A stretch of 58,218 nt of DNA, from positions 1 to 58,218 of the IMG/VR virus record IMGVR_UViG_3300043538_000065, one strand, 5' to 3'. The position numbers and the translations under genes are program-made. The stretch's first letter is position 1. Each line of letters opens with the position of its first letter. Of this stretch, positions 1 to 58,218 are shown piece after piece. The notes under the pieces are model-generated. The model was not told the origin of the DNA and made no database searches. It worked only from the letters and a program-made list of their open reading frames with translations. The DNA is from a virus.

Positions 1-351
1 ATGCCCGCCACCAACCGCCCTGTCCGCTTCATCGGACGCCAGCCCTACGCCCGCATCCCGTTCGCGCACCTGGTTGACGTGGAAGCCGGCGAACGGCTGG
101 CGCTCGAGCGCGACTTACGCGACGCCCCTACCCCGATTTCAGGTGGCATGCGGAAAGCCAGAGCCAAGGAACTCGGATTCCAGAACGTCTTGCGCTACCG
201 GCCGCCGCGGCGCTACCGCGAGCAGGACCTGCGGCGGGCTTACGGCCTGATGCTGGCGGTCTGTGGATCCTGCCGGCATTCGATGTATTTTGACGACGTT
301 GAGGACTTTGCCGCGATCCGCTGCGACCGCTGCAAGCGGCCAGTATGGTGA
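1..351 (+). CDS. Small zinc-ribbon protein of accessory cassette, copy 1
   Basis: Encodes 116 residues. The C-terminal third has two Cys pairs, CGSC near residue 88 and CDRC near 108, a small zinc-ribbon pattern; the N-terminal two thirds are basic and Arg-rich. The ATG is the first base of the window, so a longer N-terminus or an upstream RBS cannot be judged. It is followed after three bases by the GTG start of the next gene. A 5'-truncated relative lies at 1596-1802. Function unknown; DNA or RNA binding is only a guess from the zinc ribbon and charge. Confidence 0.7.
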   Translation: MPATNRPVRFIGRQPYARIPFAHLVDVEAGERLALERDLRDAPTPISGGMRKARAKELGFQNVLRYRPPRRYREQDLRRAYGLMLAVCGSCRHSMYFDDVEDFAAIRCDRCKRPVW

Positions 352-354
352 CCT

Positions 355-648
355 GTGGCTGAGAACTGGAACCGCCGCTTCGACGACACCATCGAGACGC
401 CGGACGGCGTCAAGATCAAGACGCTTGACGACGCCAGGCACTACCTGGTCACGTTTCACGTCCCGCGCCAGCCGAAGAAACGGGATATGCTCGCCGTCGC
501 AATGCGCGCCGTGCTGGGCGCGGCCAACGGGACGGACCTGATGATGCATGCGCGCATTGCCGTCGGGCGCTGGGTGCATCGCGACGCGCCGCTGAAACAG
601 GTGGAACGGCCGCGCAAACGCGCCAAGGCTTACAGGATTTTGAAATGA
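355..648 (+). CDS. Conserved hypothetical protein, cassette copy 1
   Basis: 97 residues from a GTG start three bases after the upstream stop, ending ATGA with the next gene. No domain recognised. The protein is close to identical over its length to that of 1811-2104, sharing for instance LRAVLGAANGTDLMMHARIA or near variants of it, so this gene is one half of a duplicated cassette. The C-terminus is basic (ERPRKRAKAYRI). Both copies keep an open frame, which implies selection on the protein. Confidence 0.75.
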   Translation: MAENWNRRFDDTIETPDGVKIKTLDDARHYLVTFHVPRQPKKRDMLAVAMRAVLGAANGTDLMMHARIAVGRWVHRDAPLKQVERPRKRAKAYRILK

Positions 649-824
649 AAGACCCCTTCGACCAATTCTGGGAATGGGCCAACAAGCCGCCCGAAAGCTA
701 TTTGACCATCCCGGTTGAAATACATGGGCCGGTGATGGCGCTATCGGAGGAAGACCGGCGGGACCGCGACAAGGTCAATGCGGCGGTGCGCGCAGCTGCT
801 ATTCGTCGAGATCGGGCGCGTTGA
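645..824 (+). CDS. Small hypothetical protein, 59 aa
   Basis: The ATG overlaps the preceding stop as ATGA. It encodes 59 residues beginning MKDPFDQFWEWANKPPESY, acidic then Arg/Ala-rich at the end. The coupled start and sensible composition support it. Its 3' end overlaps by 26 bases the 3' end of the convergent gene at 799-1002. This third gene differs from the third gene of the second cassette (2101-2259). Function unknown. Confidence 0.6.
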   Translation: MKDPFDQFWEWANKPPESYLTIPVEIHGPVMALSEEDRRDRDKVNAAVRAAAIRRDRAR

Positions 825-1002
825 ACTTGCGCGGCTCTTGCCGCCAATCGCCTTCTGCAAAGATCACGATATCGTCCGGCGCAATCTCTCGCGCCGCCCT
901 GCGGTCCCACCATCTGTGGAATACGCGTGGCCCGCCGAAGATGCGAAACGCATTCCAGTAGCGGTCATCGCGAAAGCCGACGTAGTGAACGACGCGGGGC
1001 AT
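799..1002 (-). CDS. Small conserved hypothetical protein
   Basis: 67 residues starting MPRVVHYVGFRDDRYWNA and rich in aromatic and charged residues. The frame extends upstream to 1068, but the family-like N-terminus begins at the ATG at 1002. No clear Shine-Dalgarno sequence is visible. I associate similar small proteins with rhizobial chromosomes and prophages from memory only. Convergent with 645-824. Role unknown. Confidence 0.6.
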   Translation of the reverse strand: MPRVVHYVGFRDDRYWNAFRIFGGPRVFHRWWDRRAAREIAPDDIVIFAEGDWRQEPRKFNAPDLDE

Positions 1003-1268
1003 GGGATGTGTTATATTCGTTCCATTGCAGGACAGGGAGGTTGAGACGGCAAAGGCAGCCCGCAACAAACTTTAGGAACCACAATCATTCGCGATCTGCA
1101 TGGCGTTCGACGCGTTCAGAATCGCGTTGGGCGGAAAGCCGGCTTCTCGCATTTCTCGACCTGATCGAAGTTCGACCATCTGTCCGGATAATGCCGGAAC
1201 CGATGCCATCGGGTTTCCATCGTCTCACCCCTCATCGGGCGCGCTGTGGGTTGGGTCATGCCCGGCCC

Positions 1269-1520
1269 TCAGGTTGGCGCAACGTCAGTTGCGCGCTGGC
1301 TATGATAGTGCTCGTAATTCTTCGCGACGGTCGCCAGAATGTCTTTGCACAAATCCTCCGTCAGGCTCAGCGCCTCATCCATTGTCGGAGCCGCATAACA
1401 GATCGCAGCCGAAAGCAAGTCCTGCAGCGCGGCGACCGATACAGCAAACGACTTGCCTTGCAGAACAAAGTTGGCCTGCTCAAACGTCTCGCGGACCTGA
1501 TCAATATCGACCTCACCCAT
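1269..1520 (-). CDS. Small acidic hypothetical protein
   Basis: 83 residues, start chosen at the ATG at 1520 because AAGGGG lies about seven bases upstream; two more in-frame starts exist at 1526 and 1544. The sequence (MGEVDIDQVRETFEQANF) is acidic and predicted largely helical, unlike the Arg-rich shadow frames here. Single gene on the - strand between two + strand cassettes. The 266 bases to its left (1003-1268) hold no gene I can support. Confidence 0.6.
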   Translation of the reverse strand: MGEVDIDQVRETFEQANFVLQGKSFAVSVAALQDLLSAAICYAAPTMDEALSLTEDLCKDILATVAKNYEHYHSQRATDVAPT

Positions 1521-1595
1521 TCCCATCCCCCTTCGTGCTGGCATCGGTGGTGGCGGACCTGGCGTCTAGCCACGCGGTGACTTCTTGTAGTGTGA

Positions 1596-1802
1596 AGTGT
1601 TCCGCTAAACAAGGAGATCAGCAAGCAGAACTCCTTGCGCTACCGGCCACAGCGTCGCTATCGCGCTCCAGGTCTTCAGCGCGCCTATGGCCTGATGCTG
1701 GCGGTGTGTAGTTTTTGCCGGCATTCCATGTATTTTGATGAGGTGGAGGATGAGGATTTTGCGGCGATCCGCTGCGATCGATGCAGGCGGCCGGTATGGT
1801 GA
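1596..1802 (+). pseudogene. 5'-truncated second copy of the zinc-ribbon gene
   Basis: This frame, open from a TGA at 1593-1595 to the TGA at 1800-1802, has no start codon at the right place but aligns with the C-terminal half of the protein of 1-351: LRYRPQRRYR against LRYRPPRRYR, AYGLMLAVC, CRHSMYF and AAIRCDRC. Both Cys pairs remain. Homology stops near base 1611, so the first half of the gene was lost in the duplication or later. It sits directly before the intact second copy of the partner gene, as in cassette 1. Confidence 0.75.
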
Positions 1803-1810
1803 TCGGCCCC

Positions 1811-2104
1811 GTGGCTGAGAACTGGAAACGGCGCTTCGACGATACGATTGAGACGCCGGAAGGCGGCAAGATCAAAACCCTTGACGACGCGCGGCATTAT
1901 CTGGCGACGTTCGGATTGCCGAAGGCGGGACACAAGCGGCTGATGCTGGCCAACGCGCTCAGAGCCGTATTGGGCGCAGCAAACGGCACGGACCTGATGA
2001 TGCATGCTAGAATAGCCGTAGGGCGCTGGGTGCATCGCGACGCGCCGCCGAAGGAAATGGAACGACCGCGCAAGCGCGCCAAGGCTTACAGGATCGTGAA
2101 ATGA
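1811..2104 (+). CDS. Conserved hypothetical protein, cassette copy 2
   Basis: 97 residues if started at the GTG at 1811, which matches the GTG used by copy 1 at 355. An ATG at 1781 would add ten residues but lies inside the zinc-ribbon remnant. Similarity to copy 1 covers the entire length, with scattered substitutions. It ends ATGA with the next gene at 2101. Function unknown; retention of an open frame beside a decayed partner suggests it works alone. Confidence 0.7.
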   Translation: MAENWKRRFDDTIETPEGGKIKTLDDARHYLATFGLPKAGHKRLMLANALRAVLGAANGTDLMMHARIAVGRWVHRDAPPKEMERPRKRAKAYRIVK

Positions 2105-2259
2105 CCGTCTGGATTTACGTCGACACCTCAAAGCAGGTCGGCGACGTCGACCACCTCAAAGTGTTTGCAACATCGGATGCTGCGGATGAGTGGTTCGAGG
2201 TTCACGATCCGGAAGGCGTGGCGTTTGCGTATCACGTCATCGAGAAAAGAGAAAACTGA
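2101..2259 (+). CDS. Small acidic hypothetical protein, 52 aa
   Basis: The ATG overlaps the previous stop as ATGA. 52 residues beginning MTVWIYVDTSKQVGDVDHL, acidic with an alternating hydrophobic pattern, probably a compact alpha/beta fold. I recall similar small proteins in Bradyrhizobium genomes, without being able to search. The 238 bases that follow (2260-2497) contain nothing I can assign. Confidence 0.7.
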   Translation: MTVWIYVDTSKQVGDVDHLKVFATSDAADEWFEVHDPEGVAFAYHVIEKREN

Positions 2260-2497
2260 AGGCTTGCTGCGGCAACCATGCTGCCGTCGATCCGGTTACG
2301 CTATCGGACTGCGGTTCGTGCGGACGGGTCGCTGCCTCTAAGCGAAGCATTGTCCCTAAATGCCCTGTCCATCGCCCCTCGCTTTTGCGGCCATCCGGCT
2401 TCGGGCTTATAGCTGCGACCCCGCCGCTCTTTCAACTCACCTCAGGGCCACCATTCTCGCCATTCGCGTACAGTCTAACAGTACGCCGCAACAATTT

Positions 2498-2908
2498 TCA
2501 AAACGGAATATCGCTCAACCCCGACCGGAACGCCGCCACGGCCGGGACCGCGCGAATGCCGCGCCGGTTGGCCATGTTCTCTTTCGGCGTGAGCCAGCGC
2601 AGCTGCTGCAGGCCTTGATCGTTCTCTCGCTGATTATCGAGGCTGTCGCCGTTCTCATGGTCGACGAAGTGCTTGTCCGACGGACGTTCCAGTCCCATCC
2701 GTTCCGTGATGATCAGGCGATGCATCAGGACCGTGACGTTGCGCCCGCCTTCGCAGACCGAGCGCCGCGCATAGACCAGGCCGCCATGGCGCGGATGCGA
2801 CACGGCATAGGTCCATGGCCACTGCATCAGGAAGTCGACGTCTTGCCAGGAGACCTTGACGAGGTACTGCGTGAAACAGCCGACGATGATCGTCGCGTAG
2901 GGCAGCAT
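2498..2908 (-). CDS. HNH endonuclease of the homing/phage type
   Basis: 136 residues. The C-terminal half carries the HNH signature: VLMHRLI, then HFVDHENGDSLDNQREN and a distal ENMANRRG, as in phage intron-type HNH proteins (HNH_3/AP2-associated group). A short DQGLQQ stretch is inserted before the usual LRWLTPKEN. The start is the ATG at 2908, sharing one base with the upstream stop (TGATG). It is the last gene of the late leftward block. Such enzymes can act as free-standing homing nucleases or assist packaging; which applies here is not visible. Confidence 0.85.
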   Translation of the reverse strand: MLPYATIIVGCFTQYLVKVSWQDVDFLMQWPWTYAVSHPRHGGLVYARRSVCEGGRNVTVLMHRLIITERMGLERPSDKHFVDHENGDSLDNQRENDQGLQQLRWLTPKENMANRRGIRAVPAVAAFRSGLSDIPF

Positions 2909-3057
2909 CAATCTAGATATTCAATATCTTCGTCGGCAACATCTTGCATGCCCCATAACATGATCTCTGGGCACGTCAACAACGGCTCTCGAAACATCCC
3001 CCAATGCGACCAGGAGAACCATTCAAATATGCGGCCTCGCTCAGAGAGAACGCTCAC
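2908..3057 (-). CDS. Small hypothetical protein, 49 aa
   Basis: A GTG start overlaps the previous stop (GTGA) and its TGA overlaps the next ATG (TGATG), so it is coupled on both sides. 49 residues, rich in Trp, Phe and Met in the centre (RIFEWFSWSHWGMFREP) with an acidic tail. The frame extends further upstream, but the coupled GTG is the likely start. Function unknown. Confidence 0.5.
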   Translation of the reverse strand: MSVLSERGRIFEWFSWSHWGMFREPLLTCPEIMLWGMQDVADEDIEYLD

Positions 3058-3254
3058 GGCTCGTCCGGACTGCGCGGCGCATCGCACCAATCGGTCGCCT
3101 CGCGATCGCCTCTCGCCGGACGCCAAGCCTCAACCGCGCCGTCGTCATGCAAGAGCAGATGTTGCCCTTTCTCGAAGGTGAGCCAAACCCAATGCCAGTG
3201 CGGCCGCATCACGGGCGTGGTCTTCGCGCGCTCCAAGGCCTGTTCGTAATTCAC
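3054..3254 (-). CDS. Small hypothetical protein, 66 aa
   Basis: The GTG start at 3254 is preceded by GGGGAGA at good spacing. The protein begins VNYEQALERAKTTPVMRPHW and contains WHWVWLTFEKG and a C-terminal EAWRPARGDREATDW. Upstream in-frame codons belong to a shadow of the neighbouring gene. Coupled to the downstream gene by GTGA. Role unknown. Confidence 0.7.
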   Translation of the reverse strand: MNYEQALERAKTTPVMRPHWHWVWLTFEKGQHLLLHDDGAVEAWRPARGDREATDWCDAPRSPDEP

Positions 3255-3255
3255 T

Positions 3256-3496
3256 TCACCGTCTCCCCTGATGTCTTGCATACCTCTTGTCGCGGAGTTC
3301 GTGCTTGCCGCACCAATCTTCCCAAAAGGTGATTGGCCAGACCGCATGCTGCGGTTCGGGACGTTCTTTACTTCCGTGCGGGACCATCTCTCCGGCAAGC
3401 CGTGGCGGATCGACCCGGCATAGACCAGCATTTGGGCGCAAAGTTTGCGTTGTGGTCGTACCACTTGCACGTCTCACAAACCGGATGAGCGCCCAT
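3256..3496 (-). pseudogene. Small Cys-rich zinc-binding protein, frame broken at 3434-3436
   Basis: The ATG at 3496 overlaps the previous stop (TGATG) and opens CETCKWYDHNANFAP, but this frame then ends early. The next frame continues CRVDPPRLAGEM to WEDWCGKHELR and stops at 3256. Omitting one base of the CCC codon (GGG at 3434-3436 on +) joins both parts into a coherent small four-Cys protein (CxxC, CR, WCGxH). The total of 241 bases is 3n+1, as one extra base predicts. This is a +1 mutation, an assembly error, or a programmed +1 shift at CCC. Confidence 0.65.
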
Positions 3497-3909
3497 CACG
3501 CCCCGCCCGCCTGCACATAGCAATACACAAACCCGCCCCGGCTCAAGAACACCACGCCGTGCCCGGTCGGGTTGCCGCGATCGTGCTTCAGCTTGTTCGG
3601 AGGGATTTCGATTTCCGTTCCGACGTCGACATGCGGGCGATGTCGCGGGGCATCGGGGCGACCATCCGTGATCCTGCAGAACGCACGGCCGTCCCTCGCA
3701 TAATAGTCATCGCACCAATAGGCGTCGGCTTCGCCGCAACATGACGCGGTCGGAACGTCCGGCTGCTTGAGGTCCTGATACCATTGCCGGATGGCCGGGT
3801 CGCTGTTGTCCCATTGGCCGCTGTCGTGAGCATTTGCTGCGACGATGAATAGGATCACCGCAATGAACGGGACGATGACGATCCAGCATCCGAGATACTT
3901 CGATTTCAT
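3496..3909 (-). CDS. Membrane-anchored or secreted Cys-rich protein
   Basis: 137 residues, start at the ATG at 3909 with GGAG eight bases upstream and ATGA overlap with the previous gene. The N-terminus is a basic residue pair followed by a hydrophobic helix (about residues 7-25), a signal peptide or anchor. The exported part contains CCGEADAYWC and later Cys residues and probably folds in the periplasm. Its position among lysis-region genes suggests an accessory envelope role. Function not recognised. Confidence 0.75.
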   Translation of the reverse strand: MKSKYLGCWIVIVPFIAVILFIVAANAHDSGQWDNSDPAIRQWYQDLKQPDVPTASCCGEADAYWCDDYYARDGRAFCRITDGRPDAPRHRPHVDVGTEIEIPPNKLKHDRGNPTGHGVVFLSRGGFVYCYVQAGGA

Positions 3910-4118
3910 TTGAGGCACTCCAACGCCTCTGCGATCTCGCTCTTATTCCATCCGCACGCCCTTGCCTTCGCGACGACGCGAGACACGCCGTATTTGTTGA
4001 AAACTATTTTCGCTTGCCAGCAGAAATAGTATTTCGGCGGACACGGGAGATCGTCCGCATGGCCAGTCAGCGGCCATAGCAATGCGATCGCGAGGACGAG
4101 CGCGGCGGGCTTGTGCAT
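3906..4118 (-). CDS. Small secreted protein
   Basis: 70 residues with a typical Sec signal peptide (MHKPAALVLAIALLWPLTG, then HADD). The mature part has four Cys (LPCPPKYYFCW and two nearer the C-terminus) and a helical motif KSEIAEALECLK. Coupled to the next gene by ATGA. Probably periplasmic and disulphide-bonded. Its job is unknown. Confidence 0.75.
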   Translation of the reverse strand: MHKPAALVLAIALLWPLTGHADDLPCPPKYYFCWQAKIVFNKYGVSRVVAKARACGWNKSEIAEALECLK

Positions 4119-4121
4119 GGC

Positions 4122-4490
4122 TCAAGCGCCTGTGTTTGGTTTTCTCGACCGCGCAATGATCGCCGCGACCGCTGGCCTTGCGTACTCGACCCACATGCAC
4201 CAGCGCGGCATTCCGCGCATGTAGTGGTTGCCTAAGATCGGGCCCTCCTGGCCGCTGCCGGGATTGGCGCTTTCCTCCATTGCACGGGCCACTAGCTCAA
4301 CCGCAGAGCCGCCGCGCATCGTATTTAGCGCGACCCTAGCAAAGCGTCGGAAGCCTTCGCTTTCAGGCTGTCCGTGGCTACGAATAGCCTTCGATACGTA
4401 GTCAATCTCGCTGGCGGTCCAATCATCGCCAAACGAAGCTGGTCCGGTATCCGCTGGCGGGAGCCAAGCCTTTGTCCTAAACGGCCACAT
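4122..4490 (-). CDS. Conserved hypothetical phage protein
   Basis: 122 residues starting MWPFRTKAWLPPADTGPASF, soluble, with one central helix-rich segment (SEGFRRFARVALNTMRGG). The ATG at 4490 has GGAG about ten bases upstream. It follows the membrane protein genes of the lysis region. No domain recognised. Confidence 0.7.
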   Translation of the reverse strand: MWPFRTKAWLPPADTGPASFGDDWTASEIDYVSKAIRSHGQPESEGFRRFARVALNTMRGGSAVELVARAMEESANPGSGQEGPILGNHYMRGMPRWCMWVEYARPAVAAIIARSRKPNTGA

Positions 4491-4629
4491 TTTTATTCTT
4501 CTCCTTCAACAATGAGATTCACCTTGGCGGGTCTGGCGGCTCCCGCATTGAGCTGCGCCATTGCCATGCCCGTCGCCCCATGCCAATGCCGGCGAAGGGG
4601 CATTTCATCCGCAAGGACGGCACCGGCTC

Positions 4630-4860
4630 CTACTCGTGATGATTTTTACGATGCAGGCGCGGATGCTCTTCGCCTTGCGTCACGCCTTCGGCATACTTCA
4701 CCTCGCCCGTCACTTCAGCCAGTTTGGCGGCCATGCCGTTTGTGGCCTTGTGAACATCCTCGATACGACGGGAGTTTCGCAAACCGATTGCAACCCCGCC
4801 GCACGCCGTAACGAGCGTTGCAATCGACAGAATAATCTGCGCAATTTCCGAGCCGGTCAT
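4630..4860 (-). CDS. Small single-span membrane protein of the lysis region
   Basis: 76 residues. One transmembrane helix covers about residues 5-26 (IAQIILSIATLVTACGGVAI), followed by a polar helix and a His-rich tail. The start ATG at 4860 has GGGGG upstream. Size and location beside endolysin and holin genes fit a holin-like or accessory lysis protein, but no family-specific motif is visible. Confidence 0.7.
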   Translation of the reverse strand: MTGSEIAQIILSIATLVTACGGVAIGLRNSRRIEDVHKATNGMAAKLAEVTGEVKYAEGVTQGEEHPRLHRKNHHE

Positions 4861-4890
4861 TTATTGCCCCCGTAGGGGCAAGAGCCCCGC

Positions 4891-5262
4891 CTATGTTTTT
4901 GTAAACTGAGTGTCGTTGAACCGCTGCAACGACGCGATGTGCCGATCCAATCCCTGATGCAGCTTGCCCAAGTCATCTCGGATCAGGAGATTGTCTTGCT
5001 CCATGTTACCCTGTCGCTTCGCGAGCTGACCTTGTCTGTCCTCAACCAAGGAAAGGCGGCGATCGGTATTTTTCAGATCAGTAAGGCTGGTTTCGACATT
5101 GCCGACGCGCGTACTCATCACGCGGATTTCGCCGGTCAAAGATGTGTGGTTCAGGTCGATCTTCCCGCCCAGTTTGACCACAAAAACCGTAACCGAAATG
5201 ATGTTGCCTAGAATGGCTACCACTCCGACAACGAGGGCAACGATGACAGATGGTTCCCACAT
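4891..5262 (-). CDS. Membrane-anchored coiled-coil protein of the lysis region
   Basis: 123 residues: an N-terminal transmembrane helix (about 6-30, VALVVGVVAILGNIISVTVF), then a long heptad-rich segment (about 35-115) predicted as a coiled coil. This topology resembles i-spanin (Rz-like) or phage hemolysin XhlA-type proteins. No outer-membrane partner lipoprotein was found. RBS GGAAAA upstream of the ATG at 5262. Likely a lysis accessory protein; the precise class is unsure. Confidence 0.7.
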   Translation of the reverse strand: MWEPSVIVALVVGVVAILGNIISVTVFVVKLGGKIDLNHTSLTGEIRVMSTRVGNVETSLTDLKNTDRRLSLVEDRQGQLAKRQGNMEQDNLLIRDDLGKLHQGLDRHIASLQRFNDTQFTKT

Positions 5263-5298
5263 TCAATTTTCCGTTTCCCAGCCCTTAAGGATTTCCCG

Positions 5299-5388
5299 CT
5301 AGGAACATTCCCAGCCGTCGTGATGGTTTAGCTCCATCGTGGCGGTTAGGGTCGCCGTGCCGTTGACGCGACACGGCGGCCCGCCTCG
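5299..5388 (-). other. Open reading extension after the TAA of the holin-like gene
   Basis: Directly after the TAA at 5389-5391 the same frame stays open for 29 codons and reads like protein: CRVNGTATLTATMELNHHDG then WECS and TAG. It has no start codon except the ATG within TATMEL. It may be a short separate ORF, a stop-codon readthrough tail, or the remains of a longer gene cut by a nonsense mutation. The two Cys flank a beta-like alternating segment. Confidence 0.35.
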
Positions 5389-5895
5389 TTATTTCTTCGC
5401 TGTAGCCGTGACCGTCGGTGATACCGCAAGCGTCGCCGCCATGCGCTGCGCGCCGCGCATCATCATGCGGTCGCCGAACCAAAACCCCATGATGGCGCCG
5501 AAGATGGCGGACGTGTTGTCGTCCCATACCAGTTTGGCGAGCTGGCCCAGATCATAACCGCTGTTGACGCCGTAGACCGCGAGACACACCTCTAGAAAAA
5601 TCCAGAGATGAAAGAAAATAAGGGTGATGTAGGGTCGGACAAATATGGCCAGCGCGTCCACAAAACGGTTGCCAGAAGCGCCGCTTGCAAACTCATAAAT
5701 ATGGTCTGCCTGCTTGATATCAGCCTGAGAATTCGCAAGATCAATCTGTAGCGCGCCGCCTTCCTTAGCAGCTTGCATCTGGAGTTGGGCGAGAGCGAGT
5801 TGCTGGGCATTGTTGGCCTTCAGCGTTAGCCATTGCATGATGGCGGGGACCATCCCGGTGATGGCCCCAAGGATTGCGACGATGCCGGTAATCAT
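5389..5895 (-). CDS. Holin-like membrane protein, three predicted spans
   Basis: 168 residues. A hydrophobic N-terminus (1-23), an amphipathic Gln/Ala-rich stretch, and two strong hydrophobic segments at about 90-112 (ITLIFFHLWIFLEVCLAVYG) and 125-150 suggest an inner-membrane protein of holin type. It overlaps the upstream gene by ATGA and lies two genes downstream of the endolysin, the usual place for holins. The exact holin family was not recognised. Confidence 0.75.
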   Translation of the reverse strand: MITGIVAILGAITGMVPAIMQWLTLKANNAQQLALAQLQMQAAKEGGALQIDLANSQADIKQADHIYEFASGASGNRFVDALAIFVRPYITLIFFHLWIFLEVCLAVYGVNSGYDLGQLAKLVWDDNTSAIFGAIMGFWFGDRMMMRGAQRMAATLAVSPTVTATAKK

Positions 5896-6203
5896 GCGAG
5901 CACCAAATAAGCTTTAGAGACGACGGCTGCGATCAGAAACCCACCAAGGAGGGTTGCAACGGCCGGCACCTTCGCCGACATGTTTTCGATCGTGACATCC
6001 TTTGACGTCGATCCGGACGATGATCCCATCCAGTAGGCTACGACGGTCGTGAAATTCGTGGCCAGCGACCCCAGCAGGATCGACAGGATTTCCGGAACCG
6101 GATTGCCGTCGAGTTTGCGCGTCATGTAGATGACCGTCACGCCGATAAATCCCGCAACGACGAGAATCGAAACGAGAACCCGGCCCCAATCGCCCATTTT
6201 CAT
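5892..6203 (-). CDS. Small two-span membrane protein, holin candidate
   Basis: 103 residues from the ATG at 6203 (AGGGG seven bases upstream); the longer frame to 6503 is a shadow of the endolysin. Hydrophobic segments lie at about 9-26 (VLVSILVVAGFIGVTVIYM) and 38-58, with a further one near the C-terminus (AVATLLGGFLIAAVVSKAYL). It directly follows the endolysin gene by two bases, so it is the best holin or antiholin candidate. ATGA overlap with the next membrane gene. Confidence 0.75.
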   Translation of the reverse strand: MKMGDWGRVLVSILVVAGFIGVTVIYMTRKLDGNPVPEILSILLGSLATNFTTVVAYWMGSSSGSTSKDVTIENMSAKVPAVATLLGGFLIAAVVSKAYLVLA

Positions 6204-6205
6204 GT

Positions 6206-7210
6206 TTAGGTCCCCTTCGGTTTGAAAAGATTCTTGACGCGGCCCCAGAACGTAGGCGCGAGATCGGTTCGCACCTGGCCGGGCGGCGGCAACTTGATTT
6301 CGGGCGGTTTTGGAATGACTGCCCCTGCAGGAGTCAGCGCGGCCTTGATCGCCGCGATCGTCGCGGGGCCAACGATCCCATCGACGATCAGACCGTGACT
6401 GTCCTGGAATGCGCGGACCGCGGTACGCGTGCCGGCTCCATTGATGCCGTCGACACTCAATCGCGGCGTCGCTCCGAGATTGTTGAGCGATGTCTGCAGC
6501 CACACCGCGTCGAACACGCCATTGACCGGAACGAGATCGGGCGCCGGTAGCGACGGCTGCAGCGGCACGCTTGGGATGCGAGGGAGCGCGCCAAAGTTCA
6601 CCCCGTCATCGAGCGCATCGATCGCAAGCAAGAGACCGGCGCAGCCGAGCTGCGGGTCGACCGTGCTCCATACGACGGGACCGTGATCGACCAACACCTT
6701 GCCGCTCACATACTCATTGGTCCCCGCCCAGATGTACGGGCTTGGCGCCCCATTCGGATATTGCGCCGTGTGGACGTTCGCGTAGGCGAGCCCGTTGTAC
6801 CGCTCCGCATAGGTCAACATTCCGGAGACCGACCAATCCTTGTTGGCCACCGCCGCGCGCGGCGCGCAGTAAACCAGCGCATCGACCGCGCCCTGCTCAA
6901 ACGCATCCGGACCAAAAAACGGGCCGCGGCCCTCAGGAACGTGAGTGGTTTTCTTGTTGAGCGGATCGCCCTGTCCAAGATGTGTGGTGAAGTCCATCGA
7001 GGACTCTCGATTGTGGACAACCGCGATGAATACCCATGCCTCATCCGGCATGTTCGAGCCGAGCGCGCGACAGCGCCGGACAACATCGACATAGCGCGAC
7101 TTGTTCTTGAACGCCTTAGCTGCAGCGGCATTAAACGCCGTGCCCCGCGTGATATGGGCATCATGCCAGCGCTGGTCGTTTGCCTTTTGCAGCGCGACGA
7201 GATCAGTCAT
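6206..7210 (-). CDS. Endolysin: lysozyme-like domain plus peptidoglycan-binding domain
   Basis: 334 residues. The N-terminal domain (about 1-190) contains WVFIAVVHNRESSMDFTTHL and GDPLNKKTTHVPEGRGPF, typical of a group of prophage lysozyme-like proteins; the Glu in HNRES is the likely catalytic acid. About residues 225-295 form a PG_binding_1 domain with repeats around DGINGAGTRTAVRAFQ and VDGIVGPATIAAI. A short Pro-rich linker and basic tail follow. Start at the ATG at 7210 with GAGGAAAC upstream. No signal peptide, so export needs a holin. Confidence 0.85.
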   Translation of the reverse strand: MTDLVALQKANDQRWHDAHITRGTAFNAAAAKAFKNKSRYVDVVRRCRALGSNMPDEAWVFIAVVHNRESSMDFTTHLGQGDPLNKKTTHVPEGRGPFFGPDAFEQGAVDALVYCAPRAAVANKDWSVSGMLTYAERYNGLAYANVHTAQYPNGAPSPYIWAGTNEYVSGKVLVDHGPVVWSTVDPQLGCAGLLLAIDALDDGVNFGALPRIPSVPLQPSLPAPDLVPVNGVFDAVWLQTSLNNLGATPRLSVDGINGAGTRTAVRAFQDSHGLIVDGIVGPATIAAIKAALTPAGAVIPKPPEIKLPPPGQVRTDLAPTFWGRVKNLFKPKGT

Positions 7211-7267
7211 ATCGGGTTTCCTCGTGGAGAATAAGACGCGAACACGTGCCCTATACCCATGCACAGC

Positions 7268-7289
7268 AAAAAGCCGCCCGAAGGCGGCT
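7268..7289 (-). terminator. Intrinsic terminator after the tail-spike gene
   Basis: Read on the - strand: AGCCGCC, loop TTCG, GGCGGCT, then five T. A perfect 7-bp GC-rich stem with a stable UUCG tetraloop and a T tract, 33 bases after the stop of the long tail-fibre gene and 58 bases before the endolysin start. It probably limits transcription from the tail genes into the lysis genes. Confidence 0.8.
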
Positions 7290-7321
7290 GGTTTGCTTGC
7301 AAGGCGCGGGAATTCAGACGC

Positions 7322-9640
7322 TCACGGAAGTTCGTAAGTTATCGTGCAGGTGACAACATATCCGTTTACCCACCATGAACCAGCAGCGGCGTCCCTCGTC
7401 GAAAATGTGCTTCCTCCGCCACCTGCAAAAGAAGCCCCGCTCTTTCCCGTCACAGAGGATTCAAAACAAATACCTGCATTCAGAGCAGATGCTGAAGCTG
7501 CTGGCAGCGTGGCTATAAGTGCACCTGACCAGCTACCGATCGCCGTGATCGCGACAGTGGTCTCCGCAACCATGGTCTTCCCAATCTGCTTAGAGCGGCC
7601 TGTAGCAGCGACACTGCAAGCGCCACATGATCCGCCGCCGCCCGTGACCGCCGGCGAGTAAGCTGTCCATGCGGTGCCTTCATAGGCGTGGACGTGATCA
7701 GCGCGAGCATATCGCGTCGAAGTACCGACCGCCGCGGTGTTTGTGACCGCCGCAGGGGTTGCCGCCGCCGACTGGCCCAACACAAATGCTGTAGAAGCTA
7801 TTTGCGTCGTATTGGTATCAACGGCCGCCGTCGTCGTCGTCGGCGCACCGCCGAGCGCTGGCGAGTTGGCAAACACGGCGGGACCGCTACCGGTTTCGTC
7901 AGTAAGGCAGCTTGCTAGGTTGGCGCTCGATGACGTTCCAAGCCATGTCGAACAGCCGGCGGCAATACCCGTGATGCTGCCTATCGCCGGCGTGATAGTG
8001 ACGTTCGCAGCTGCCGTGAGTTGGCCCTGCGCGTTGACGGTAAACGTGCCAACCTGCGTAGCGGAGCCATAAGAGCCGGCGGTTACCCCGGTATTTGAAA
8101 GCGAACCACTTACGATGTTCGAGAGCGTGTTCGTCGATCCGCTGATCGACTTGTTCGTCAGCGTGTCAGGGGTCGATCTAGCGACGAACGTATCGGTTGC
8201 CGCCGGCAGCGTCATAACATTGGAGCCGGATACAGCCGGAGCCGCGACCTTCACCGCTCCTGAGGTTGTGCCAAAAAACGAGACGCCGGAATTCTCGAAA
8301 CGGTTGATCTCGACAAGAGGAGTTGTGCCCGGCTTTACAGCCCTGAGGCTTATGAAGCCGCCGTGATCGGTGTTGGTTTGGCCATTGGCGGTGAGCAGAT
8401 CAATTGCTGCGTTGATCCCATAAGCTAGGGTGCTGTCGTAAGACGCGCCTGCGATCGTTTTAATGTACGCAGACGAAGTTACGGGCAGCGGCGTCGTGGC
8501 GGTCCCGAAAGCGAACCGGGATAGATCGAAGCAAAAAGCGGGGAACGTTCCGTAGGCATCGCAAGCCACGCCGGCAGTGGCGTTGTTGGCTCCTACAGTA
8601 TGAAACTGCGCCGAGAACGGAAGCGCGGCGGAAGCTGCGGTGTTGGCGTTGCCGGTGAAGTACGCATCGGCCGGAAGCGGCGCGCCGGCCGCAAGTCCGT
8701 TGACGCCGGAGAACAGGCCATCGCAAAGCCCCCAAGTGTCGGAGAAACTACCGGGGATGCTGCCTGGCAGGCTCGAGCAACCAAGGCCAGAGGTGTCGAT
8801 CTTGCCGAAGTTATGAGCGAGCCATTTGGGACCGGTCGCGGCGCCGCTGAAACTGACACCACCTCCGATAACTATCTTGCCGTCATAGGCCGCGCCGGCA
8901 AAATACGCAGAAAATGCCGGCGTTCCGGTCAACGTGATCACGGCGCTGTTGAGCACTTCGATAAGGGCGCCGGTGTTGGCGTGCCAGTGAGATTCCCCGC
9001 CGCCCGATATCTTATAGTTGCCGGTGATGTGCACGCGTCCACCGTTGACCGCGGTGATGTGCTGTCCCGTGGAGCCGGAAAACTCTACGTTCGAGATCGA
9101 GATATCGCCGCCGTCGTAGGCAACCACCTGTCCAAACGACGCTGCAGTGATGAACTTGATTCCGCTGATCGTGACATAAGCGTTCTTGATCTTGATCGCG
9201 TTGTTGCCGGTGACGTTGATCACCACGTTGGACGGCGTGGTGTTGTTGCCGACAATCGCTACGGGCCCAGCCCCGGCCCAGGTTCCTGCGGCCAATAAGC
9301 CGGCGCTATAGGTTCCGTCGGCGACCTGGATGGCAGCGCCGCCAAGCCCGTAATTGGAGACCGCCGCCTTGTTCCAGGCGCCCTGCAGCGTCTTGCATGC
9401 TGCGCCAGCACTGAGGCAGCTGTTGGCATCGTTCGGCGCGCTGGCGTTGACGTAATAGGTGGTGAGAACGCCGAGCTGCGCAAGTTGCGAAATCGTCGTT
9501 GGCGACGCCGGGCCCCGCGATGCGTTCGGTTGGCCCCACAACTGGCCGCTGTCGAGTTGCCCGACGCCTTGCGCAAGCGCAGCCGCGGTGAACAGGCAAC
9601 CGAGAACGGCCCCCGCGAATAATGATTTGAGTTTCATCAT
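7322..9640 (-). CDS. Long tail fibre/tail spike protein with N-terminal signal-like sequence
   Basis: 772 residues. About 60-290 has the Gly/Asn/Val-rich alternating pattern of a right-handed beta-helix spike (DGTYSAGLLAAGTWAGAGPV). The middle has tail-fibre phrases (VARSTPDTLTNKSISG) and the C-terminal part the RADHVHAY motif before a terminal domain. Unusually, the first about 23 residues look like a Sec signal peptide ending ALAQG. It follows the 185-aa gene with an ATGA overlap and precedes a terminator. Likely the receptor-binding or depolymerising spike. Confidence 0.75.
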   Translation of the reverse strand: MMKLKSLFAGAVLGCLFTAAALAQGVGQLDSGQLWGQPNASRGPASPTTISQLAQLGVLTTYYVNASAPNDANSCLSAGAACKTLQGAWNKAAVSNYGLGGAAIQVADGTYSAGLLAAGTWAGAGPVAIVGNNTTPSNVVINVTGNNAIKIKNAYVTISGIKFITAASFGQVVAYDGGDISISNVEFSGSTGQHITAVNGGRVHITGNYKISGGGESHWHANTGALIEVLNSAVITLTGTPAFSAYFAGAAYDGKIVIGGGVSFSGAATGPKWLAHNFGKIDTSGLGCSSLPGSIPGSFSDTWGLCDGLFSGVNGLAAGAPLPADAYFTGNANTAASAALPFSAQFHTVGANNATAGVACDAYGTFPAFCFDLSRFAFGTATTPLPVTSSAYIKTIAGASYDSTLAYGINAAIDLLTANGQTNTDHGGFISLRAVKPGTTPLVEINRFENSGVSFFGTTSGAVKVAAPAVSGSNVMTLPAATDTFVARSTPDTLTNKSISGSTNTLSNIVSGSLSNTGVTAGSYGSATQVGTFTVNAQGQLTAAANVTITPAIGSITGIAAGCSTWLGTSSSANLASCLTDETGSGPAVFANSPALGGAPTTTTAAVDTNTTQIASTAFVLGQSAAATPAAVTNTAAVGTSTRYARADHVHAYEGTAWTAYSPAVTGGGGSCGACSVAATGRSKQIGKTMVAETTVAITAIGSWSGALIATLPAASASALNAGICFESSVTGKSGASFAGGGGSTFSTRDAAAGSWWVNGYVVTCTITYELP

Positions 9641-10194
9641 GGTAGGATCACGTATTTGCCGTTTGCGGGATAAAGCTTGAAACCGCCGTAGTTGGCGTTG
9701 ATCGGAAGGTACGGAAGACCCTCAACTGTCTCGACGCCGTTCGGGTTGATCCGGATGTTGTTGATCGCAGCAGTCGCTACATCCTTAATCGCCAGCGGCG
9801 GATCATCGAGCGCCGCACGATCTGCAGCAGGCTGTAGGTTGATCACTACTGGACCACCGGATGAATCGACGAAGATGACCGTGTCGCTCGACAGCACCGT
9901 GTAAGGCGATTGCGCAATTCCGATCAACGTTGGCGCGACTGTTAGCCGCGATGCCGCCACCACCGCATGCACGGCTTCCATGGTCGCGAGCCGCCGCGAA
10001 GTATCATCGGTCGCCGGCGTCGGCGCCGTCGGCGCGTTGACAAATTCCGGACTGTCGAGCGGCGCGGCGCCAACAACCTCGTGGGCGTCATCGCCGTTCC
10101 AATCGGAGGGCAGCAGCTCGCCCGCCGCGGCGGCTTCCTCGCTATCTTCAAGGTCGACGTGCCGCGTGTGGCGGACGATAATCGAGCCGGCCAT
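9637..10194 (-). CDS. Tail-fibre-associated hypothetical protein
   Basis: 185 residues between two fibre genes, overlapping the next by ATGA. An acidic N-terminal third (VDLEDSEEAAAAGEL) is followed by an Ala/Thr/Pro-rich segment and a beta-rich C-terminal half (SDTVIFVDSSGGPVVINLQ) like short trimerising fibre domains. Probably a minor fibre subunit or connector. No named family recognised. Confidence 0.65.
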   Translation of the reverse strand: MAGSIIVRHTRHVDLEDSEEAAAAGELLPSDWNGDDAHEVVGAAPLDSPEFVNAPTAPTPATDDTSRRLATMEAVHAVVAASRLTVAPTLIGIAQSPYTVLSSDTVIFVDSSGGPVVINLQPAADRAALDDPPLAIKDVATAAINNIRINPNGVETVEGLPYLPINANYGGFKLYPANGKYVILP

Positions 10195-10211
10195 GGTTTA
10201 TAAAATCCGAT

Positions 10212-11381
10212 TCAGTATTTGATCGCGCGGCGACCGAACGAGATCGGGTTGAGCACCGGAAATGCGGTGCCTGAGCCCATATTGCCCGTCGTGCCTCCGC
10301 CCGTGGCGCTGGTGCCCGTCGTGCCTCCGCCCGTCGTGCCTCCGCCCGTCGTGCCTCCGCCCGTCGTGCCTCCGCCCGTCGTGCCTCCGCCCGTCGTGCC
10401 TCCGCCCGTCGTGCCAAGAACGCTGATTGTCGCGCTGTCCAGCGCCAGCGAGAACAAGCCGCCGTTATTACTGCCCTGAGAGATTTTGGTAGGGACTGCA
10501 GATCCGGTTTGCGCAAACCCCTGAACCGGCACAGAAAGCGCGTTCTGATTGAAACTGGCCGAGACCGATAGCGACGGAATGCTGAGGCCCGGAATGCTGA
10601 GGCCCGGAATGCTGAGGCCAGCAACGCTGAGGCCAGGAACGCTGAGGCCCGGAACGCTGAGGCCAGGAATGCTGAGGCCAGGGACACTTAGCCCGCTTGC
10701 AGGAAGATAAGTCGTGGAGATGCTCCGATTCTGCGAGCCGCACAGCCCAACGCCGGTCGCATCGCAGCCGCTGCCCGCAACCGTGATGCGGTTGGCCGCG
10801 CCGTTCAGCCCCTGCGTATCGAGCGCGCCGAACACGGTGCCTCGCGAATCGGGCAATCCAAACAGGGTCGATCCGTCGCAAACGCCATAGGTCGTGCCGA
10901 TCACGGCAAATAAAGCCGCGAAGGTGGCGCGCGACACGCAACTACCATCCTCGATCATCGCGCCACGCGGCGTCGCAGCGCCTCGAAACTCGACGGTGCG
11001 GCCGATCGGTGTCATGTCGACCGGACCTAGAATTTCGAATGTCGACCCGTTGTACATGATGGTGGTCGTGACGCCGGCCTGCAGTTCGCCGCCAGACAGT
11101 GCAACAAGTCCGATGCTGGACGGCCGCCGCACCGCAGCCGTAAAGGACGCGTTAATTCTGATGGTCGCGGGCCCGTTATTGTCGACAATCGGAACATATC
11201 GCAGCGGGACGCCCAGCACGTCGCTGAAGGTTTGCACATTGGAGATAATGATCGTCTGTGCATTTGCGCTGCCACCGACCGCTTCGGCCCATGTGCTTTG
11301 CGCCTCGAACGCAACGGCTGGTAGGGTCGAAACGATAAGCGCCAGCAGCAAACCGACGAAGGCGTTAAGTGACTTTTTCAT
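10212..11381 (-). CDS. Tail fibre with collar domain and two pentapeptide repeat tracts
   Basis: 389 residues from the ATG at 11381 (ATGA overlap with the upstream gene). Residues 1-25 are signal-peptide-like (ending AVAFEA). About 40-130 is beta-rich; about 135-210 matches a phage tail-collar domain (FAALFAVIGTTYGVCDG, FGLPDSRGTVFGALD). Then come a repeat of (I/V)PGLS pentads, a spacer, and a TTGGG tract before the C-terminus. The tracts come from two 15-bp tandem arrays. Likely a distal fibre whose length can vary. Confidence 0.75.
   Translation of the reverse strand: MKKSLNAFVGLLLALIVSTLPAVAFEAQSTWAEAVGGSANAQTIIISNVQTFSDVLGVPLRYVPIVDNNGPATIRINASFTAAVRRPSSIGLVALSGGELQAGVTTTIMYNGSTFEILGPVDMTPIGRTVEFRGAATPRGAMIEDGSCVSRATFAALFAVIGTTYGVCDGSTLFGLPDSRGTVFGALDTQGLNGAANRITVAGSGCDATGVGLCGSQNRSISTTYLPASGLSVPGLSIPGLSVPGLSVPGLSVAGLSIPGLSIPGLSIPSLSVSASFNQNALSVPVQGFAQTGSAVPTKISQGSNNGGLFSLALDSATISVLGTTGGGTTGGGTTGGGTTGGGTTGGGTTGGGTTGTSATGGGTTGNMGSGTAFPVLNPISFGRRAIKY
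10291..10410. repeat. 15-bp tandem repeat encoding TTGGG
   Basis: Six perfect copies of GTGCCTCCGCCCGTC on the + strand run from 10321 to 10410, preceded by one near-perfect unit at 10291 and one degenerate unit at 10306. On the coding strand they give a Gly/Thr tract. The unit is a multiple of three, so gain or loss of copies keeps the frame. Confidence 0.95.
10577..10681. repeat. 15-bp tandem repeat encoding (I/V)PGLS
   Basis: Seven units close to GAATGCTGAGGCCCG (T/C and C/A variants), with degenerate units at both edges. On the coding strand they give pentads such as SIPGL and SVPGL. The unit is different from the array 180 bp away in the same gene, so the fibre carries two independent in-frame arrays. 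Confidence 0.95.
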
Positions 11382-12247
11382 GAACGGCTCCAGATGCGAA
11401 TAGTCCCATCGGTGTAAAATCGGAACGTGGTGCTTTGAAAGTTTTGGTTCATATGATAGAGCGCCGCCTGCCCGATGCTCTCGCCCGCCGGGGCATAGAC
11501 ATCGACCGGACAATCGTGCATGTTGCCGGCGACATCCTCGATGATGATGGTCTGACCGCTGCCGGCGCCTGCCGGAAGGTTGATGTTTTGCGGCGCAGGC
11601 GACACCGTTCGGAACAGCGCGATTGCGCGGTGCTGCAAGGTGAGATTTAAGACAGCGCTTGAAGTCACCAATAGCGAGGCGTTGCTGAACGCCGCCGGCA
11701 TATCGAGCTGGAATGAGGCGCCGTCATAGTCGAAGGTGTGTATCGCGCCGCCGAGCATATCCCTGCGCTGTAGCGGCGCGCCCCCCTTGCGAACGATCGG
11801 CCTCGTACCAAGCCCATTGCAGTTGATGGTCGCCGGCGCACCGGCGCCATCATGCGCCACGAGTACCTTCAGCGAAGTTCCCACCTTGTATTCGGCAAGC
11901 GCCGGCGTCATCGCCACCACCAGCGCATCAGCCGCTCCGCTATCGACCGCGAACCTCGCCTGCCCGCGCTGGATCAGGTGCTGGATCGCCTTCAGCGCCA
12001 TGGTGTCGTCGGAATTATCTTCCGTCACGACGTTGGACAGCGCCGCGGTCTGTCCGTTGCCGCGCACCAACGCGCGATACTGGGCCAGCATCCCGTTCAT
12101 GAAGCCGGCGCTGATGCCGGTGCCGTCGCCAGCCCCTGGCGAAGAGCAATCCTTGCCCCACGTGTCTACACCTCCGAACACGCGGCTGTCGGCGGGGCGC
12201 GTGATGACGACGTTCGGCGCGTTGTTGCCGTATCCGGCGAGGTCCAT
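11378..12247 (-). CDS. Phage tail fibre protein
   Basis: 289 residues from the ATG at 12247 (GAAGGA upstream). It begins MDLAGYGNNAPNVV and has many small beta-strand segments typical of fibre shafts, with the C-terminal NFQSTTFRFYTDGTIRIW forming a likely trimer cap. Next to gp48-like baseplate gene on one side and two fibre genes on the other. Probably the fibre that attaches to the baseplate. Confidence 0.75.
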   Translation of the reverse strand: MDLAGYGNNAPNVVITRPADSRVFGGVDTWGKDCSSPGAGDGTGISAGFMNGMLAQYRALVRGNGQTAALSNVVTEDNSDDTMALKAIQHLIQRGQARFAVDSGAADALVVAMTPALAEYKVGTSLKVLVAHDGAGAPATINCNGLGTRPIVRKGGAPLQRRDMLGGAIHTFDYDGASFQLDMPAAFSNASLLVTSSAVLNLTLQHRAIALFRTVSPAPQNINLPAGAGSGQTIIIEDVAGNMHDCPVDVYAPAGESIGQAALYHMNQNFQSTTFRFYTDGTIRIWSRS

Positions 12248-12258
12248 GGAGTAATCCT

Positions 12259-12957
12259 TCAGGCGGTTAGATAGACGACAGCGACGTGGGCGTGCACGAT
12301 GCGATCCAACAGGCACACCAGGGGCGAGAAATCAGGCTCGCAGTTCAGCGTGTTGCCGAGCTGGAACGCGCCAAGCTGCGGCCGCGTCTCGTTTTGCCCC
12401 TGAAACGCCGGACTGTTATCGAGGTCGACGATGATACGGATCGTTGCCGCACCGCCCTCGCCTCCAAGCCCGACGTTACCCAGCTGGAATGACCCGAATT
12501 GAAAGCATATCGCCGAAAACAGCGGCTCGCAGTTAATCAACCAACCGGCGCGCGCTGCAACTTCCCTATAATAGACGCAGTCGGTTCCACCGAGCGCGGA
12601 CACCTTGGCGCAGAGATCTGGAAACGGGTCGCAGGCATCGGGCAGGCCATACTCTTCAAGCCACAGATCGCGCGTTTGGCTTTGCGTTGCGCACCAAAAC
12701 TCCAGCCGCAGCGCGCACAACAGTTGAGTCAATTGAAAGAAGAAATCTGCTACCGCAGACCAAAACGCGTGCATCACCGTGAGCGGCCGATCCAGCGTCT
12801 GGAATAGGCCAGGCTGCGCAAAGCCAGGCTGCGCCATCGTCGCGGTGAACGCCTGCCCCGCCGGATCGTTACTCTGCCAGGCGTTGCCGCGCGGCAGCAG
12901 TATCAAGATCTGCCTAAATATCTGCAGCTTGCTCGGACAGCGAAATGCAGTGCTCAC
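12259..12957 (-). CDS. Mu gp48-like baseplate wedge protein (DUF2313)
   Basis: 232 residues, GTG start overlapping the gp47 stop (GTGA). The N-terminal RQILILLPRGNAWQ is characteristic of the Mu gp48/YmfQ family (DUF2313), and the centre has LEFWCATQSQTRDLWLEEYGLP, also family-like. The C-terminal half is unusually Cys-containing with SFQLGN and AFQLGN repeats. It links baseplate to fibres. Confidence 0.85.
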   Translation of the reverse strand: MSTAFRCPSKLQIFRQILILLPRGNAWQSNDPAGQAFTATMAQPGFAQPGLFQTLDRPLTVMHAFWSAVADFFFQLTQLLCALRLEFWCATQSQTRDLWLEEYGLPDACDPFPDLCAKVSALGGTDCVYYREVAARAGWLINCEPLFSAICFQFGSFQLGNVGLGGEGGAATIRIIVDLDNSPAFQGQNETRPQLGAFQLGNTLNCEPDFSPLVCLLDRIVHAHVAVVYLTA

Positions 12958-14081
12958 GTAAAGCTCACGTCACCCAGCGTGGCGATCTGCCCTGAGACCA
13001 ACGGACTGTCGGCCGGCGGCGCGAGCAGAACATGGCGCTTCTGTCCCGCCGCATTCGAGATCGCCTGCCCAATCCACTCCCGGGAGAACGATTGCGCGGT
13101 CGCCAGATACGGCATTCCGTCGTGTTCGGTATCGTTGCCCGCCACTGCCGACAACCGCCGGAACGCAGCGCCAAGTTCGGCGATGATCGCCTGCTGCACG
13201 CCCGTACTGTTCGGCGAGAGACTGTTGATGATGACCGGAACCGGCACACCGATCGGAGCCGCCACAGTAACCGCCGCGCCGGCCGGGGCCACGATGTCGA
13301 TATAATCCTGCACCCGCGCGATGTCGGCGACGGACGGAATTCCGTCGGGATAGCGGTCGTCCATCATCACGAATACGCGCACAGTCCCCGCGCCGATCCA
13401 GCGCCGCTCGACATAGACGCGGGTGACGCCCGATACCGACAATGCCCACTGTACATAATCCGCCGGCGCGCCGCCGTGTGGCGGGTTCCGCTTGCGAAAC
13501 AGGATCCTGCCGCGGAAGGTCGACAGATCGGACGTAAACGGTTCGCCATCATCTTCAATGTCGTCGCCTGCGACAATGCCATCGGACCCGACCGCCGCAG
13601 TTGCAACGCCTGTAACGCCTGACGTGATCACAAGCGGCGTTGCTGCGATGGCGTTGCCCGCCTTGCCATCCACTGAAGCGATGACGTCGACGTCGAGCGT
13701 GCCTGCGCCGGCCAGCGAGGTTGCAGCCGATGCCAGATAGCGAAAGCCATCGCCGCGGGTAAACACCGCGCCAAGGTCGACGGTGACCGCCACCGGCACC
13801 GTCAAGGTCACCTTGCCGCCGGCCGGCGACGCTGGCCGCTTGGTTAAGCCAACCTCCGCCCCGTGGAGGGCGAGGTTGTCGCCGTCCGCCGTCAACGCGA
13901 ATTTTTGCCGCGAGATGTAGTCAGCAAACCCCATGATTTCCGAGCCAACGCCGGCCATCACCTTGGCGGCGACGGCCATGTTGTTCGGCCATATCCATGC
14001 GTCGGTGCCCTTCAGATAGCTGCGCAGCGACTTGCGCGCCATCTCCGCCAGGGCGGCCAGGGTCGGAAGCGCGAAACTCAT
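12954..14081 (-). CDS. Baseplate J-like protein (Mu gp47)
   Basis: 375 residues. N-terminal helices followed by a domain typical of Baseplate_J: LHGAEVGLTKRPASPAGGKV, APADYVQWALSVSGVTRVYV, DDRYPDGIPS and the terminal VSGQIATLGDVSFT. It forms the wedge of the contractile-tail baseplate. ATGA overlap with the gp46 gene; GTGA overlap with gp48. Confidence 0.92.
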   Translation of the reverse strand: MSFALPTLAALAEMARKSLRSYLKGTDAWIWPNNMAVAAKVMAGVGSEIMGFADYISRQKFALTADGDNLALHGAEVGLTKRPASPAGGKVTLTVPVAVTVDLGAVFTRGDGFRYLASAATSLAGAGTLDVDVIASVDGKAGNAIAATPLVITSGVTGVATAAVGSDGIVAGDDIEDDGEPFTSDLSTFRGRILFRKRNPPHGGAPADYVQWALSVSGVTRVYVERRWIGAGTVRVFVMMDDRYPDGIPSVADIARVQDYIDIVAPAGAAVTVAAPIGVPVPVIINSLSPNSTGVQQAIIAELGAAFRRLSAVAGNDTEHDGMPYLATAQSFSREWIGQAISNAAGQKRHVLLAPPADSPLVSGQIATLGDVSFT

Positions 14082-14623
14082 TGCATCTGATTCCAGATAT
14101 CATCGAAGCGGCGGTCGACCGCCAGCGAACCGTTGCTGCGATACGCCTTGATCAGAAGGTCGAGACGTCCGATCGCAGGCTCCGCAATTGCTGTGACATC
14201 GATACGGGCTACAATGCGCTGGCGTATCAAGGTCTGCAGCGCATCCTTCGCAAGAGTTTCAGCCCAACGTCGGATATCTTCGGTGAGCGGCGCACGCGCC
14301 AGCACCCAGAGCAGCGACCCCATCTCGGATTCGCCAAGATCGGTCCGGATATCGACGCCGTCACCCCACCATCCACGCAAATCACCGCCGTCAACATATT
14401 TGCGCAGTGGATGATCGACCGGCATGCGCTTGTCGGTAAACAACTGGATCACGATCGCAGTTTCCATAGCGCGCGTTGCAGCTAACCCGCCGCGGTTCAA
14501 CGTCTCGGATGCCGCCGCCAGCGCCCATTCGGCAAAGCCACGCGCGGTGTCCCAGTTGCTGTCCCACAACAACTGCGGCTGCGGATCGCGGCCTTCGTTG
14601 ATCCGAATGCGCGGCGTGGTCAT
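14078..14623 (-). CDS. Phage GP46 family baseplate protein
   Basis: 181 residues. Contains TAIVIQLFTDKRMPVDHPL, LRGWWGDGV and ESEMGSLLWVLARAPLTE, all typical of the Mu gp46 family (the lysozyme-like wedge component related to T4 gp25). The position between gp45 and gp47 is conserved in Mu-like tails. Confidence 0.92.
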   Translation of the reverse strand: MTTPRIRINEGRDPQPQLLWDSNWDTARGFAEWALAAASETLNRGGLAATRAMETAIVIQLFTDKRMPVDHPLRKYVDGGDLRGWWGDGVDIRTDLGESEMGSLLWVLARAPLTEDIRRWAETLAKDALQTLIRQRIVARIDVTAIAEPAIGRLDLLIKAYRSNGSLAVDRRFDDIWNQMQ

Positions 14624-15103
14624 CTAAAGCCCTGCGACCTTCGCATAAACATTGATCGAAAAACCGCCCACCGTGCGCACTTGCTGATAGGTGCCGTCCG
14701 TGCCGTCGCCGCCGAGATAGAGGTTCTGTCCGTCCGCCGGCGACACCACGATCGTGCCTTCGTTCGCCTTCACCACGATGCCGTTGCTGCCCTTGGCGAA
14801 GATGACGTTGCCGGATGCGTCATAGAGTACCGACGTGCCCGACGGCAGATTGGCTTGGCGATAATCCTTGTGCTCTCCGCCGATCGCCATCATGCGGCTT
14901 CCGCCGCCCAACGACAGCAGCAGGAAATCCGCGCCGGGAGGTGGCGACGACGCAAAACCGAAGTCCGCCATGCGAGGCACCTTGGGCGGCTGATCGGCCT
15001 TCAGCCCACTGAGAGCGAGCAACTGTCGCACGCCGGAATCATCGAGGCTGACAAGCTGCGCGCGGCGCAGCATTGACCGTACCTCATCCTCCCGCGCGTA
15101 CAT
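14624..15103 (-). CDS. Mu gp45-like baseplate spike/assembly protein
   Basis: 159 residues. The ATG at 15103 shares a base with the previous stop (TGATG); a GTG three bases upstream is possible. The N-terminal MLRRAQLVSLDDSG and central PPPGADFLLLSLGGGSRMM with GGEHKDYRQANL are Mu gp45 features. The C-terminal beta-rich part (GIVVKANEGTIVVSPADG) is the spike. It trimerises at the tail tip. Confidence 0.9.
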   Translation of the reverse strand: MYAREDEVRSMLRRAQLVSLDDSGVRQLLALSGLKADQPPKVPRMADFGFASSPPPGADFLLLSLGGGSRMMAIGGEHKDYRQANLPSGTSVLYDASGNVIFAKGSNGIVVKANEGTIVVSPADGQNLYLGGDGTDGTYQQVRTVGGFSINVYAKVAGL

Positions 15104-16164
15104 CACAGTGCCTCGCTCTCGTCGAGATCGTTATCCTCGCTGGAGCGGTTGCCCTTGCCCTTGTCGCCGTCATAGGCGCGCGGGTCGACCAAGCCGAGTG
15201 AGGTGATCGAACCGGATTTATTCGCTTGCGCGAACTCGACGCTTTCGATCAGCATGTCCTGCGCGATCCCGACCGTCTTGCTTTCGGTCCATATCAGCCG
15301 GCCGGGATCGAACAACAACCCCGCCTCATCGTGAAAACCCTGCACATCCACATCGCAGCGGAGCGCCTTGCCGGCGGCGCGGTCGCGGCGGGTCTCCGCA
15401 GCGCCCTTGGCAATGGCCTTGGTGGCGCTGTCGCGATGAATAATGATGCGCGGCCGAAACCGCGTGACTTTGAAGTCGTTCGCCGTCGCCTCGGTCTCAA
15501 GCGCCTCCGGCCCATCGCCGTCGTCACTCTGGCCGCGCACGATTAGCTTGGAGAACCGGTTGGTGGCGTCGTGATCGGCTTCGATCGATAAAATATTGAC
15601 TCCCTCGTAAAGGCCGCCGGCGTGGCGCGACTTGCCGGCCTTCGTTATCTTGACGTTTCCATTCGGCAAGCCCGTCAGCGTCCGGTTCTGATTGCGGCAA
15701 AACTGTTCGATCACCGAGAATACAGTTGATCCGGGGGTCAGTTGGTAACTCTCGATTTCATCAAGCGCCTGATCGGTCTCAAATTGAGCGCCTAGACCCG
15801 TAGCCAGCCTGTTGCCAATCGCGACCGGGTCGACCTTCGCAAAGGCGCCGGTCTCATGTATCGCGCTGCAGTCCACCAGGTCGCAGGATTTGGAGCGGCC
15901 GGTGATGGTGAACAGACTTGAATCGTCATCGAGCTTGACCCGGCGCCGTTCGACATAGCCGTCGAGCATCAGATCGTCGTTGGCAAAAATTTTGATCTGC
16001 GTACCCAATGCGAAGATTGCGTGTGTCGCCGACGCGCCACGCTCGGCAACCGCATTCAGGCTGAAGCTACGGCACGCCTCATCGAATGCGGCGCATACCT
16101 TTACTTGCTCCCAAGCAGTGAAGATGTCGCCACCGACTTCGACCCTGATCCGCTCCGCACCCAT
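15103..16164 (-). CDS. Mu gp44/P-like baseplate hub (late control D family)
   Basis: 353 residues. Start MGAERIRVEVGGDIFTAW; contains MLDGYVERRRVKLDDDSS, TITGRSKSCDLVDCSA and SLGLVDPRAYDGDKG, as in Mu gpP/T4 gp27-type hub proteins. The tail is acidic. A secreted-protein gene with its own control signals is inserted between this gene and the gp43-like gene, which in Mu are adjacent. Confidence 0.88.
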   Translation of the reverse strand: MGAERIRVEVGGDIFTAWEQVKVCAAFDEACRSFSLNAVAERGASATHAIFALGTQIKIFANDDLMLDGYVERRRVKLDDDSSLFTITGRSKSCDLVDCSAIHETGAFAKVDPVAIGNRLATGLGAQFETDQALDEIESYQLTPGSTVFSVIEQFCRNQNRTLTGLPNGNVKITKAGKSRHAGGLYEGVNILSIEADHDATNRFSKLIVRGQSDDGDGPEALETEATANDFKVTRFRPRIIIHRDSATKAIAKGAAETRRDRAAGKALRCDVDVQGFHDEAGLLFDPGRLIWTESKTVGIAQDMLIESVEFAQANKSGSITSLGLVDPRAYDGDKGKGNRSSEDNDLDESEAL

Positions 16165-16204
16165 TCATTCCACTTCCTAAAAAAACCCTCTTACCAATGA
16201 CGAA

Positions 16205-16227
16205 GGCCGCCACTTATCGTGACGGCC
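16205..16227 (-). terminator. Hairpin after the inserted secreted-protein gene
   Basis: On the - strand GGCCGTCAC and GTGGCGGCC form a 9-bp stem with one G-U pair around a 5-base loop. It lies about 43 bases after the stop at 16270. There is no strong T tract on the - strand, so it is at best an inefficient terminator or an RNA-stability element. Confidence 0.4.
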
Positions 16228-16269
16228 CTTTTGGGAAACCATTCTAAGATGATTTGCTCTTTCCCCCAA

Positions 16270-16758
16270 TTACTTCAGTTGAGGACACTCCCTCGAAATA
16301 TCTGCGAAGGCGAATCTTGCGCCAGACGTTTTGAACACCAACGTAATCTCGCTACCAGCGGCATCTTTCATCCGCATCGCGGTTTCGTTGCTGTCGCGGA
16401 TCGCCCTTATAAAATCGAGATCAATGTGAACGTCTATCACGCGGGGATGAATTACCTTGCCCTCCGCCTCGACGACCGACCGCTGGTCAACCCTAAACTT
16501 AAAGCTATACCACTTGCCCACTATGAAAGGGCTGGGATCACCGCCAACTCGCATTACGACAACGGTCAGTTGCCTTTGGAGACACCTGACCGCCAGTGCG
16601 GTATCCAGGACAGATGTCGCTGCTAGAAAATTGTCGCCGTCACCAAATCCGCCAGCACTTGACGACGTTGTCCAATTGCCAAGCACGCGAACACCATATT
16701 CCGCCCGCGCATCCTGCACGGCGACGATTAGCAAGGCCGCAATCAAGATTGCCTTCAT
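16270..16758 (-). CDS. Secreted protein inserted in the tail operon (moron candidate)
   Basis: 162 residues with a clear signal peptide (MKAILIAALLIVAVQDARA). The mature part has one Cys early (ALAVRC) and one near the end (DISREC), probably a disulphide, with beta-rich segments VVMRVGGD and YSFKFRVDQ. The pattern vaguely recalls the VasI/TagO-like fold of short periplasmic proteins; this is inference. It sits in a gap between the gp43 and gp44 genes, framed by hairpins on both sides, with composition somewhat lower in GC. Likely a lysogeny-expressed gene. Confidence 0.7.
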   Translation of the reverse strand: MKAILIAALLIVAVQDARAEYGVRVLGNWTTSSSAGGFGDGDNFLAATSVLDTALAVRCLQRQLTVVVMRVGGDPSPFIVGKWYSFKFRVDQRSVVEAEGKVIHPRVIDVHIDLDFIRAIRDSNETAMRMKDAAGSEITLVFKTSGARFAFADISRECPQLK

Positions 16759-16761
16759 TAA

Positions 16762-16785
16762 CTCTCCCGCACCCGTGCGGGAGAG
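16762..16785 (-). promoter_or_regulatory. Hairpin containing the ribosome-binding site of the secreted-protein gene
   Basis: Perfect 11-bp inverted repeat: CTCTCCCGCAC, two bases, GTGCGGGAGAG on the - strand, ending three bases before the ATG at 16758. The downstream arm contains the Shine-Dalgarno sequence GGGAGAG, so the folded leader would hide it. This suggests translational control, for example low expression when transcribed from far upstream. It could also act as a terminator remnant, though no T tract follows. Confidence 0.7.
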
Positions 16786-16922
16786 CCTGCCATGATCCTC
16801 AGGGGCGTTCTAGCGGGCGGAAGGGACAATCCCCTAAGGAATTTCCCTTCTCCCCTGGCCGAGCCGAACCATGCCGGGCCCCTAACCGAACCCAAACACC
16901 TAAAAAAACCTAAGCCTTGACC

Positions 16923-18140
16923 TCACGACGCCCGCGCCTCGATCTCGACCGGCATGAAACCCGGATGTGACACGCTGTTGCGCGCAACCAGTTCGGCCGC
17001 TCGAGACGGGTCGCCATACAGCCGCCACGCCCAGACGAGCGACGGCAATTCAAGGTTCGAAGTCACAGTAATGACCGGCGCCAGTGTGGTGATCTTCTGG
17101 CTGAGGTAATCGACGGCAGCGCCTCGCAGGTTCTGCACGCAAGCAATCAGATTGCCGTTCCGCATATCCAATGCAAAACATTGCGCATCGAACAACTCAA
17201 CAATATCCGCGCGCAGCGTGATCCCCGCGGGGCGGTCCGAAATTGAATCGTCACGCGCAACGGATTCAGCAGAAACCATCAGTGCCGCCAGCCGCGCTGC
17301 AAGGCGGACCGCGTTGGCATTGCTGATGGCGAGTTGCCCGGACACCGTCGCGGCCAGGTCGACCGGCACGTCAGGAAGCACGTCCAGCAGCGGCAGGAAG
17401 GCCGCCCGCGCTCCCGGCGCGGCAATGCCGTCACCAAGTGCACGCGCAACGTCAACGATCCGGTTGCCGAGTGAAGGGTCAACGCCGGTCAAACGATGGA
17501 TCAGGCTTGGCGCGTCATCGTAAAGCGACTGAATCGCAGTACGCGTGATTGCACTGACCGCAATATCAACCGGCGCCGAGGTGCGTAGCTCCTCGAACAG
17601 CGAAGCCACATCGCGCACCGCATCAACGGCCGCGCCGACGACGTAATCCGGCATATCGAGCGCTGCAAGTTCGTCAACGCAGAAGTCTGCAATCGCAGGC
17701 TGTAGCTCATCGGCCTCGACAAAGACTTGGTTAGCGAGCGCGTTCTCCGAAGGCTGCGCCTTGGTGGCCCCATCGCGCACAAACTCCATCTCGATTGCGA
17801 TGTAGCCGTGCTTATCCCCCTTGCGGTCGCGCTTGAAGGTCAGACATTGCACCTCGATCGGACCGTGTGAGGGCAACACAAGTGTGCCGGCGCTTGCTTC
17901 GTCACAAATATTCATGAGAGCGTCGGCGTCTGTATCCGCCGTATCGGACGCGAGATATGCCGTGACGGAAAAATCGCGACGGTCCGCGCCAAGATCTTCA
18001 ACATAAGGATCGTCGCGGCCGGGAAACTGATGCACGGCCTTGCGGCGCGCACCTTTTTCCGTGTCGGAGTCGACCATAAACCCGACCGATTTATAGCTCG
18101 CAGGCCACAGTGTCTTGAGCCAGTCGCGCGCCAGGGTCAT
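16923..18140 (-). CDS. Mu gp43/N-like protein with DNA-circulation N-terminal domain
   Basis: 405 residues from the ATG at 18140 (GGAGG upstream; ATGA overlap with the tape measure gene). The N-terminal RDWLKTLWPASYKSVGFMVD and HQFPGRDDPYVEDLGADRR are hallmarks of the DNA_circ_N family of Mu-like tails. The rest is Ala/Leu/Asp-rich. Despite the family name it is a tail/baseplate hub protein. Likely binds the tape measure end. Confidence 0.9.
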   Translation of the reverse strand: MTLARDWLKTLWPASYKSVGFMVDSDTEKGARRKAVHQFPGRDDPYVEDLGADRRDFSVTAYLASDTADTDADALMNICDEASAGTLVLPSHGPIEVQCLTFKRDRKGDKHGYIAIEMEFVRDGATKAQPSENALANQVFVEADELQPAIADFCVDELAALDMPDYVVGAAVDAVRDVASLFEELRTSAPVDIAVSAITRTAIQSLYDDAPSLIHRLTGVDPSLGNRIVDVARALGDGIAAPGARAAFLPLLDVLPDVPVDLAATVSGQLAISNANAVRLAARLAALMVSAESVARDDSISDRPAGITLRADIVELFDAQCFALDMRNGNLIACVQNLRGAAVDYLSQKITTLAPVITVTSNLELPSLVWAWRLYGDPSRAAELVARNSVSHPGFMPVEIEARAS

Positions 18141-20596
18141 CGATAGCCTCCGACCGTACCGCGCCATCCCGGCCGTGCGTCGGGTGAGGATTTGCCAACG
18201 CTGCCTGGACCGTGAAGCGGAAGACTTCCCGAAACCCACACGCTGTCGCCGCCATCCACGGTTACACGCTTGTCCTCGACCAATATCTTGACCTCGCCCT
18301 TTACTTCGGCGGTCCCGGTGACCTCAGTCTGCGCAGCGCCGAGCCGCGGAATTCCTAAGCGGTCGCGATCGGCGTTGTGGCTTGCGATTGTCGCATCGCG
18401 CAATCCCTTGCCGCGTTTGTTGCGGGATTCAGCTGCGCCGGGATTGTTGGCGTCCTGCGTCCACGGATACGACGCGGCGTACAACGCCGCGGGAACTGCG
18501 ACCGCTCCCAAAAATGGCACCGCGGCAGCAGCTCGGCCCCATACCGAAGCAAGACCGCCAGCAGCCGGCGCAGCCTTCGCGATATCCTTGCCAACTTCTT
18601 TCGCGCCGCCCGCAGCGCCGCTGGCACCAAGCCTGACAGCAGCCGCTGTAAGCGCCGCGGCACTATGATCCAACGCGACGGCTGAGGCTGTCAGTGCCGG
18701 CCCTCCGGTAAAGAGAGCTTTTAGGCTGATGATGCCCTTGATGCCGGCATAAGCCCCGCCCAAAGCGACTATCGATGCGCCCGCCATCACGACCTTGGAA
18801 TCAAGTTCGGCGAGGCTCTGCGTCAGCGCAGCCGCCCTGTTGGTGATCGCCGTTAGCGGACCTCCGGATCCGTCGCGATCAAACGAACGCCCGATAGCTG
18901 TCTCAAGGTTCTTAACCGCACCCTCGAACTTCGAAACAGCGCCGTCGAAGCCCGCCATCCTCTCTTCGGCGATCTTCTTGGCATAGCCGTCAGAGCCGGT
19001 CAGTAATTCCTTCATCATTTTCTTGAAGGTTTCCGGATCTCCCAGTGCGGTCGCGATCCGGCCGCCCTGCTTCGCTCCAAATACGGCATTGGCGAGTTGT
19101 AGGTTGCCCGGAATCTTTGTCATCAGGTCCGCTATGAACGCATTGACGTCGATCCCGCCCATCGATTTGTCTCGATAGCGGTTGGCCATGCCGGCGATGC
19201 TGCGCTTGCTCTTGGCGTCGTCGCCGCCGAGATTGTCGCCAAGGAAACTCATCACCGCCGGCGTGAATTTCGCCGGATCACTGATCAGCTTCTTGTTGGT
19301 GAAGATTTTTCCAAGCCCAGCCTGGGTTTTCTTGTCGAGTTTGACGCCATACTGCGCCGCGACGTTCTGTACAAACGGATCTAGCGCCAGGCTATCCGGC
19401 GTCTTCTGATAATTCTTGAAATTGAGCCCGTTCGCCAGCAGCGCCTCTTTCGCGCCGCGTGTCGGCGATTGCGCCGCCGCCATCAACGCCCGAAACGCTA
19501 CGCCGGACTCGTCGCCGCCCATATTGGCCTTTTTGCCGATACCCGCGAAGGCCAACAGCGTTTGTTCAGACACGCCCGACATCCGGGAGGGCGTAGCACC
19601 GAACTTGTAGGCCGCCTTGATGTCGTCCGGCGTCATGCCGGAAATCTTCGCGGCCTTCACTTGCAGATCGGCGGTTTGCTTTGCCGACGCCAGTGCGGCA
19701 GGCAGCGAACTGATGTCTTTCTTGAAGCCAAAGATTGCGCCCTCCATCTGTTTGACAGCGTCGGGCAGCTTCAGGTCCATCGACATGCCGAGATTGCCGG
19801 CCGGCTCCATCATCCCCATGATCTGATCTTTCTTCAGACCGCGCGCGGCGAGTTCGCGCTGGGCTTCAAGTACCTGGATATCGTTGAACTTGGTTTTGGC
19901 TCCCATATGGATGGCTTGATCAACCAACGGTTTCTGCTCTTCGTCGGTTAGTCCCATCACCGCCTTGCCGAACCGGCGCTCCTTGTCGAATTCGCGGTAG
20001 GTTTCCAGCGTCGCACGGCCGGCGTGTGCTACCTTGTGCGCAGCCATCAAGCCCACCAGGCCGGCGGCGTTGCCTATTTCCTCTCTCCGCACGGAGTTGC
20101 GCTTTTGCCGCGCCATCGCCGCCGTGGTCCGCTCAATTGACCTGCGAAGCCTGTCCTGTTCCGCCGCGACGTTCTTGACCGGACCGCCAAAGCCCTCCAG
20201 CGCACGCTTCGAAGACAGCACTTCGCTCTTTTGAAGAGCGAACGCCTTGGCCGCCGCCGAAACTGCGGAAGCCGCGCGGCGATGCGCCATCTCAAGGGCG
20301 CGCGTCGGCGCTTCAGCCGCCGCAAGCGCCTTGGCATGCCGCTCGACAGCGATCTGCGCTTCCCGAAACCGCGTCCGCGCATCGGCAAATCCCCCACGGG
20401 CGCGGTTGAACCGGTCGAGAGCCTCCATTTGCTGCTTGGCGCGCTCGATCGATGCCGCCATGCGGTCGACTGCACTGGCCGACTTTCCGGCGGCCTCGAG
20501 CTGTTTCAGCTTCTTCGCTACCTTGTCGATAGCATCGCCCGCACCGGCATCGCTGCCGGTGATTTTGAGCTTTGCTTCGATGATACGGCTGGGCAT
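18137..20596 (-). CDS. Tail tape measure protein
   Basis: 819 residues. N-terminal coiled-coil region (about 15-190), then the TIGR01760-type core (about 200-380; TDEEQKPLVDQAIHMGAK, ARGLKKDQIMGMMEPAGNLG), a Gly/Ala-rich hydrophobic stretch (about 590-720), and a polar C-terminus. Length would set a tail of moderate length if about 1.5 angstrom per residue applies. It lies directly after the frameshifted chaperone genes as in Mu and lambda. Confidence 0.93.
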   Translation of the reverse strand: MPSRIIEAKLKITGSDAGAGDAIDKVAKKLKQLEAAGKSASAVDRMAASIERAKQQMEALDRFNRARGGFADARTRFREAQIAVERHAKALAAAEAPTRALEMAHRRAASAVSAAAKAFALQKSEVLSSKRALEGFGGPVKNVAAEQDRLRRSIERTTAAMARQKRNSVRREEIGNAAGLVGLMAAHKVAHAGRATLETYREFDKERRFGKAVMGLTDEEQKPLVDQAIHMGAKTKFNDIQVLEAQRELAARGLKKDQIMGMMEPAGNLGMSMDLKLPDAVKQMEGAIFGFKKDISSLPAALASAKQTADLQVKAAKISGMTPDDIKAAYKFGATPSRMSGVSEQTLLAFAGIGKKANMGGDESGVAFRALMAAAQSPTRGAKEALLANGLNFKNYQKTPDSLALDPFVQNVAAQYGVKLDKKTQAGLGKIFTNKKLISDPAKFTPAVMSFLGDNLGGDDAKSKRSIAGMANRYRDKSMGGIDVNAFIADLMTKIPGNLQLANAVFGAKQGGRIATALGDPETFKKMMKELLTGSDGYAKKIAEERMAGFDGAVSKFEGAVKNLETAIGRSFDRDGSGGPLTAITNRAAALTQSLAELDSKVVMAGASIVALGGAYAGIKGIISLKALFTGGPALTASAVALDHSAAALTAAAVRLGASGAAGGAKEVGKDIAKAAPAAGGLASVWGRAAAAVPFLGAVAVPAALYAASYPWTQDANNPGAAESRNKRGKGLRDATIASHNADRDRLGIPRLGAAQTEVTGTAEVKGEVKILVEDKRVTVDGGDSVWVSGSLPLHGPGSVGKSSPDARPGWRGTVGGYR

Positions 20597-20607
20597 TTAA
20601 GAGCGTT

Positions 20608-21056
20608 TCACCTTTTGGAACGGCGCTTGCTGCGCTCGACAGCGCGGCTTTGCCAGTAAAGCAGTTTGGAGATCGTCAGGCGCCCGACGGCATCGGCATC
20701 AACCCCGCATTCGAACGCGAGATCGTCCGCCGCGTCCTCTATTCCGCGCTCGCCGGCGCGTCGGGCTGGAAAAAAGCGAGAAACTTGTCCTTGATGTCGA
20801 TCGCTGTCCGGCCGTTGACCTGCGCCAGCAGCGCAGGATCCTTTGGCTCAACGATGCAGCGCTCCAGATACGCCCGGATTACATCGGAATTCTCGACCTG
20901 GAACGGCACATTTGAGGCCGTCATTGCGATCGTATAGGGATCGCCAAGGTCAATTACGTCGTCGAACATCGGCTCACGGATAATGACAGCCGCAACCTCA
21001 AGGCCGTTCGGTCCCTTGAGCGGCTTTTTGAGTGAGATGGTGACTGTTTCACCCAT
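20608..21056 (-). CDS. Frameshifted tail assembly chaperone (gp41 plus E'-like extension)
   Basis: Fusion made by a -1 shift at T TTT TTC (20775-20769). Reading gp41 to that point and then the -1 frame adds 53 residues, ending DAVGRLTISKLLYWQSRAVE and a basic tail, stopping at 20608-20610; total about 149 residues. The extension has no start codon of its own and reads as protein, including the LxxxxLLxW pattern of GpE/GT-type chaperone tails. This arrangement upstream of the tape measure gene is conserved in long-tailed phages. Confidence 0.8.
20739..21056 (-). CDS. Tail assembly chaperone, Mu gp41-like
   Basis: 105 residues, ATG at 21056 overlapping the tube stop (TGATG). Begins MGETVTISLKKPLKGPNGLE and contains VIIREPMFDDVIDLGDP, the pattern of the gp41-type phage_TAC family. 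It is the short form; a -1 slip near codon 96 makes the longer form. Chaperones coat the tape measure protein during tail assembly. Confidence 0.88.
   Translation of the reverse strand: MGETVTISLKKPLKGPNGLEVAAVIIREPMFDDVIDLGDPYTIAMTASNVPFQVENSDVIRAYLERCIVEPKDPALLAQVNGRTAIDIKDKFLAFFQPDAPASAE
20769..20775 (-). promoter_or_regulatory. Slippery heptamer for -1 frameshifting
   Basis: T TTT TTC in the zero frame of the chaperone gene, the classical X XXY YYZ form, 27 bases before the zero-frame stop at 20739-20741. After a -1 slip the frame is open to 20610. The spacer downstream is GC-rich and could fold, though no single dominant hairpin was identified by eye. Confidence 0.8.
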
Positions 21057-21448
21057 CACACGCTCTCATAGTCATCGGCGGCGATACCGAGACCGGAAAT
21101 TTCGCCAGTCGAGAGGTTCTGTTGAGGCTCGCCGGTAAAAAATGCACCTGAAAGCAGATGCTGCTTGCCGCGATTGTCTTTTTCGGTGAACGTTACCGGC
21201 AAATCGATGATCAACATCATCGTTTCGTCCCATTTCATCACAGAACCGTCCGGCGCAGTCAGCACGGAGCCTTGATCGAATGTGACTTCGGCGGTGCGCG
21301 GCTTCGGCGTAACCGTGCGGTAGGTCGAGCCATCCGAATTCGACTTGGCCTCGACGGAAATGTTCGACTTGTTGAGTGTAATCTCACCGCGCGCCGAATA
21401 CGGCACGCCGGCAATGACGATCGACACGCGACCAGTGCTGGTTGGCAT
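21056..21448 (-). CDS. Tail tube protein (Mu gp40/M-like)
   Basis: 130 residues. GRVSIVIAGVPYSARGEITL at the start, EVTFDQGSVL in the centre and the beta-rich remainder match the Tail_tube family of Mu-like phages. It follows the sheath gene by 43 bases and shares TGATG with the chaperone gene. It forms the inner tube of the contractile tail. Confidence 0.93.
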   Translation of the reverse strand: MPTSTGRVSIVIAGVPYSARGEITLNKSNISVEAKSNSDGSTYRTVTPKPRTAEVTFDQGSVLTAPDGSVMKWDETMMLIIDLPVTFTEKDNRGKQHLLSGAFFTGEPQQNLSTGEISGLGIAADDYESV

Positions 21449-21491
21449 GAAAAGCTCCTATTTTGTCAGCGAAAGAGGCGACGCTTGCGAG

Positions 21492-22988
21492 TTACGCCGG
21501 AAATTGCAGGAATGTGGTCGCGTTCGCTGCGAAGATGCGCAACTGGTTGATCACGTCGACCGGCAGGTAGGCGTTGACGCGGTTCGGATCGTCCGAACGC
21601 TCCACCACCAGGCGTTCAGCGAACAGCCCAGAATTTTCCACCAACCCGCCGCGCTCCATCTCCTTGTAGGCATGGACACACTCGGCCTTCAGCGTCGCCA
21701 CGGTCACGATCGTCGGTTTGTTGCCGGGATTGTCGTCGGCAAGCGAGCATCGCGAATAGTTCTGTGCGATGCGCTGCCGCATGTAGCGCACGAAATACAC
21801 CATCTGAGCGCGGGTATCGACGTCGAGCCAGGTGATATCCGGCTGGCCCGCGGCATTGGTCTGATAGGTGGTGATCAGCCGGTCGATGCGAACCGTGCCG
21901 TCCGGATCGACGGTGAAGCCGGAGATGCCGTCCAGATAGAGTTGCTGGCGCTGGGTTTTAGTGAACCAGTTGATCCGCGACTTGGGCGGCTTGACGCCAA
22001 CCAGTTCCAGCGTCTGCAGCGGACGGCTGATCTGATAGGCCTGGTCCACGGAGCCTGCCAGGTTCTTTGCTTGCGCGACGGCCGCGCCGATCGCCGCCAC
22101 CCATACCCACGGCGGCGAGGATGATTCCACCACGCCCATGATTTCCGCGTTCGGATCATTGCGCGACGCACCGGCCGCCGCGAGGTTGCCGAAGGTATCG
22201 AACGACGCGGTGATGTAGTTGCCGTAGGTCTGCTGCATCGGCGACCAGCGGTCGGCCAGGAACGCCTGGATGGCATTGAGCGACGTGGTGTCAGCATAGG
22301 GCGCAGCGATCCAGTCGTATTCCTGATCGCCCAACGCTGCGAGCCCGGTCGCGAGCGAGGGCACCAGCGTGCCAGCGGTCGGCGCTGCGATGGTGAGATA
22401 CTGCGCCAGCGCGCCTTCGTTGCCGAGCAGATCCCTGTCGACCGCGATTGCGTTGCCCATTGTGCCGACGTTGCGCGCGGTCAGCGACACCACATTGGCC
22501 GCAACCGACGCAATGACCGGGAACGACAGCGCGCGGCCGAATTTGACATAGCCAAGATTGATCGCCGCGGAAAGATTGGTCGCGACGTTGGCATTGGTAT
22601 CCGCCGCCGCGACCGGCACAGAGACCGGCTCGCCCTGGATGTATACAGTCACCGCACCGACACTGCCGAGAATGCCGACGCCGACCGTGACTGTCTTGAT
22701 GGCCGCAACGCCGCCGGGATCGGCCAGCGGCAACGCCCAGATTTCTCCGAGCGGAAAACCCTGCCGGGCATACAGCGCCATGTCGGCGAGCATGGAGCCT
22801 GCGCCGAACATCACGGTCGGATCGCCGTCGACCCGAATGGGAGCGTTCGCGGGCGCGGTCCCGGCGCCGGTCTTCTGCCCGATCAAGAGCGTGCGGCTGG
22901 CGGAAAGATAAGGCGACTGCCCCGCGTTGATCTCGAAATAGGCGAACGGCACGCGGATGTTCGAGGGGATTTGGTTGAAAGTGACCAT
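21492..22988 (-). CDS. Contractile tail sheath protein (Mu gpL-like)
   Basis: 498 residues. Start MVTFNQIPSNIRVPFAYFEI is the characteristic Mu sheath N-terminus (IPxNxRxPxxYxE). Conserved C-terminal segments include GYTVDP-like SGFTVDPDGTVRIDRLITTY and DVINQLRIFAANATTFLQF. Presence of a sheath makes the predicted virion a myovirus. Confidence 0.95.
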   Translation of the reverse strand: MVTFNQIPSNIRVPFAYFEINAGQSPYLSASRTLLIGQKTGAGTAPANAPIRVDGDPTVMFGAGSMLADMALYARQGFPLGEIWALPLADPGGVAAIKTVTVGVGILGSVGAVTVYIQGEPVSVPVAAADTNANVATNLSAAINLGYVKFGRALSFPVIASVAANVVSLTARNVGTMGNAIAVDRDLLGNEGALAQYLTIAAPTAGTLVPSLATGLAALGDQEYDWIAAPYADTTSLNAIQAFLADRWSPMQQTYGNYITASFDTFGNLAAAGASRNDPNAEIMGVVESSSPPWVWVAAIGAAVAQAKNLAGSVDQAYQISRPLQTLELVGVKPPKSRINWFTKTQRQQLYLDGISGFTVDPDGTVRIDRLITTYQTNAAGQPDITWLDVDTRAQMVYFVRYMRQRIAQNYSRCSLADDNPGNKPTIVTVATLKAECVHAYKEMERGGLVENSGLFAERLVVERSDDPNRVNAYLPVDVINQLRIFAANATTFLQFPA

Positions 22989-22994
22989 CGACGT

Positions 22995-23225
22995 TCAGTC
23001 CTCTGAGCTTTGCGCAACGGCGGCGGGTTTGTCCGGCGCTGGCGCAGGTTGCGGGTCGGGCGAGGCTTTCGGCGGATCCGTCTCGACGACGTCCTCGCCG
23101 ATGATCAGCCTCTCATAATAGGTGTCACGCGGGACCATCGCGCCGACATCGGGCATGACCTGGCCTCCTCGTTCCGGCTGGCGGATGCGCGCACCCTTGC
23201 TCGGCTTGACGTATACAGTGTCCAT
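22995..23225 (-). CDS. DUF2635-like small protein (Mu gp38 position)
   Basis: 76 residues from the ATG at 23225 (GAGAGA upstream; the longer frame lacks support). VYVKPSKGARIRQPERG is the typical DUF2635 opening, followed by a YYERLIIGEDVVETDPP segment and a Pro/Ala-rich tail. In Mu-like tails it lies just before the sheath gene. Its role in assembly is unclear. Confidence 0.85.
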   Translation of the reverse strand: MDTVYVKPSKGARIRQPERGGQVMPDVGAMVPRDTYYERLIIGEDVVETDPPKASPDPQPAPAPDKPAAVAQSSED

Positions 23226-23241
23226 CGCTGTGTCTCTCTGG

Positions 23242-24012
23242 TTAAGCCTGTGGGAGATCGACCGTGAGAACAACTTCGCGGTCGTCTGGAAATTCGGTTT
23301 TCACCGCATCGCCGGCGTCGGCGCGGAAATCGAAGCCTTCGAGAGCAATGCCGGCCGTGATCTGCGCAAGCATCGCCGCTAGCGCGGCGCACGTCACGCC
23401 GCCGGACGATTCAGGCGGCAACAACTTTGCGACCGAGCGCAACGGCTCCGGCAGGGCATCGAGGCCCACCGGCGTCGGCGCGTTAGCATCGAGCACCTCG
23501 ATCTGATCGTCATTGACGCGACAGCGCAGCGTAAGCAGGCGCGATGCGATCTTCACGCCATCGTCGGTTGCGGCGCGATGACATGCGCGATGCACGATGC
23601 GCGCAACCTGGCGAAACATGACCGAATAAGGCGACAACCCGAAAGCCAGTTCGCGTATCGCCTGGAATTCCAGAAAGTCCAGCGATGCTTCGAGCCGCGC
23701 ATCGGTGTCCGGCGCTTCAACCACATAGATCGAAGCAACAGGATTGTTCGGATCGACATACTGCACGCGCGAGGCGATCGATAGCTCGAGATTGAGGTCG
23801 ATCATGCGGTCGAACGGCGGCCCGCCATTCTGGTCCGACAACGCATCCCCATCATCGTCGTCGCAGATCACCATGATGACCGGCAGGCCATCCTCCGGCA
23901 CGCTCTCCGGCGACAGGTCCGCCAGGCGGCTGTCGTCGACCCTCCCTTCCGCAATCGTCCTGCCGGACAATGCAGCGGCCGTAATCAGCCGCAGCGCGGT
24001 TCGGGCCAGCAT
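23242..24012 (-). CDS. Phage neck/tail-completion protein candidate
   Basis: 256 residues, no family recognised with certainty. Position between capsid genes and sheath suggests a tail terminator or neck protein. N-terminal half has TALRLITAAALSG and VIMVICDDDDGD; central LDFLEFQAIRELAFGLSPYS. Start ATG at 24012 just after the preceding stop. Confidence 0.65.
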   Translation of the reverse strand: MLARTALRLITAAALSGRTIAEGRVDDSRLADLSPESVPEDGLPVIMVICDDDDGDALSDQNGGPPFDRMIDLNLELSIASRVQYVDPNNPVASIYVVEAPDTDARLEASLDFLEFQAIRELAFGLSPYSVMFRQVARIVHRACHRAATDDGVKIASRLLTLRCRVNDDQIEVLDANAPTPVGLDALPEPLRSVAKLLPPESSGGVTCAALAAMLAQITAGIALEGFDFRADAGDAVKTEFPDDREVVLTVDLPQA

Positions 24013-24013
24013 G

Positions 24014-24409
24014 TCAGGCGGTCTTTCCGGTCAGGAAGAACAAGGTGCGCGCGACGCCGTCCGGCATCGGCCGTGCGACCTCGTATTGCATCCCCGTCTT
24101 AAGCCGGGTAATGCGATCGCCGGTAACGACCACCCATACCAGCTTCGCATTGTCCACCGATACGAACGGCTCAGTAATGACGTGGCGCTGCGCCTGGTTG
24201 TTTTCCGTCCCACGCGCGAGCGGAAAGCCTGACTTCGACGGATCGATAAAGCCACCAACCGCATCGAACTTCAGCCGCGCAGTATCAAGCACCTTCGGCG
24301 ATCCACGATCAACGCCCGCCTTCATACCGATGAAGGTGAAGGTCTCGCCGTAGATCGTATCGACCGCCGCCGATGTCAGAGCAGCGGCGGTCTCGAAGGG
24401 AGTCGGCAT
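24014..24409 (-). CDS. Head-tail joining protein candidate
   Basis: 131 residues, first gene after the major capsid protein. Contains beta-rich TIYGETFTFIGMKAGVDR and VARPMPDGVARTLFFLTG. Gene order as in lambda (capsid E, then FI/FII) suggests a head-completion or stopper protein. No family motif identified. Confidence 0.65.
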   Translation of the reverse strand: MPTPFETAAALTSAAVDTIYGETFTFIGMKAGVDRGSPKVLDTARLKFDAVGGFIDPSKSGFPLARGTENNQAQRHVITEPFVSVDNAKLVWVVVTGDRITRLKTGMQYEVARPMPDGVARTLFFLTGKTA

Positions 24410-24439
24410 TAAGGTTCAATCCCCCGCAAACTCAGCGAA

Positions 24440-24459
24440 CCTGCGCCAATCGGCGCAGG
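24440..24459. repeat. Palindrome, variant of a three-copy element
   Basis: CCTGCGCC, AATC, GGCGCAGG: an 8-bp stem in the 59-bp gap between the capsid gene and the next gene. Close copies lie at 42444-42469 and 56270-56285. Without a T tract it is not a standard terminator. Confidence 0.85.
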
Positions 24460-24468
24460 CCTCAACGA

Positions 24469-25485
24469 TCAGGTCAGCTTGCCCTTGACCAAGGCCTTTG
24501 GCCGCGTGCACAGCGACAACGCGTTCATCTGGCTGTCCAGATTGATGCCCTTATCGTTTTCCATAAGGTACTGTTTCAAGTAGATGCGCTGGCCGATGGT
24601 ATTGACCGTCTCGACATAGTCGGCGGGCGCGAAATAGGTCCGGAACAGGTTTGGGACACCGAGCGGGAAGATGTGGCATTTGTTGGTGTTGATAAACCCG
24701 GTTCCGCCCACTGCGCCGCGATAGTTTTCCCAGATGATGCCTCCAAACTCGAACGAGCCGAAGGACATGCCGTTCATCACATAGGCCTTGCGCAATTCGG
24801 CCGCTGCCGGATTGTTAAGGAACGTGGCACGAACTTCCGGATGTGCCAACAGAGCGTCGAAGAACGCATCGCCGCAGAGTGCGTGCAGGCCGGCGAACGG
24901 AATGCCGCCGAGATTGTTCGAGACCTGACGAATAACGGCCGCAACCGCCTTGCGCAAGGCGCCTGGAGCCGGGGCCGGATCGTCAAGATTGAAGTCGATT
25001 TCAGCGTCCTGCGCGATACCGAACGAGGCAAACAGATCAGTAGTGGCCCCGTCGGCATAGGTGATCAGACCGATCACCGCGCCGATACGTTGATACTCCA
25101 GCGTGACCTCATGCGAGGGCCGATGAATACCGATACGGTCGGCAACCACACCCATCACGGTTTGCAGCTGGTTTTCCGTTCCCCAGGCGCGCACCCCCTG
25201 CACCTCGTCGGCATAGATGGCGTCATTGATCTCAAAGTGAGGTACGACAAACGGTCGTGCAATCGCCTTGTTCTTGCCGAGCGTATTGCCGGGACCGCCG
25301 CGCGGCGTCGGCGGGATCAGGATCAGATTGCCGTCCTTTTCCTCCAGCACGATGGTGGTGGTTGTGACGCCCCGCTCGTTGAAGAGACCCATCTGACCGA
25401 GCCGGCCGGGTGCGAACAGCGGCTTGTTGATCGCGTCGGTGAGACTAACCACGCCGAACGCATTGTTATTAAAGATGTCCAACAT
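24469..25485 (-). CDS. Major capsid protein, lambda gpE family
   Basis: 338 residues from the ATG at 25485 (AAGGA nine bases upstream); the longer frame is not supported. MLDIFNNNAFGVVSLTDAIN and RTTFFAPADYVETVNTIGQ-like RTYFAPADYVETVNTIGQRI are typical of Phage_cap_E (lambda E) proteins. Coat of the icosahedral head. Confidence 0.93.
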   Translation of the reverse strand: MLDIFNNNAFGVVSLTDAINKPLFAPGRLGQMGLFNERGVTTTTIVLEEKDGNLILIPPTPRGGPGNTLGKNKAIARPFVVPHFEINDAIYADEVQGVRAWGTENQLQTVMGVVADRIGIHRPSHEVTLEYQRIGAVIGLITYADGATTDLFASFGIAQDAEIDFNLDDPAPAPGALRKAVAAVIRQVSNNLGGIPFAGLHALCGDAFFDALLAHPEVRATFLNNPAAAELRKAYVMNGMSFGSFEFGGIIWENYRGAVGGTGFINTNKCHIFPLGVPNLFRTYFAPADYVETVNTIGQRIYLKQYLMENDKGINLDSQMNALSLCTRPKALVKGKLT

Positions 25486-25547
25486 GGTTCGTTGGTCCTT
25501 CCGTTTTGATGAGTGGTGGGATAGAATGAAACGTCTGAGACCTTCGG

Positions 25548-26213
25548 TCAGCGGACCATGATCATCCGTTTGCGCAACTGCTCGATGGCTTCCGCCTTTT
25601 GCGGCGCAGTGATGCCGGCCGGCCATTCGATACATTTGCCGTTGACTTCGGCACCACGCACGATCGCGGCGATCTTGGTGGTGGTCGCTCCGTCATTAAC
25701 GACGGGATAGATCGCGATGCCGGCTGCGTTTTGCGAACCATCCGCGCCGGCCGGATTAAGCGCGACGTAAGTCAGGTCGCCGGGCGTCTCGATCCCGATA
25801 CGGACCTTGAAACTGTCGCCGATAATGAAGTCGGTCGTGCCGTCGGCGATCGTCAACTTTATTTCCTTATCGAAGGCGACAGGCACGATCAACGGGCCGA
25901 TCTCACGGCCGTCGGGCGTCTGGACACTGAAGGTTCCTGAGTTGGCCGCAGCAGCCGTGCAGGTCAACAGATAGTCGCCATCGACTGCAGCCTGGCTTGT
26001 CGCCGGATTCGCCAGCGCCGCCACGCCATTGCCCGTGTTGGCGCCAATGATGATCAAGGAAGTCTCGCCGGCCACGATCGGCGCCGCGCCAAGCACGCCA
26101 CCAACGAGGATGGTTTGCGAAATACCGATCAGCACATTTTCACGCGAGCCGTGACCGTCCAGCTCGGAAAGGATGAACTCGCCCGGATGACGGGCCTCGA
26201 TGAAGGTTGTCAT
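25548..26213 (-). CDS. Head decoration protein, lambda gpD-like
   Basis: 221 residues. IEARHPGEFILSELDGHGSR and SRENVLIG match the HDPD family opening. It is longer than lambda D (about 110), with an extra beta-rich central part containing LTIADGTTDFIIGDSFKVRI, common in this longer subtype. It stabilises the expanded capsid. Located between scaffold and capsid genes. Confidence 0.9.
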   Translation of the reverse strand: MTTFIEARHPGEFILSELDGHGSRENVLIGISQTILVGGVLGAAPIVAGETSLIIIGANTGNGVAALANPATSQAAVDGDYLLTCTAAAANSGTFSVQTPDGREIGPLIVPVAFDKEIKLTIADGTTDFIIGDSFKVRIGIETPGDLTYVALNPAGADGSQNAAGIAIYPVVNDGATTTKIAAIVRGAEVNGKCIEWPAGITAPQKAEAIEQLRKRMIMVR

Positions 26214-26282
26214 GTTTCAGGATTCCGTTCGTTGTAGGGGGGAAAGGGAAGATTCAAAAACTCAGAGCCGAAAAAAAACGGC

Positions 26283-26747
26283 TTAAGCGATTTTCATTCC
26301 GCGTTTCGTCAGGACGCTGCCCCACGCCTCACCGGTCGCGGCCGCATCCATCTGCTGCCCGGAGTTTTCATCCGCCCCGAGTTTCGGATCCGGAACGGAG
26401 CCATCGAGACGCGACAGCGACTGACCCTTTGGCGCGTCTTTGAGCATATCGATCGCAGCATCCGCCGACATGTTGCTATCGAAAGCGAGCCGATGAGCCA
26501 TCTTCTCGCGACCCTTGGCTTCAGCGTGACCGAGGATCGCCTTGCAGCGGACGTTCGCCGCAGCAACGGCGTCGGAACCGATCTTGGTGGCGTCATTGCC
26601 AGCCTTCTGCAAACCAACCTTCTCGCCCTCGGCAAGCGCCGCAGCGATTGCACTCGAAAGAGCATCTCGCGACACGGAATCCTTTGCGTCCATGCTCAAT
26701 CCAGCCGCAGCGTACACGGCCGCAAGCCCGGTCAGTGCCGTTGTCAT
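26283..26747 (-). CDS. Scaffold-like protein, equivalent of the protease C-terminal domain
   Basis: 154 residues. The middle (RCKAILGHAEAKGREKMAHR, AFDSNMSADAAIDML) resembles the C-terminal scaffold part of S49-type capsid proteases, which usually read R-I-KAIL, AKGRE, LAFET-MS--AA--LL. Here it is a separate gene directly after the protease gene. Probably the internal scaffold degraded during head maturation. Confidence 0.7.
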   Translation of the reverse strand: MTTALTGLAAVYAAAGLSMDAKDSVSRDALSSAIAAALAEGEKVGLQKAGNDATKIGSDAVAAANVRCKAILGHAEAKGREKMAHRLAFDSNMSADAAIDMLKDAPKGQSLSRLDGSVPDPKLGADENSGQQMDAAATGEAWGSVLTKRGMKIA

Positions 26748-26805
26748 TTCAATCTCTCCATTCTTCGGGGGTGGTAAGCGGACGCCGCGATGCAGAGCCC
26801 GGAGA

Positions 26806-27732
26806 TCAACGCATTAGCGAAACAAATTGTGCAAAGGCTTCCGACGGACGAACCACGCCGTCCGCAATTCCGGCAGCGACCGCATCGATACCTCTGAAAC
26901 ACTCAGCTTCTGTCGCCAGAGCCGCGTCCTTCGTCAACCGCGCCCCGCGGTAGCGACCAACGGCCGCTGCAAATTGCTCACGGCCCGCATCGAGCCGCTT
27001 CTGAATGCGGGCGGTCGTATCATCCGACAGCGCGGCGAACGGATTGCCTTCGGCCTTGAGCTTGCCTGACGACAACACGGTGACCTTGATGCCATCCTTC
27101 TCGAGCTGCTTGGAGTAGTCGACATGCATGGTGACGACGCCGATATTCCCGGCGTTGCCATTCTCCGGCAACACGATGTAGCGGCATGCGGACGCCAGGA
27201 GATAGGCCGCTGAAAGCGAATTGTCCGTCAGGATGGCAAGCGTCGGCTTGACCTTTGAGAGTTCGTAGACCGCCTCTGCGAGATCGTAGACGCCAGAACT
27301 ATCGCCGCCGAAACTATCCTGCTCAAACACCACGCCGCGCACTGAATTGGATCTCGCCGCAGCAGCGACACGGGTTTGCAAGCCTTCGTACGAAGTACTG
27401 CCGGAATAGGCGCCGAGGTAACTTCCCTTGTGGACCAGCGTTCCCTCGACGGGGATAACGGCGACATTCTCTACCCTGAACAGGGTATCGTCGGCGGCGT
27501 AGCCGTTCTGCTGTAGCCTCCGCATCAGCGGGTCACCGAGCCGCCCCATTTCATCGGATGCCCTGCCACTGGCAAAGGCGATGTGATCAATAGGCGCGCC
27601 GCCGCCGGACAATTCAACGCCGCCGTCGACAATGCGGCCGCCAATCCCCATCAGGATCGCTGCGGCCTTGCCGGGGTCTATCATCAGCGTCGAGTTGAAA
27701 ACCCGCGCCGCGATCTCAGGACGCAGGATCAT
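26806..27732 (-). CDS. S49-family capsid maturation protease
   Basis: 308 residues. SppA/SohB-like core: VAVIPVEGTLVHKGSYLGAY, then the nucleophile Ser174 in NSLSAAYLLASAC, GNAGNIGVVTMHVDYSKQLE, and Lys226 in SSGKLKAEGNPF as the general base. Lambda C equivalent without the Nu3 region, which is encoded by the next gene. ATG overlaps the portal stop (ATGA). Cytoplasmic, acts in the prohead. Confidence 0.92.
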   Translation of the reverse strand: MILRPEIAARVFNSTLMIDPGKAAAILMGIGGRIVDGGVELSGGGAPIDHIAFASGRASDEMGRLGDPLMRRLQQNGYAADDTLFRVENVAVIPVEGTLVHKGSYLGAYSGSTSYEGLQTRVAAAARSNSVRGVVFEQDSFGGDSSGVYDLAEAVYELSKVKPTLAILTDNSLSAAYLLASACRYIVLPENGNAGNIGVVTMHVDYSKQLEKDGIKVTVLSSGKLKAEGNPFAALSDDTTARIQKRLDAGREQFAAAVGRYRGARLTKDAALATEAECFRGIDAVAAGIADGVVRPSEAFAQFVSLMR

Positions 27733-29363
27733 TGACCGGGCCTCTTGTCGGCTGCGGCATCGGCCGCAGCATCATTGCCGGCGTCACTCGGATCGGGCAG
27801 GAGCCCGGATCCTGCCGAAAGTGTCCGGGTCAAACCGCGATCCTTCAGCATCGCTTCTTCGCGCGCAATCTGATCGAGCGTTTCCTCGAGATCGCCGCCC
27901 TGGTCGGCACATTCCGTCTCGAGCGTCGCGGTCATGTTTCCCATGCGCAGCCCCGCGCCCTGCGCTTCCTTGACCGGGTCGACATAACCACGGCCGGGAC
28001 CTATCCATCGCCCGCGCAGATAAGCGCCGGGCATGTCCCAGAAATCCGGAAGGCCTTTCGGAGCGACAATGTAACCTCGATCGAAGGCTTCTTCGATCAC
28101 GGCAAGGCGAATTGGATCCGCGACCTGCTCGGTAAAGGCGGAGAAGATCGTCATAATGTGCCGCCAGACCTCATTCAGGGCCGCGCGAGCCGACGAATAG
28201 TTGACCATCGACCAATCCATCGACAACTGCTCATAGGAAACGCCAAGCGCCGCGGCGATCGACTGCAGGAACGCGGACTGGAACTTCGGAAAGGAGACGG
28301 TGCTACGCGTCGCATTATTGATCTGGATCTCATCGCCAACCGGCATCACTGGAATCCGGACGCCGTTGAGCATCGCCGGAAACTTCTCGTAATGGTCGAG
28401 CCGCTTATCGGCGTAGGTCAGCGTCTGTGGTGTAAACGCCTGGTTGACGGCATCGACCGGCAGCGACGACTTGACGAAGGCCGCGAACAGTGCATTCACC
28501 ATCGCGGATGCCAGTTCGGTATCGGCGAACTTGCCGATCATTCGCATGCGCTGCATCAGCGCCGCGAACGGCGTGATGGCACGGGCCTGATCTTCGCGAT
28601 CGGGCTCGAAGCCATGGATGAAAACCGGCCTGCCCCAGCTCGTGCTGCGCGGGATCCTCGTCCAGGTCAGCGCATTCGGACGGATATCATACCAGTCGCT
28701 CGGATGGCCGTTGCGGACGTGATAGGCTATCGGCTCGCCATCATCGTCGAACTCGACGCCGGCGCGCATCGTCGCCGTTGTGGCGGCGCCATTTGGTTGC
28801 GAAAGGCGATCGGGATCGATGGCGCGGACGCAGGTGGAATAGCGGCCGCGATTTTTCCAGCCGAGAGAGGCTGTCGTCTCACCGTTGATGACCCATGTCC
28901 GGCACAGCAGCCGGAACATCCCGTTCATCGAAAGCCGTCGCTGCGCGTCGCAGCGACGCAACGGATCATTGGCGAAGGTACGCCATTCGGCTTCCATCGC
29001 TTCGCCAAGCTCACGGGCTATCTTCGCGTCTTTCTTTTTCGACGGGCTCAAGCCGAGCGCCCGCATGTCGGGCTTCGAGGAAGAACGAAGGCCAGCACCG
29101 ATCAGCATGTCGACCAGTTTTGCGACGCCGGCCACGGCGTGCGGATCGTTGCGCACCAGGTCGCGGACCCGCGCAATCGAAAGATCGCGGTTCGGAAGGA
29201 TGGCAGCATCGGCCGATGCGCTGAACGGCCGCCATGCGGCCATTTCCTGCGAATGATAAGACCCGGACCTGTACGCCGTCGGCCAAAACGCTTCGGCGCG
29301 GATGCCGGCGATGTAGGACGCCGGCACCGGCGTGCCGCTAGGATCGAGGACCGCAGTCGTCAT
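27729..29363 (-). CDS. Portal protein, lambda gpB family
   Basis: 544 residues. RVRDLVRNDPHAVAGVAKLV, VFRLLCRTWVINGE-like MFRLLCRTWVINGETTASLG and SYEQLSMDWSMVNYSSARAA are signature stretches of Phage_portal_2. Forms the dodecameric DNA gate between head and tail. A 650-residue open frame on the opposite strand is a compositional shadow. Confidence 0.95.
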   Translation of the reverse strand: MTTAVLDPSGTPVPASYIAGIRAEAFWPTAYRSGSYHSQEMAAWRPFSASADAAILPNRDLSIARVRDLVRNDPHAVAGVAKLVDMLIGAGLRSSSKPDMRALGLSPSKKKDAKIARELGEAMEAEWRTFANDPLRRCDAQRRLSMNGMFRLLCRTWVINGETTASLGWKNRGRYSTCVRAIDPDRLSQPNGAATTATMRAGVEFDDDGEPIAYHVRNGHPSDWYDIRPNALTWTRIPRSTSWGRPVFIHGFEPDREDQARAITPFAALMQRMRMIGKFADTELASAMVNALFAAFVKSSLPVDAVNQAFTPQTLTYADKRLDHYEKFPAMLNGVRIPVMPVGDEIQINNATRSTVSFPKFQSAFLQSIAAALGVSYEQLSMDWSMVNYSSARAALNEVWRHIMTIFSAFTEQVADPIRLAVIEEAFDRGYIVAPKGLPDFWDMPGAYLRGRWIGPGRGYVDPVKEAQGAGLRMGNMTATLETECADQGGDLEETLDQIAREEAMLKDRGLTRTLSAGSGLLPDPSDAGNDAAADAAADKRPGQ

Positions 29364-29381
29364 GCTGTTTCAGGTTTCCGG

Positions 29382-29597
29382 TTAAAAGATAAAACCGACG
29401 GCGCCGCGCGGCGATCGTCCGGCAACCTTCGCCTCGAGCTCGGCAATGTAGGCATCCAGCCTGTCGGCATTCGCCGCCGTGAACTTGGTTCGCTGCTGGC
29501 CTCCGGCGCCGCCGAAGTCGCATTCGACAATGCCCTGCCCCATCAGCAACTGATGGCGCGCTACGCGGGCGGCATCGAGCATCTCCTGGTCGGTCAT
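29382..29597 (-). CDS. gpW-like head-tail joining protein
   Basis: 71 residues. AARVARHQLLMGQGIVEC, a central KFTAANADRLDAYIAELEAK and length fit the gpW family, which completes the portal channel in lambda. Lies directly before the portal gene as W lies before B in lambda. Confidence 0.9.
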   Translation of the reverse strand: MTDQEMLDAARVARHQLLMGQGIVECDFGGAGGQQRTKFTAANADRLDAYIAELEAKVAGRSPRGAVGFIF

Positions 29598-29599
29598 GA

Positions 29600-29800
29600 T
29601 CAGAAGCGCCTCAACCCAACCGCTGCGATGTCTTCATCTTCAAGAGCGCTCAGAATGTCGCGTTGGTATTGCGGAACCAACTGATCGTAAGGGGTGTGAA
29701 ACACCGCCGCTATCTGGCGCAGGTTTTTTCTCTGAAACTGCTCAAACAGCAGATCAGTTGGCCCGGGTGTTTGCGGTTTTCGTATCGTGCGATCATCCAT
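29600..29800 (-). CDS. Small hypothetical protein between terminase and gpW
   Basis: 66 residues, start ATG at 29800, separated from terminase by 3 bases and from gpW by 2. LLFEQFQRKNLRQIAAVFHT and PYDQLVPQYQRDIL recall part of portal proteins (YEQL motif), so it may be a relict or an assembly cofactor. Function not known. Confidence 0.65.
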   Translation of the reverse strand: MDDRTIRKPQTPGPTDLLFEQFQRKNLRQIAAVFHTPYDQLVPQYQRDILSALEDEDIAAVGLRRF

Positions 29801-29803
29801 CTC

Positions 29804-31834
29804 TCAAATCCCCCGGTTCATTTCCGCAAGCCGCGCCCATGGATCGTCTTTCGGCACTTCGATCGGTATCTCGCCCGTCACCATGTCGGCTCCGCGCTGG
29901 AACGCGCGCGGCGTGAACAGATCCGGCGTGCGCAGGTCTTCCGGAATGCCGCGCTCGGCAGCAAGCCGGGCCCAATCGTCCGAGGTGAAGCTCGCGAAGT
30001 ACGCATCGAGCGAGGCCATGTTGTAGATGCGGCAATCCAGCCAGTGATTGTCGGCGCCAGCGCGCACGGTCCACACTTGCAGCTTGCGCTTCTTCTTGCC
30101 CTTGCCGGTCTTTTCGTCGGCAAGGAATTCCGACGTGATCTGCTTGAAGTAGGCTTCGTCCAGAAAGTTTCCGAAGTGGCAATAGCCCATCGGATAGACC
30201 AGGCTGGAGCCTTCCGCCTTCGCCACTAGGGCGAGATAGGTGTAGAACGTGCTCTTCAGCGGCCAAGTGCCGACGAAGCGGACGGTTGCGCCGCCCTTCA
30301 TCACCTTGCCGCGGTAGTCGATATCTTGCGGCGCAGCCGCGCTCAGTGGCGGGCGGCCCCATCCGTCGCGCCCGATGACGGCTTGTGTACCCGCATGCAG
30401 TCGTGTCCAAGTCTTGACCGCGCCGGCGTTGTAGTTGGAATCGACCGAAAACGTATCGTGCCTTCGCAACTGGCCGTAAGCATCGGGCCAGGTCCGGTGA
30501 TACAGCTTGGTCAACTCAAGAAACGCGCCGCCGTCATGATCTGTCGTCGCGCCGTCGATATAACCGTAGTCGACAACCCAGCTCTCGCGATTTGGCGCGA
30601 CCGCTAGGCCCTCCCAATAGATGCCGCGCTTCTGCACGTCGGAAGCCATCGCGTATAGCAGCGCGCCCGGCGGAATGTGACCACGTCGATAATCCTCGCG
30701 GCGCTCGAACAGCCGCATGTGGTCCGGCGCATCGCCGCGGAAACGATAGGCGAGACCCATTTTCAGGGTCGAGTAGTCTTTTTTCGCGGTCTCGCTCTTG
30801 CGCGAGCCGAGCCAATCTTCCGCGAGCGCCTCATACGACATCATCAGCGAGATGAAAGCGTCGATATGAAAGCCCGGCTGGCGTCTTAAGTCGTCGAGAA
30901 CGCTTGCGATCCACTTTCCGGCGCGGACCGCGTCGACACGCTCGGTTTCGGTGACATTGTGACCGCAGTCGCAGCGATAGACCGAGCGATGCGGGTGTTT
31001 TTCATCGATCAGGAAGTTGTCGAAGCGATGGACGAAGCGTTTTAGGCATTCCGGGCACAGACAATTCCAAAACCGCTGATCGGAACGCTCGAACTTCAGC
31101 GTAATCCGGCAGTGTCCCTCGGTGTCTCCGCTCGGATCGCCGGTATCGACCTCCGGCGTCGAGATATTCAGGATCTTGAAGTTCTTCCGACGTCGGAACG
31201 CCGTGAAGCGCCCTTTGAACAGCGTATCCGGATCGCCAAAGCCCGGAATATTCTGCCATTTGGAGAATTCGTCGCGAATTCCCTTCTTGGCTGTCTTGCC
31301 GCTCATATCCATCACGGAATGAGCGTTGGCGAGCCATAGCCGGCCGCCTGCGAATACTTTTTCTGTCGTGGTCGAGCCCGCCATCTGGCGGGCCAGCGGA
31401 TAGATCACCGGCGGTTTGTTGCCGCCGATGCCGTCGCGCCTGGTATGCTTCTGCCAGGCGTCGATCAGCGGCTGAAGTTTGGCGTTGTTGATGTCCCGAA
31501 GGAACTCGATTCCGGGACATGCGTACAACGTATTGGCAGGCTCGCAGTCGGCGATGAACAAACCCCACGCCAATGCGAGGATCGACGCGCCGGATTGCTC
31601 CGATTTGCGGATGCTGACCTCAGTGCAGGGATGATCGTCCCCAAGACACTCGGCAATCTCGCGCAGGTAGGGGGCGCCGTCGGCGCTCCACAACTCGCCC
31701 GCGTTGGGACCGTCGATCAGCTTGATGTTTTTCGGCAACCAGTCGACGAAACCGACTTCTTCCCGCGGCGACAGCGATGCATCGAAGACCGCCGCAAGCC
31801 TGTCATACGCCGTTTGTTTGAACTGGATCGTCAT
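29804..31834 (-). CDS. Terminase large subunit, GpA family
   Basis: 676 residues. N-terminal ATPase with the Walker A variant RKSEQSGAS (about 76-84), then DEFSKWQNIPGFGDP and a Cys4 zinc site (CPEC and CDCGH, about 260-300). The C-terminal nuclease half includes VDSNYNAGAVKTW. The family is lambda gpA (Phage_GPA), so packaging may proceed from cos ends. The start overlaps 32 bases of the small-subunit gene. Confidence 0.95.
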   Translation of the reverse strand: MTIQFKQTAYDRLAAVFDASLSPREEVGFVDWLPKNIKLIDGPNAGELWSADGAPYLREIAECLGDDHPCTEVSIRKSEQSGASILALAWGLFIADCEPANTLYACPGIEFLRDINNAKLQPLIDAWQKHTRRDGIGGNKPPVIYPLARQMAGSTTTEKVFAGGRLWLANAHSVMDMSGKTAKKGIRDEFSKWQNIPGFGDPDTLFKGRFTAFRRRKNFKILNISTPEVDTGDPSGDTEGHCRITLKFERSDQRFWNCLCPECLKRFVHRFDNFLIDEKHPHRSVYRCDCGHNVTETERVDAVRAGKWIASVLDDLRRQPGFHIDAFISLMMSYEALAEDWLGSRKSETAKKDYSTLKMGLAYRFRGDAPDHMRLFERREDYRRGHIPPGALLYAMASDVQKRGIYWEGLAVAPNRESWVVDYGYIDGATTDHDGGAFLELTKLYHRTWPDAYGQLRRHDTFSVDSNYNAGAVKTWTRLHAGTQAVIGRDGWGRPPLSAAAPQDIDYRGKVMKGGATVRFVGTWPLKSTFYTYLALVAKAEGSSLVYPMGYCHFGNFLDEAYFKQITSEFLADEKTGKGKKKRKLQVWTVRAGADNHWLDCRIYNMASLDAYFASFTSDDWARLAAERGIPEDLRTPDLFTPRAFQRGADMVTGEIPIEVPKDDPWARLAEMNRGI

Positions 31835-32468
31835 CGGACAGCAAATCGGCCTGCAGCATGGGTACGCCGCTCGCGTTTGAGGCGGCGCGGGCGCGAGCGG
31901 CGATGGCCATGTCTTTCATCGCCGTCACGATCGCGACCCGCTGCGTCCTGGCGATCCGCTTCAGTGCCGCGCGCATGCCGTTCTCGCCTTCCTTGATCGC
32001 GACCGCGGTCAAATCGGAATCCCGCGCCAGCAAACCATCCACGATATCGCCGATGCGGCTGGCGGCATCTTCGGCCAGTGGATCGAAGTCGGCGACGGCA
32101 AGCAGGTTGCCCCGCGCGCGCTCGAGGTCGATGAACTTCAGGTCCGCCGCATAAGCCTTGTCGCGCGTCTGTTCGTCGCGAAGCCTGCCGTCCGGCAACT
32201 TCGGCGAGATGGTGGTGTCTGCCCTATCGGCAGCCTTTGTGGCTGCGCCCTGCTCTCTCGCCCCGTCGCCGACCTCGCCGATCGCGGTATCGTATTGCGC
32301 AAGGTTGATAAGCTTCTGTTTTCCAGCACCCGGCTTTGTGGTCAGCCTGCCTTCCGAGACCAGTCGCGTTACCTTTTCCGAGATCGTCGACTTGCCGACG
32401 CCCTTCTTTTCGGCCAATTCCGTGACCGAAAGCCACAGCCCATCGTCAAGTTCGGTGTGTTCGGCCAT
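31803..32468 (-). CDS. Terminase small subunit with winged HTH
   Basis: 221 residues. N-terminal helix-turn-helix (about 10-45: LSVTELAEKKGVGKSTISEK, RLVSEGRLTTKPGAG), then a linker and a helical C-terminus. In this position, directly upstream of GpA, it is expected to bind the cos/pac site. The overlap of 32 bases with the large subunit is longer than usual. Confidence 0.8.
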   Translation of the reverse strand: MAEHTELDDGLWLSVTELAEKKGVGKSTISEKVTRLVSEGRLTTKPGAGKQKLINLAQYDTAIGEVGDGAREQGAATKAADRADTTISPKLPDGRLRDEQTRDKAYAADLKFIDLERARGNLLAVADFDPLAEDAASRIGDIVDGLLARDSDLTAVAIKEGENGMRAALKRIARTQRVAIVTAMKDMAIAARARAASNASGVPMLQADLLSDDDPVQTNGV

Positions 32469-32599
32469 GTGCTGTTCGGGTGTTCGGCATGTTCGGTCAG
32501 TTTCAAAACCCGTCCAACTGGAAAACCCCGGCGAGCATTTATGCCCGTGGTGAAAGGGCGCGGGGAAGGACCCGCTCAGTTCCAGCTGTTGCCCTTCGG

Positions 32600-33175
32600 T
32601 CAGTGGCCGCGCAGGGTGTCGTTAATGGCCCGCTCGACCTGGAGCGGAAGATCGGTCGTCACCATGGCGTCGAAGGCTGCAAGCGTCCGGCCCTGCAACA
32701 TCTCCGTCGGGATGTAGACGCCGCTCCGCCCGCCCTCGATCGGCAAACGGCCCTTGCCCCTGCGCACGAAGACGTTGCCGTCCATTCCCTTGCCTTTGCC
32801 GCGACTGTCCAAGCGAACGCGCTTGGGAAAGCGGCCGGCTTTCATGAACGTGTGGGGTACAACGATCCGCTTGCCGAGCGGTGCAGCACTCACACCCGAC
32901 CGGGTCTCTCGCGCCTTGAAGAAGCGCAGGTTGATGTTGCCGCCACGCGTCTTGAGGGCAAAGCTTAAGTTCCGCTCGCTGGCGCGATAGGACTTCACCG
33001 CGCGCTTGATCGTCTTGCGGGGCAGTCCGGTTTGGTCCGTCAACGCCCGCACGACCTGTGTGACGGCTTTCGCGCCTGTCCGGTTGAGCGCCCGCATCGC
33101 TACCTTGGGCATCGCCCGCCGAAGGTCCACTAGGCGCTCAATCTGCTCAATATTCAGCGAACGGCCGAAATTCAT
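32600..33175 (-). CDS. Minor tail protein Z-like
   Basis: 191 residues. RRAMPKVAMRALNRTGAKAV, TGLPRKTIKRAVKSYRASE and SGVYIPTEMLQGR match the prophage minor tail protein Z (GPZ) group. It would help complete the tail and join it to the head. Unusually it lies upstream of the terminase rather than among the tail genes. ATGA overlap with the small gene before it. Confidence 0.8.
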   Translation of the reverse strand: MNFGRSLNIEQIERLVDLRRAMPKVAMRALNRTGAKAVTQVVRALTDQTGLPRKTIKRAVKSYRASERNLSFALKTRGGNINLRFFKARETRSGVSAAPLGKRIVVPHTFMKAGRFPKRVRLDSRGKGKGMDGNVFVRRGKGRLPIEGGRSGVYIPTEMLQGRTLAAFDAMVTTDLPLQVERAINDTLRGH

Positions 33176-33360
33176 CTTCGCATCCCAAGCCCGGCGGTCC
33201 TGCGAACCAAAGCCAGCCTTGTGCGCGCCTGGAACGCAACATCCTCAATCAAGCTACGGGCAACGAAGCGAACGCTCTCGGTTACGGCGCCGGAATCACC
33301 GCGCCCAACAGCCGACGCGGCGCGCTTCAAGGCAAGCTGGCGTTCAGCACATCGGCACAT
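33172..33360 (-). CDS. First small gene of the late operon
   Basis: 62 residues from the ATG at 33360, beginning MCRCAERQLALKRAASAVGR and basic, helical. Coupled to the Z-like gene by ATGA. No clear RBS was found. Function unknown. Confidence 0.5.
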   Translation of the reverse strand: MCRCAERQLALKRAASAVGRGDSGAVTESVRFVARSLIEDVAFQARTRLALVRRTAGLGMRR

Positions 33361-33456
33361 CGAGGAAAATCCGAAAAGGGCCGGCCCGCCTGCGGAGAGC
33401 GTCAACAAGCGGGCGGCCCAAGTCTAGGGAGGAAACGCCCAAAGAGGGCTAAGGCT

Positions 33457-33480
33457 GCGATAGCGCCGACGCGCTACCGC
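33457..33480. promoter_or_regulatory. Dyad between terminator and late operon
   Basis: TAGCGC, CGAC, GCGCTA with three further pairs outside one mismatch. It lies 18 bases on the late-gene side of the terminator and about 97 bases before the first late ATG. It could be a protein site or an RNA hairpin linked to antitermination or late promoter control. Confidence 0.45.
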
Positions 33481-33497
33481 ATACCTATAGACATGCA

Positions 33498-33525
33498 AAA
33501 GCCCCGGGCGATGCCGGGGCTTTTT
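33498..33525. terminator. Strong intrinsic terminator before the late operon
   Basis: AAAAGCCCCGG, loop, CCGGGGCTTTT: an 11-bp stem with a 6-base loop, A tract on one side and T tract on the other, so functional in both directions. It stands 84 bases after the NusG-like gene and 138 bases before the first late gene. Leftward early transcripts must pass it to reach the head and tail genes. Confidence 0.9.
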
Positions 33526-33608
33526 GGGCACATTGTTGGCTTCGTGAAGCGAGGTCTTTCTCGCTCCGGTCCGCCAGTCTGTTCCTCTCACTCCCTTTCG
33601 GGCGAGTA

Positions 33609-34286
33609 CTAAGCGGCTAATTGCAACGCATTACGCAGTGTCTGATTCCGTCCCTCCTCGTCAAGCTTAATCAGACTGTCTTGGAAGGCTGACCAAGACC
33701 TGCATGCAACGACCTCGTTGTTCCGCTCCCACTCGGCGCGCGCTAACTCATAGGCCCGCTTCTGCTTGTGGGTCAATCGGCCCTTTTTCGGCGGAGCGAT
33801 TTCTTCCGGGATCATCACTGCAGGCAAAGGGCGCTCACGGTTTTCCACAGCTCTTATCTGATCAATCATGGCGTCGCTGATCACGGCGGGCCGTTTCCTT
33901 CCCCCGGCAGTGTCCACGTACATAATCCGCGACACGCCTGGAATGCTTTCGATTCGACGCTTATGCGCGAGAATGTCCCAGACAAAAACGAAGATGTAGC
34001 CCCGGAACATCAGCCGTGTGACGTCGACCCCACGGCCGCGGCGGATGATGGTTTCTTCGGTCTCGGGCACGAACATGCCAAAGCGCCGGGCTACCAGATG
34101 CGCGGCGGCCGTCCGTTCGCTGTTCGGATGTGCTTCGATCACATGCCATTGCGGCACGGCGCCGGCCACAATTTCAGCCAAACGCTGATTGCCCGGCGTG
34201 TAATCCACGATATCGCCGATGGCAAGATCGCCTCGAAGAGCCGACCGTACCTGTTCCAAATTCCCTTTTTCCACTGCCATCAGCAT
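33609..34286 (-). CDS. NusG-like (NGN domain) transcription antiterminator
   Basis: 225 residues. An N-terminal extension of about 45 residues precedes the NGN domain: QWHVIEAHPNSER (46-58), FVPETEETIIRRG, LMFRGYIFVFV (92-102) and GVSRIMYV (117-124). The C-terminal half lacks an obvious KOW domain and is helical and charged. Specialised NusG paralogues (RfaH, LoaP) bind RNA polymerase and suppress termination. Gene order (antiterminator, terminator, late genes) matches the Q system of lambda. Alternative start ATG at 34280. Confidence 0.85.
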   Translation of the reverse strand: MLMAVEKGNLEQVRSALRGDLAIGDIVDYTPGNQRLAEIVAGAVPQWHVIEAHPNSERTAAAHLVARRFGMFVPETEETIIRRGRGVDVTRLMFRGYIFVFVWDILAHKRRIESIPGVSRIMYVDTAGGRKRPAVISDAMIDQIRAVENRERPLPAVMIPEEIAPPKKGRLTHKQKRAYELARAEWERNNEVVACRSWSAFQDSLIKLDEEGRNQTLRNALQLAA

Positions 34287-34311
34287 GTTCCCTCACCCTC
34301 TCCCCGTTCTG

Positions 34312-35103
34312 TCACTTGAAATCTTCCTGTAGGTCTTGATCGGTCATCAGCGGAGGGCCGGTTTCGGCCGTGTAGATTTTGCCCTCGATCGAGGGCGGCC
34401 ACGGCCAAGGCGCGCGGGATCCTTCGACCAAGTGGAGCCGCACCAATCCCGGATCGAAGAACTTGCTTAGGAAGCCGCCCTTCCCGTCCCAAGCGCCCGC
34501 CTGTTGCCGGGTCAGGTGGACCCACGTCTCGGTTGGTGGGGCTTGTGCGAGCGCCGCCAGTTGCTCTGTCACTTGCTTGGTGTAAGTGACCGAACCATCG
34601 CCGCGCCTGAAGATGGTGAAGAATGCCGAGGTGCGACCGACGATGTCATGCAGCACCCGGATCGCCTTCGCTTCAGGGCTGTCGATCGCGTAGACCGGCC
34701 GCGGTTCGGTTTCGCCCCGCTCGGCGATCTGCTTTTCAACGCGCTTTTTCCGTGCAGCATCTTCGCGCCGTGGCGAGACGCGATCTTCGCACGCGTCATA
34801 GACTTCCTTGACCGTCGGCAGGAAATCGCACTTGATCGGCAGGCCTTTGACCGGATGCGTCACGTCGCGGATCACGTCGCGCGGGTATCGCGACAACACG
34901 GCCGTGATCGCGGCGACGTAGGTATCCGGATCGTTGGCGTCACCCTTTCGGTAGCATCCGAACAGGAGGCGCGAGCGCTCCGCTGCGTATTTCTTCAGAA
35001 CCGCCGGGTCCGGTTCCGTCGTCGTCGAACCGTCTGAGGGCGTCGACGAGACGGTCAGCGGCTTGAATGATGTTTCCTTGTCCTTGCTGTCCTGATCGTC
35101 CAT
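34312..35103 (-). CDS. Replication protein, possible helicase loader (lambda P position)
   Basis: 263 residues. LLFGCYRKGDANDPDTYVAA, YPRDVIRDVTHP and FLPTVKEVYDACED resemble the N-terminal region of phage helicase loader-type proteins (pattern FxPTxxExxxACE). The tail is rich in Pro and acidic residues. The 5' part overlaps 164 bases of the preceding initiator-like gene in another frame; both frames look genuine there. Assignment rests on position and weak motifs. Confidence 0.6.
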   Translation of the reverse strand: MDDQDSKDKETSFKPLTVSSTPSDGSTTTEPDPAVLKKYAAERSRLLFGCYRKGDANDPDTYVAAITAVLSRYPRDVIRDVTHPVKGLPIKCDFLPTVKEVYDACEDRVSPRREDAARKKRVEKQIAERGETEPRPVYAIDSPEAKAIRVLHDIVGRTSAFFTIFRRGDGSVTYTKQVTEQLAALAQAPPTETWVHLTRQQAGAWDGKGGFLSKFFDPGLVRLHLVEGSRAPWPWPPSIEGKIYTAETGPPLMTDQDLQEDFK

Positions 35104-35908
35104 TGCGGTTCACCGTGAGTTGTTCCGCTTCCCGGACCTGTACGACCGGGAGCGGCGCCTGCCGTTTGGCAAAGGCGGTTGCGAAGACTTTTTCGAAATA
35201 CGAGATCGGCTTGAACGGCCGATCGGGTGCGAACTTGCGGGTTTCCGCTTCGATCATGTCGGGAGGCCAGCCCTCGCGTTCCCACATCGTGGCGCGGTAA
35301 TCGATTCCGGCAAACTCGGGCGGGATTTGCAGAGGACCGTCGAAGCCGAGCGCTTTCCAGAACACGGATGCGAGCGTCCTTGACCCTGCGGTGAACATCG
35401 TCACGGGTCGCGCGCGCGCATCTCCTCTACCATCCGGTTCAACTGACGGTTCATTATGGGGGTTGCCGCAGTGATACCCCCGGGGCGTCACATCTGCACT
35501 CCCTGGGGTGCTGATCTGATCAGGGGGGGGTGCTACCTGACACCCCCCTTCCCCCCCGTCATCGTCGGCGGATTCACCGTCAGTTTCGGGCGTTTCGCAG
35601 GCCTTTAAGGCCCGCGTCCGACGCATGACTTCATCGGGCGTCAGGGCCAAGTCCAGCCTTATTTCATCGGTCGTCTGCGAGCCATCCTCGCGGTACCGCT
35701 CGAACACGCCGACGACGCGCAGATCAACGAGAAGCTTCATGCGCCGGTTGATCGTGGCCCGCGATTGCGAGCTTTTCGACGCGATCAGGTCGCGCGATGG
35801 CCATGCAATGCCGTCATCGTCGGCATTGTCGGCGATCGCCAGCAACGCGATCTTGGCCCGCGGCTCCAACGGCAGGCCGAACGCCCATGTCATCGCCTTA
35901 ATGCTCAA
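34940..35908 (-). CDS. Replication initiator-like protein with HTH (lambda O position)
   Basis: 322 residues. The family-like N-terminus MSIKAMTWAFGLPLEPRAKI implies the TTG at 35908 as start. A winged HTH of HTH_36 type (about 30-75: GIAWPSRDLIASKSSQSRAT, INRRMKLLVDLRVV) is followed by an acidic low-complexity linker whose DNA holds iteron-like repeats, and a C-terminal domain ending GNIIQAADRLVDALRRF. As in lambda O, the origin may lie inside this gene. Confidence 0.75.
   Translation of the reverse strand: MSIKAMTWAFGLPLEPRAKIALLAIADNADDDGIAWPSRDLIASKSSQSRATINRRMKLLVDLRVVGVFERYREDGSQTTDEIRLDLALTPDEVMRRTRALKACETPETDGESADDDGGEGGCQVAPPPDQISTPGSADVTPRGYHCGNPHNEPSVEPDGRGDARARPVTMFTAGSRTLASVFWKALGFDGPLQIPPEFAGIDYRATMWEREGWPPDMIEAETRKFAPDRPFKPISYFEKVFATAFAKRQAPLPVVQVREAEQLTVNRNGRSGQQGQGNIIQAADRLVDALRRFDDDGTGPGGSEEIRSGALAPPVRMLPKG
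35471..35548. other. Iteron-like repeats within the initiator gene, candidate origin
   Basis: GGGGTGCT occurs at 35505-35512 and again at 35527-35534, 22 bp apart (two helical turns), with inverted relatives around 35475 (GATACCCC) and 35541 (CACCCCCC). An 8-bp stem GGGGGGTG/CACCCCCC spans 35525-35548. Repeats inside the linker of an initiator gene are the lambda ori layout; an AT-rich melting zone is not evident. Confidence 0.4.
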
Positions 35909-35936
35909 ACCGCACCGGAATTGTACGCTTTAGGGG

Positions 35937-35965
35937 TTGACTACTATGAATAGTCATAATAGGTT
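35937..35965 (+). promoter_or_regulatory. Putative promoter/operator before the transposase gene
   Basis: TTGACT at 35937 could be a -35 element, with weak -10 choices around 35957-35965. The same stretch contains the imperfect dyad GACTACTATGAATAGTC (35939-35955), symmetric as GACTA...TAGTC. It lies in the only short non-coding gap between the initiator gene and the transposase gene and could serve either direction. Confidence 0.45.
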
Positions 35966-35989
35966 ACCTCCATAAAGCAGGGGTTTCAG

Positions 35990-36916
35990 ATGACTTCGAT
36001 TGTGAGCGTTTACCGTCGCTGGCCGACACGGGCCGATTGCATCCGGCATATGGAGGAAGTGCGATGGGGCGATAAGCCGATCTGCCCCTACTGCGGAGCA
36101 GATCGCGTCTCGCGCAACCGCGACGACAGCCGCGGAGCGACGGCGGAACGCTGGAAATGCCAACGCTGCATCAAGTCGTTTTCGGTCACGGTCGGAACGA
36201 TCTTCCACAACACGCATGTCGATTTGCAGCGCTGGTTTTTGCTGATCTCGCTCATGATGTGCGCGAAGAAGGGACTGAGCGCGATGCAGGCGGCGCGCGA
36301 TCTGGAAATGCGCCGCCCTACCGTGTGGAGCATGATGCATCGCATCCGCGCCGCGATGAAGGATGACGGCGAATTGCTGTCCGGCCTTGTCGAAATGGAC
36401 GAAGCGTTTATCGGAGGCAAGCCGCGCAAGGGCACGCGCAAGGACATGGACGATGACGGCCCGCGCGATCCCGGCTCTAAGACGCCAGTGGTCGCCGCAA
36501 TCCAGCGTGGCGGCAAGGTAAAGGCCCGCGTGATGAAACGGTCGGAGTTGAACGCCAACGTGTTCAAGGCGCTGGTGTACAACTGGATGAAGCAGCGCGA
36601 GACCGTGCTGACAACCGACGAACTGCCGAGCTATCGCAACCTTGCCGACGTGATTCCGCACCGCATGATAAATCACTCCCGTCGCTATTCGCAGAAAGAT
36701 GCGACCTTCGATCTTGGTTTCGGCATGACGCACACCAATACGATTGAGGCGTTCTGGTCCATCGTGCGCCGCGCGATCATGGGGCAGTTCCACCACGTCA
36801 GTCAGAAATACCTGCCGCTGTACATGCGAGAGATTTGCTACAGGTATAACGACCGTATCGACCAATGCGGCTTGGACGGCGTGCTGAATTTGGCGTGCAA
36901 CGGGCGTCAAGGCTGA
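35990..36916 (+). CDS. IS1595-family transposase
   Basis: 308 residues. N-terminal zinc ribbon (CPYC at 32-35, CQRC at 57-60), then GTIFHNTHVDLQRWFLLISL, and the DDE domain with VEMDEAFIGGK, TTDELPSYRNL and THTNTIEAFWSIVRR, as in ISXO2-like transposases. It is the only + strand gene within 15 kb and overlaps the 3' end of the next - gene by 10 bases. No terminal inverted repeats or target duplications were found around it, so it may be a phage-domesticated gene rather than a complete IS. Confidence 0.9.
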   Translation: MTSIVSVYRRWPTRADCIRHMEEVRWGDKPICPYCGADRVSRNRDDSRGATAERWKCQRCIKSFSVTVGTIFHNTHVDLQRWFLLISLMMCAKKGLSAMQAARDLEMRRPTVWSMMHRIRAAMKDDGELLSGLVEMDEAFIGGKPRKGTRKDMDDDGPRDPGSKTPVVAAIQRGGKVKARVMKRSELNANVFKALVYNWMKQRETVLTTDELPSYRNLADVIPHRMINHSRRYSQKDATFDLGFGMTHTNTIEAFWSIVRRAIMGQFHHVSQKYLPLYMREICYRYNDRIDQCGLDGVLNLACNGRQG

Positions 36917-37440
36917 CCCTCCAATGATGTTCGCACCTCATTGAAGATCGCGCGCGTCATCAATTCGCCGATGGGCTTGACCTGCTGCGCATTCGAGAGT
37001 GCGCCCAAGCGATCCTTGATGGCGCTCGCCAGTTTCCCGTCGCGGTCCATTCCGATTAGCTCGTGAGCGCCGACCGTTGCCCAGTCACGGCCGTCGCTCG
37101 TGAGGTGCTTGAAGTGGATGGCATCGACCGCACTATGAACTATTTGCGCTACCGCGCGCCGCTGCTGAGGGTCCGGCCTGCGTCGTTCAACACGCGCAGG
37201 CGCAGGCTCCGATACCTGGGGCTGCGATCCTCGCATATCCGCCTGCCGTTGGATCAGATACGGCTTCAGCAGCGCCTCTTTCGCAACCCTCGGCTCTTTG
37301 CTCAGCATCCCAAACAGCGCATCAGCAGCCGCTGAGATATCGCCATGGCACTCATGCAAAGCCATGAAGGCCAGCGTAGCCAATCGCGAGGCCGCCAAGT
37401 TGATGCCAGCAGTCTGCAGCTTCTCCTTAAGCAAGGTCAT
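36907..37440 (-). CDS. Hypothetical early protein
   Basis: 177 residues, predicted largely helical, with a Pro/Arg-rich linker in the middle (ERRRPDPQQRRA) and a conserved-looking C-terminal RDWATVGAHELIGMDRDGKL. The 3' end meets the transposase end. Coupled by 14-base overlap with the upstream zinc-finger gene. Probably replication-linked by position. Confidence 0.65.
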   Translation of the reverse strand: MTLLKEKLQTAGINLAASRLATLAFMALHECHGDISAAADALFGMLSKEPRVAKEALLKPYLIQRQADMRGSQPQVSEPAPARVERRRPDPQQRRAVAQIVHSAVDAIHFKHLTSDGRDWATVGAHELIGMDRDGKLASAIKDRLGALSNAQQVKPIGELMTRAIFNEVRTSLEGQP

Positions 37441-37702
37441 CCAACTCTCCTATGATCGATTGAAGGCGTTCGTCAGTCTTTGCGAGTTCGCGGACGATTG
37501 CCCAAGCCGCTGACAACTTGGCTTGACGTAATCGGCTAGTGCTCCGATGTTTTGACCGCGCAACCGGGTCCGACCGCCGCCTTTTGTCGGTCGCGGCGGT
37601 TGCGCGTCGGTTTTTGCGGGCGCGCGCGCAGTCCGTTGAGCACGTGAGTCTGCGCGGCCAGATCGGCTCGAATTCTTTATGGCAGGACGCGCAAGATTTC
37701 AT
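37427..37702 (-). CDS. Small zinc-finger protein
   Basis: 91 residues from the ATG at 37702. N-terminal MKSCASCHKEFEPIWPRRLT and CSTDCARARKN give a Cys4 knuckle of the type seen in short phage zinc fingers and CGNR/FCS-like ribbons. The rest is a basic region and helix (AAWAIVRELAKTDERLQSII). Possible DNA-binding early protein. Confidence 0.7.
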   Translation of the reverse strand: MKSCASCHKEFEPIWPRRLTCSTDCARARKNRRATAATDKRRRSDPVARSKHRSTSRLRQAKLSAAWAIVRELAKTDERLQSIIGELDDLA

Positions 37703-37767
37703 TTGGACCCCGGATTTACTAGTCATTGTGCATCAACCCCCAAAGCGTACAGGTCCCAAACCGCACC

Positions 37768-37862
37768 TGTGGAAAACTCGCATAACGGGGACAACCACGC
37801 CTCAAAACACCCTTGCGAGGCGACGAAGGGACGCGGGCGTGAGAGGATGGGAGTGTGGAAAA
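37768..37862. other. Two DnaA-box-like 9-mers
   Basis: TGTGGAAAA occurs at 37768-37776 and 37854-37862, 86 bp apart in the same orientation. The complement TTTTCCACA differs by one base from the DnaA box TTATCCACA. The segment 37703-37870 is otherwise without a convincing gene. Confidence 0.4.
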
Positions 37863-37870
37863 GCCTGCGG

Positions 37871-37945
37871 TCATAGGACAGGCCCGCCAGTGGCGTCGAA
37901 CTTTATGCCGGCGCGCTCCAGGTACGCCCGCGCCAAGGCCTTCAT
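37871..37945 (-). CDS. Possible 24-aa peptide
   Basis: ATG overlapping the previous stop (ATGA) opens 24 codons: MKALARAYLERAGIKFDATG and four more residues, then TGA. Composition is protein-like. It could be a real micro-ORF or the start of a decayed longer gene. Confidence 0.35.
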   Translation of the reverse strand: MKALARAYLERAGIKFDATGGPVL

Positions 37946-38169
37946 TCCCGGATGCGAAGCTTGCGCGTCGCGATGATCTGATGGTGCTGTGCGCGGTCCA
38001 TCGCCGCCTTGATGTGCTCGCCTGTGGTCACGATATTCTCCTCTCTTTTCAAACGGCGCTCACGACACAGATGACAATCTATAGGCGCGCCATAGCCCGA
38101 CCCGGCGATGTAGTATCGGCCAGTTCCGTGGCAGAGATCGCAACTGCCGTCAGCGGTGTACTGTCCCAT
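37942..38169 (-). CDS. Small zinc protein with DnaJ-type Cys motifs
   Basis: 75 residues, ATG at 38169 sharing a base with the GapR stop. Contains CDLCHGTGRY and CHLC, the CxxCxGxG pattern of DnaJ-type zinc fingers, then a charged helical tail. Probably an accessory DNA- or RNA-binding protein; no named family. Confidence 0.7.
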   Translation of the reverse strand: MGQYTADGSCDLCHGTGRYYIAGSGYGAPIDCHLCRERRLKREENIVTTGEHIKAAMDRAQHHQIIATRKLRIRE

Positions 38170-38459
38170 CACATCATCCCCAGCGCCTGCATGTAGGTTT
38201 CCAGGATGGTTTCCTGTTCCTGCCGCTCGCCCGCGTCCTGCTTGCGCAGGCGCACGATGGTGCGCAGCGCCTTGACGTCGAAGCCATTGCCCTTGGCCTC
38301 CGCATAGACGTCGCGGATATCGTCCGAGATGGTTTTGCGCTCTTCATCGAGGCGCTCGATGCGCTCGACGATGGATTTCAGTTGATCCTTGGCGAACCGG
38401 GTCCCGCCAAGCGCACCTTTGGTTTCGACAACTCCGGTATTGCTGGCGTGCGGCTGCAT
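38169..38459 (-). CDS. gapR: GapR-family DNA-binding protein (DUF2312)
   Basis: 96 residues. [40 protein letters not shown] and [20 protein letters not shown] are diagnostic of GapR, the alphaproteobacterial protein that clamps overtwisted DNA ahead of replication forks and stimulates topoisomerases. Good RBS GGAGAGG. A phage copy may support its own replication or replace the host protein. Within the early operon. Confidence 0.93.
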
Positions 38460-38509
38460 TGAGCCTCTCCATCAGGTTTGAATTTTTGGGGACGCAACAG
38501 ACGCAACAA

Positions 38510-38731
38510 TTACAGCGGCACGATCTTCCAGCCGCTTCTCTTCAGCGCATCGAGGATGGTGTGCACCACGATGCTGTCTTCCGAGAGTGGTTGCCGCCAG
38601 AACGCATACGGGATCGAATTCAGCGTGCAGGCGATGATCTCGTTCGGCTCTAAATATGGACCGGCGCGCGGCTCTTTCAGTAGCAGAGGCGCTACCTGGT
38701 CGATCAGCAAGGGTCCGCGGGAGGGTTTCAT
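38510..38731 (-). CDS. Hypothetical early protein, 73 aa
   Basis: Begins MKPSRGPLLIDQVAPLLLKE, with NEIIACTLNSIPYAFWR and a hydrophobic C-terminus LKRSGWKIVPL. ATGA coupling to the upstream gene. No family recognised. Confidence 0.65.
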   Translation of the reverse strand: MKPSRGPLLIDQVAPLLLKEPRAGPYLEPNEIIACTLNSIPYAFWRQPLSEDSIVVHTILDALKRSGWKIVPL

Positions 38732-39078
38732 TCGCCCGCCCTCGAAAACGGCGCATCTTCCGGCTGCCAGCCGTTGAACCAGTCATTCAGCAGAATGTGA
38801 GCTTCAACGAGATCGCCCTGGCGATCTAAGATAGCCTCTTGTTCCGACATTTCCCCGACGACGAATGTTTCCCAGTCGCCTTCACCACACGAGCGAAGGC
38901 GTGCAAGCCCCCGCTCCGCCCCAGGGACCATGTGGGACCAAGCGTCGGGTATGCTGAAATGATCCAGGTCAATCTTCTTGCCGGGATAGACCGTGCCGAT
39001 CAGATGGCCGCCATTGTCACGTTCGATCGCCGCAAAAGCAGCGAGTAATTCCGGGTAGTTTGTGCGCTCGACGATCAT
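38728..39078 (-). CDS. Hypothetical early protein, 116 aa
   Basis: ATG at 39078 overlapping the previous stop (TGATG). MIVERTNYPELLAAFAAIER and a C-terminal acidic amphipathic part (EMSEQEAILDRQGDLVEAHI). Soluble. Function unknown. Confidence 0.65.
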   Translation of the reverse strand: MIVERTNYPELLAAFAAIERDNGGHLIGTVYPGKKIDLDHFSIPDAWSHMVPGAERGLARLRSCGEGDWETFVVGEMSEQEAILDRQGDLVEAHILLNDWFNGWQPEDAPFSRAGE

Positions 39079-39416
39079 CACAGCCCCACCTCTCGCAGAA
39101 AGCAATCGAGACCGACCGGCTTTGTGCCCGTGACGAAATAGTTTCGGATGGCGCGCCAGTTTTGCTCACATCGCCCCGTGAATTGACGCTCCAAGAGCTC
39201 GATTGTCGACGGGGCGATATCGCGGCGTACCAGACGACGCTCGATCAGCTTGAACATGCGGCGCTGGCGGCTGCGCAATTGCTGATAGCGGCTGCGCAGT
39301 TCTACCGGCAAGAGGTTCCAGCACTTGCGACAGATGACCTCTCGCTCGCCTTCCTGTTCGGCAGGCGCAGTCCGCTTGCAGCGCGGATTGACACAGGGGA
39401 GGCGCCCGGGTTTCAT
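39078..39416 (-). CDS. Cys-containing basic early protein
   Basis: 112 residues from the ATG at 39416 (GGAGAAGG upstream; TGATG with the ASCH remnant). CVNPRCKR and ICRKCWNLLP provide two Cys pairs, a zinc ribbon, followed by a long Arg-rich helix (RSRYQQLRSRQRRMFKLIER). Probably nucleic-acid binding. Confidence 0.65.
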   Translation of the reverse strand: MKPGRLPCVNPRCKRTAPAEQEGEREVICRKCWNLLPVELRSRYQQLRSRQRRMFKLIERRLVRRDIAPSTIELLERQFTGRCEQNWRAIRNYFVTGTKPVGLDCFLREVGL

Positions 39417-39505
39417 CAAGCCTTCTCCCCATGCCGCTTGTTCGGCGAAAGCCAGAGCGAGCCCGATGGCTGCCAGAGGGAGAGGGCTTTGAGGGTAGCG
39501 GTCAA
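39416..39505 (-). pseudogene. Remnant of an ASCH-domain protein
   Basis: TTG start overlapping the previous stop (TTGA) opens 29 codons beginning with TLKALSLWQP, the conserved opening of small phage ASCH (PUA-like) proteins, which normally continue W-A-SL and K-xETR over about 130 residues. Here the frame ends after PNKRHGEKA. The rest of the domain is missing, replaced by the next gene. Confidence 0.5.
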
Positions 39506-39660
39506 TGTGCCGTCTCCTCGTTTTGGACGAGAGGCGCTGAGATCGGACAAACCAGATCGGCGCACTGCGGCGCTTCCTGATCAAACCTGATCTCTTTGCC
39601 GCAACGCGGACACGCGATTGCAGCCACTACCGGTACTCTCGGAGAAGTGTCGTCCGGCAT
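39502..39660 (-). CDS. Small zinc-ribbon protein, 52 aa
   Basis: ATG at 39660 with GGAGG five bases upstream. ACPRCGKEIRFDQEAPQC and a later Cys make a compact zinc ribbon. It follows the helicase-methylase gene by one base. Function unknown. Confidence 0.7.
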   Translation of the reverse strand: MPDDTSPRVPVVAAIACPRCGKEIRFDQEAPQCADLVCPISAPLVQNEETAH

Positions 39661-39661
39661 C

Positions 39662-42600
39662 TCAGCCTCCATCAGGTCCTGAAGGGGGGGGGGTATTGAC
39701 GGCATCGAACGTCGCCAGATCGAACAGCTGCGGAACGTACATTTTGCTCTCCGCCGCTCGCAGGTGTTCAATGGAGTCAAGGTAAGATACTGAGTTCAAC
39801 TCAACGACCGCGCCCCTGCGACCCTTCAAGATTGCTCTATAAGCGACGGTGCCGAGACCTCCGAAGGGATCGAAGATCAACTCCCCCTCGTTCGAGAAGC
39901 GATTTATCAGCCGGTCGACGGTATCAAACTGGAGCGGACAAATGTGCTTCTCTCGCCCCTGCTGCACCTGCTTTGAGTTGAGGGTGTGCATGCGGCTGAT
40001 GTCGTACCAGACGTTTTCATTAGCCGACCCCGGCGTAAGGCAACTCCACTGGGCAGGCAGGTCGCGAACCCGCTCAAGTCTCTCGCCAATCCTGACGTGT
40101 GCTTCATAATCATAGATGCGCTCGCTTGAGATTTTCGCAAATATCTTGCGAAGGGTCTCAGCCGGCAGGCTCTCAAATTCTTCCGCTGTCAGCAGCCTGT
40201 TGCCGCTCGATCGCCAACGCCCGTGAGCGTCAATCTGCCACCTTGCTCGCGAATAGCCATCGTTTGCGGCTTCACCGTCCGCAAGCCCCTCCCCATCCCA
40301 TTTTTCCTTGACGACGGGCACGTCGGCATATCCGCGCGCTCGATCGCTTTGCCCCTTCCGCATTAGGAGAACGTATTCCGGCGAGCCGACGCCCTTCGTT
40401 GTGGAATCCTTGCAGTTCTCACTCCAGCCTAGGCGATAGCTGCCGTCAGCGTTTTCCTTCACCACATCGGTATCGATCTGGATCATCCCCATCTTGAAGA
40501 ACCCGTGGGCCTTGTAATGCATGACAGCTTCTTCATGGAACGAAGATATCGTCGAAAAGCCCAAGCCCGTCACGCTTCCGAACAGCACGCGGTCCTTGAC
40601 GTGAATGCAGGCGAGCCGGCCGGGCTTGAGCATTCGAAACAGCTCTGTCGTCAAAAAATCCATCTGACTCCAGAAGTGGCCATTGTCATCGGTGTGGCCG
40701 AAGTCGTTATAGGAGGCCGAATATTCGTAGTGGTTCGAAAACGGGATCGATGTAATGATCTGATCGACCGAATTGTCAGGCCAGGTCCGGCATTCGGCGA
40801 CGCAATCGTTGTTGATCGCGATAAATTTCTCACCCCTGATCTCGACGCGCTTGACACCGATGGTGCGCGCAAGAGCGTCGCGCAAGGGCAGCGTGTTGAG
40901 GCCGTGCGCCAGGATGATGGCGCTCATCCGCTTGCGCATCTCGGAATCCAGCGCCCACTTCTGCTCCAAAGTCGCCCGGCCGGCGCGCATGTCTTCGGAA
41001 TAGATGATGTCGACTTCGACTGGGAACGTTTGTCCGAACCGCTGCAGCCGATAGATCGACTGGATAAAATCGTTGAACTTGTAGCCGTCGCCGGGCATGC
41101 CGACGTAGATCGCCTTGTGGCAGTGATACTGGAAATTCGAACCCGATCCCGACAGGATCGGTTTGGTCCCGAAATACTTGACCCGGCCTTCCTCGAAATC
41201 GTGCAGGCGGACTTCCCGGTCGTCGATATCCATGCTGCCGGTGATGGTGACGACTTCAGGCAAGGCCTGTTCGATCGCTTCGCGCTCGGCTTCAAGATCG
41301 TGCCAGATGATCCGATGCGGCTCTGGATCCTTCGCGATGATCTCAACCATCTTCGCAATCCGCGAAGACAGGCTGTCCCGCCGCGACTTCGCCGCATCCT
41401 GCAGGCTGTTTGCGACGTTGCGGAACATGACGCCCTGCCCGTCGCGTTCCGGCTGCGCCTTGGAATGATCCGCGGGCACTTCGTGCCAGGTGAGCTTCAG
41501 CGGCGGCAGTTCATAGCCTTCGTCGCTGTAGCCGAGCTCGGAGGGCCGCTGCAGGAACGCCGCCCACGAATGCACCCACATCCAGAATTCATCTTCCTTG
41601 TGCGGGTAGAGCGTGAGATCGCCGGCCTTTTCCGAGTTGCGCTGGAACCAGCGCGTCAAGGCAAGGCCGGTATCCATGACGCCAAGGAAACCGGCGTAAT
41701 GGATCAATTCCTTGTAGCGGTTCGGCGATGGAGTTGCGGTCGCGACCAGCTTGAATTCGACCTTGGAGAACAGCGGCAGGAATTCTTGAAATGTCTTGGA
41801 GCCGTAGCTGCGCAGCACGCTCGCTTCGTCCAGCGAACAGGCCGCGAACAGGTTCGGATCAAGCTTGCCCTCGCGGATCGATTCATAATTGGTCAGGAAG
41901 TGGACGACGCCTTCGGCCGTGAGCGCGTGGAATTCCGCATTAGTGCGGACGAAGCGCACATCCATGGAAAGCTGCAGCGCTTCCTTGATAAAGCCGTGAC
42001 GAACGCCCAAGGGCACGACGTTGAGCGTCGCGCCGCCGACATGCTTGTGCAGTTGCCGGCACCATTCCAGCTGCATCGCCGTCTTGTGCAGGCCGAAATT
42101 GGCGAAGATCGCAGCACATCCGAGCCGCAGGGCCCAGAGCGTCAGGTCCTTACAGTGCGGCTTCAGCCAGGGATGCAGCGCGTCGCGGTTGACCTCTATA
42201 CCACGTAGTGGCGCAGTGACGATCTTGTCTTCGAGGAAGGCGTCATAGGACGGCCATTCGATAGCGAGGTCGTCGTCGTCGTTCAAATTGTCGGCAAGGG
42301 CCGGATTGGATACCGGGGATTTCCCGCCCGCAAGGGGCATGCACGTCGATCCCTCGAACGCTTTCACCTCGCCGTCCGCCGTTGCCGGCGAACTGAAATC
42401 TACAGCGCCAGGCGCGCACGCCTCACACTTCACATCGGCAACGGAGCCTGCGCCAATTGGCGCAGGCTCGATGGTTTCTGACGGGCCGGGCGCTACGCCG
42501 GCTACTGCACAGTCCGGCCCATTATGGGGTTCCCGGAGTATAGGGCTTTCGCCCATCGGTTTCTGTGCACCCTCCCGATAAGGAGCGGGTCCGCTTTCCC

Positions 42601-43483
42601 CACCTCCGCCAGAACTTTTGAGCAGCGCTTCGCCAGCTTCCGTCAGGCCGATCCGCGTTGTCGTCGCATGCACCAATCCATCGCGGACAAGGCCGCGCAC
42701 GATGGAGAATGTGACCTGTTCGCCTGCCGCAATTGCGCGCAGCGCTGAAAGGGTGGAGCCCGCGCCGTCAGGGGACAGTGACGACACGGGCTCTGATCGC
42801 AGCGACCGGGGAGGATCATCTGCGATAATCGGCGCGGAAGTTAGCCCTCCGGCGCCGGGTTGGGATTGAGGCGAGCCGGCACCCTCCACGCTAAGCGTGA
42901 CTGATGCCGGCTCTGGCAACGCGGCGTTGGCAAGGTCCGGGGCCTCCCGTAGGATCGGGTGCTGCCCCTCTACCGTCAGCCGTCGCTGCGCCGGGTCTGC
43001 GTTTGCTACGGGTGAGCCGCCGTTATTTCGAGCCCCATGTCCAAGAAGATTTTGAGGTTGAGGGGTCGGTTCCGACGGCTCGCCGGTAGCAACTGGCGCG
43101 ATCAGCGACTTCGCCCAATGGATCACCTGGTTGCCGTAGTCCGCGCTGCACTGCGTGCCCTCGCCTCCGGTTTCGGCGTTGCCCATGTAGGTTTGCGCGC
43201 GACGAATAACTTCGTCGACTGCTTCCTGCAGTGCATCTTCGCGGCTGATGAAAAACAGGTCGGGCGCATTGGCGTGGAACCCCGGCGGGTGCGCCAACCA
43301 GTTTCCGTTTTCCAATTCGAGCACGCCTATCTTGGCCCATACGGCCCGGAAGCGCGGGTTGTCGTGTTCGAATATCTCGCCCTGTTCGTCGCGGAAGGAT
43401 CGCCCTTCAGGGCCCAGCGGAGGCTCGCCGGCGGCGTTGCGCAGGATCGGGGTTGCGGGTGTGGTGCGGGCGGGAGCGTTCAT
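39662..43483 (-). CDS. Fused SNF2-like helicase and N-4/N-6 DNA methyltransferase
   Basis: 1273 residues. About 1-130: conserved N-terminal domain; 150-410: Ala/Gly/Pro/Ser-rich linker holding a palindromic repeat; 430-850: SNF2-like helicase with Walker A FGLHKT (Lys about 467), SLDEAS (motif II, about 551), TATPSPNRYKEL (III) and RLQRFGQ (VI); 870-1240: methylase with TSIPF (motif IV, about 910) before FGGLGT (motif I, about 1207), so class beta order. Such fusions resemble P1 DarB-type or defence-related methylase-helicases. Cytoplasmic, acts on phage DNA. ATGA with the upstream gene. Confidence 0.9.
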   Translation of the reverse strand: MNAPARTTPATPILRNAAGEPPLGPEGRSFRDEQGEIFEHDNPRFRAVWAKIGVLELENGNWLAHPPGFHANAPDLFFISREDALQEAVDEVIRRAQTYMGNAETGGEGTQCSADYGNQVIHWAKSLIAPVATGEPSEPTPQPQNLLGHGARNNGGSPVANADPAQRRLTVEGQHPILREAPDLANAALPEPASVTLSVEGAGSPQSQPGAGGLTSAPIIADDPPRSLRSEPVSSLSPDGAGSTLSALRAIAAGEQVTFSIVRGLVRDGLVHATTTRIGLTEAGEALLKSSGGGGESGPAPYREGAQKPMGESPILREPHNGPDCAVAGVAPGPSETIEPAPIGAGSVADVKCEACAPGAVDFSSPATADGEVKAFEGSTCMPLAGGKSPVSNPALADNLNDDDDLAIEWPSYDAFLEDKIVTAPLRGIEVNRDALHPWLKPHCKDLTLWALRLGCAAIFANFGLHKTAMQLEWCRQLHKHVGGATLNVVPLGVRHGFIKEALQLSMDVRFVRTNAEFHALTAEGVVHFLTNYESIREGKLDPNLFAACSLDEASVLRSYGSKTFQEFLPLFSKVEFKLVATATPSPNRYKELIHYAGFLGVMDTGLALTRWFQRNSEKAGDLTLYPHKEDEFWMWVHSWAAFLQRPSELGYSDEGYELPPLKLTWHEVPADHSKAQPERDGQGVMFRNVANSLQDAAKSRRDSLSSRIAKMVEIIAKDPEPHRIIWHDLEAEREAIEQALPEVVTITGSMDIDDREVRLHDFEEGRVKYFGTKPILSGSGSNFQYHCHKAIYVGMPGDGYKFNDFIQSIYRLQRFGQTFPVEVDIIYSEDMRAGRATLEQKWALDSEMRKRMSAIILAHGLNTLPLRDALARTIGVKRVEIRGEKFIAINNDCVAECRTWPDNSVDQIITSIPFSNHYEYSASYNDFGHTDDNGHFWSQMDFLTTELFRMLKPGRLACIHVKDRVLFGSVTGLGFSTISSFHEEAVMHYKAHGFFKMGMIQIDTDVVKENADGSYRLGWSENCKDSTTKGVGSPEYVLLMRKGQSDRARGYADVPVVKEKWDGEGLADGEAANDGYSRARWQIDAHGRWRSSGNRLLTAEEFESLPAETLRKIFAKISSERIYDYEAHVRIGERLERVRDLPAQWSCLTPGSANENVWYDISRMHTLNSKQVQQGREKHICPLQFDTVDRLINRFSNEGELIFDPFGGLGTVAYRAILKGRRGAVVELNSVSYLDSIEHLRAAESKMYVPQLFDLATFDAVNTPPPSGPDGG
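42444..42469. repeat. 26-bp perfect palindrome inside the methylase linker
   Basis: The core TGCGCCAATTGGCGCA is extended by five more complementary bases on each side. It is in frame, coding EPAPIGAGS in the low-complexity linker. Same core at 56270-56285 and, with one change in the centre, at 24440-24459. Confidence 0.95.
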
Positions 43484-44142
43484 GCGGGCGCTCCGGTATC
43501 AACCGGAAAATCTTCCGGATCCAGCGCTTCACCTTTTTTGAGGGCGGATTTCGCGCCGACCGCCGTGAGCCAAAAGATGTTATCGCCACCCGTAAACGCC
43601 GATCCTTTACGACCTCGCGCAAGCCCGGCCGCAACCATGTCGCACCAAGCGACATAGTCAGGATGCCGCTCGCCGGCGACGAAATGGTTGCGGTAGCTCT
43701 GGTTGCGCTTGTTCGGAAGGCCGAGCGCATGGCGGGCGAGTTCACGGCGCTGATCGAGCGCGCTCCTGCCCGGCAGAGGATCGCCGAACAATCCGCCCGT
43801 CAGGCCCAGCACCTCGCATCGCGCCCGCAGTTCGGCGTCGGCAACCAGGATTGCCGTTCGCATGGTCCGCGCCGATGGCGGCAGCGCCGGCGGCATGACG
43901 AGGTTGGCCGGCGCGCGCAGCACAAGGTTTCGATCTGGAGCGGCCTCAATCATGTCGCGCGTTACTGCGTTAACCCGATCTCGTCTCAGCATAGACAACC
44001 GCGTCTGGCAGCTTCCCTTCGGATGCTCCAGGCGTTTTGCCACCTCAGGCCAGGGCAGGCCCTCCACCTCGCGCATCTGCCACAGCAGCGCATTCTGCTG
44101 ATCGGTCCATGGATTGGCGCGGCCCCGGAATCGGTACGTCAT
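43480..44142 (-). CDS. Early DNA-binding protein with SANT/Myb-like N-terminus
   Basis: 220 residues. WTDQQNALLWQMREVEGLPW and EVAKRLEHPKGSCQTRLSML form a helix-turn-helix of the SANT-like type common in phage regulators. A Pro/Arg-rich linker is followed by a second helical domain with NKRNQSYRNHFVAG. It lies between two methylase genes with ATGA overlaps on both sides. Possibly a regulator or target-recognition partner. Confidence 0.75.
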   Translation of the reverse strand: MTYRFRGRANPWTDQQNALLWQMREVEGLPWPEVAKRLEHPKGSCQTRLSMLRRDRVNAVTRDMIEAAPDRNLVLRAPANLVMPPALPPSARTMRTAILVADAELRARCEVLGLTGGLFGDPLPGRSALDQRRELARHALGLPNKRNQSYRNHFVAGERHPDYVAWCDMVAAGLARGRKGSAFTGGDNIFWLTAVGAKSALKKGEALDPEDFPVDTGAPA

Positions 44143-46313
44143 TCCGCCGCCTCCAATATGAATTGAGGCGCGTCGGCTTCATCTGCAAACAGTGCTGTTA
44201 CGCAGGCATCCGCCAATTCGACCGGCACGGCGTTGCCTATCTGCTTGACCTTTTCCGTCTTGTTGCCCGTGAACTCGTATTTCACCAGCTCAGGATCGAA
44301 ACCCATCGCCGCGCCGAGCTCGTAATCCTCCAGCATGCGGAACAGGATGTCGTGACCGGTCGCCTCCACCAAGTTGATGTGGCCAGTGGCGCAGATCGTG
44401 GGCGTCGGAACTTCTAGGGAATGAACGCGCGGTGGTTGGCCCTCACGTTCGCCGAATTGAGCCGCAATAAATGCGAGTTCGCCCCTATGTGCAGTCGTCA
44501 AGGTCGGCAGCGGATCAACCTCGACGTCGCGCGCACGGTTCGACATGTCCGAGTGAGTGACCGGTATCACCAGGGCGAAGCGGTCCAAAGCCGTTACCGT
44601 GGGTAAAGGCTCGTTGACCGTGCTGCAGGTCTCGCCTGATCCCGATCCATAGTACGGAGCAATCAGCGCGATCGCGCCGTCACCAACGTTGGTAGGAAGA
44701 GGATCACTGGTCGCACGCGGCGCACCGCCGGAAGCCTGAGACAAGACGAAGGGCTCAACGATCGCGAACTTGCCTCCCTGTGCGTGAATCGTCTGCAGCG
44801 GGTCATTCAGACTGAGACATCGTCGGGCATCGGGGTTTCGTTCATGCGGGGAATTGCCGTGCGCAACCGCCGCAATGAACGGTTCAACCAACATCGGCCG
44901 CGCGCAGCCGGGACGTTCCTCGTTGCCAGCGCCGCCGGTCGTAAAGCCTGGTAGCGGATCGCTAACCTCACGAGCGGGTGCTTGCCCAGTGGCCAGAATC
45001 AGCGGCTGAACGAGTGCAACGCCGCCGCCTGGCGCGGTAGTGAAACAAGGCGACGGCGAGACTGCGGGATCCTTCGCCGCGTTATTGTTCCGGTTCGCCA
45101 GGATCAACGCTTCCGCCAGCCACACCCCGCCCTTACTGTCCAAGGCCGGTAGCGGCGTGGTCGACACATCCGCCGCCTTGTTGTTCTTGCGGCCGTTAAT
45201 GAAGATCGGCTCCGCCAGCCCAATATGCTGACCGTTCGCGGCCAACGCCGGCACGGGCAGCTCGATCGAGCGGCCGTCGGCATGATTGCGCAGCGTGACT
45301 AACATCGGCGCAAATGTTTCCGCATTTGTAACAGCCGGCGCGGCCGTGCGGCGGAACTCGCGTAGCCATTTGCCGTAGAAACAAGTCCGCGCGCGCGATC
45401 GTCGGCTTACGTCAGGTTTGGCGGCATGACGGCGGGCAAAATTGTAGCGGATGGTGTGGATCAGCGAGCGCTCCAGTTCGGTCCGCAACATGAAGGCGAA
45501 TACCGGCGGCCAACAGAACTTGATGACGCCGGCCAGCACCCGCGCCAGCGTCTTTGGCGCAAGCGGTACCGGCCGGCCGAAGATCGAGCGGCCTTTGATG
45601 TTCCAGTCGATGATGTCGCGCGCAGGGCGCCACGGCTTTGCCGCGCCCTTGCCGTGGCTGATGATCGGCCAAGTGATGTTGCGCCGGCGTTTCTTCGCCA
45701 ACATGATGAAGCGTTTTCGCGTCGTGGCGCTGCCGTAGTTGGCGGCGTTTAGCTTCTGATATTCCGGCTCGAAGTCGAACTTGCGGATATTGTCGATCCA
45801 CATCTCGAAATACTGGCCCTCTTTCTCCTTGATCGGCCGGCGGGTAACGACGTCGACCGGTCCCCACTTTGTGTATTCCCAGACGTTCTCGATCATCAGG
45901 TTGAGGACATCGAGTTCGGCCAGCCAAGTGAGAATGTGCCAAGGGTCGCTGCGCTGCTGGTCCGAGGTGGGCTTTCCGCCGCGCGCGACCGAATGATGCG
46001 TACAGGTTGGCGATGCCATCAGGATGTCGAGATAGCCTTCCGGCACAATCAAGCCGGGCCGCGCCGCTGCGATGTTCTGGAGATAATGCCGGGCCTTGGG
46101 ATGATGGCGCGCGTGAGTATGCAGCGCGATCGGCCAGTGATTGAGGCAGACGAGGTCCATCTCGAAGCCTAGCCGCTCCAGCGCCCGCTTGGCTCCGGTC
46201 GACGTGCCGCCAGCACCGCAAAGCAGATCAGCCACCTTTTTGACGGGACGGCCATTGATGGCATCAAGAATACGTATCGACTCGTCGCGAATATGGTCGA
46301 GTTCGGACTTCAC
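44139..46313 (-). CDS. C5 cytosine DNA methyltransferase with internal repeats
   Basis: 724 residues from the GTG at 46313 (GTGA overlap; GGGAGG upstream). Motif I VADLLCGAGG (27-36), motif IV SPTCTHHS with the catalytic Cys104 (in place of the usual PPCQ), motif VI ENVWEY, motif VIII TRKRFIM, and motif X IGNAVPVELA. Between VIII and X are about eight loose repeats of D-PLPT-TT...ALVEPF (about residues 345-650). These repeats replace a usual target-recognition domain. Protects phage DNA from host restriction, by inference. Confidence 0.9.
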   Translation of the reverse strand: MKSELDHIRDESIRILDAINGRPVKKVADLLCGAGGTSTGAKRALERLGFEMDLVCLNHWPIALHTHARHHPKARHYLQNIAAARPGLIVPEGYLDILMASPTCTHHSVARGGKPTSDQQRSDPWHILTWLAELDVLNLMIENVWEYTKWGPVDVVTRRPIKEKEGQYFEMWIDNIRKFDFEPEYQKLNAANYGSATTRKRFIMLAKKRRRNITWPIISHGKGAAKPWRPARDIIDWNIKGRSIFGRPVPLAPKTLARVLAGVIKFCWPPVFAFMLRTELERSLIHTIRYNFARRHAAKPDVSRRSRARTCFYGKWLREFRRTAAPAVTNAETFAPMLVTLRNHADGRSIELPVPALAANGQHIGLAEPIFINGRKNNKAADVSTTPLPALDSKGGVWLAEALILANRNNNAAKDPAVSPSPCFTTAPGGGVALVQPLILATGQAPAREVSDPLPGFTTGGAGNEERPGCARPMLVEPFIAAVAHGNSPHERNPDARRCLSLNDPLQTIHAQGGKFAIVEPFVLSQASGGAPRATSDPLPTNVGDGAIALIAPYYGSGSGETCSTVNEPLPTVTALDRFALVIPVTHSDMSNRARDVEVDPLPTLTTAHRGELAFIAAQFGEREGQPPRVHSLEVPTPTICATGHINLVEATGHDILFRMLEDYELGAAMGFDPELVKYEFTGNKTEKVKQIGNAVPVELADACVTALFADEADAPQFILEAAE

Positions 46314-46579
46314 TCCGCAGCCTCCCGCACCATTCCGACGCCGCCAAAATGCCATTCAACCGGATAGCCGCCTACGTTTTGCGGCTTTGGCATGCTCCAC
46401 TGCGCTTCAGCGCAGCCGGCGTAGACGTGGAGTTCGCCGTCGCCGAGCGCGATGGTGAAACTGTTGGAGGGCGCGCCGTGGGTTTCGAGAATATCCACCA
46501 GCCAGCGGGCGCCGAACTCGAGTTCGTCGCGCTTCAGCGCAGCGCGCGGGCGGGGCAATGGTGCCTGGATCGGCCTCAT
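46310..46579 (-). CDS. Hypothetical protein, 89 aa
   Basis: ATG start, Arg-rich beginning (PIQAPLPRPRAALKRDELEF), then FTIALGDGELHVYAGCAEAQ and VEWHFGGVGM. Soluble beta-rich fold likely. ATGA and GTGA overlaps on its two sides. Function unknown. Confidence 0.65.
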   Translation of the reverse strand: MRPIQAPLPRPRAALKRDELEFGARWLVDILETHGAPSNSFTIALGDGELHVYAGCAEAQWSMPKPQNVGGYPVEWHFGGVGMVREAAE

Positions 46580-46755
46580 CGCAAAGCCCTCGCGTTCTTC
46601 GGCTCAATGCCGAACTCGCGCGCTTTCGCCTCGTTGACGTAATTGCCGGGCGTGATCTCCACCATGCAGGTATCGCCGCGCATGTAGTATTCGCCGGGCT
46701 TGAAGCCGCGACGCTGGGCTTCTTCGATCTGTTTGCGCTGTTCGTCGGCGTTCAT
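46576..46755 (-). CDS. Small hypothetical protein, 59 aa
   Basis: Starts at the ATG at 46755 with GGAGG upstream, sharing TGATG with the previous gene. MNADEQRKQIEEAQRRGFKP and GEYYMRGDTCMVEITPGNYV. Charged helix then a beta hairpin. Function unknown. Confidence 0.65.
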   Translation of the reverse strand: MNADEQRKQIEEAQRRGFKPGEYYMRGDTCMVEITPGNYVNEAKAREFGIEPKNARALR

Positions 46756-47300
46756 CAGAACGACCTCCGCTTTGTCTTGCGGGAGCGGTCGAACTTGTCG
46801 CCTTCGGCGATGATGAGGGCGCAGGCCTTGACGAGGTCGCGGCGGAACCCGGTCGGTTTCCACCAATCATGGGACCATGGCCAGAAGTTCGGAAGAAGCA
46901 TGCGCGGGTTATTGCCAAAACCGATGCCGTCCAGATGGATGTAGGCCTGTTTTGCGTAGGCAGCGCCCGCAAGCGCCAGATCGCCGACGTCGTGCGCATC
47001 GTCATGCTCGACGGTCCAGCCCTCCACGTCACGTTGCCTGTAGCATTCCGCGATCACGGCTTGCACGAAGCCCGACAGCGGCCGACGGATATGCAGCGCC
47101 TCAAACACCCGTCGCATCACGAACTGCCGCAACAGCGACACGACCGTCATGATCGCGGCAAAGGCGAGGTTCATCTCGATCGGGATGTTGACGCCGAGCA
47201 GGACGGGCAATACGAGCCACTGCACGAACAGCGAGAGGAAGAACCCGGCCGCGGTCGAGAGGAAGGTTTCCAGCATGGACATTAGGCGGGACTGTTTCAT
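46755..47300 (-). CDS. Membrane protein joined to a phage soluble domain
   Basis: 181 residues. The N-terminal about 75 residues begin KQSRLMSMLETFLSTAAGFF and hold two hydrophobic helices, like small phage membrane proteins of the DUF7220 type. The C-terminal part has RQRDVEGWTVEHDDAHDVGD and WPWSHDWWKPTGFRRDLVKA, a domain that often occurs alone in phages. A natural fusion of two phage modules. Inner membrane with a cytoplasmic domain, probably. Confidence 0.75.
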   Translation of the reverse strand: MKQSRLMSMLETFLSTAAGFFLSLFVQWLVLPVLLGVNIPIEMNLAFAAIMTVVSLLRQFVMRRVFEALHIRRPLSGFVQAVIAECYRQRDVEGWTVEHDDAHDVGDLALAGAAYAKQAYIHLDGIGFGNNPRMLLPNFWPWSHDWWKPTGFRRDLVKACALIIAEGDKFDRSRKTKRRSF

Positions 47301-47491
47301 GTGCGGCCCTCGATAACATCCATGCCACGAGCATCGAACTCGCAGAGATCGACGCGCGGCTCTGTTAGGTCATAAACGTGGCGCAGCCGTTCTTGCCGGG
47401 ACCATTCGAGAACGCCGGCCTTGTCGCGTTCCCGTTTTCGGTGACGGCGTTGCCGGACAGCATCCGGAGACATTGATGGCGGGCGCTTCAT
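47297..47491 (-). CDS. Small basic hypothetical protein
   Basis: 64 residues, MKRPPSMSPDAVRQRRHRKR, strongly basic at the start and acidic at the end. ATGA overlaps with both neighbours. Basic helix suggests DNA binding. Confidence 0.6.
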   Translation of the reverse strand: MKRPPSMSPDAVRQRRHRKRERDKAGVLEWSRQERLRHVYDLTEPRVDLCEFDARGMDVIEGRT

Positions 47492-48933
47492 TCGGCGGCC
47501 TCCGCAGGTTCAAGGCCAAGCGCCGGCTGCTCAACCTCCGGCGCTTCATTGCCCCATCGAATCCAACCCTCGCGCGCACGACGGGCGTTGAGTTCGATCT
47601 TTGGCGTGTTCGGAAAATGGAATTCCGCGTGTTCGTATTGTTGATCGGGCTTTTCCGAATGTTTGCCGACCGGCGCTTCGAAGCGCGATGGGAAATGCGC
47701 CGTGCTTGGTGCGGTCACCTTGCCGCGCGTTCCGATCAGCAGCAGCTCGTGCTCGCCAGTCACCCAGAAGCCGGGGCCGCGGCCATCACCGTTACGAACC
47801 TTGTCCCAACATCGCTGCGACTTGTAGTCAAAGCCGCGCAGCTCCATCACCTTCATTGCGATGGCGCAATGCGGAATCGTGGTCCACATGTAGAGGACAC
47901 AATCGTCATCGGCGCAGGCGAAGCGCTCCGCAGTGCGGGCAACAATCTCTTCGGCAGTATGTGCGTCACGCGCGGTCGGGTAGTGGTTGGAAGGATGCCG
48001 GTCCATGCCGGTCTCGCGGCTACGGGGCTCGAAATCCCATTCGAAATCTTCCAGCACGACGCCGAACTTGCCTTTGGCGGCGATGGCCGTGCCGAGCTTC
48101 GCTTCCTTGTCGTCGCGCTTTTTCTTTTTCTCAGCCTGGTCTTCGGCGCGGACTTCCTTGGCGACTTTTCGGATTTCTTTTTTGGCATCAGGTGTCAGCT
48201 TGCCGGCTTCGTCGCGCGGCAGCGCATCGAGGATGGGCTTTTGCTCGGTAACCGGCAGCGCCGCAATGCTGGCGGCATCATTGACGGTCACATCGCCTTG
48301 CCGGAAGGCATGCTGCAGCTCGGGCGCGCCCTGATCAAGTACCGTGCTATACCGCTTGATCGACGCGACGCTGACATCGTATCTCTCGGCAGCCTCATCG
48401 TGAGTCATCGGCGGTTCGGTAGACGCCGGCTCAACAGGCTGATCCGCGAACGGCAATGAACTCGTCCTAGATAGCTCACGTGAGCTACCTAGCGTGTAGC
48501 GATTTACGCCACGCGGGATTTTCGCGCGCCGGGCCGCGTAGTCGACCCTCTGCTGGAACGTCAGATGACGCCGTTTAAAATTTTCGTCGTCGAGAAAGTC
48601 AAATAGCTGCGCCAGCGTTCCATTGAAAACGGCGTAGCTGATCGGTCTCCTCAGCTCGAGCAGCTCGCGCACCCGGTTACGGCCGTCAGCGAGCATCGCG
48701 TGATGAAATAGAACCGGCCGATTCTGCCTCTCAGCAAGGGAGGCGCGGAATGGCGGTCGTTGATCCTCCGGAATCATTGGCAGGTAATTCGCCAACGGAT
48801 GAATGAACTTGAACTTGTGCTCAAGCGCCAAGTGCCCGGCGAGCATGTCGGCGAATTCCTGCGACGCGAATTCGGCGGCAAGGCCCTTATAACGCGGCTC
48901 GCCGGGCTGAAGTATCCCGCCTGACTGGATCAT
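47488..48933 (-). CDS. ParB-like domain fused to MT-A70-type adenine methylase fold
   Basis: 481 residues. About 40-120 resembles a ParB-like nuclease/sulfiredoxin fold (HPLANYLPMIPEDQR, ADGRNRVRELLE). About 170-280 is a charged linker with a HTH-like part (DEAAERYDVSVASIKRYSTV) and a Lys-rich coiled coil. About 285-460 is MT-A70-like: SRETGMDRHPSNHYPT, DDCVLYMWTTIPHC, GFWVTGEHELLLIGTRG. The catalytic DPPW is changed to DFEW (about 295). Possibly a methylase with altered activity, or inactive. Confidence 0.8.
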   Translation of the reverse strand: MIQSGGILQPGEPRYKGLAAEFASQEFADMLAGHLALEHKFKFIHPLANYLPMIPEDQRPPFRASLAERQNRPVLFHHAMLADGRNRVRELLELRRPISYAVFNGTLAQLFDFLDDENFKRRHLTFQQRVDYAARRAKIPRGVNRYTLGSSRELSRTSSLPFADQPVEPASTEPPMTHDEAAERYDVSVASIKRYSTVLDQGAPELQHAFRQGDVTVNDAASIAALPVTEQKPILDALPRDEAGKLTPDAKKEIRKVAKEVRAEDQAEKKKKRDDKEAKLGTAIAAKGKFGVVLEDFEWDFEPRSRETGMDRHPSNHYPTARDAHTAEEIVARTAERFACADDDCVLYMWTTIPHCAIAMKVMELRGFDYKSQRCWDKVRNGDGRGPGFWVTGEHELLLIGTRGKVTAPSTAHFPSRFEAPVGKHSEKPDQQYEHAEFHFPNTPKIELNARRAREGWIRWGNEAPEVEQPALGLEPAEAAE

Positions 48934-48935
48934 GC

Positions 48936-49100
48936 CTACCGCCCCGCCCGCTTGTGGATCCTGAGATCGTCCGGCGCGCGCAGATGCGCGACCAAGGCCG
49001 CGCCCAACAGCAGCGCCAGCATCACGGCAATGCCCATCAATGGCGTCCGCAGGTCGCCGAACAGGTCCAGTCCGTCGAGGTCGATGGCGAGCGGCATCAT
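48936..49100 (-). CDS. Small single-span membrane protein
   Basis: 54 residues; two adjacent ATG codons (49100 and 49097) overlap the previous stop. LMGIAVMLALLLGAALVAHL is a strong transmembrane helix followed by a short basic tail. Early-region position; role unknown. Confidence 0.6.
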   Translation of the reverse strand: MMPLAIDLDGLDLFGDLRTPLMGIAVMLALLLGAALVAHLRAPDDLRIHKRAGR

Positions 49101-49318
49101 GTGCTCCACATTCCCTTGAGGTAGCGGAAGACGAACGCGGGCCATCCTGCGATCATCGCCAGGGTCGCCAGCACCATCCGGATACGCACTGCCGTCATCT
49201 GCGATCTTGCAGCAAAGGTGTTGTCGACGATGCCAAGCCCACCGAGCACGAGCCAAAGCACCCCGCCGATCGACAGGTAGACCAGCGCTGGCGTGATGAG
49301 GTCGTCGGGTGACATCAT
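49097..49318 (-). CDS. Small two-span membrane protein
   Basis: 73 residues with hydrophobic helices at about 9-30 (ALVYLSIGGVLWLVLGGLGI) and 48-65 (MVLATLAMIAGWPAFVF). ATGA overlap with the upstream gene. May act in superinfection exclusion or phage-membrane contact, which is speculation. Confidence 0.65.
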   Translation of the reverse strand: MMSPDDLITPALVYLSIGGVLWLVLGGLGIVDNTFAARSQMTAVRIRMVLATLAMIAGWPAFVFRYLKGMWST

Positions 49319-49677
49319 GGAAACGATCCTCCATCACGACTGTCGGAATCGTCGCCGTCGAAGCCATCATCTTCATCGTCGCCGTGGTCGCGATATGGAA
49401 TCGCGGGCGTGTAGGATCGCTCCGCGTAATTCATGACGGTCTTTTCGTCCGTCACGGTGTAGGAGAAAATCGACGAGCCGCCGTAGTAATGGCTGGACCA
49501 GGTCACCTCGTTCGGAGCGGCGATCTTCGGAACATCGATGCGCAGCATCTTGGCGCCGAAGCGCTCTTCCTCCCGGGCCTTGCCGACGTGGCGGCGATGG
49601 CCGAATATCTCGACAATGGCCCATTCCCAGGTTTCGGTTTCTGGCGTCGGGGCAGCGATATCGGCAGGTTCGGACAT
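49315..49677 (-). CDS. Hypothetical early protein, 120 aa
   Basis: Starts at the ATG at 49677; the longer frame is a shadow. MSEPADIAAPTPETETWEWA, then beta-rich WSSHYYGGSSIFSYTVTDEK and an acidic Asp/Gly tail. Soluble. Function unknown. Confidence 0.65.
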   Translation of the reverse strand: MSEPADIAAPTPETETWEWAIVEIFGHRRHVGKAREEERFGAKMLRIDVPKIAAPNEVTWSSHYYGGSSIFSYTVTDEKTVMNYAERSYTPAIPYRDHGDDEDDGFDGDDSDSRDGGSFP

Positions 49678-49796
49678 CGGACGCGTTCCACTTTTTTCGA
49701 GACAAAACTTCTCACGCTCGGAAACGACCGGGCGCGCGGCAGATCGGCGATACGCAAGGGGAAGCAACTGGAACGCGGGGAACTTAAAAAGACGCG

Positions 49797-49943
49797 TTAG
49801 CGAGGCAACGGGACCTCGCGGATGTGAGAGATGGCGCGCGCCGGGACGCGGCGCGGCTGGATCATGGCGACGGCGATGCACAGCAGGAACGCCAGACCGA
49901 GCAGGATGGGCGAGATGGCGTCCAGGAATGCGAGGAGCGTCAT
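49797..49943 (-). CDS. Small membrane protein, 48 aa
   Basis: MTLLAFLDAISPILLGLAFL and a further hydrophobic stretch, then a basic tail. ATGA overlap with the upstream gene. Single transmembrane helix of about 22 residues. Confidence 0.6.
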   Translation of the reverse strand: MTLLAFLDAISPILLGLAFLLCIAVAMIQPRRVPARAISHIREVPLPR

Positions 49944-50188
49944 GGCCGGTACTTCCTCTCGACGCGCAACGGCTTGTTGTCGTGGCCGCGCAGCGCGTAA
50001 GCCTGCACGAAGCCATCAAGGCTCGCCCGGGTCAGGAAAATATCGCCGTCGTCATTTTGCAAAAGGCGCAGTCCGCTGTGCTTGGCCCCGGCGTCGATAT
50101 GCCAAAGGCCTCCGCACTTGCCGGCGTCCGCCATCCTCATACGGACAACACGCTTGTGTCTGTTTCTCGAGGGATGCTTCGCTGTCAT
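49940..50188 (-). CDS. Hypothetical protein, 82 aa
   Basis: ATG at 50188 overlaps the previous stop (ATGA). Basic start (MTAKHPSRNRHKRVVRMRMA), then KHSGLRLLQNDDGDIFLTRA and FVQAYALRGHDNKPLRVER. Possibly nucleic-acid binding. Confidence 0.6.
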   Translation of the reverse strand: MTAKHPSRNRHKRVVRMRMADAGKCGGLWHIDAGAKHSGLRLLQNDDGDIFLTRASLDGFVQAYALRGHDNKPLRVERKYRP

Positions 50189-50403
50189 GCCGCCCTCCGC
50201 GTTCGGCGGCGCTTTGGCATGATGCGCCATTCAAGTCCCAAGGCTTCAAGCAACTGGGCCGGCGGGTTGCTTTTGCCGGACAAGAAGGTGCTAACGTTCC
50301 CATCATGGACGGCGTGCGCTACACACCAGGCGCGCATTCCTCCTCGACTTCGATACGGCGCGCTCTTGCGAAGAAGCAGCCTGCGAACCTGGTTCAGGGT
50401 CAT
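50185..50403 (-). CDS. Small HTH regulator (Cro/C1-like)
   Basis: 72 residues. WCVAHAVHDGNVSTFLSGKS and QLLEALGLEWRIMPKRRRTR show the helix-turn-helix of phage Cro/C1-type proteins (HGV-x-x-V-S-x-L-x-G-K-x-PP). GGGGAGGG lies nine bases before the ATG at 50403. First strongly supported gene of the leftward early block. Confidence 0.8.
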   Translation of the reverse strand: MTLNQVRRLLLRKSAPYRSRGGMRAWCVAHAVHDGNVSTFLSGKSNPPAQLLEALGLEWRIMPKRRRTRRAA

Positions 50404-50415
50404 GCCGCCCTCCCC

Positions 50416-50562
50416 TCAGCCGATGATCTCGGCATAGACCGCAAGGGCTGCACGCGCGTTCGGCTTGCGTTTGCCTTCGATGAGAGTTGTGGATGCCCGC
50501 CGAACGAGACTTGCGGCCCGGTCGGCGGGCGGTCTCCACTGGGAGTCTTGCAAACACCCCAC
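50416..50562 (-). CDS. Small HTH-protein C-terminal fragment, copy A
   Basis: 48 codons from a GTG at 50562 to the TGA at 50416-50418, ending GKRKPNARAALAVYAEIIG, with RAASLVRRASTTLIE before it. The same ending occurs in copy B (50982-51089), and base differences between the copies are synonymous in this frame (GCG/GCC and CGT/CGC). Its stop lies 12 bases before the next start, with an SD in between. It is only 11 bases from a divergent + strand start, so its expression is unclear. Confidence 0.5.
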   Translation of the reverse strand: MGCLQDSQWRPPADRAASLVRRASTTLIEGKRKPNARAALAVYAEIIG

Positions 50563-50573
50563 GGAGAAAATAG

Positions 50574-50891
50574 ATGCCGCAACGCTTTGATGAGACTATA
50601 GAAGAATTCGGTCAGCGTCGCATAAAAGAGGCAGAGCAAAATCAGCAACGCGCAACAAGACTTCACGAATTTGCCGTTGAGCCCAAAGACCTCTACGCAG
50701 ATGCCGTAACGTTCCACGAGGATCGTGGCGTTCTCCGCATCGGCTTCCATTGCACCCGACCGGAAAGTGCCGACGCTATCGGTTACCCTACCGTCCCCGT
50801 CGCGCGCGTCTCCTTCCACTTCAAGATGTTCAAGCACTACTTTGAGACATGGCTCCAAACGGAGGCCGGCCGCGACGCGCTGACGGAGTAA
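50574..50891 (+). CDS. Hypothetical protein, + strand gene in the control region
   Basis: 105 residues, RBS GGAG seven bases before the ATG. MPQRFDETIEEFGQRRIKEA, then beta-rich DAVTFHEDRGVLRIGFHC and FKMFKHYFETWLQTEAGRDA. The opposite frame is Arg/Pro-rich shadow. It is placed between - strand HTH fragments, so may be expressed from the prophage. Confidence 0.75.
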   Translation: MPQRFDETIEEFGQRRIKEAEQNQQRATRLHEFAVEPKDLYADAVTFHEDRGVLRIGFHCTRPESADAIGYPTVPVARVSFHFKMFKHYFETWLQTEAGRDALTE

Positions 50892-50981
50892 GCCACGCCA
50901 GAATGCAGGTCGCAGAACCGGGTCCATCGGCATGATCGCAAGATAGGGCGGGTGCCTCAGCACGATCATGCCGCCCTCCGA

Positions 50982-51089
50982 TCAGCCGATGATCTCGGCA
51001 TAGACCGCAAGGGCTGCGCGGGCGTTCGGCTTGCGTTTGCCGACCTCGCGGCATTGTGTGTTGATTGCCCGCCGGGCGAGCCTTGCGAC
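50982..51089 (-). pseudogene. HTH-protein C-terminal fragment, copy B
   Basis: 35 codons after an in-frame TGA (51090-51092), with no start codon, ending with the same 19 residues as copy A. The preceding ARLARRAINTQCREV aligns with the copy A segment. Copy A has a sense codon where copy B has the TGA. The duplicated block covers about 70 bp at high identity, then diverges. Confidence 0.6.
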
Positions 51090-51145
51090 TCACCCGGCGC
51101 GCGGTCTTCGATGGGAGTTGCAACACAACCATCGGAGCTAAAATC

Positions 51146-51433
51146 ATGAACACGATCAGTGCAACCGGCATCGGCTGGTACAACCGCGAGGACTATCCGC
51201 GCATTCTCGAGATCATGGAGGATGCGGATGTCCTGCCGACGACCTACGATACTTGGCGCCAGAAAGCCGAGGGCTTGGAACGCCAGATCAAGGCGAGCGG
51301 GGCAATTGTGGTCCGCGCCGTAATCGAGCCAAAGGAGTTCGTCGCCTGGTGCGCTGCGCGCGGTCTGAAGGTCAACGCCAAGGCACGCACCGCATTCGGC
51401 TCCGAATGCGCCTACCGGAAGATCAACCCCTGA
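51146..51433 (+). CDS. Hypothetical protein, second + strand gene in the control region
   Basis: 95 residues, RBS GGAG nine bases before the ATG. MNTISATGIGWYNREDYPRI, EIMEDADVLPTTYDTWRQKA and IEPKEFVAWCAARGLKVNAK. Acidic N-terminus, basic C-terminus. Same relation to an HTH fragment as the gene at 50574, but not evidently homologous to it. Function unknown. Confidence 0.75.
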   Translation: MNTISATGIGWYNREDYPRILEIMEDADVLPTTYDTWRQKAEGLERQIKASGAIVVRAVIEPKEFVAWCAARGLKVNAKARTAFGSECAYRKINP

Positions 51434-51466
51434 GACCTGTACGGCAATCATGGGGCGCTCCTGATC

Positions 51467-51652
51467 TCAGCCGATGCGCGCGAAGATGTCGGCAAAGACT
51501 GCGTACACAGCCCGGTCCGGCACGCGAGACGTGCCCTTAAGCCAGCGCTTCGCCGTGCTTTTGTCCTTGCCGGTGGCGTCCGCGAGGAACTGCTCGGTCT
51601 TGCAAGGCGCGGCGAACTTGGCGAGATCGGAGAAGGAAATTCTCTTATCCAC
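51467..51652 (-). CDS. Small HTH regulator
   Basis: 61 residues if the GTG at 51652 is used, just after a promoter-like dyad; an ATG at 51730 would add 26 residues. FLADATGKDKSTAKRWLKGT and SRVPDRAVYAVFADIFARIG show HTH organisation, and the end resembles the ending of the two fragments in this region. Its short leader, if the promoter is right, has no SD. Regulator of the early block, likely. Confidence 0.65.
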   Translation of the reverse strand: MDKRISFSDLAKFAAPCKTEQFLADATGKDKSTAKRWLKGTSRVPDRAVYAVFADIFARIG

Positions 51653-51653
51653 A
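51645..51653 (+). other. Consensus DnaA box
   Basis: TTATCCACA matches the consensus DnaA box exactly. It overlaps the probable start codon of the regulator at 51652. Single copy; may be chance. Confidence 0.4.
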
Positions 51654-51989
51654 GGGCATATTTTTTTGGGTTCATATTTGAACCCTCGCGGATTTGACAA
51701 CCGCCGCGTGTAACCCCTTGATTCCACCATGACGCACCCCCGCACGCAAAAACGAACTCCGGTTGCAACCCGCGCGATCTACATGCTACGTTCCGTTTGT
51801 AGCCAGTCCGTAGTGCAACTTCACGCTGGTACAGTTGCGTTTCTCGCACATGACGACAGACGCGCGAAGCAAGCGAAAATCTCACACTTCGCGAAATATT
51901 TTCCGTTAGTGCAAAACCAGACGATGTGCTTGCCTGCCCCTTTAGTCGTAGGGGCTGGGAATGGACAATGTGGTTCGCTTCCCGCGGCG
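51653..51989. other. Control-region gap without a clear gene
   Basis: Between two - strand regulator genes. It holds the dyad at 51668-51685, a second dyad with arms GCGAAG and CTTCGC around 51865-51895, and an open - frame starting at 51993 with ATGA overlap (MTPREANHIVHSQPL...) that continues for 181 codons but becomes Arg/Ser-rich and overlaps the downstream HTH gene in another frame. I do not call a gene here; a decayed gene is possible. Confidence 0.4.
51668..51685 (-). promoter_or_regulatory. Operator-like dyad overlapping a promoter
   Basis: GGGTTCA, TATT, TGAACCC: perfect 7-bp arms. On the - strand TTGTCA (-35, near 51697) is followed after 18 bases by TATGAA (-10), which lies within the dyad, 15-20 bases before the regulator start at 51652. 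This is a fitting autoregulated promoter of a small HTH gene. Confidence 0.6.
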
Positions 51990-52232
51990 TCATGTCGGGA
52001 CTTCCTCGGATACTTTAGCTGCCAGCCGGGTCAAGATTTCAGCAGTCAATCCGGCAGACTTGGCCGTTTCCGTCGTCAGAAGCCGCTCCCACCATTCGGA
52101 CGGGATAGTGTCTCGCTTGAACCACTTGCGCACGACCGAACCGTCATTGATCCCCAACTCGGCCGCCATCGCCTCGCGGGAGCGCCACAAGTCGATGATT
52201 GAGCGGAATGAGGTGGGCACAGAATCAGTCAT
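51990..52232 (-). CDS. Cro-like regulator, divergent from the repressor
   Basis: 80 residues from the ATG at 52232. SIIDLWRSREAMAAELGIND and GSVVRKWFKRDTIPSEWWER make a helix-turn-helix of the phage Cro/YdaS-like kind. The gene reads into the early leftward block, so it corresponds to cro. 85 bases separate it from the divergent repressor; that gap holds the GGGACA dyads. Confidence 0.75.
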   Translation of the reverse strand: MTDSVPTSFRSIIDLWRSREAMAAELGINDGSVVRKWFKRDTIPSEWWERLLTTETAKSAGLTAEILTRLAAKVSEEVPT

Positions 52233-52244
52233 GCCCGAAGTATT

Positions 52245-52316
52245 GGGACATAACGTCCCGATTTGCAAGGGCATCATGGTACGGGACAGAAAATCTCCTG
52301 TGGGACATTCTGGCCC
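52245..52316. promoter_or_regulatory. Operators between cro-like and repressor genes
   Basis: Site 1: GGGACA TAA CGTCCC (52245-52259). Site 2: GGGACA TTC TGGCCC (52302-52316). A half site GGGACA lies at 52283-52288. All follow GGGACA-N3-TGTCCC with one mismatch. They are in the divergent gap and sites with the same pattern recur at 53022 and 53044, so this is the probable operator set of the repressor. Confidence 0.7.
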
Positions 52317-52317
52317 T

Positions 52318-52632
52318 ATGGGAAAAGACTACGAAAAACTGTCCGACAGCGATTGGCGTTCGCGGTTCCAAGAACGACTTAACCGCATTCAAGGCAAGCG
52401 GAGCCACGACGCCATGGCTGATATTCTCGGTATGTCAGTCGAGAGCTGGAAGAAGTGCGTCAATAGAGGTGACAGTTTTCCGCTTCGGAGGTTGCCTAAA
52501 CTTGCCTCCCTCGCTGGAATCCCCATCGAAAGCCTGATCAAGGGTGACAGAGACGACGAACTCCCAGCTCCGGTGGAGCGATATCGGCAGCGAACAATTC
52601 AGTCGAAGACCGGCACCCGACGAACGGGCTAG
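52318..52632 (+). CDS. Phage repressor candidate with HTH
   Basis: 104 residues from the ATG at 52318. RSHDAMADILGMSVESWKKC and RLPKLASLAGIPIESLIKGD resemble HTH repressors; the C-terminus is short and basic, without a LexA-type protease domain. Divergent from the cro-like gene with operators between. The longer frame upstream from 51961 overlaps the cro-like gene antisense and is not preferred. Confidence 0.7.
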   Translation: MGKDYEKLSDSDWRSRFQERLNRIQGKRSHDAMADILGMSVESWKKCVNRGDSFPLRRLPKLASLAGIPIESLIKGDRDDELPAPVERYRQRTIQSKTGTRRTG

Positions 52633-52645
52633 CTAGTGAGCGCAA

Positions 52646-52969
52646 ATGAACCGCACCTTTTATCTCTTACTGGCGACGGCGACGCTCGCAATATCTCCCG
52701 CTCACACACAGGAGGCGGGCGTTAAGCTCCCTTATGCCGCATGCATAACCGAGGAAGCCTTTAAGAAATTTGACGATATACGCCGATCTGGTGACCGCGA
52801 GGCCCTCGAAAAATATTATATGGCCTCAGCCTTGGCCGGCGTTTGTTTGCCGCTCAAAGTTGGCCAGCGCGTCTTCAAGGAGGGTCTTGGCCAAGGCTTT
52901 GCGATCATAAAGATTCGGCCCAAAGGCATGTTCCAGAGCTATTTCACCTACGATATGGTGGTTGAGTAA
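52646..52969 (+). CDS. Small secreted protein behind the repressor (lysogenic conversion candidate)
   Basis: 107 residues with signal peptide (LLLATATLAISPAHTQ). Mature part: KLPYAACITEEAFKKFDDIR, ALAGVCLPLKVGQRVFKEGL, two Cys probably bonded. Lies 13 bases after the repressor and would be expressed in lysogens. Composition lower in GC than the neighbours. Function unknown. Confidence 0.7.
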   Translation: MNRTFYLLLATATLAISPAHTQEAGVKLPYAACITEEAFKKFDDIRRSGDREALEKYYMASALAGVCLPLKVGQRVFKEGLGQGFAIIKIRPKGMFQSYFTYDMVVE

Positions 52970-53021
52970 CGAGTGAGCGGGCCTATAATGAGGCCCAGTT
53001 CCAAAATGTAATTTTCTTCTT

Positions 53022-53067
53022 GGGACAATTTGGCCTTGACTTCGGGACATTTTGTCCCGAATATGTT
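53022..53067 (+). promoter_or_regulatory. Operator-controlled promoter of the right operon
   Basis: Perfect dyad CGGGACA TTT TGTCCCG (53043-53059) with TTGACT at 53036-53041 directly before it and AT-rich -10 candidates (GAATAT or TATGTT) after it, so the dyad lies in the -35/-10 spacer. A weaker site GGGACA ATT TGGCCT (53022-53036) precedes it. The gene at 53101 follows. Confidence 0.7.
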
Positions 53068-53100
53068 TCCCGTGAAACAACCTCACGGGAATCAGTTCAA

Positions 53101-53361
53101 ATGGCTGAGCCAGCCACCAAACCGCGCTTAGATGGTTTTGCGCCCGGCGCCCGTCCTATCTGTGTGTTTTGCAATGCACCTTGGTCGGACGACATGATCA
53201 AGGTGCTGGCGGAATCCGAGGTTGAAGTCGGGTACTACGGCGATCCCGAAGGCGTCGATACCATGGCGATTATCGACATCGCCTGCGCCGCATGCGAGCG
53301 GCTGATCTATCGCAAGGAATGCCGCGGCAACACGTTCAGTCAACTGACGGTGTTGAAATGA
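53101..53361 (+). CDS. Small zinc-binding protein
   Basis: 86 residues from the ATG at 53101. CVFCNAPWSDDMIKVL and CAACERLIYRKEC give CxxC pairs, a zinc ribbon, with EVGYYGDPEGVD between. First gene behind the operator-controlled promoter. Function unknown. Confidence 0.75.
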   Translation: MAEPATKPRLDGFAPGARPICVFCNAPWSDDMIKVLAESEVEVGYYGDPEGVDTMAIIDIACAACERLIYRKECRGNTFSQLTVLK

Positions 53362-53378
53362 CCGCCGGCCCACCTGCT

Positions 53379-53873
53379 TCAGCCGTGTTTTTGCAGCCGC
53401 TCGACATGAAACGCGTCGAGCGAAGCAACAACCGCGCGCACGTTGGTCAAGTGACGCTTCAGGTCGGCCAGCCGAAGGGATGGCGCCATCTTGTAGCGGG
53501 GCAACAATGTCTCGGCGAAGGCGGCATCAATGCTCGGTTCGATCTGAGACCATGGAAAATCTTGGCTCTTTCCCACCGGTTGATGGGCGAGGCGATTTCG
53601 AACCGGAAGCAGTTTCTCGATCTTGGACTTGATCGCGTCCCATTCCTTGAGGTCGGCGTCTGCGGTCTCGCCGACGAGGCTCGCGTGCAAAAGCCCGTTC
53701 GTCAGTTCAAGCTGCCGCCACAGCGATCGTGTGTGGTAGTACGCGACGCCAGCAATAACGATGTGGGTGCGCATGCATGTCCAGCAGGTGAAAAGCAGCC
53801 TGTTGTCGACGTTCGCCCACTCCGCCACGCACATGCCGAGCCATCGGTAGAATTCGTCCACCTCATTTTCCAC
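53379..53873 (-). CDS. HEPN-like helical protein, defence/exclusion candidate
   Basis: 164 residues, GTG start at 53873 with GGAG eight bases upstream. All-helical profile; residues 92-97 read RNRLAH, the RN-x3-H motif of HEPN-type ribonucleases, after a long helix (KEWDAIKSKIEKLLP). The gene is inverted relative to its neighbours and stands alone, as many prophage-borne defence genes do. HEPN assignment is by motif only. Confidence 0.7.
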   Translation of the reverse strand: MENEVDEFYRWLGMCVAEWANVDNRLLFTCWTCMRTHIVIAGVAYYHTRSLWRQLELTNGLLHASLVGETADADLKEWDAIKSKIEKLLPVRNRLAHQPVGKSQDFPWSQIEPSIDAAFAETLLPRYKMAPSLRLADLKRHLTNVRAVVASLDAFHVERLQKHG

Positions 53874-53987
53874 GAACGTATCTCCATTGCCAGCAACACT
53901 GGGGATGCCAGGGCCGTCGCTGACCTCGAATCAGCGGCGGCCCGTCTTTTCATCTTACGTCCACATCAAACCTCGCGAGTAACAGTC

Positions 53988-54422
53988 ATGCGTAAATCCC
54001 CCGCCACCTCCTCCGTCGTCCCCTCCGCCGCCCCGGCCGCTGCCCGGTCGTTCGACCGGCGCCCGCTGCCGAAGGTGTTCGCTGAATTCACCTCCCTCGT
54101 GCTGGTCAAGCATCAGGAGAGCAAGAGCGGCAGGGCCCTCTACGTCTCCGACGACGGCGATGTTTTGAACGCCGTCTGGGTCCCCAAGGCGATGCTGGGC
54201 ATCGATAAGGTCGACCGCGGCCGGTTTCTGGTTGCGACCGTTTCCAAGGCCTTCGCCGGACAGAAGCGTCTCGACATCGGCCGCATCGATCATGAGCGCT
54301 TGACGCCGGATGAATCCGCGCAACTCAAAGCCGCGCAAGACCTCGCCAAGCTTACCCGCCAGCGGTTCAACGGCTACCGATCCTCTTCACTGACCTACAT
54401 GGGAAGGAACGAGTTCGCATGA
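53988..54422 (+). CDS. Hypothetical protein of the right operon
   Basis: 144 residues, ATG at 53988; the longer frame is a shadow. Pro/Ala/Ser-rich start, then VFAEFTSLVLVKHQESKSGR, VWVPKAMLGIDK and SLTYMGRNEFA. Beta-rich. ATGA overlap with the next gene. Function unknown; position suits recombination or ssDNA-related roles. Confidence 0.7.
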   Translation: MRKSPATSSVVPSAAPAAARSFDRRPLPKVFAEFTSLVLVKHQESKSGRALYVSDDGDVLNAVWVPKAMLGIDKVDRGRFLVATVSKAFAGQKRLDIGRIDHERLTPDESAQLKAAQDLAKLTRQRFNGYRSSSLTYMGRNEFA

Positions 54423-54844
54423 GCATCCACGACGGCATCTCCGACTTCGACGGCAGACGCGAGCCGATGCGCGCACTGCGCGACCTGATCAACCTTTGCG
54501 AACAGACCTTTCCTCTTGAGAATGGCGGTCGCGAAGAACAGGAGATCATCGCGCAGGCGCAGAACGGATTCACCACACTGCGCAAGTTGTTCGGAGATAA
54601 CCGGCTTGCGGAAGATGTGGCCCACGGGCCGATGGTTGAGCCGCCGCTTCCTCTCCCCGATCAACCCGACCTGCATCCCGGCTGCAAGAAAGTTCGCGAC
54701 GTGGTCATCGCGCTGCTGAAACTGCCGATGCACGCCGATTTCCAGGTCGATGATGGCGCAGAATTCCGCGACTTCACAATCGAGCATGTCGTTCGCGAAA
54801 CTGCCCCAGGCGACGCGCAACTCGTCGTTATCAAACCGGAGTAG
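54419..54844 (+). CDS. Hypothetical protein of the right operon, 141 aa
   Basis: Acidic, helical N-terminus (PMRALRDLINLCEQTFPLEN), middle with KLFGDNRLAEDVAHGP and C-terminal FQVDDGAEFRDFTIEHVV. ATGA overlap. No domain recognised. Confidence 0.65.
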   Translation: MSIHDGISDFDGRREPMRALRDLINLCEQTFPLENGGREEQEIIAQAQNGFTTLRKLFGDNRLAEDVAHGPMVEPPLPLPDQPDLHPGCKKVRDVVIALLKLPMHADFQVDDGAEFRDFTIEHVVRETAPGDAQLVVIKPE

Positions 54845-54848
54845 CGCG

Positions 54849-55043
54849 ATGCCCGTGCTTGAGGTCTACGAACGCACAACAGAAGCTTTCATCGTTCTGA
54901 CTGCCGACGCGCCGTTACCGACCTGCACGCCGGCCGATCCCTTCGGCGTCGACCACGACTGCCTCAACCCGGCCGGGCATCATCCCATCGTCTCTTGCGG
55001 AGACATCGTCTGCCGCCACTGTCCGAAGGTGTTTTGGCTATGA
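54849..55043 (+). CDS. Small Cys/His-rich protein
   Basis: 64 residues. LPTCTPADPFGVDHDCLNPA and CGDIVCRHC give a Cys/His zinc site. ATG four bases after the previous stop; ATGA with the next gene. Probably zinc-binding. Confidence 0.65.
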   Translation: MPVLEVYERTTEAFIVLTADAPLPTCTPADPFGVDHDCLNPAGHHPIVSCGDIVCRHCPKVFWL

Positions 55044-55288
55044 CCTCGCATCTTCACCTCCACATCGTCGATAGCCCGATGGTCGACAACAAGACCTGGC
55101 GCAACGCCAAGGTCGAGCGGATGGCCAACGACCTGATCCGCCATAAGCAGGCCGCCGGCCGGGAGGCCGCGGCGATGCGCACCTTGCGCGACTGCGGCCA
55201 CGCCATGGCCGACATCGTCATGCTGATCGATGACGTGCGCAATCTGGCGTTTCAGGAGATCGTGGCGAAGGAAGTGAGCGAGCCGTGA
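55040..55288 (+). CDS. Small hypothetical protein, 82 aa
   Basis: ATG overlapping the previous stop. MTSHLHLHIVDSPMVDNKTW, then a charged helix (VERMANDLIRHKQAAGREAA) and DCGHAMADIVMLIDDVRNLA. Function unknown. Confidence 0.65.
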   Translation: MTSHLHLHIVDSPMVDNKTWRNAKVERMANDLIRHKQAAGREAAAMRTLRDCGHAMADIVMLIDDVRNLAFQEIVAKEVSEP

Positions 55289-55536
55289 GATGGACCCCAT
55301 ACCATCATTGGATGTGGTTTTGGTGCTGGCTTTGCTACCGGCTGTACCTCGCGCTTCCCGTGGCGAACTTCAACACCCGATATCACAGGTTCACCTTATG
55401 GCTGCTCGGCTACGGCGGGGCCTATGCGCACAGCACGCGAGAGGACTTCCACTGGTGCGCTTTCTTTTTCGAGAGCGATGAGGCCTGCCGCGCGGCGTGG
55501 GCCAAGCATCTTGACGAAACGAGCACAGCGCCATGA
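55285..55536 (+). CDS. Aromatic-rich small protein
   Basis: GTG start overlapping the previous stop (GTGA). 83 residues with WTPYHHWMWFWCWLCYRLYL at the start, very rich in Trp/Tyr/Cys, and HWCAFFFESDEACRAAWAKH later. May be membrane-associated. Function unknown. Confidence 0.65.
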   Translation: MRWTPYHHWMWFWCWLCYRLYLALPVANFNTRYHRFTLWLLGYGGAYAHSTREDFHWCAFFFESDEACRAAWAKHLDETSTAP

Positions 55537-55973
55537 TCCTTCCCCGCCCTCAACGCATCATCCCGCCATCGGCCCCGGGCTCGCTGCTGAAGCGCTTCGA
55601 CGCCCCAGCGTCACGGCCGCGCGCGATCGAGACCGAGCGGGATCCTGACTACCTCGCAATGGTCCGGACCTTGCCCTGTCTGTACTGCGGGATGGAGCCT
55701 TGCGGCGAGGCCGCGCACGTCCGCATGGCGTCGGCCGCCTTTCGCAAGGCATCGGGCATGAACAAAACGCCGCCCGACAAATGGGCGCTGCCGCTCTGCG
55801 GACCTGACCATCGCGTCCTTAAAACCGCGCAGCACAATCACGGCGAGGCTCAATTCTGGTATCGGCTCGGCATCTCGCCGCTGATCGTCTGCGAGAAGCT
55901 GTACGCGCAACGCGGCGACCTGGTTGCGATGCGGGCTGTGGTGTTTTCGGCGATTGCGGAGCGCGGACGATGA
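55533..55973 (+). CDS. HNH/DUF968-like nuclease of the recombination set
   Basis: 146 residues. CLYCGMEPCGEAAHVRMASA, LPLCGPDHRVLKTAQHNHGE and FWYRLGISP show the Cys/His pattern of the DUF968/HNH group found in lambdoid recombination regions. Acts on branched or nicked DNA by inference. ATGA with both neighbours. Confidence 0.75.
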   Translation: MILPRPQRIIPPSAPGSLLKRFDAPASRPRAIETERDPDYLAMVRTLPCLYCGMEPCGEAAHVRMASAAFRKASGMNKTPPDKWALPLCGPDHRVLKTAQHNHGEAQFWYRLGISPLIVCEKLYAQRGDLVAMRAVVFSAIAERGR

Positions 55974-56266
55974 AGCTGACGGAACGACAGGCCGATCATC
56001 TTGAAATCCTTCGAGACGGCGAATTGCATCACGTCGTCAAAGGCGCGACCTCTCATTCGACATTTCATGGCCTTGTCAAAAAGGGTTTGGCCGAAAGAGT
56101 TGTGGAGCCATGGACGTACCACAAGACAAAGTATCGCGTCACGGCCGCAGGCCGCGCTGAGCTTAAGCGCTTCCGCAATGATCCTATCTTCTCCACTTGC
56201 GGCTCGCCTTCGGCGATGTGTCTCGCGATGGGCGTTCGCGAGGGCGGGGCGGAAACGATGAAATGA
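55970..56266 (+). CDS. Winged-helix protein
   Basis: 98 residues: LTERQADHLEILRDGELHHV, HSTFHGLVKKGLAERVV and YRVTAAGRAELKRFRNDP form a winged HTH. Probable transcription regulator or DNA-binding partner. ATGA with the HNH-like gene. Confidence 0.7.
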   Translation: MKLTERQADHLEILRDGELHHVVKGATSHSTFHGLVKKGLAERVVEPWTYHKTKYRVTAAGRAELKRFRNDPIFSTCGSPSAMCLAMGVREGGAETMK

Positions 56267-56269
56267 GGG

Positions 56270-56285
56270 TGCGCCAATTGGCGCA
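56270..56285. repeat. Palindrome TGCGCCAATTGGCGCA
   Basis: Perfect 16-bp palindrome in the 28-bp gap before the next gene; the third copy of the element at 24440 and 42444. It lies ten bases before the ATG at 56295 and may hide or replace the RBS. Confidence 0.9.
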
Positions 56286-56294
56286 GGCTGGATC

Positions 56295-56642
56295 ATGAAC
56301 AGACATCAACGCCGCCGCGATCAGAAACTTTCCCGCGATGCCTCGCCGGATGAAATCTTCCCGGCCGGTCACGGCCCTGTGCAGCGGAGCGTCGTCGACC
56401 TGATGACTGCCGCTCTCGACGGGCTACGGAAAGCACTTGGCCCAAACTACCACGTCACGCTCTTCGTTGCCGAGCGCGTTCCGCCGGCGGAAGAAGCCCG
56501 CTTGCCTCGCTTCAACTACATGTCGACCGGGCACCGCGAAGACATGCTGGCCGTACTTGAGGCCTTCGTTGCTAAGAACCGCGCAGCTGCGCCGAAACTC
56601 GACAGGATCGCCGACGATCCGCCGACGGACGTGCCCCAATGA
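56295..56642 (+). CDS. Hypothetical protein of the right operon, 115 aa
   Basis: Basic start MNRHQRRRDQKLSRDASPDE, then RSVVDLMTAALDGLRKALGP and HVTLFVAERVPPAEEARLPR, FNYMSTGHREDMLAVLEAFV. No family recognised. No good SD; the palindrome is directly upstream. ATGA with the next short gene. Confidence 0.65.
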   Translation: MNRHQRRRDQKLSRDASPDEIFPAGHGPVQRSVVDLMTAALDGLRKALGPNYHVTLFVAERVPPAEEARLPRFNYMSTGHREDMLAVLEAFVAKNRAAAPKLDRIADDPPTDVPQ

Positions 56643-56728
56643 CCCGCCCCGCCACCATCCCGCCCGGCCTGTGGCCTCCCCGAATGCCAGTGGAAATGGC
56701 GGCGGGCTATTGCGGGGAGCTCCGATGA
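56639..56728 (+). CDS. 29-aa peptide, possible relict of an excisionase-like HTH gene
   Basis: ATGA overlaps on both sides. The peptide MTRPATIPPGLWPPRMPVEM continues AAGYCGELR and stops. RMPVEMAAGYCGE resembles the start of AlpA/excisionase-type HTH domains (R-x-x-AAxYxG), which would normally continue about 40 residues. Truncated or a genuine micro-ORF. Confidence 0.5.
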   Translation: MTRPATIPPGLWPPRMPVEMAAGYCGELR

Positions 56729-56913
56729 TTTCCGACACATTGTCCGACGCCGCCTCCGAGATCAGGCGCTACCTCAAGGATATGCCCCACGTTTATGCCG
56801 ACACGGCACCGCTGATCCACGATCTGCTCGTGAAGATGGACACAGTCCGTATCCTGCTCGATACCCCGCCGAACCCCGGCGAGCGCTCGGCGACCTTGGG
56901 GAAAGGCACCTAA
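56725..56913 (+). CDS. Small hypothetical protein, 62 aa
   Basis: MISDTLSDAASEIRRYLKDM, a helix-rich acidic protein, with LIHDLLVKMDTVRILLDT. ATGA with the previous ORF; one base before the next start. Possibly a partner of the excisionase-like protein. Confidence 0.6.
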   Translation: MISDTLSDAASEIRRYLKDMPHVYADTAPLIHDLLVKMDTVRILLDTPPNPGERSATLGKGT

Positions 56914-56914
56914 A

Positions 56915-57292
56915 ATGCCCCGCAAGCCCCTTGCCAGCCCTCAGGAACGCATCAAGATGCCCCGGGCGGTTGCCATCACCGGGGAAACCGAGCGCACGCT
57001 GCAGGCAGCGGCGGCGCGGGGCGATATCGAGGGCGCGGCAAAACCGTTCAAGTGCTGGACCTTCAATGAGGCCAAGCTGCGTGCCTGGCTCAAGGCCAAG
57101 GAGTCAAAGCCGTGTCGGAGAAACCTCGAGGAGGAAGAGGACCGCGGCGCGAGCCGGGCCACGTCTTCGACCGCGGCGGCATCAAATGGGCGCGGTTTCA
57201 GGTCGCCGGCAAAGAGTTCCGAGGAAGCCTATCAACGCGCGATGCAGGCGTTGCGAAGCGCAGAGCCAGCGAATGGCACCAGCGCGAGGTAG
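56915..57292 (+). CDS. Excisionase-like MerR/HTH_17 protein
   Basis: 125 residues. AVAITGETERTLQAAAARGD and IEGAAKPFKCWTFNEAKLRA with WL fit an excisionase-type winged HTH. The remaining about 55 residues lie over the integrase start region in another frame and are low complexity (Ala/Ser/Glu). The overlap with the integrase is 181 bases. Directs excision together with the integrase, by inference. Confidence 0.75.
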   Translation: MPRKPLASPQERIKMPRAVAITGETERTLQAAAARGDIEGAAKPFKCWTFNEAKLRAWLKAKESKPCRRNLEEEEDRGASRATSSTAAASNGRGFRSPAKSSEEAYQRAMQALRSAEPANGTSAR

Positions 57293-58218
57293 GCATCGCC
57301 AAATTCGGCGAAGACCGCAAAAGCTACCTCGACGTCTTTGCGGCATGGACGCTCCACATCGCAGACCAGGTCGGCACACAGACCCGCCGGCGATACGCAG
57401 TTTCATTGAAGATGCTGGAACCCTGGCTGAAGCCGCGGTTCTTCGACGAGATCGACCGCGAGCTGATCGGCACCATTGTGCGGGAGCGGCGCGCCAAGGG
57501 CATCACCACGGCCACCATCCGCCGCGACCTCACCGCGCTTTCATCGGTCATCGAATTCGCAATCGAGGAGGGCTGGCGGCCAGACGAAAGCAACCCCGCA
57601 TTGGCGCGGTTGAAGCGGCTGAAGGAACGCCGCGAGCCGATCGTGCTGCCCCTTGCCGAAGACATAGCGTATCTGATCGGCCGCGCGCCGGGCAACTTCG
57701 CGAAGATGATCGAGGCCGCTCGAGACTCCGGTTGCCGGCAGGACGAGCTAGCCAAGGCCGAGCGACGCCGCCTGGACCGCGATCGGCGGCAGCTGACGAT
57801 CCGACGCAAGGGCAACCAGGAGCGCACCATCAGCCTGCCGGACGCCGCCTGGGCGGTCATGAGCGCGATCCCTGCCCACCTGACCGGCAGGTGGCTGTTC
57901 TGGCACGGCAACGGCGAGCCCTACCGGAACGTCGCCGCCCGCTTCAACGAGCTGGTCAAGTCGGCACAAAAGGCGGCACAGAAAGAGGGCCGCGAGTTCC
58001 GCCCCTTCACGTTCCATCACCTGAGGCACTTCTACGCAGTCTGGTATTTGAAAAACGGCGGCAACATCTATGCCCTGCAACAGCATCTTAACCATAAGAG
58101 CATCACGACGACTGAGGGCTATCTGAAGTTCCTGACACCGGAGGAAGCCGCTGCGGCCAAGGCCGGTCCGTCACGAATCCCGGCACAGCCAGAGCGGTTT
58201 AGTGAAAAATCGACGTAG
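57112..58218 (+). CDS. int: Tyrosine-recombinase integrase
   Basis: 368 residues from the GTG at 57112 with AAGGAG eight bases upstream. N-terminal SAM-like domain (about 70-175), catalytic domain with Arg209 (SGCRQDEL), Lys233, His302-Arg305 (FHHLRH), His328 (LNHKS) and Tyr337 (TEGYLKF). All six catalytic positions are present, so it should be active. It inserts and excises the prophage at att sites outside the window. Confidence 0.95.
   Translation: MSEKPRGGRGPRREPGHVFDRGGIKWARFQVAGKEFRGSLSTRDAGVAKRRASEWHQREVGIAKFGEDRKSYLDVFAAWTLHIADQVGTQTRRRYAVSLKMLEPWLKPRFFDEIDRELIGTIVRERRAKGITTATIRRDLTALSSVIEFAIEEGWRPDESNPALARLKRLKERREPIVLPLAEDIAYLIGRAPGNFAKMIEAARDSGCRQDELAKAERRRLDRDRRQLTIRRKGNQERTISLPDAAWAVMSAIPAHLTGRWLFWHGNGEPYRNVAARFNELVKSAQKAAQKEGREFRPFTFHHLRHFYAVWYLKNGGNIYALQQHLNHKSITTTEGYLKFLTPEEAAAAKAGPSRIPAQPERFSEKST

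What the first reader, a model, noticed from the sequence alone, without database searches (positions are those of the whole stretch)
33457..34286. NusG-like antiterminator in the place of Q, directly before a terminator and the late operon
Seen: an NGN-domain protein without a visible KOW domain, followed by an 11-bp bidirectional terminator and a dyad, then the late genes. Known: specialised NusG paralogues (RfaH, LoaP) reduce termination of chosen operons. Inference: late gene expression is switched by a phage NusG paralogue, a control scheme rarely described for temperate phages of alphaproteobacteria.
Basis: partly seen in the sequence, partly recalled or inferred. Interest (0 to 1): 0.72.

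Follow-up and report, generated by a model that had tools for sequence, protein, structure and literature searches.

The report
NusG-like late switch with sRNA leader
This phage, like many others that infect rhizobia-type bacteria, seems to turn on its virion genes with its own NusG-like transcription factor acting on a stretch of RNA hairpins, terminators and a copy of a well-known host small RNA, an arrangement that repeats across very different phages and that I found no description of.

Summary
In detail: an NGN-domain protein (33609-34286, minus strand), an 11-bp-stem terminator and a dyad sit directly before the late operon. The dyad is the 5' hairpin of an alphaR8 (Rfam RF00519 suhB/MmgR) small RNA at 33360-33456, which ends in its own terminator at the first late start codon. 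Between the NGN stop codon and the first terminator lies another hairpin with covarying pairs. The order NGN gene, structured stretch, terminator, TAGGNT motif, alphaR8, late genes recurs in diverse phages: outside the query loci, all 13 viral alphaR8 copies with this motif follow an NGN gene, against 3 of 53 other viral copies (p = 3e-11) and 0 of 37 chromosomal copies. Two spontaneously produced Bradyrhizobium phages have it. Chromosomal copies carry a sigma-70 promoter; phage copies have a terminator in its place. Best reading: processive antitermination by a phage NusG paralogue that carries transcription from the early into the late operon, LoaP-like in layout and lambda-Q-like in role, with an sRNA as late leader. 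The C-terminus is a truncated KOW. Nothing has been tested at the bench; the loading site and a possible promoter at TAGGNT remain open.

The parts
33609..34286 (-). Phage NusG paralogue (225 aa), last gene of the early/replication operon
   Evidence: Pfam NusG 46.8 bits; PHROG 6386; 83% identical relative L001
33852..34151 (-). NGN domain (residues 46-145)
   Evidence: Pfam; AF2 pLDDT about 90-97 over residues 41-140; Foldseek NusG/RfaH
33624..33719 (-). Truncated, diverged KOW (residues 190-221, W-SAF-D..LD..GRNQTL..AL), modelled as helices at low to moderate confidence
   Evidence: hhalign A2 vs A1, alignment, AF2
33527..33608 (-). Structured RNA stretch between NGN stop codon and terminator; candidate loading site
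   Evidence: fold z = -3.4; aligned in 18 loci
33546..33567 (-). Inner covarying hairpin of that stretch (GGAGCGAG-AAAGAC-CTCGCTTC)
   Evidence: 93.5% of cells paired, 4 of 6 pairs with changes on both sides, 0/500 shuffles reach the covariation score
33497..33524 (-). Terminator T1, 11-bp stem
   Evidence: terminator hairpins at the same place in nearly all class-I phages
33480..33489 (-). TATAGGTAT, the window's form of the conserved CATAGGNTGT motif just after T1
33456..33481 (-).
   Evidence: covariation
33360..33456 (-). alphaR8 / RF00519 suhB-MmgR small-RNA element
   Evidence: Rfam 52.4 bits, gathering score 41
33426..33435 (-). alphaR8 10-mer seed TTTCCTCCCT (anti-Shine-Dalgarno type)
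   Evidence: sequence; identity of the seed from PMC12559287
33374..33419 (-). Terminator T2 of the alphaR8 element, immediately before the first late start codon
   Evidence: sequence; fold; covarying stem
33172..33360 (-). First late ORF, 62 aa (MCRCAERQ..), overlaps the start of the gpZ-like gene; similar ORFs in L001 and L003
   Evidence: no family match
32600..33175 (-). Tail completion/Neck1, minor tail Z-like
31803..32468 (-). Terminase small subunit
   Evidence: PHROG 57
29804..31834 (-). Terminase large subunit (GpA)
34312..35103 (-). Early gene 25 bp upstream of the NGN gene, same strand
34940..35908 (-). Replication initiation protein (O-like, HTH_36), same early operon

Best explanation
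A processive antitermination switch for the late genes. The NGN protein is made as the last gene of the early operon. Early transcription runs out of that gene through a structured RNA stretch, then meets terminator T1 and, about 100 nt later, the terminator of the alphaR8 element (T2). Once enough NGN protein has accumulated, it joins RNA polymerase, most likely helped by the RNA stretch just upstream of T1, as LoaP is by its leader hairpin. Polymerase then reads through T1 and T2 into the head, tail and lysis genes. The alphaR8 element is the late mRNA leader; when T2 does act, or after processing, it would be released as an MmgR/SisA-type small RNA. Shown by computation: gene order, domain, conservation, covariation, phage specificity, absence of a sigma-70 promoter. 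Inferred: readthrough, loading by the upstream RNA, release and activity of the sRNA.
For: NGN gene directly upstream of 13/13 class-I viral alphaR8 copies (query loci excluded) against 3/53 other viral copies, and those three are class I by eye with shifted spacing; 0/37 chromosomal copies; p = 2.7e-11. Pfam confirms NGN independently in 9 of 10 diverse members above cut-off and matches all 30 members of A6 at E <= 0.01. The late genes behind the element differ (gpZ/TerS/gpA or HNH/TerS/TerL) while the element stays. Two spontaneously produced Bradyrhizobium phages have the same order. Class-I copies lack the TTGAC-N17-CATATT promoter of chromosomal copies (4.8 vs 7.5; shuffles 5.5 and 6.0). 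The hairpin upstream of T1 covaries; other NGN groups have other structured or repeated stretches at the same place. Early operon, NGN gene and late operon lie on one strand in one direction. LoaP precedent: leader hairpin plus intrinsic terminator suffices (PMC12691694).
Against: No experiment. T1 has a short U-tract on the transcribed strand. In L005 an NGN of another group lies before a window-type hairpin stretch, so strict protein-RNA pairing is broken there. Some NGN relatives have no terminator/alphaR8 behind them (L161, L163, L178, L196-L199, L203, L213), and L004/L005 have lost the alphaR8 core. TAGGNT keeps the T, A and T that matter most in a -10 element, so a promoter there is not excluded. 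The tandem repeats in the A3 group are only marginally beyond chance in single loci.
Confidence: 0.6

Rival explanations
1. Lambda-Q / StxS layout: a weak or activated late promoter at the TAGGNT motif makes the alphaR8 leader constitutively, which stops at T2 as a small RNA; the NGN protein loads near that start (the hairpin contains ops-like GCGGTAGCG) and carries polymerase past T2. T1 only ends the early operon.
For: TAGGNT retains T-A...T of a -10 element and lies about 4-6 nt before the RNA hairpin; StxS in Stx phages is just such a PR'-tR' leader sRNA (PMC7873438); tandem [terminator + TAGGG + small insert] cassettes in L001, L007, L061 and L214 look like moron insertions with their own start signal.
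Against: No -35 element; best promoter scores are below those of shuffles; GG in the motif is unlike known -10 elements; spacing between motif and hairpin differs from that between the -10 and the hairpin in chromosomal copies (about 8 nt); the covarying hairpin upstream of T1 has no role in this model.
Confidence: 0.25
2. The NGN protein acts generally (for example by displacing host NusG and so Rho, or by raising elongation over all phage genes) and the alphaR8 RNA is an independent phage regulator of host mRNAs; the neighbourhood reflects a shared early/late boundary, not one mechanism.
For: RfaH acts mainly against Rho and on translation (PMC7819879); the alphaR8 core is almost unchanged between phage and host copies, as expected for a trans-acting RNA; other viral alphaR8 copies lie elsewhere without NGN.
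Against: The association is exclusive to the class-I context; class-I copies lack their own promoter; a structured stretch sits exactly between NGN stop codon and terminator in several groups.
Confidence: 0.12
3. Ordinary intergenic region: the NGN protein is a decayed NusG paralogue and terminator plus alphaR8 are leftovers.
For: Truncated KOW; natural deletion of the alphaR8 core in L004/L005; IS1595 inserted in the early operon of this phage.
Against: The truncated KOW with the same RNQTL..AL end is conserved in about 20 relatives at 37-83% identity; element kept in active phages; covariation.
Confidence: 0.03

Closest known systems
LoaP (Bacillus velezensis; PMC12691694)
   Same: NusG paralogue; RNA hairpin in the leader followed by an intrinsic terminator, followed by a long operon
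   Different: Scores 23.1 against the LoaP cut-off of 125; no UNCG loop; encoded in a phage as the last early gene, controls virion genes (inferred); truncated KOW
RfaH (E. coli)
   Same: NGN fold with best PDB matches among RfaH/NusG; ops-like GCGGTAGCG in about a third of the leader hairpins; predicted helical C-terminus
   Different: 36.6 against cut-off 144.5; ops-like letters also occur in a chromosomal alphaR8 hairpin, so not specific; different target class
Lambda Q with PR'-6S-tR'; Stx-phage leader sRNA StxS (PMC7873438)
   Same: Antiterminator gene just before a terminated leader RNA and the late operon
   Different: Unrelated protein; no canonical promoter seen between the antiterminator gene and the leader; leader belongs to the alphaR8 sRNA family
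GafZ of the Caulobacter gene transfer agent (PMC11150451)
   Same: Alphaproteobacterial phage-like late cluster read through by an antiterminator
   Different: GafZ has no similarity to known antiterminators and uses an element in the promoter between -35 and -10; works with host NusG rather than being a NusG
alphaR8 sRNAs MmgR, SisA-D (RF00519; PMC12559287)
   Same: Hairpin, UUUCCUCCCU seed, terminator
   Different: Own sigma-70 promoter and stand-alone gene in chromosomes; here without visible promoter, between phage terminator and late genes

Membership tests
NusG/Spt5 (NGN) superfamily | NGN domain | tested here: met
   PF02357 46.8 bits, cut-off 22.2; profile search of PDB 1.5e-13 to NusG; Foldseek
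NusG/Spt5 (NGN) superfamily | C-terminal KOW domain | tested here: inconclusive
   No Pfam KOW hit, but profile alignment with the KOW of sister proteins and lack of its last strand
RfaH | NCBIfam equivalog score | tested here: not met
   36.6 bits against 144.5
RfaH | ops element in the non-template strand | tested here: inconclusive
   GCGGTAGCG in the leader hairpin of the window and about a third of class I, also in chromosomal L035
LoaP | NCBIfam score | tested here: not met
   23.1 bits against 125
LoaP | RNA hairpin upstream of an intrinsic terminator, required for antitermination | tested here: inconclusive
   Hairpin present with covariation but loop is AAAGAC, not UNCG; requirement not testable here
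UpxY | NCBIfam score | tested here: not met
   41 bits against 100
Lambda Q (function) | antiterminator gene next to a late promoter and a terminated leader | tested here: not met
   Leader and terminators present, but no sigma-70 promoter visible
alphaR8 / RF00519 | covariance-model score | tested here: met
   52.4 bits, gathering score 41
alphaR8 / RF00519 | 10-mer UUUCCUCCCU and terminator | tested here: met
alphaR8 / RF00519 | own promoter | tested here: not met
   No sigma-70-type promoter in class I, found in chromosomal copies by the same scan
alphaR8 / RF00519 | exists as a free, Hfq-bound sRNA | not testable with these tools
   needs RNA data from a lysogen

The most novel reading that the evidence does not exclude
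A previously undescribed class of phage late-gene switch in alphaproteobacteria: hyper-diverse phage NusG paralogues, each with a distinct RNA loading element before the terminator, read into a late operon whose leader is a captured alphaR8 sRNA. The released leader would imitate the host's MmgR/SisA sRNAs and so shift host carbon-storage regulation during lysogeny or lysis.
Probability: 0.35. Interest if true: 0.87.

Novelty: new variant of a known kind. Interest (0 to 1): 0.76.

Why it matters
How operon-encoded NusG paralogues are recruited is stated as unknown in the literature (PMC7593976). Here dozens of natural pairs of NGN protein and adjacent cis element can be compared and swapped in a small, testable region. 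It would add a NusG-type Q to the list of late-gene antiterminators, explain late control in many rhizobial and related prophages, and link a widely conserved host sRNA family to phage late leaders.

Tried and rejected
(1) Sigma-54 promoter at GG-N10-TTTGCA: spacing and GC not kept across class I. (2) Sigma-70 promoter downstream of T1: no -35, scores below shuffles, with chromosomal alphaR8 as a working positive control. (3) Mini-ORF ATG-CGG-TAG in the leader: not kept in other phages and spacing to AGG too short. (4) ops identity as proof of RfaH-like loading: the same letters occur in a chromosomal hairpin. (5) Strict pairing of NGN group with cis element: broken in L005. (6) Prevalence in host genomes: the exact class-I pattern is in 1 of 397 genomes of the order, so it is phage-specific, but its frequency in prophages cannot be read from this. 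(7) The protein itself finds no record in the phage collection; only the RNA element found the Bradyrhizobium phages. (8) tRNA-like inserts between terminators in L107/L087: ARAGORN finds none. (9) Contexts of class-II viral alphaR8 copies were listed but not resolved.

Full report
What was checked. The window is a 58-kb IMG/VR virus record. On its minus strand a 225-aa protein at 33609-34286 has an NGN domain (Pfam NusG 46.8 bits against 22.2). It lies 25 bp behind a run of early/replication genes in the same direction, and is followed by an 11-bp hairpin at 33497-33524 and then the late genes: a 62-aa ORF, gpZ-like, terminase subunits, portal, protease, major head, tape measure and endolysin.

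Rfam finds RF00519 (suhB/MmgR, called alphaR8 in the literature) at 33360-33456 on the same strand, 52.4 bits against 41. The RNA ends in its own terminator and its last base touches the start codon of the first late ORF. Between the NGN stop codon and the first terminator there is a further structured stretch (z = -3.4).

Is the association general? Five loci found through the protein (window, L001, L002, L003, L007) all carry RF00519 behind the NGN gene, although their packaging genes are of different kinds. To avoid circularity I then searched IMG/VR by the RNA alone. Of the viral copies outside the query loci with at least 700 nt upstream, all 13 that carry the motif CATAGGNTGTGCGG (at most 3 mismatches) follow an NGN gene; of 53 without it, 3 do, and these three are class I by eye with shifted spacing; p = 2.7e-11; none of 37 chromosomal copies does. 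The loci are not fully independent (some phages are related), so the p-value is a guide only. Pfam confirms NGN independently in 9 of 10 of these diverse proteins above its cut-off, and matches NGN in all 30 members of alignment A6 at E <= 0.01. A terminase large subunit lies within 4.5 kb downstream in 18 class-I copies (13 outside the queries, one of them, L093, a repeat of L122) and in none of the rest, with only three query proteins used. In the reverse direction, about 33 of 54 loci found through NGN alignments carry the RNA behind the gene, several of them repeats of earlier loci; others show degenerate or motif-only forms, and some have nothing. Two sequenced phages that Bradyrhizobium strains release spontaneously (OP596613, OP596612; PMC10127595) have the same order, with the NGN protein annotated as 'ABC transporter substrate-binding protein' and 'hypothetical'. 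In the second the Pfam score is just below cut-off (21.7 against 22.2) but a KOW match follows. alphaR8 as such is common in chromosomes (115 of 150 genomes of the order), whereas the exact class-I pattern was found in one of 397 genomes, in the prophage already known.

How the phage copies differ from host copies. Host copies have TTGAC-N17-CATATT just upstream (best score mean 7.5 against 6.0 for shuffles); class-I copies score 4.8 against 5.5 for shuffles and have a terminator hairpin in that place, followed 10-20 nt later by TAGGNT. Terminators behind NGN genes are followed by this motif far more often than other terminators in the loci at hand (37 of 73 against 27 of 377; again related loci). 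The leader hairpin, the middle hairpin and the terminator stem are all kept, the first and last with compensatory changes; the seed region is nearly invariant.

The pre-terminator stretch. In the window's NGN group its inner hairpin is paired in 93.5% of cells with 4 of 6 pairs changed on both sides. In other NGN groups the same interval holds other things: paired hairpins, a junction-like fold, or four to seven copies of a short repeat such as GTCACG or GATCAC, the last only marginally beyond chance in single loci except L083. This is what one expects of a loading site that diversifies with its protein. One locus, L005, breaks the rule: an NGN of another group with a window-type stretch; it has also lost the alphaR8 core.

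The protein. It belongs to no named NusG paralogue family by NCBIfam cut-offs. Its C-terminus aligns with the KOW of sister phage proteins but stops before the last strand and ends in a conserved RNQTL..AL motif. AlphaFold2 gives a confident NGN and a helical C-terminus at low to moderate confidence. Foldseek finds NusG and RfaH first. A helical, RfaH-like auto-inhibited end is possible but not shown.

Mechanism. The layout of structured RNA, terminator and long operon is that of LoaP, where a leader hairpin and the paralogue suffice for readthrough (PMC12691694). The genomic role is that of lambda Q. The leader sRNA has a precedent in StxS (PMC7873438). I prefer readthrough from the early operon because there is no sigma-70 promoter after T1 and because the covarying hairpin is only transcribed from upstream. 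A promoter at TAGGNT, with lambda-like loading after it, is the main rival at 0.25.

Novelty. I searched the open literature for phage NusG paralogues, alphaR8 and phage, and related terms and found no description of this arrangement; the library lacks most subscription papers, so this is weak evidence of absence. In alphaproteobacteria a different antiterminator, GafZ, serves a gene transfer agent (PMC11150451). I class the finding as a new variant of a known kind.

Noticed in passing
window 35990-36916 (+): IS1595-family (ISXO2-like) transposase gene in the early operon upstream of the NGN gene, in the opposite direction; could be polar on NGN expression in this phage. Its terminal repeats were not found.
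   Followed up: partly
window 33172-33360 (-); L001 5319-5549; L003 4642-5010: Similar small first late ORFs (MCRCAERQ.. / MACGGCEQ..), overlapping or just before the gpZ-like gene; no family match.
   Followed up: partly
L004/L005 around 4950: Natural deletion of the alphaR8 core that keeps terminator, CATAGGG and the alphaR8 terminator stem.
   Followed up: partly
L001 4767-5230, L007 10609-10754, L214 5770-6000, L172 3940-4200: Tandem [terminator + TAGGG + insert] cassettes between NGN gene and alphaR8, as if morons enter at this point.
   Followed up: partly
L044-L123 (class II), Microcystis phage Mwe-JY08 L216:4001-4036: About 50 further alphaR8 copies in viral contigs lie in other contexts without NGN or terminase nearby; some have their own TTGAC promoter, so phages seem to carry free alphaR8 sRNAs too.
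   Followed up: no
OP596613.1 15032-15709: NusG paralogue annotated as 'ABC transporter substrate-binding protein'.
   Followed up: yes
L002:2085-2774: The NGN protein of L002 carries an insertion of about 30 residues after the NGN core that looks like a helix-turn-helix.
   Followed up: no
window 39662-43483, 44139-46355, 47488-48933 (-): Large early proteins with DNA methylase domains (N6_N4_Mtase, C-5 methylase, MT-A70).
   Followed up: no
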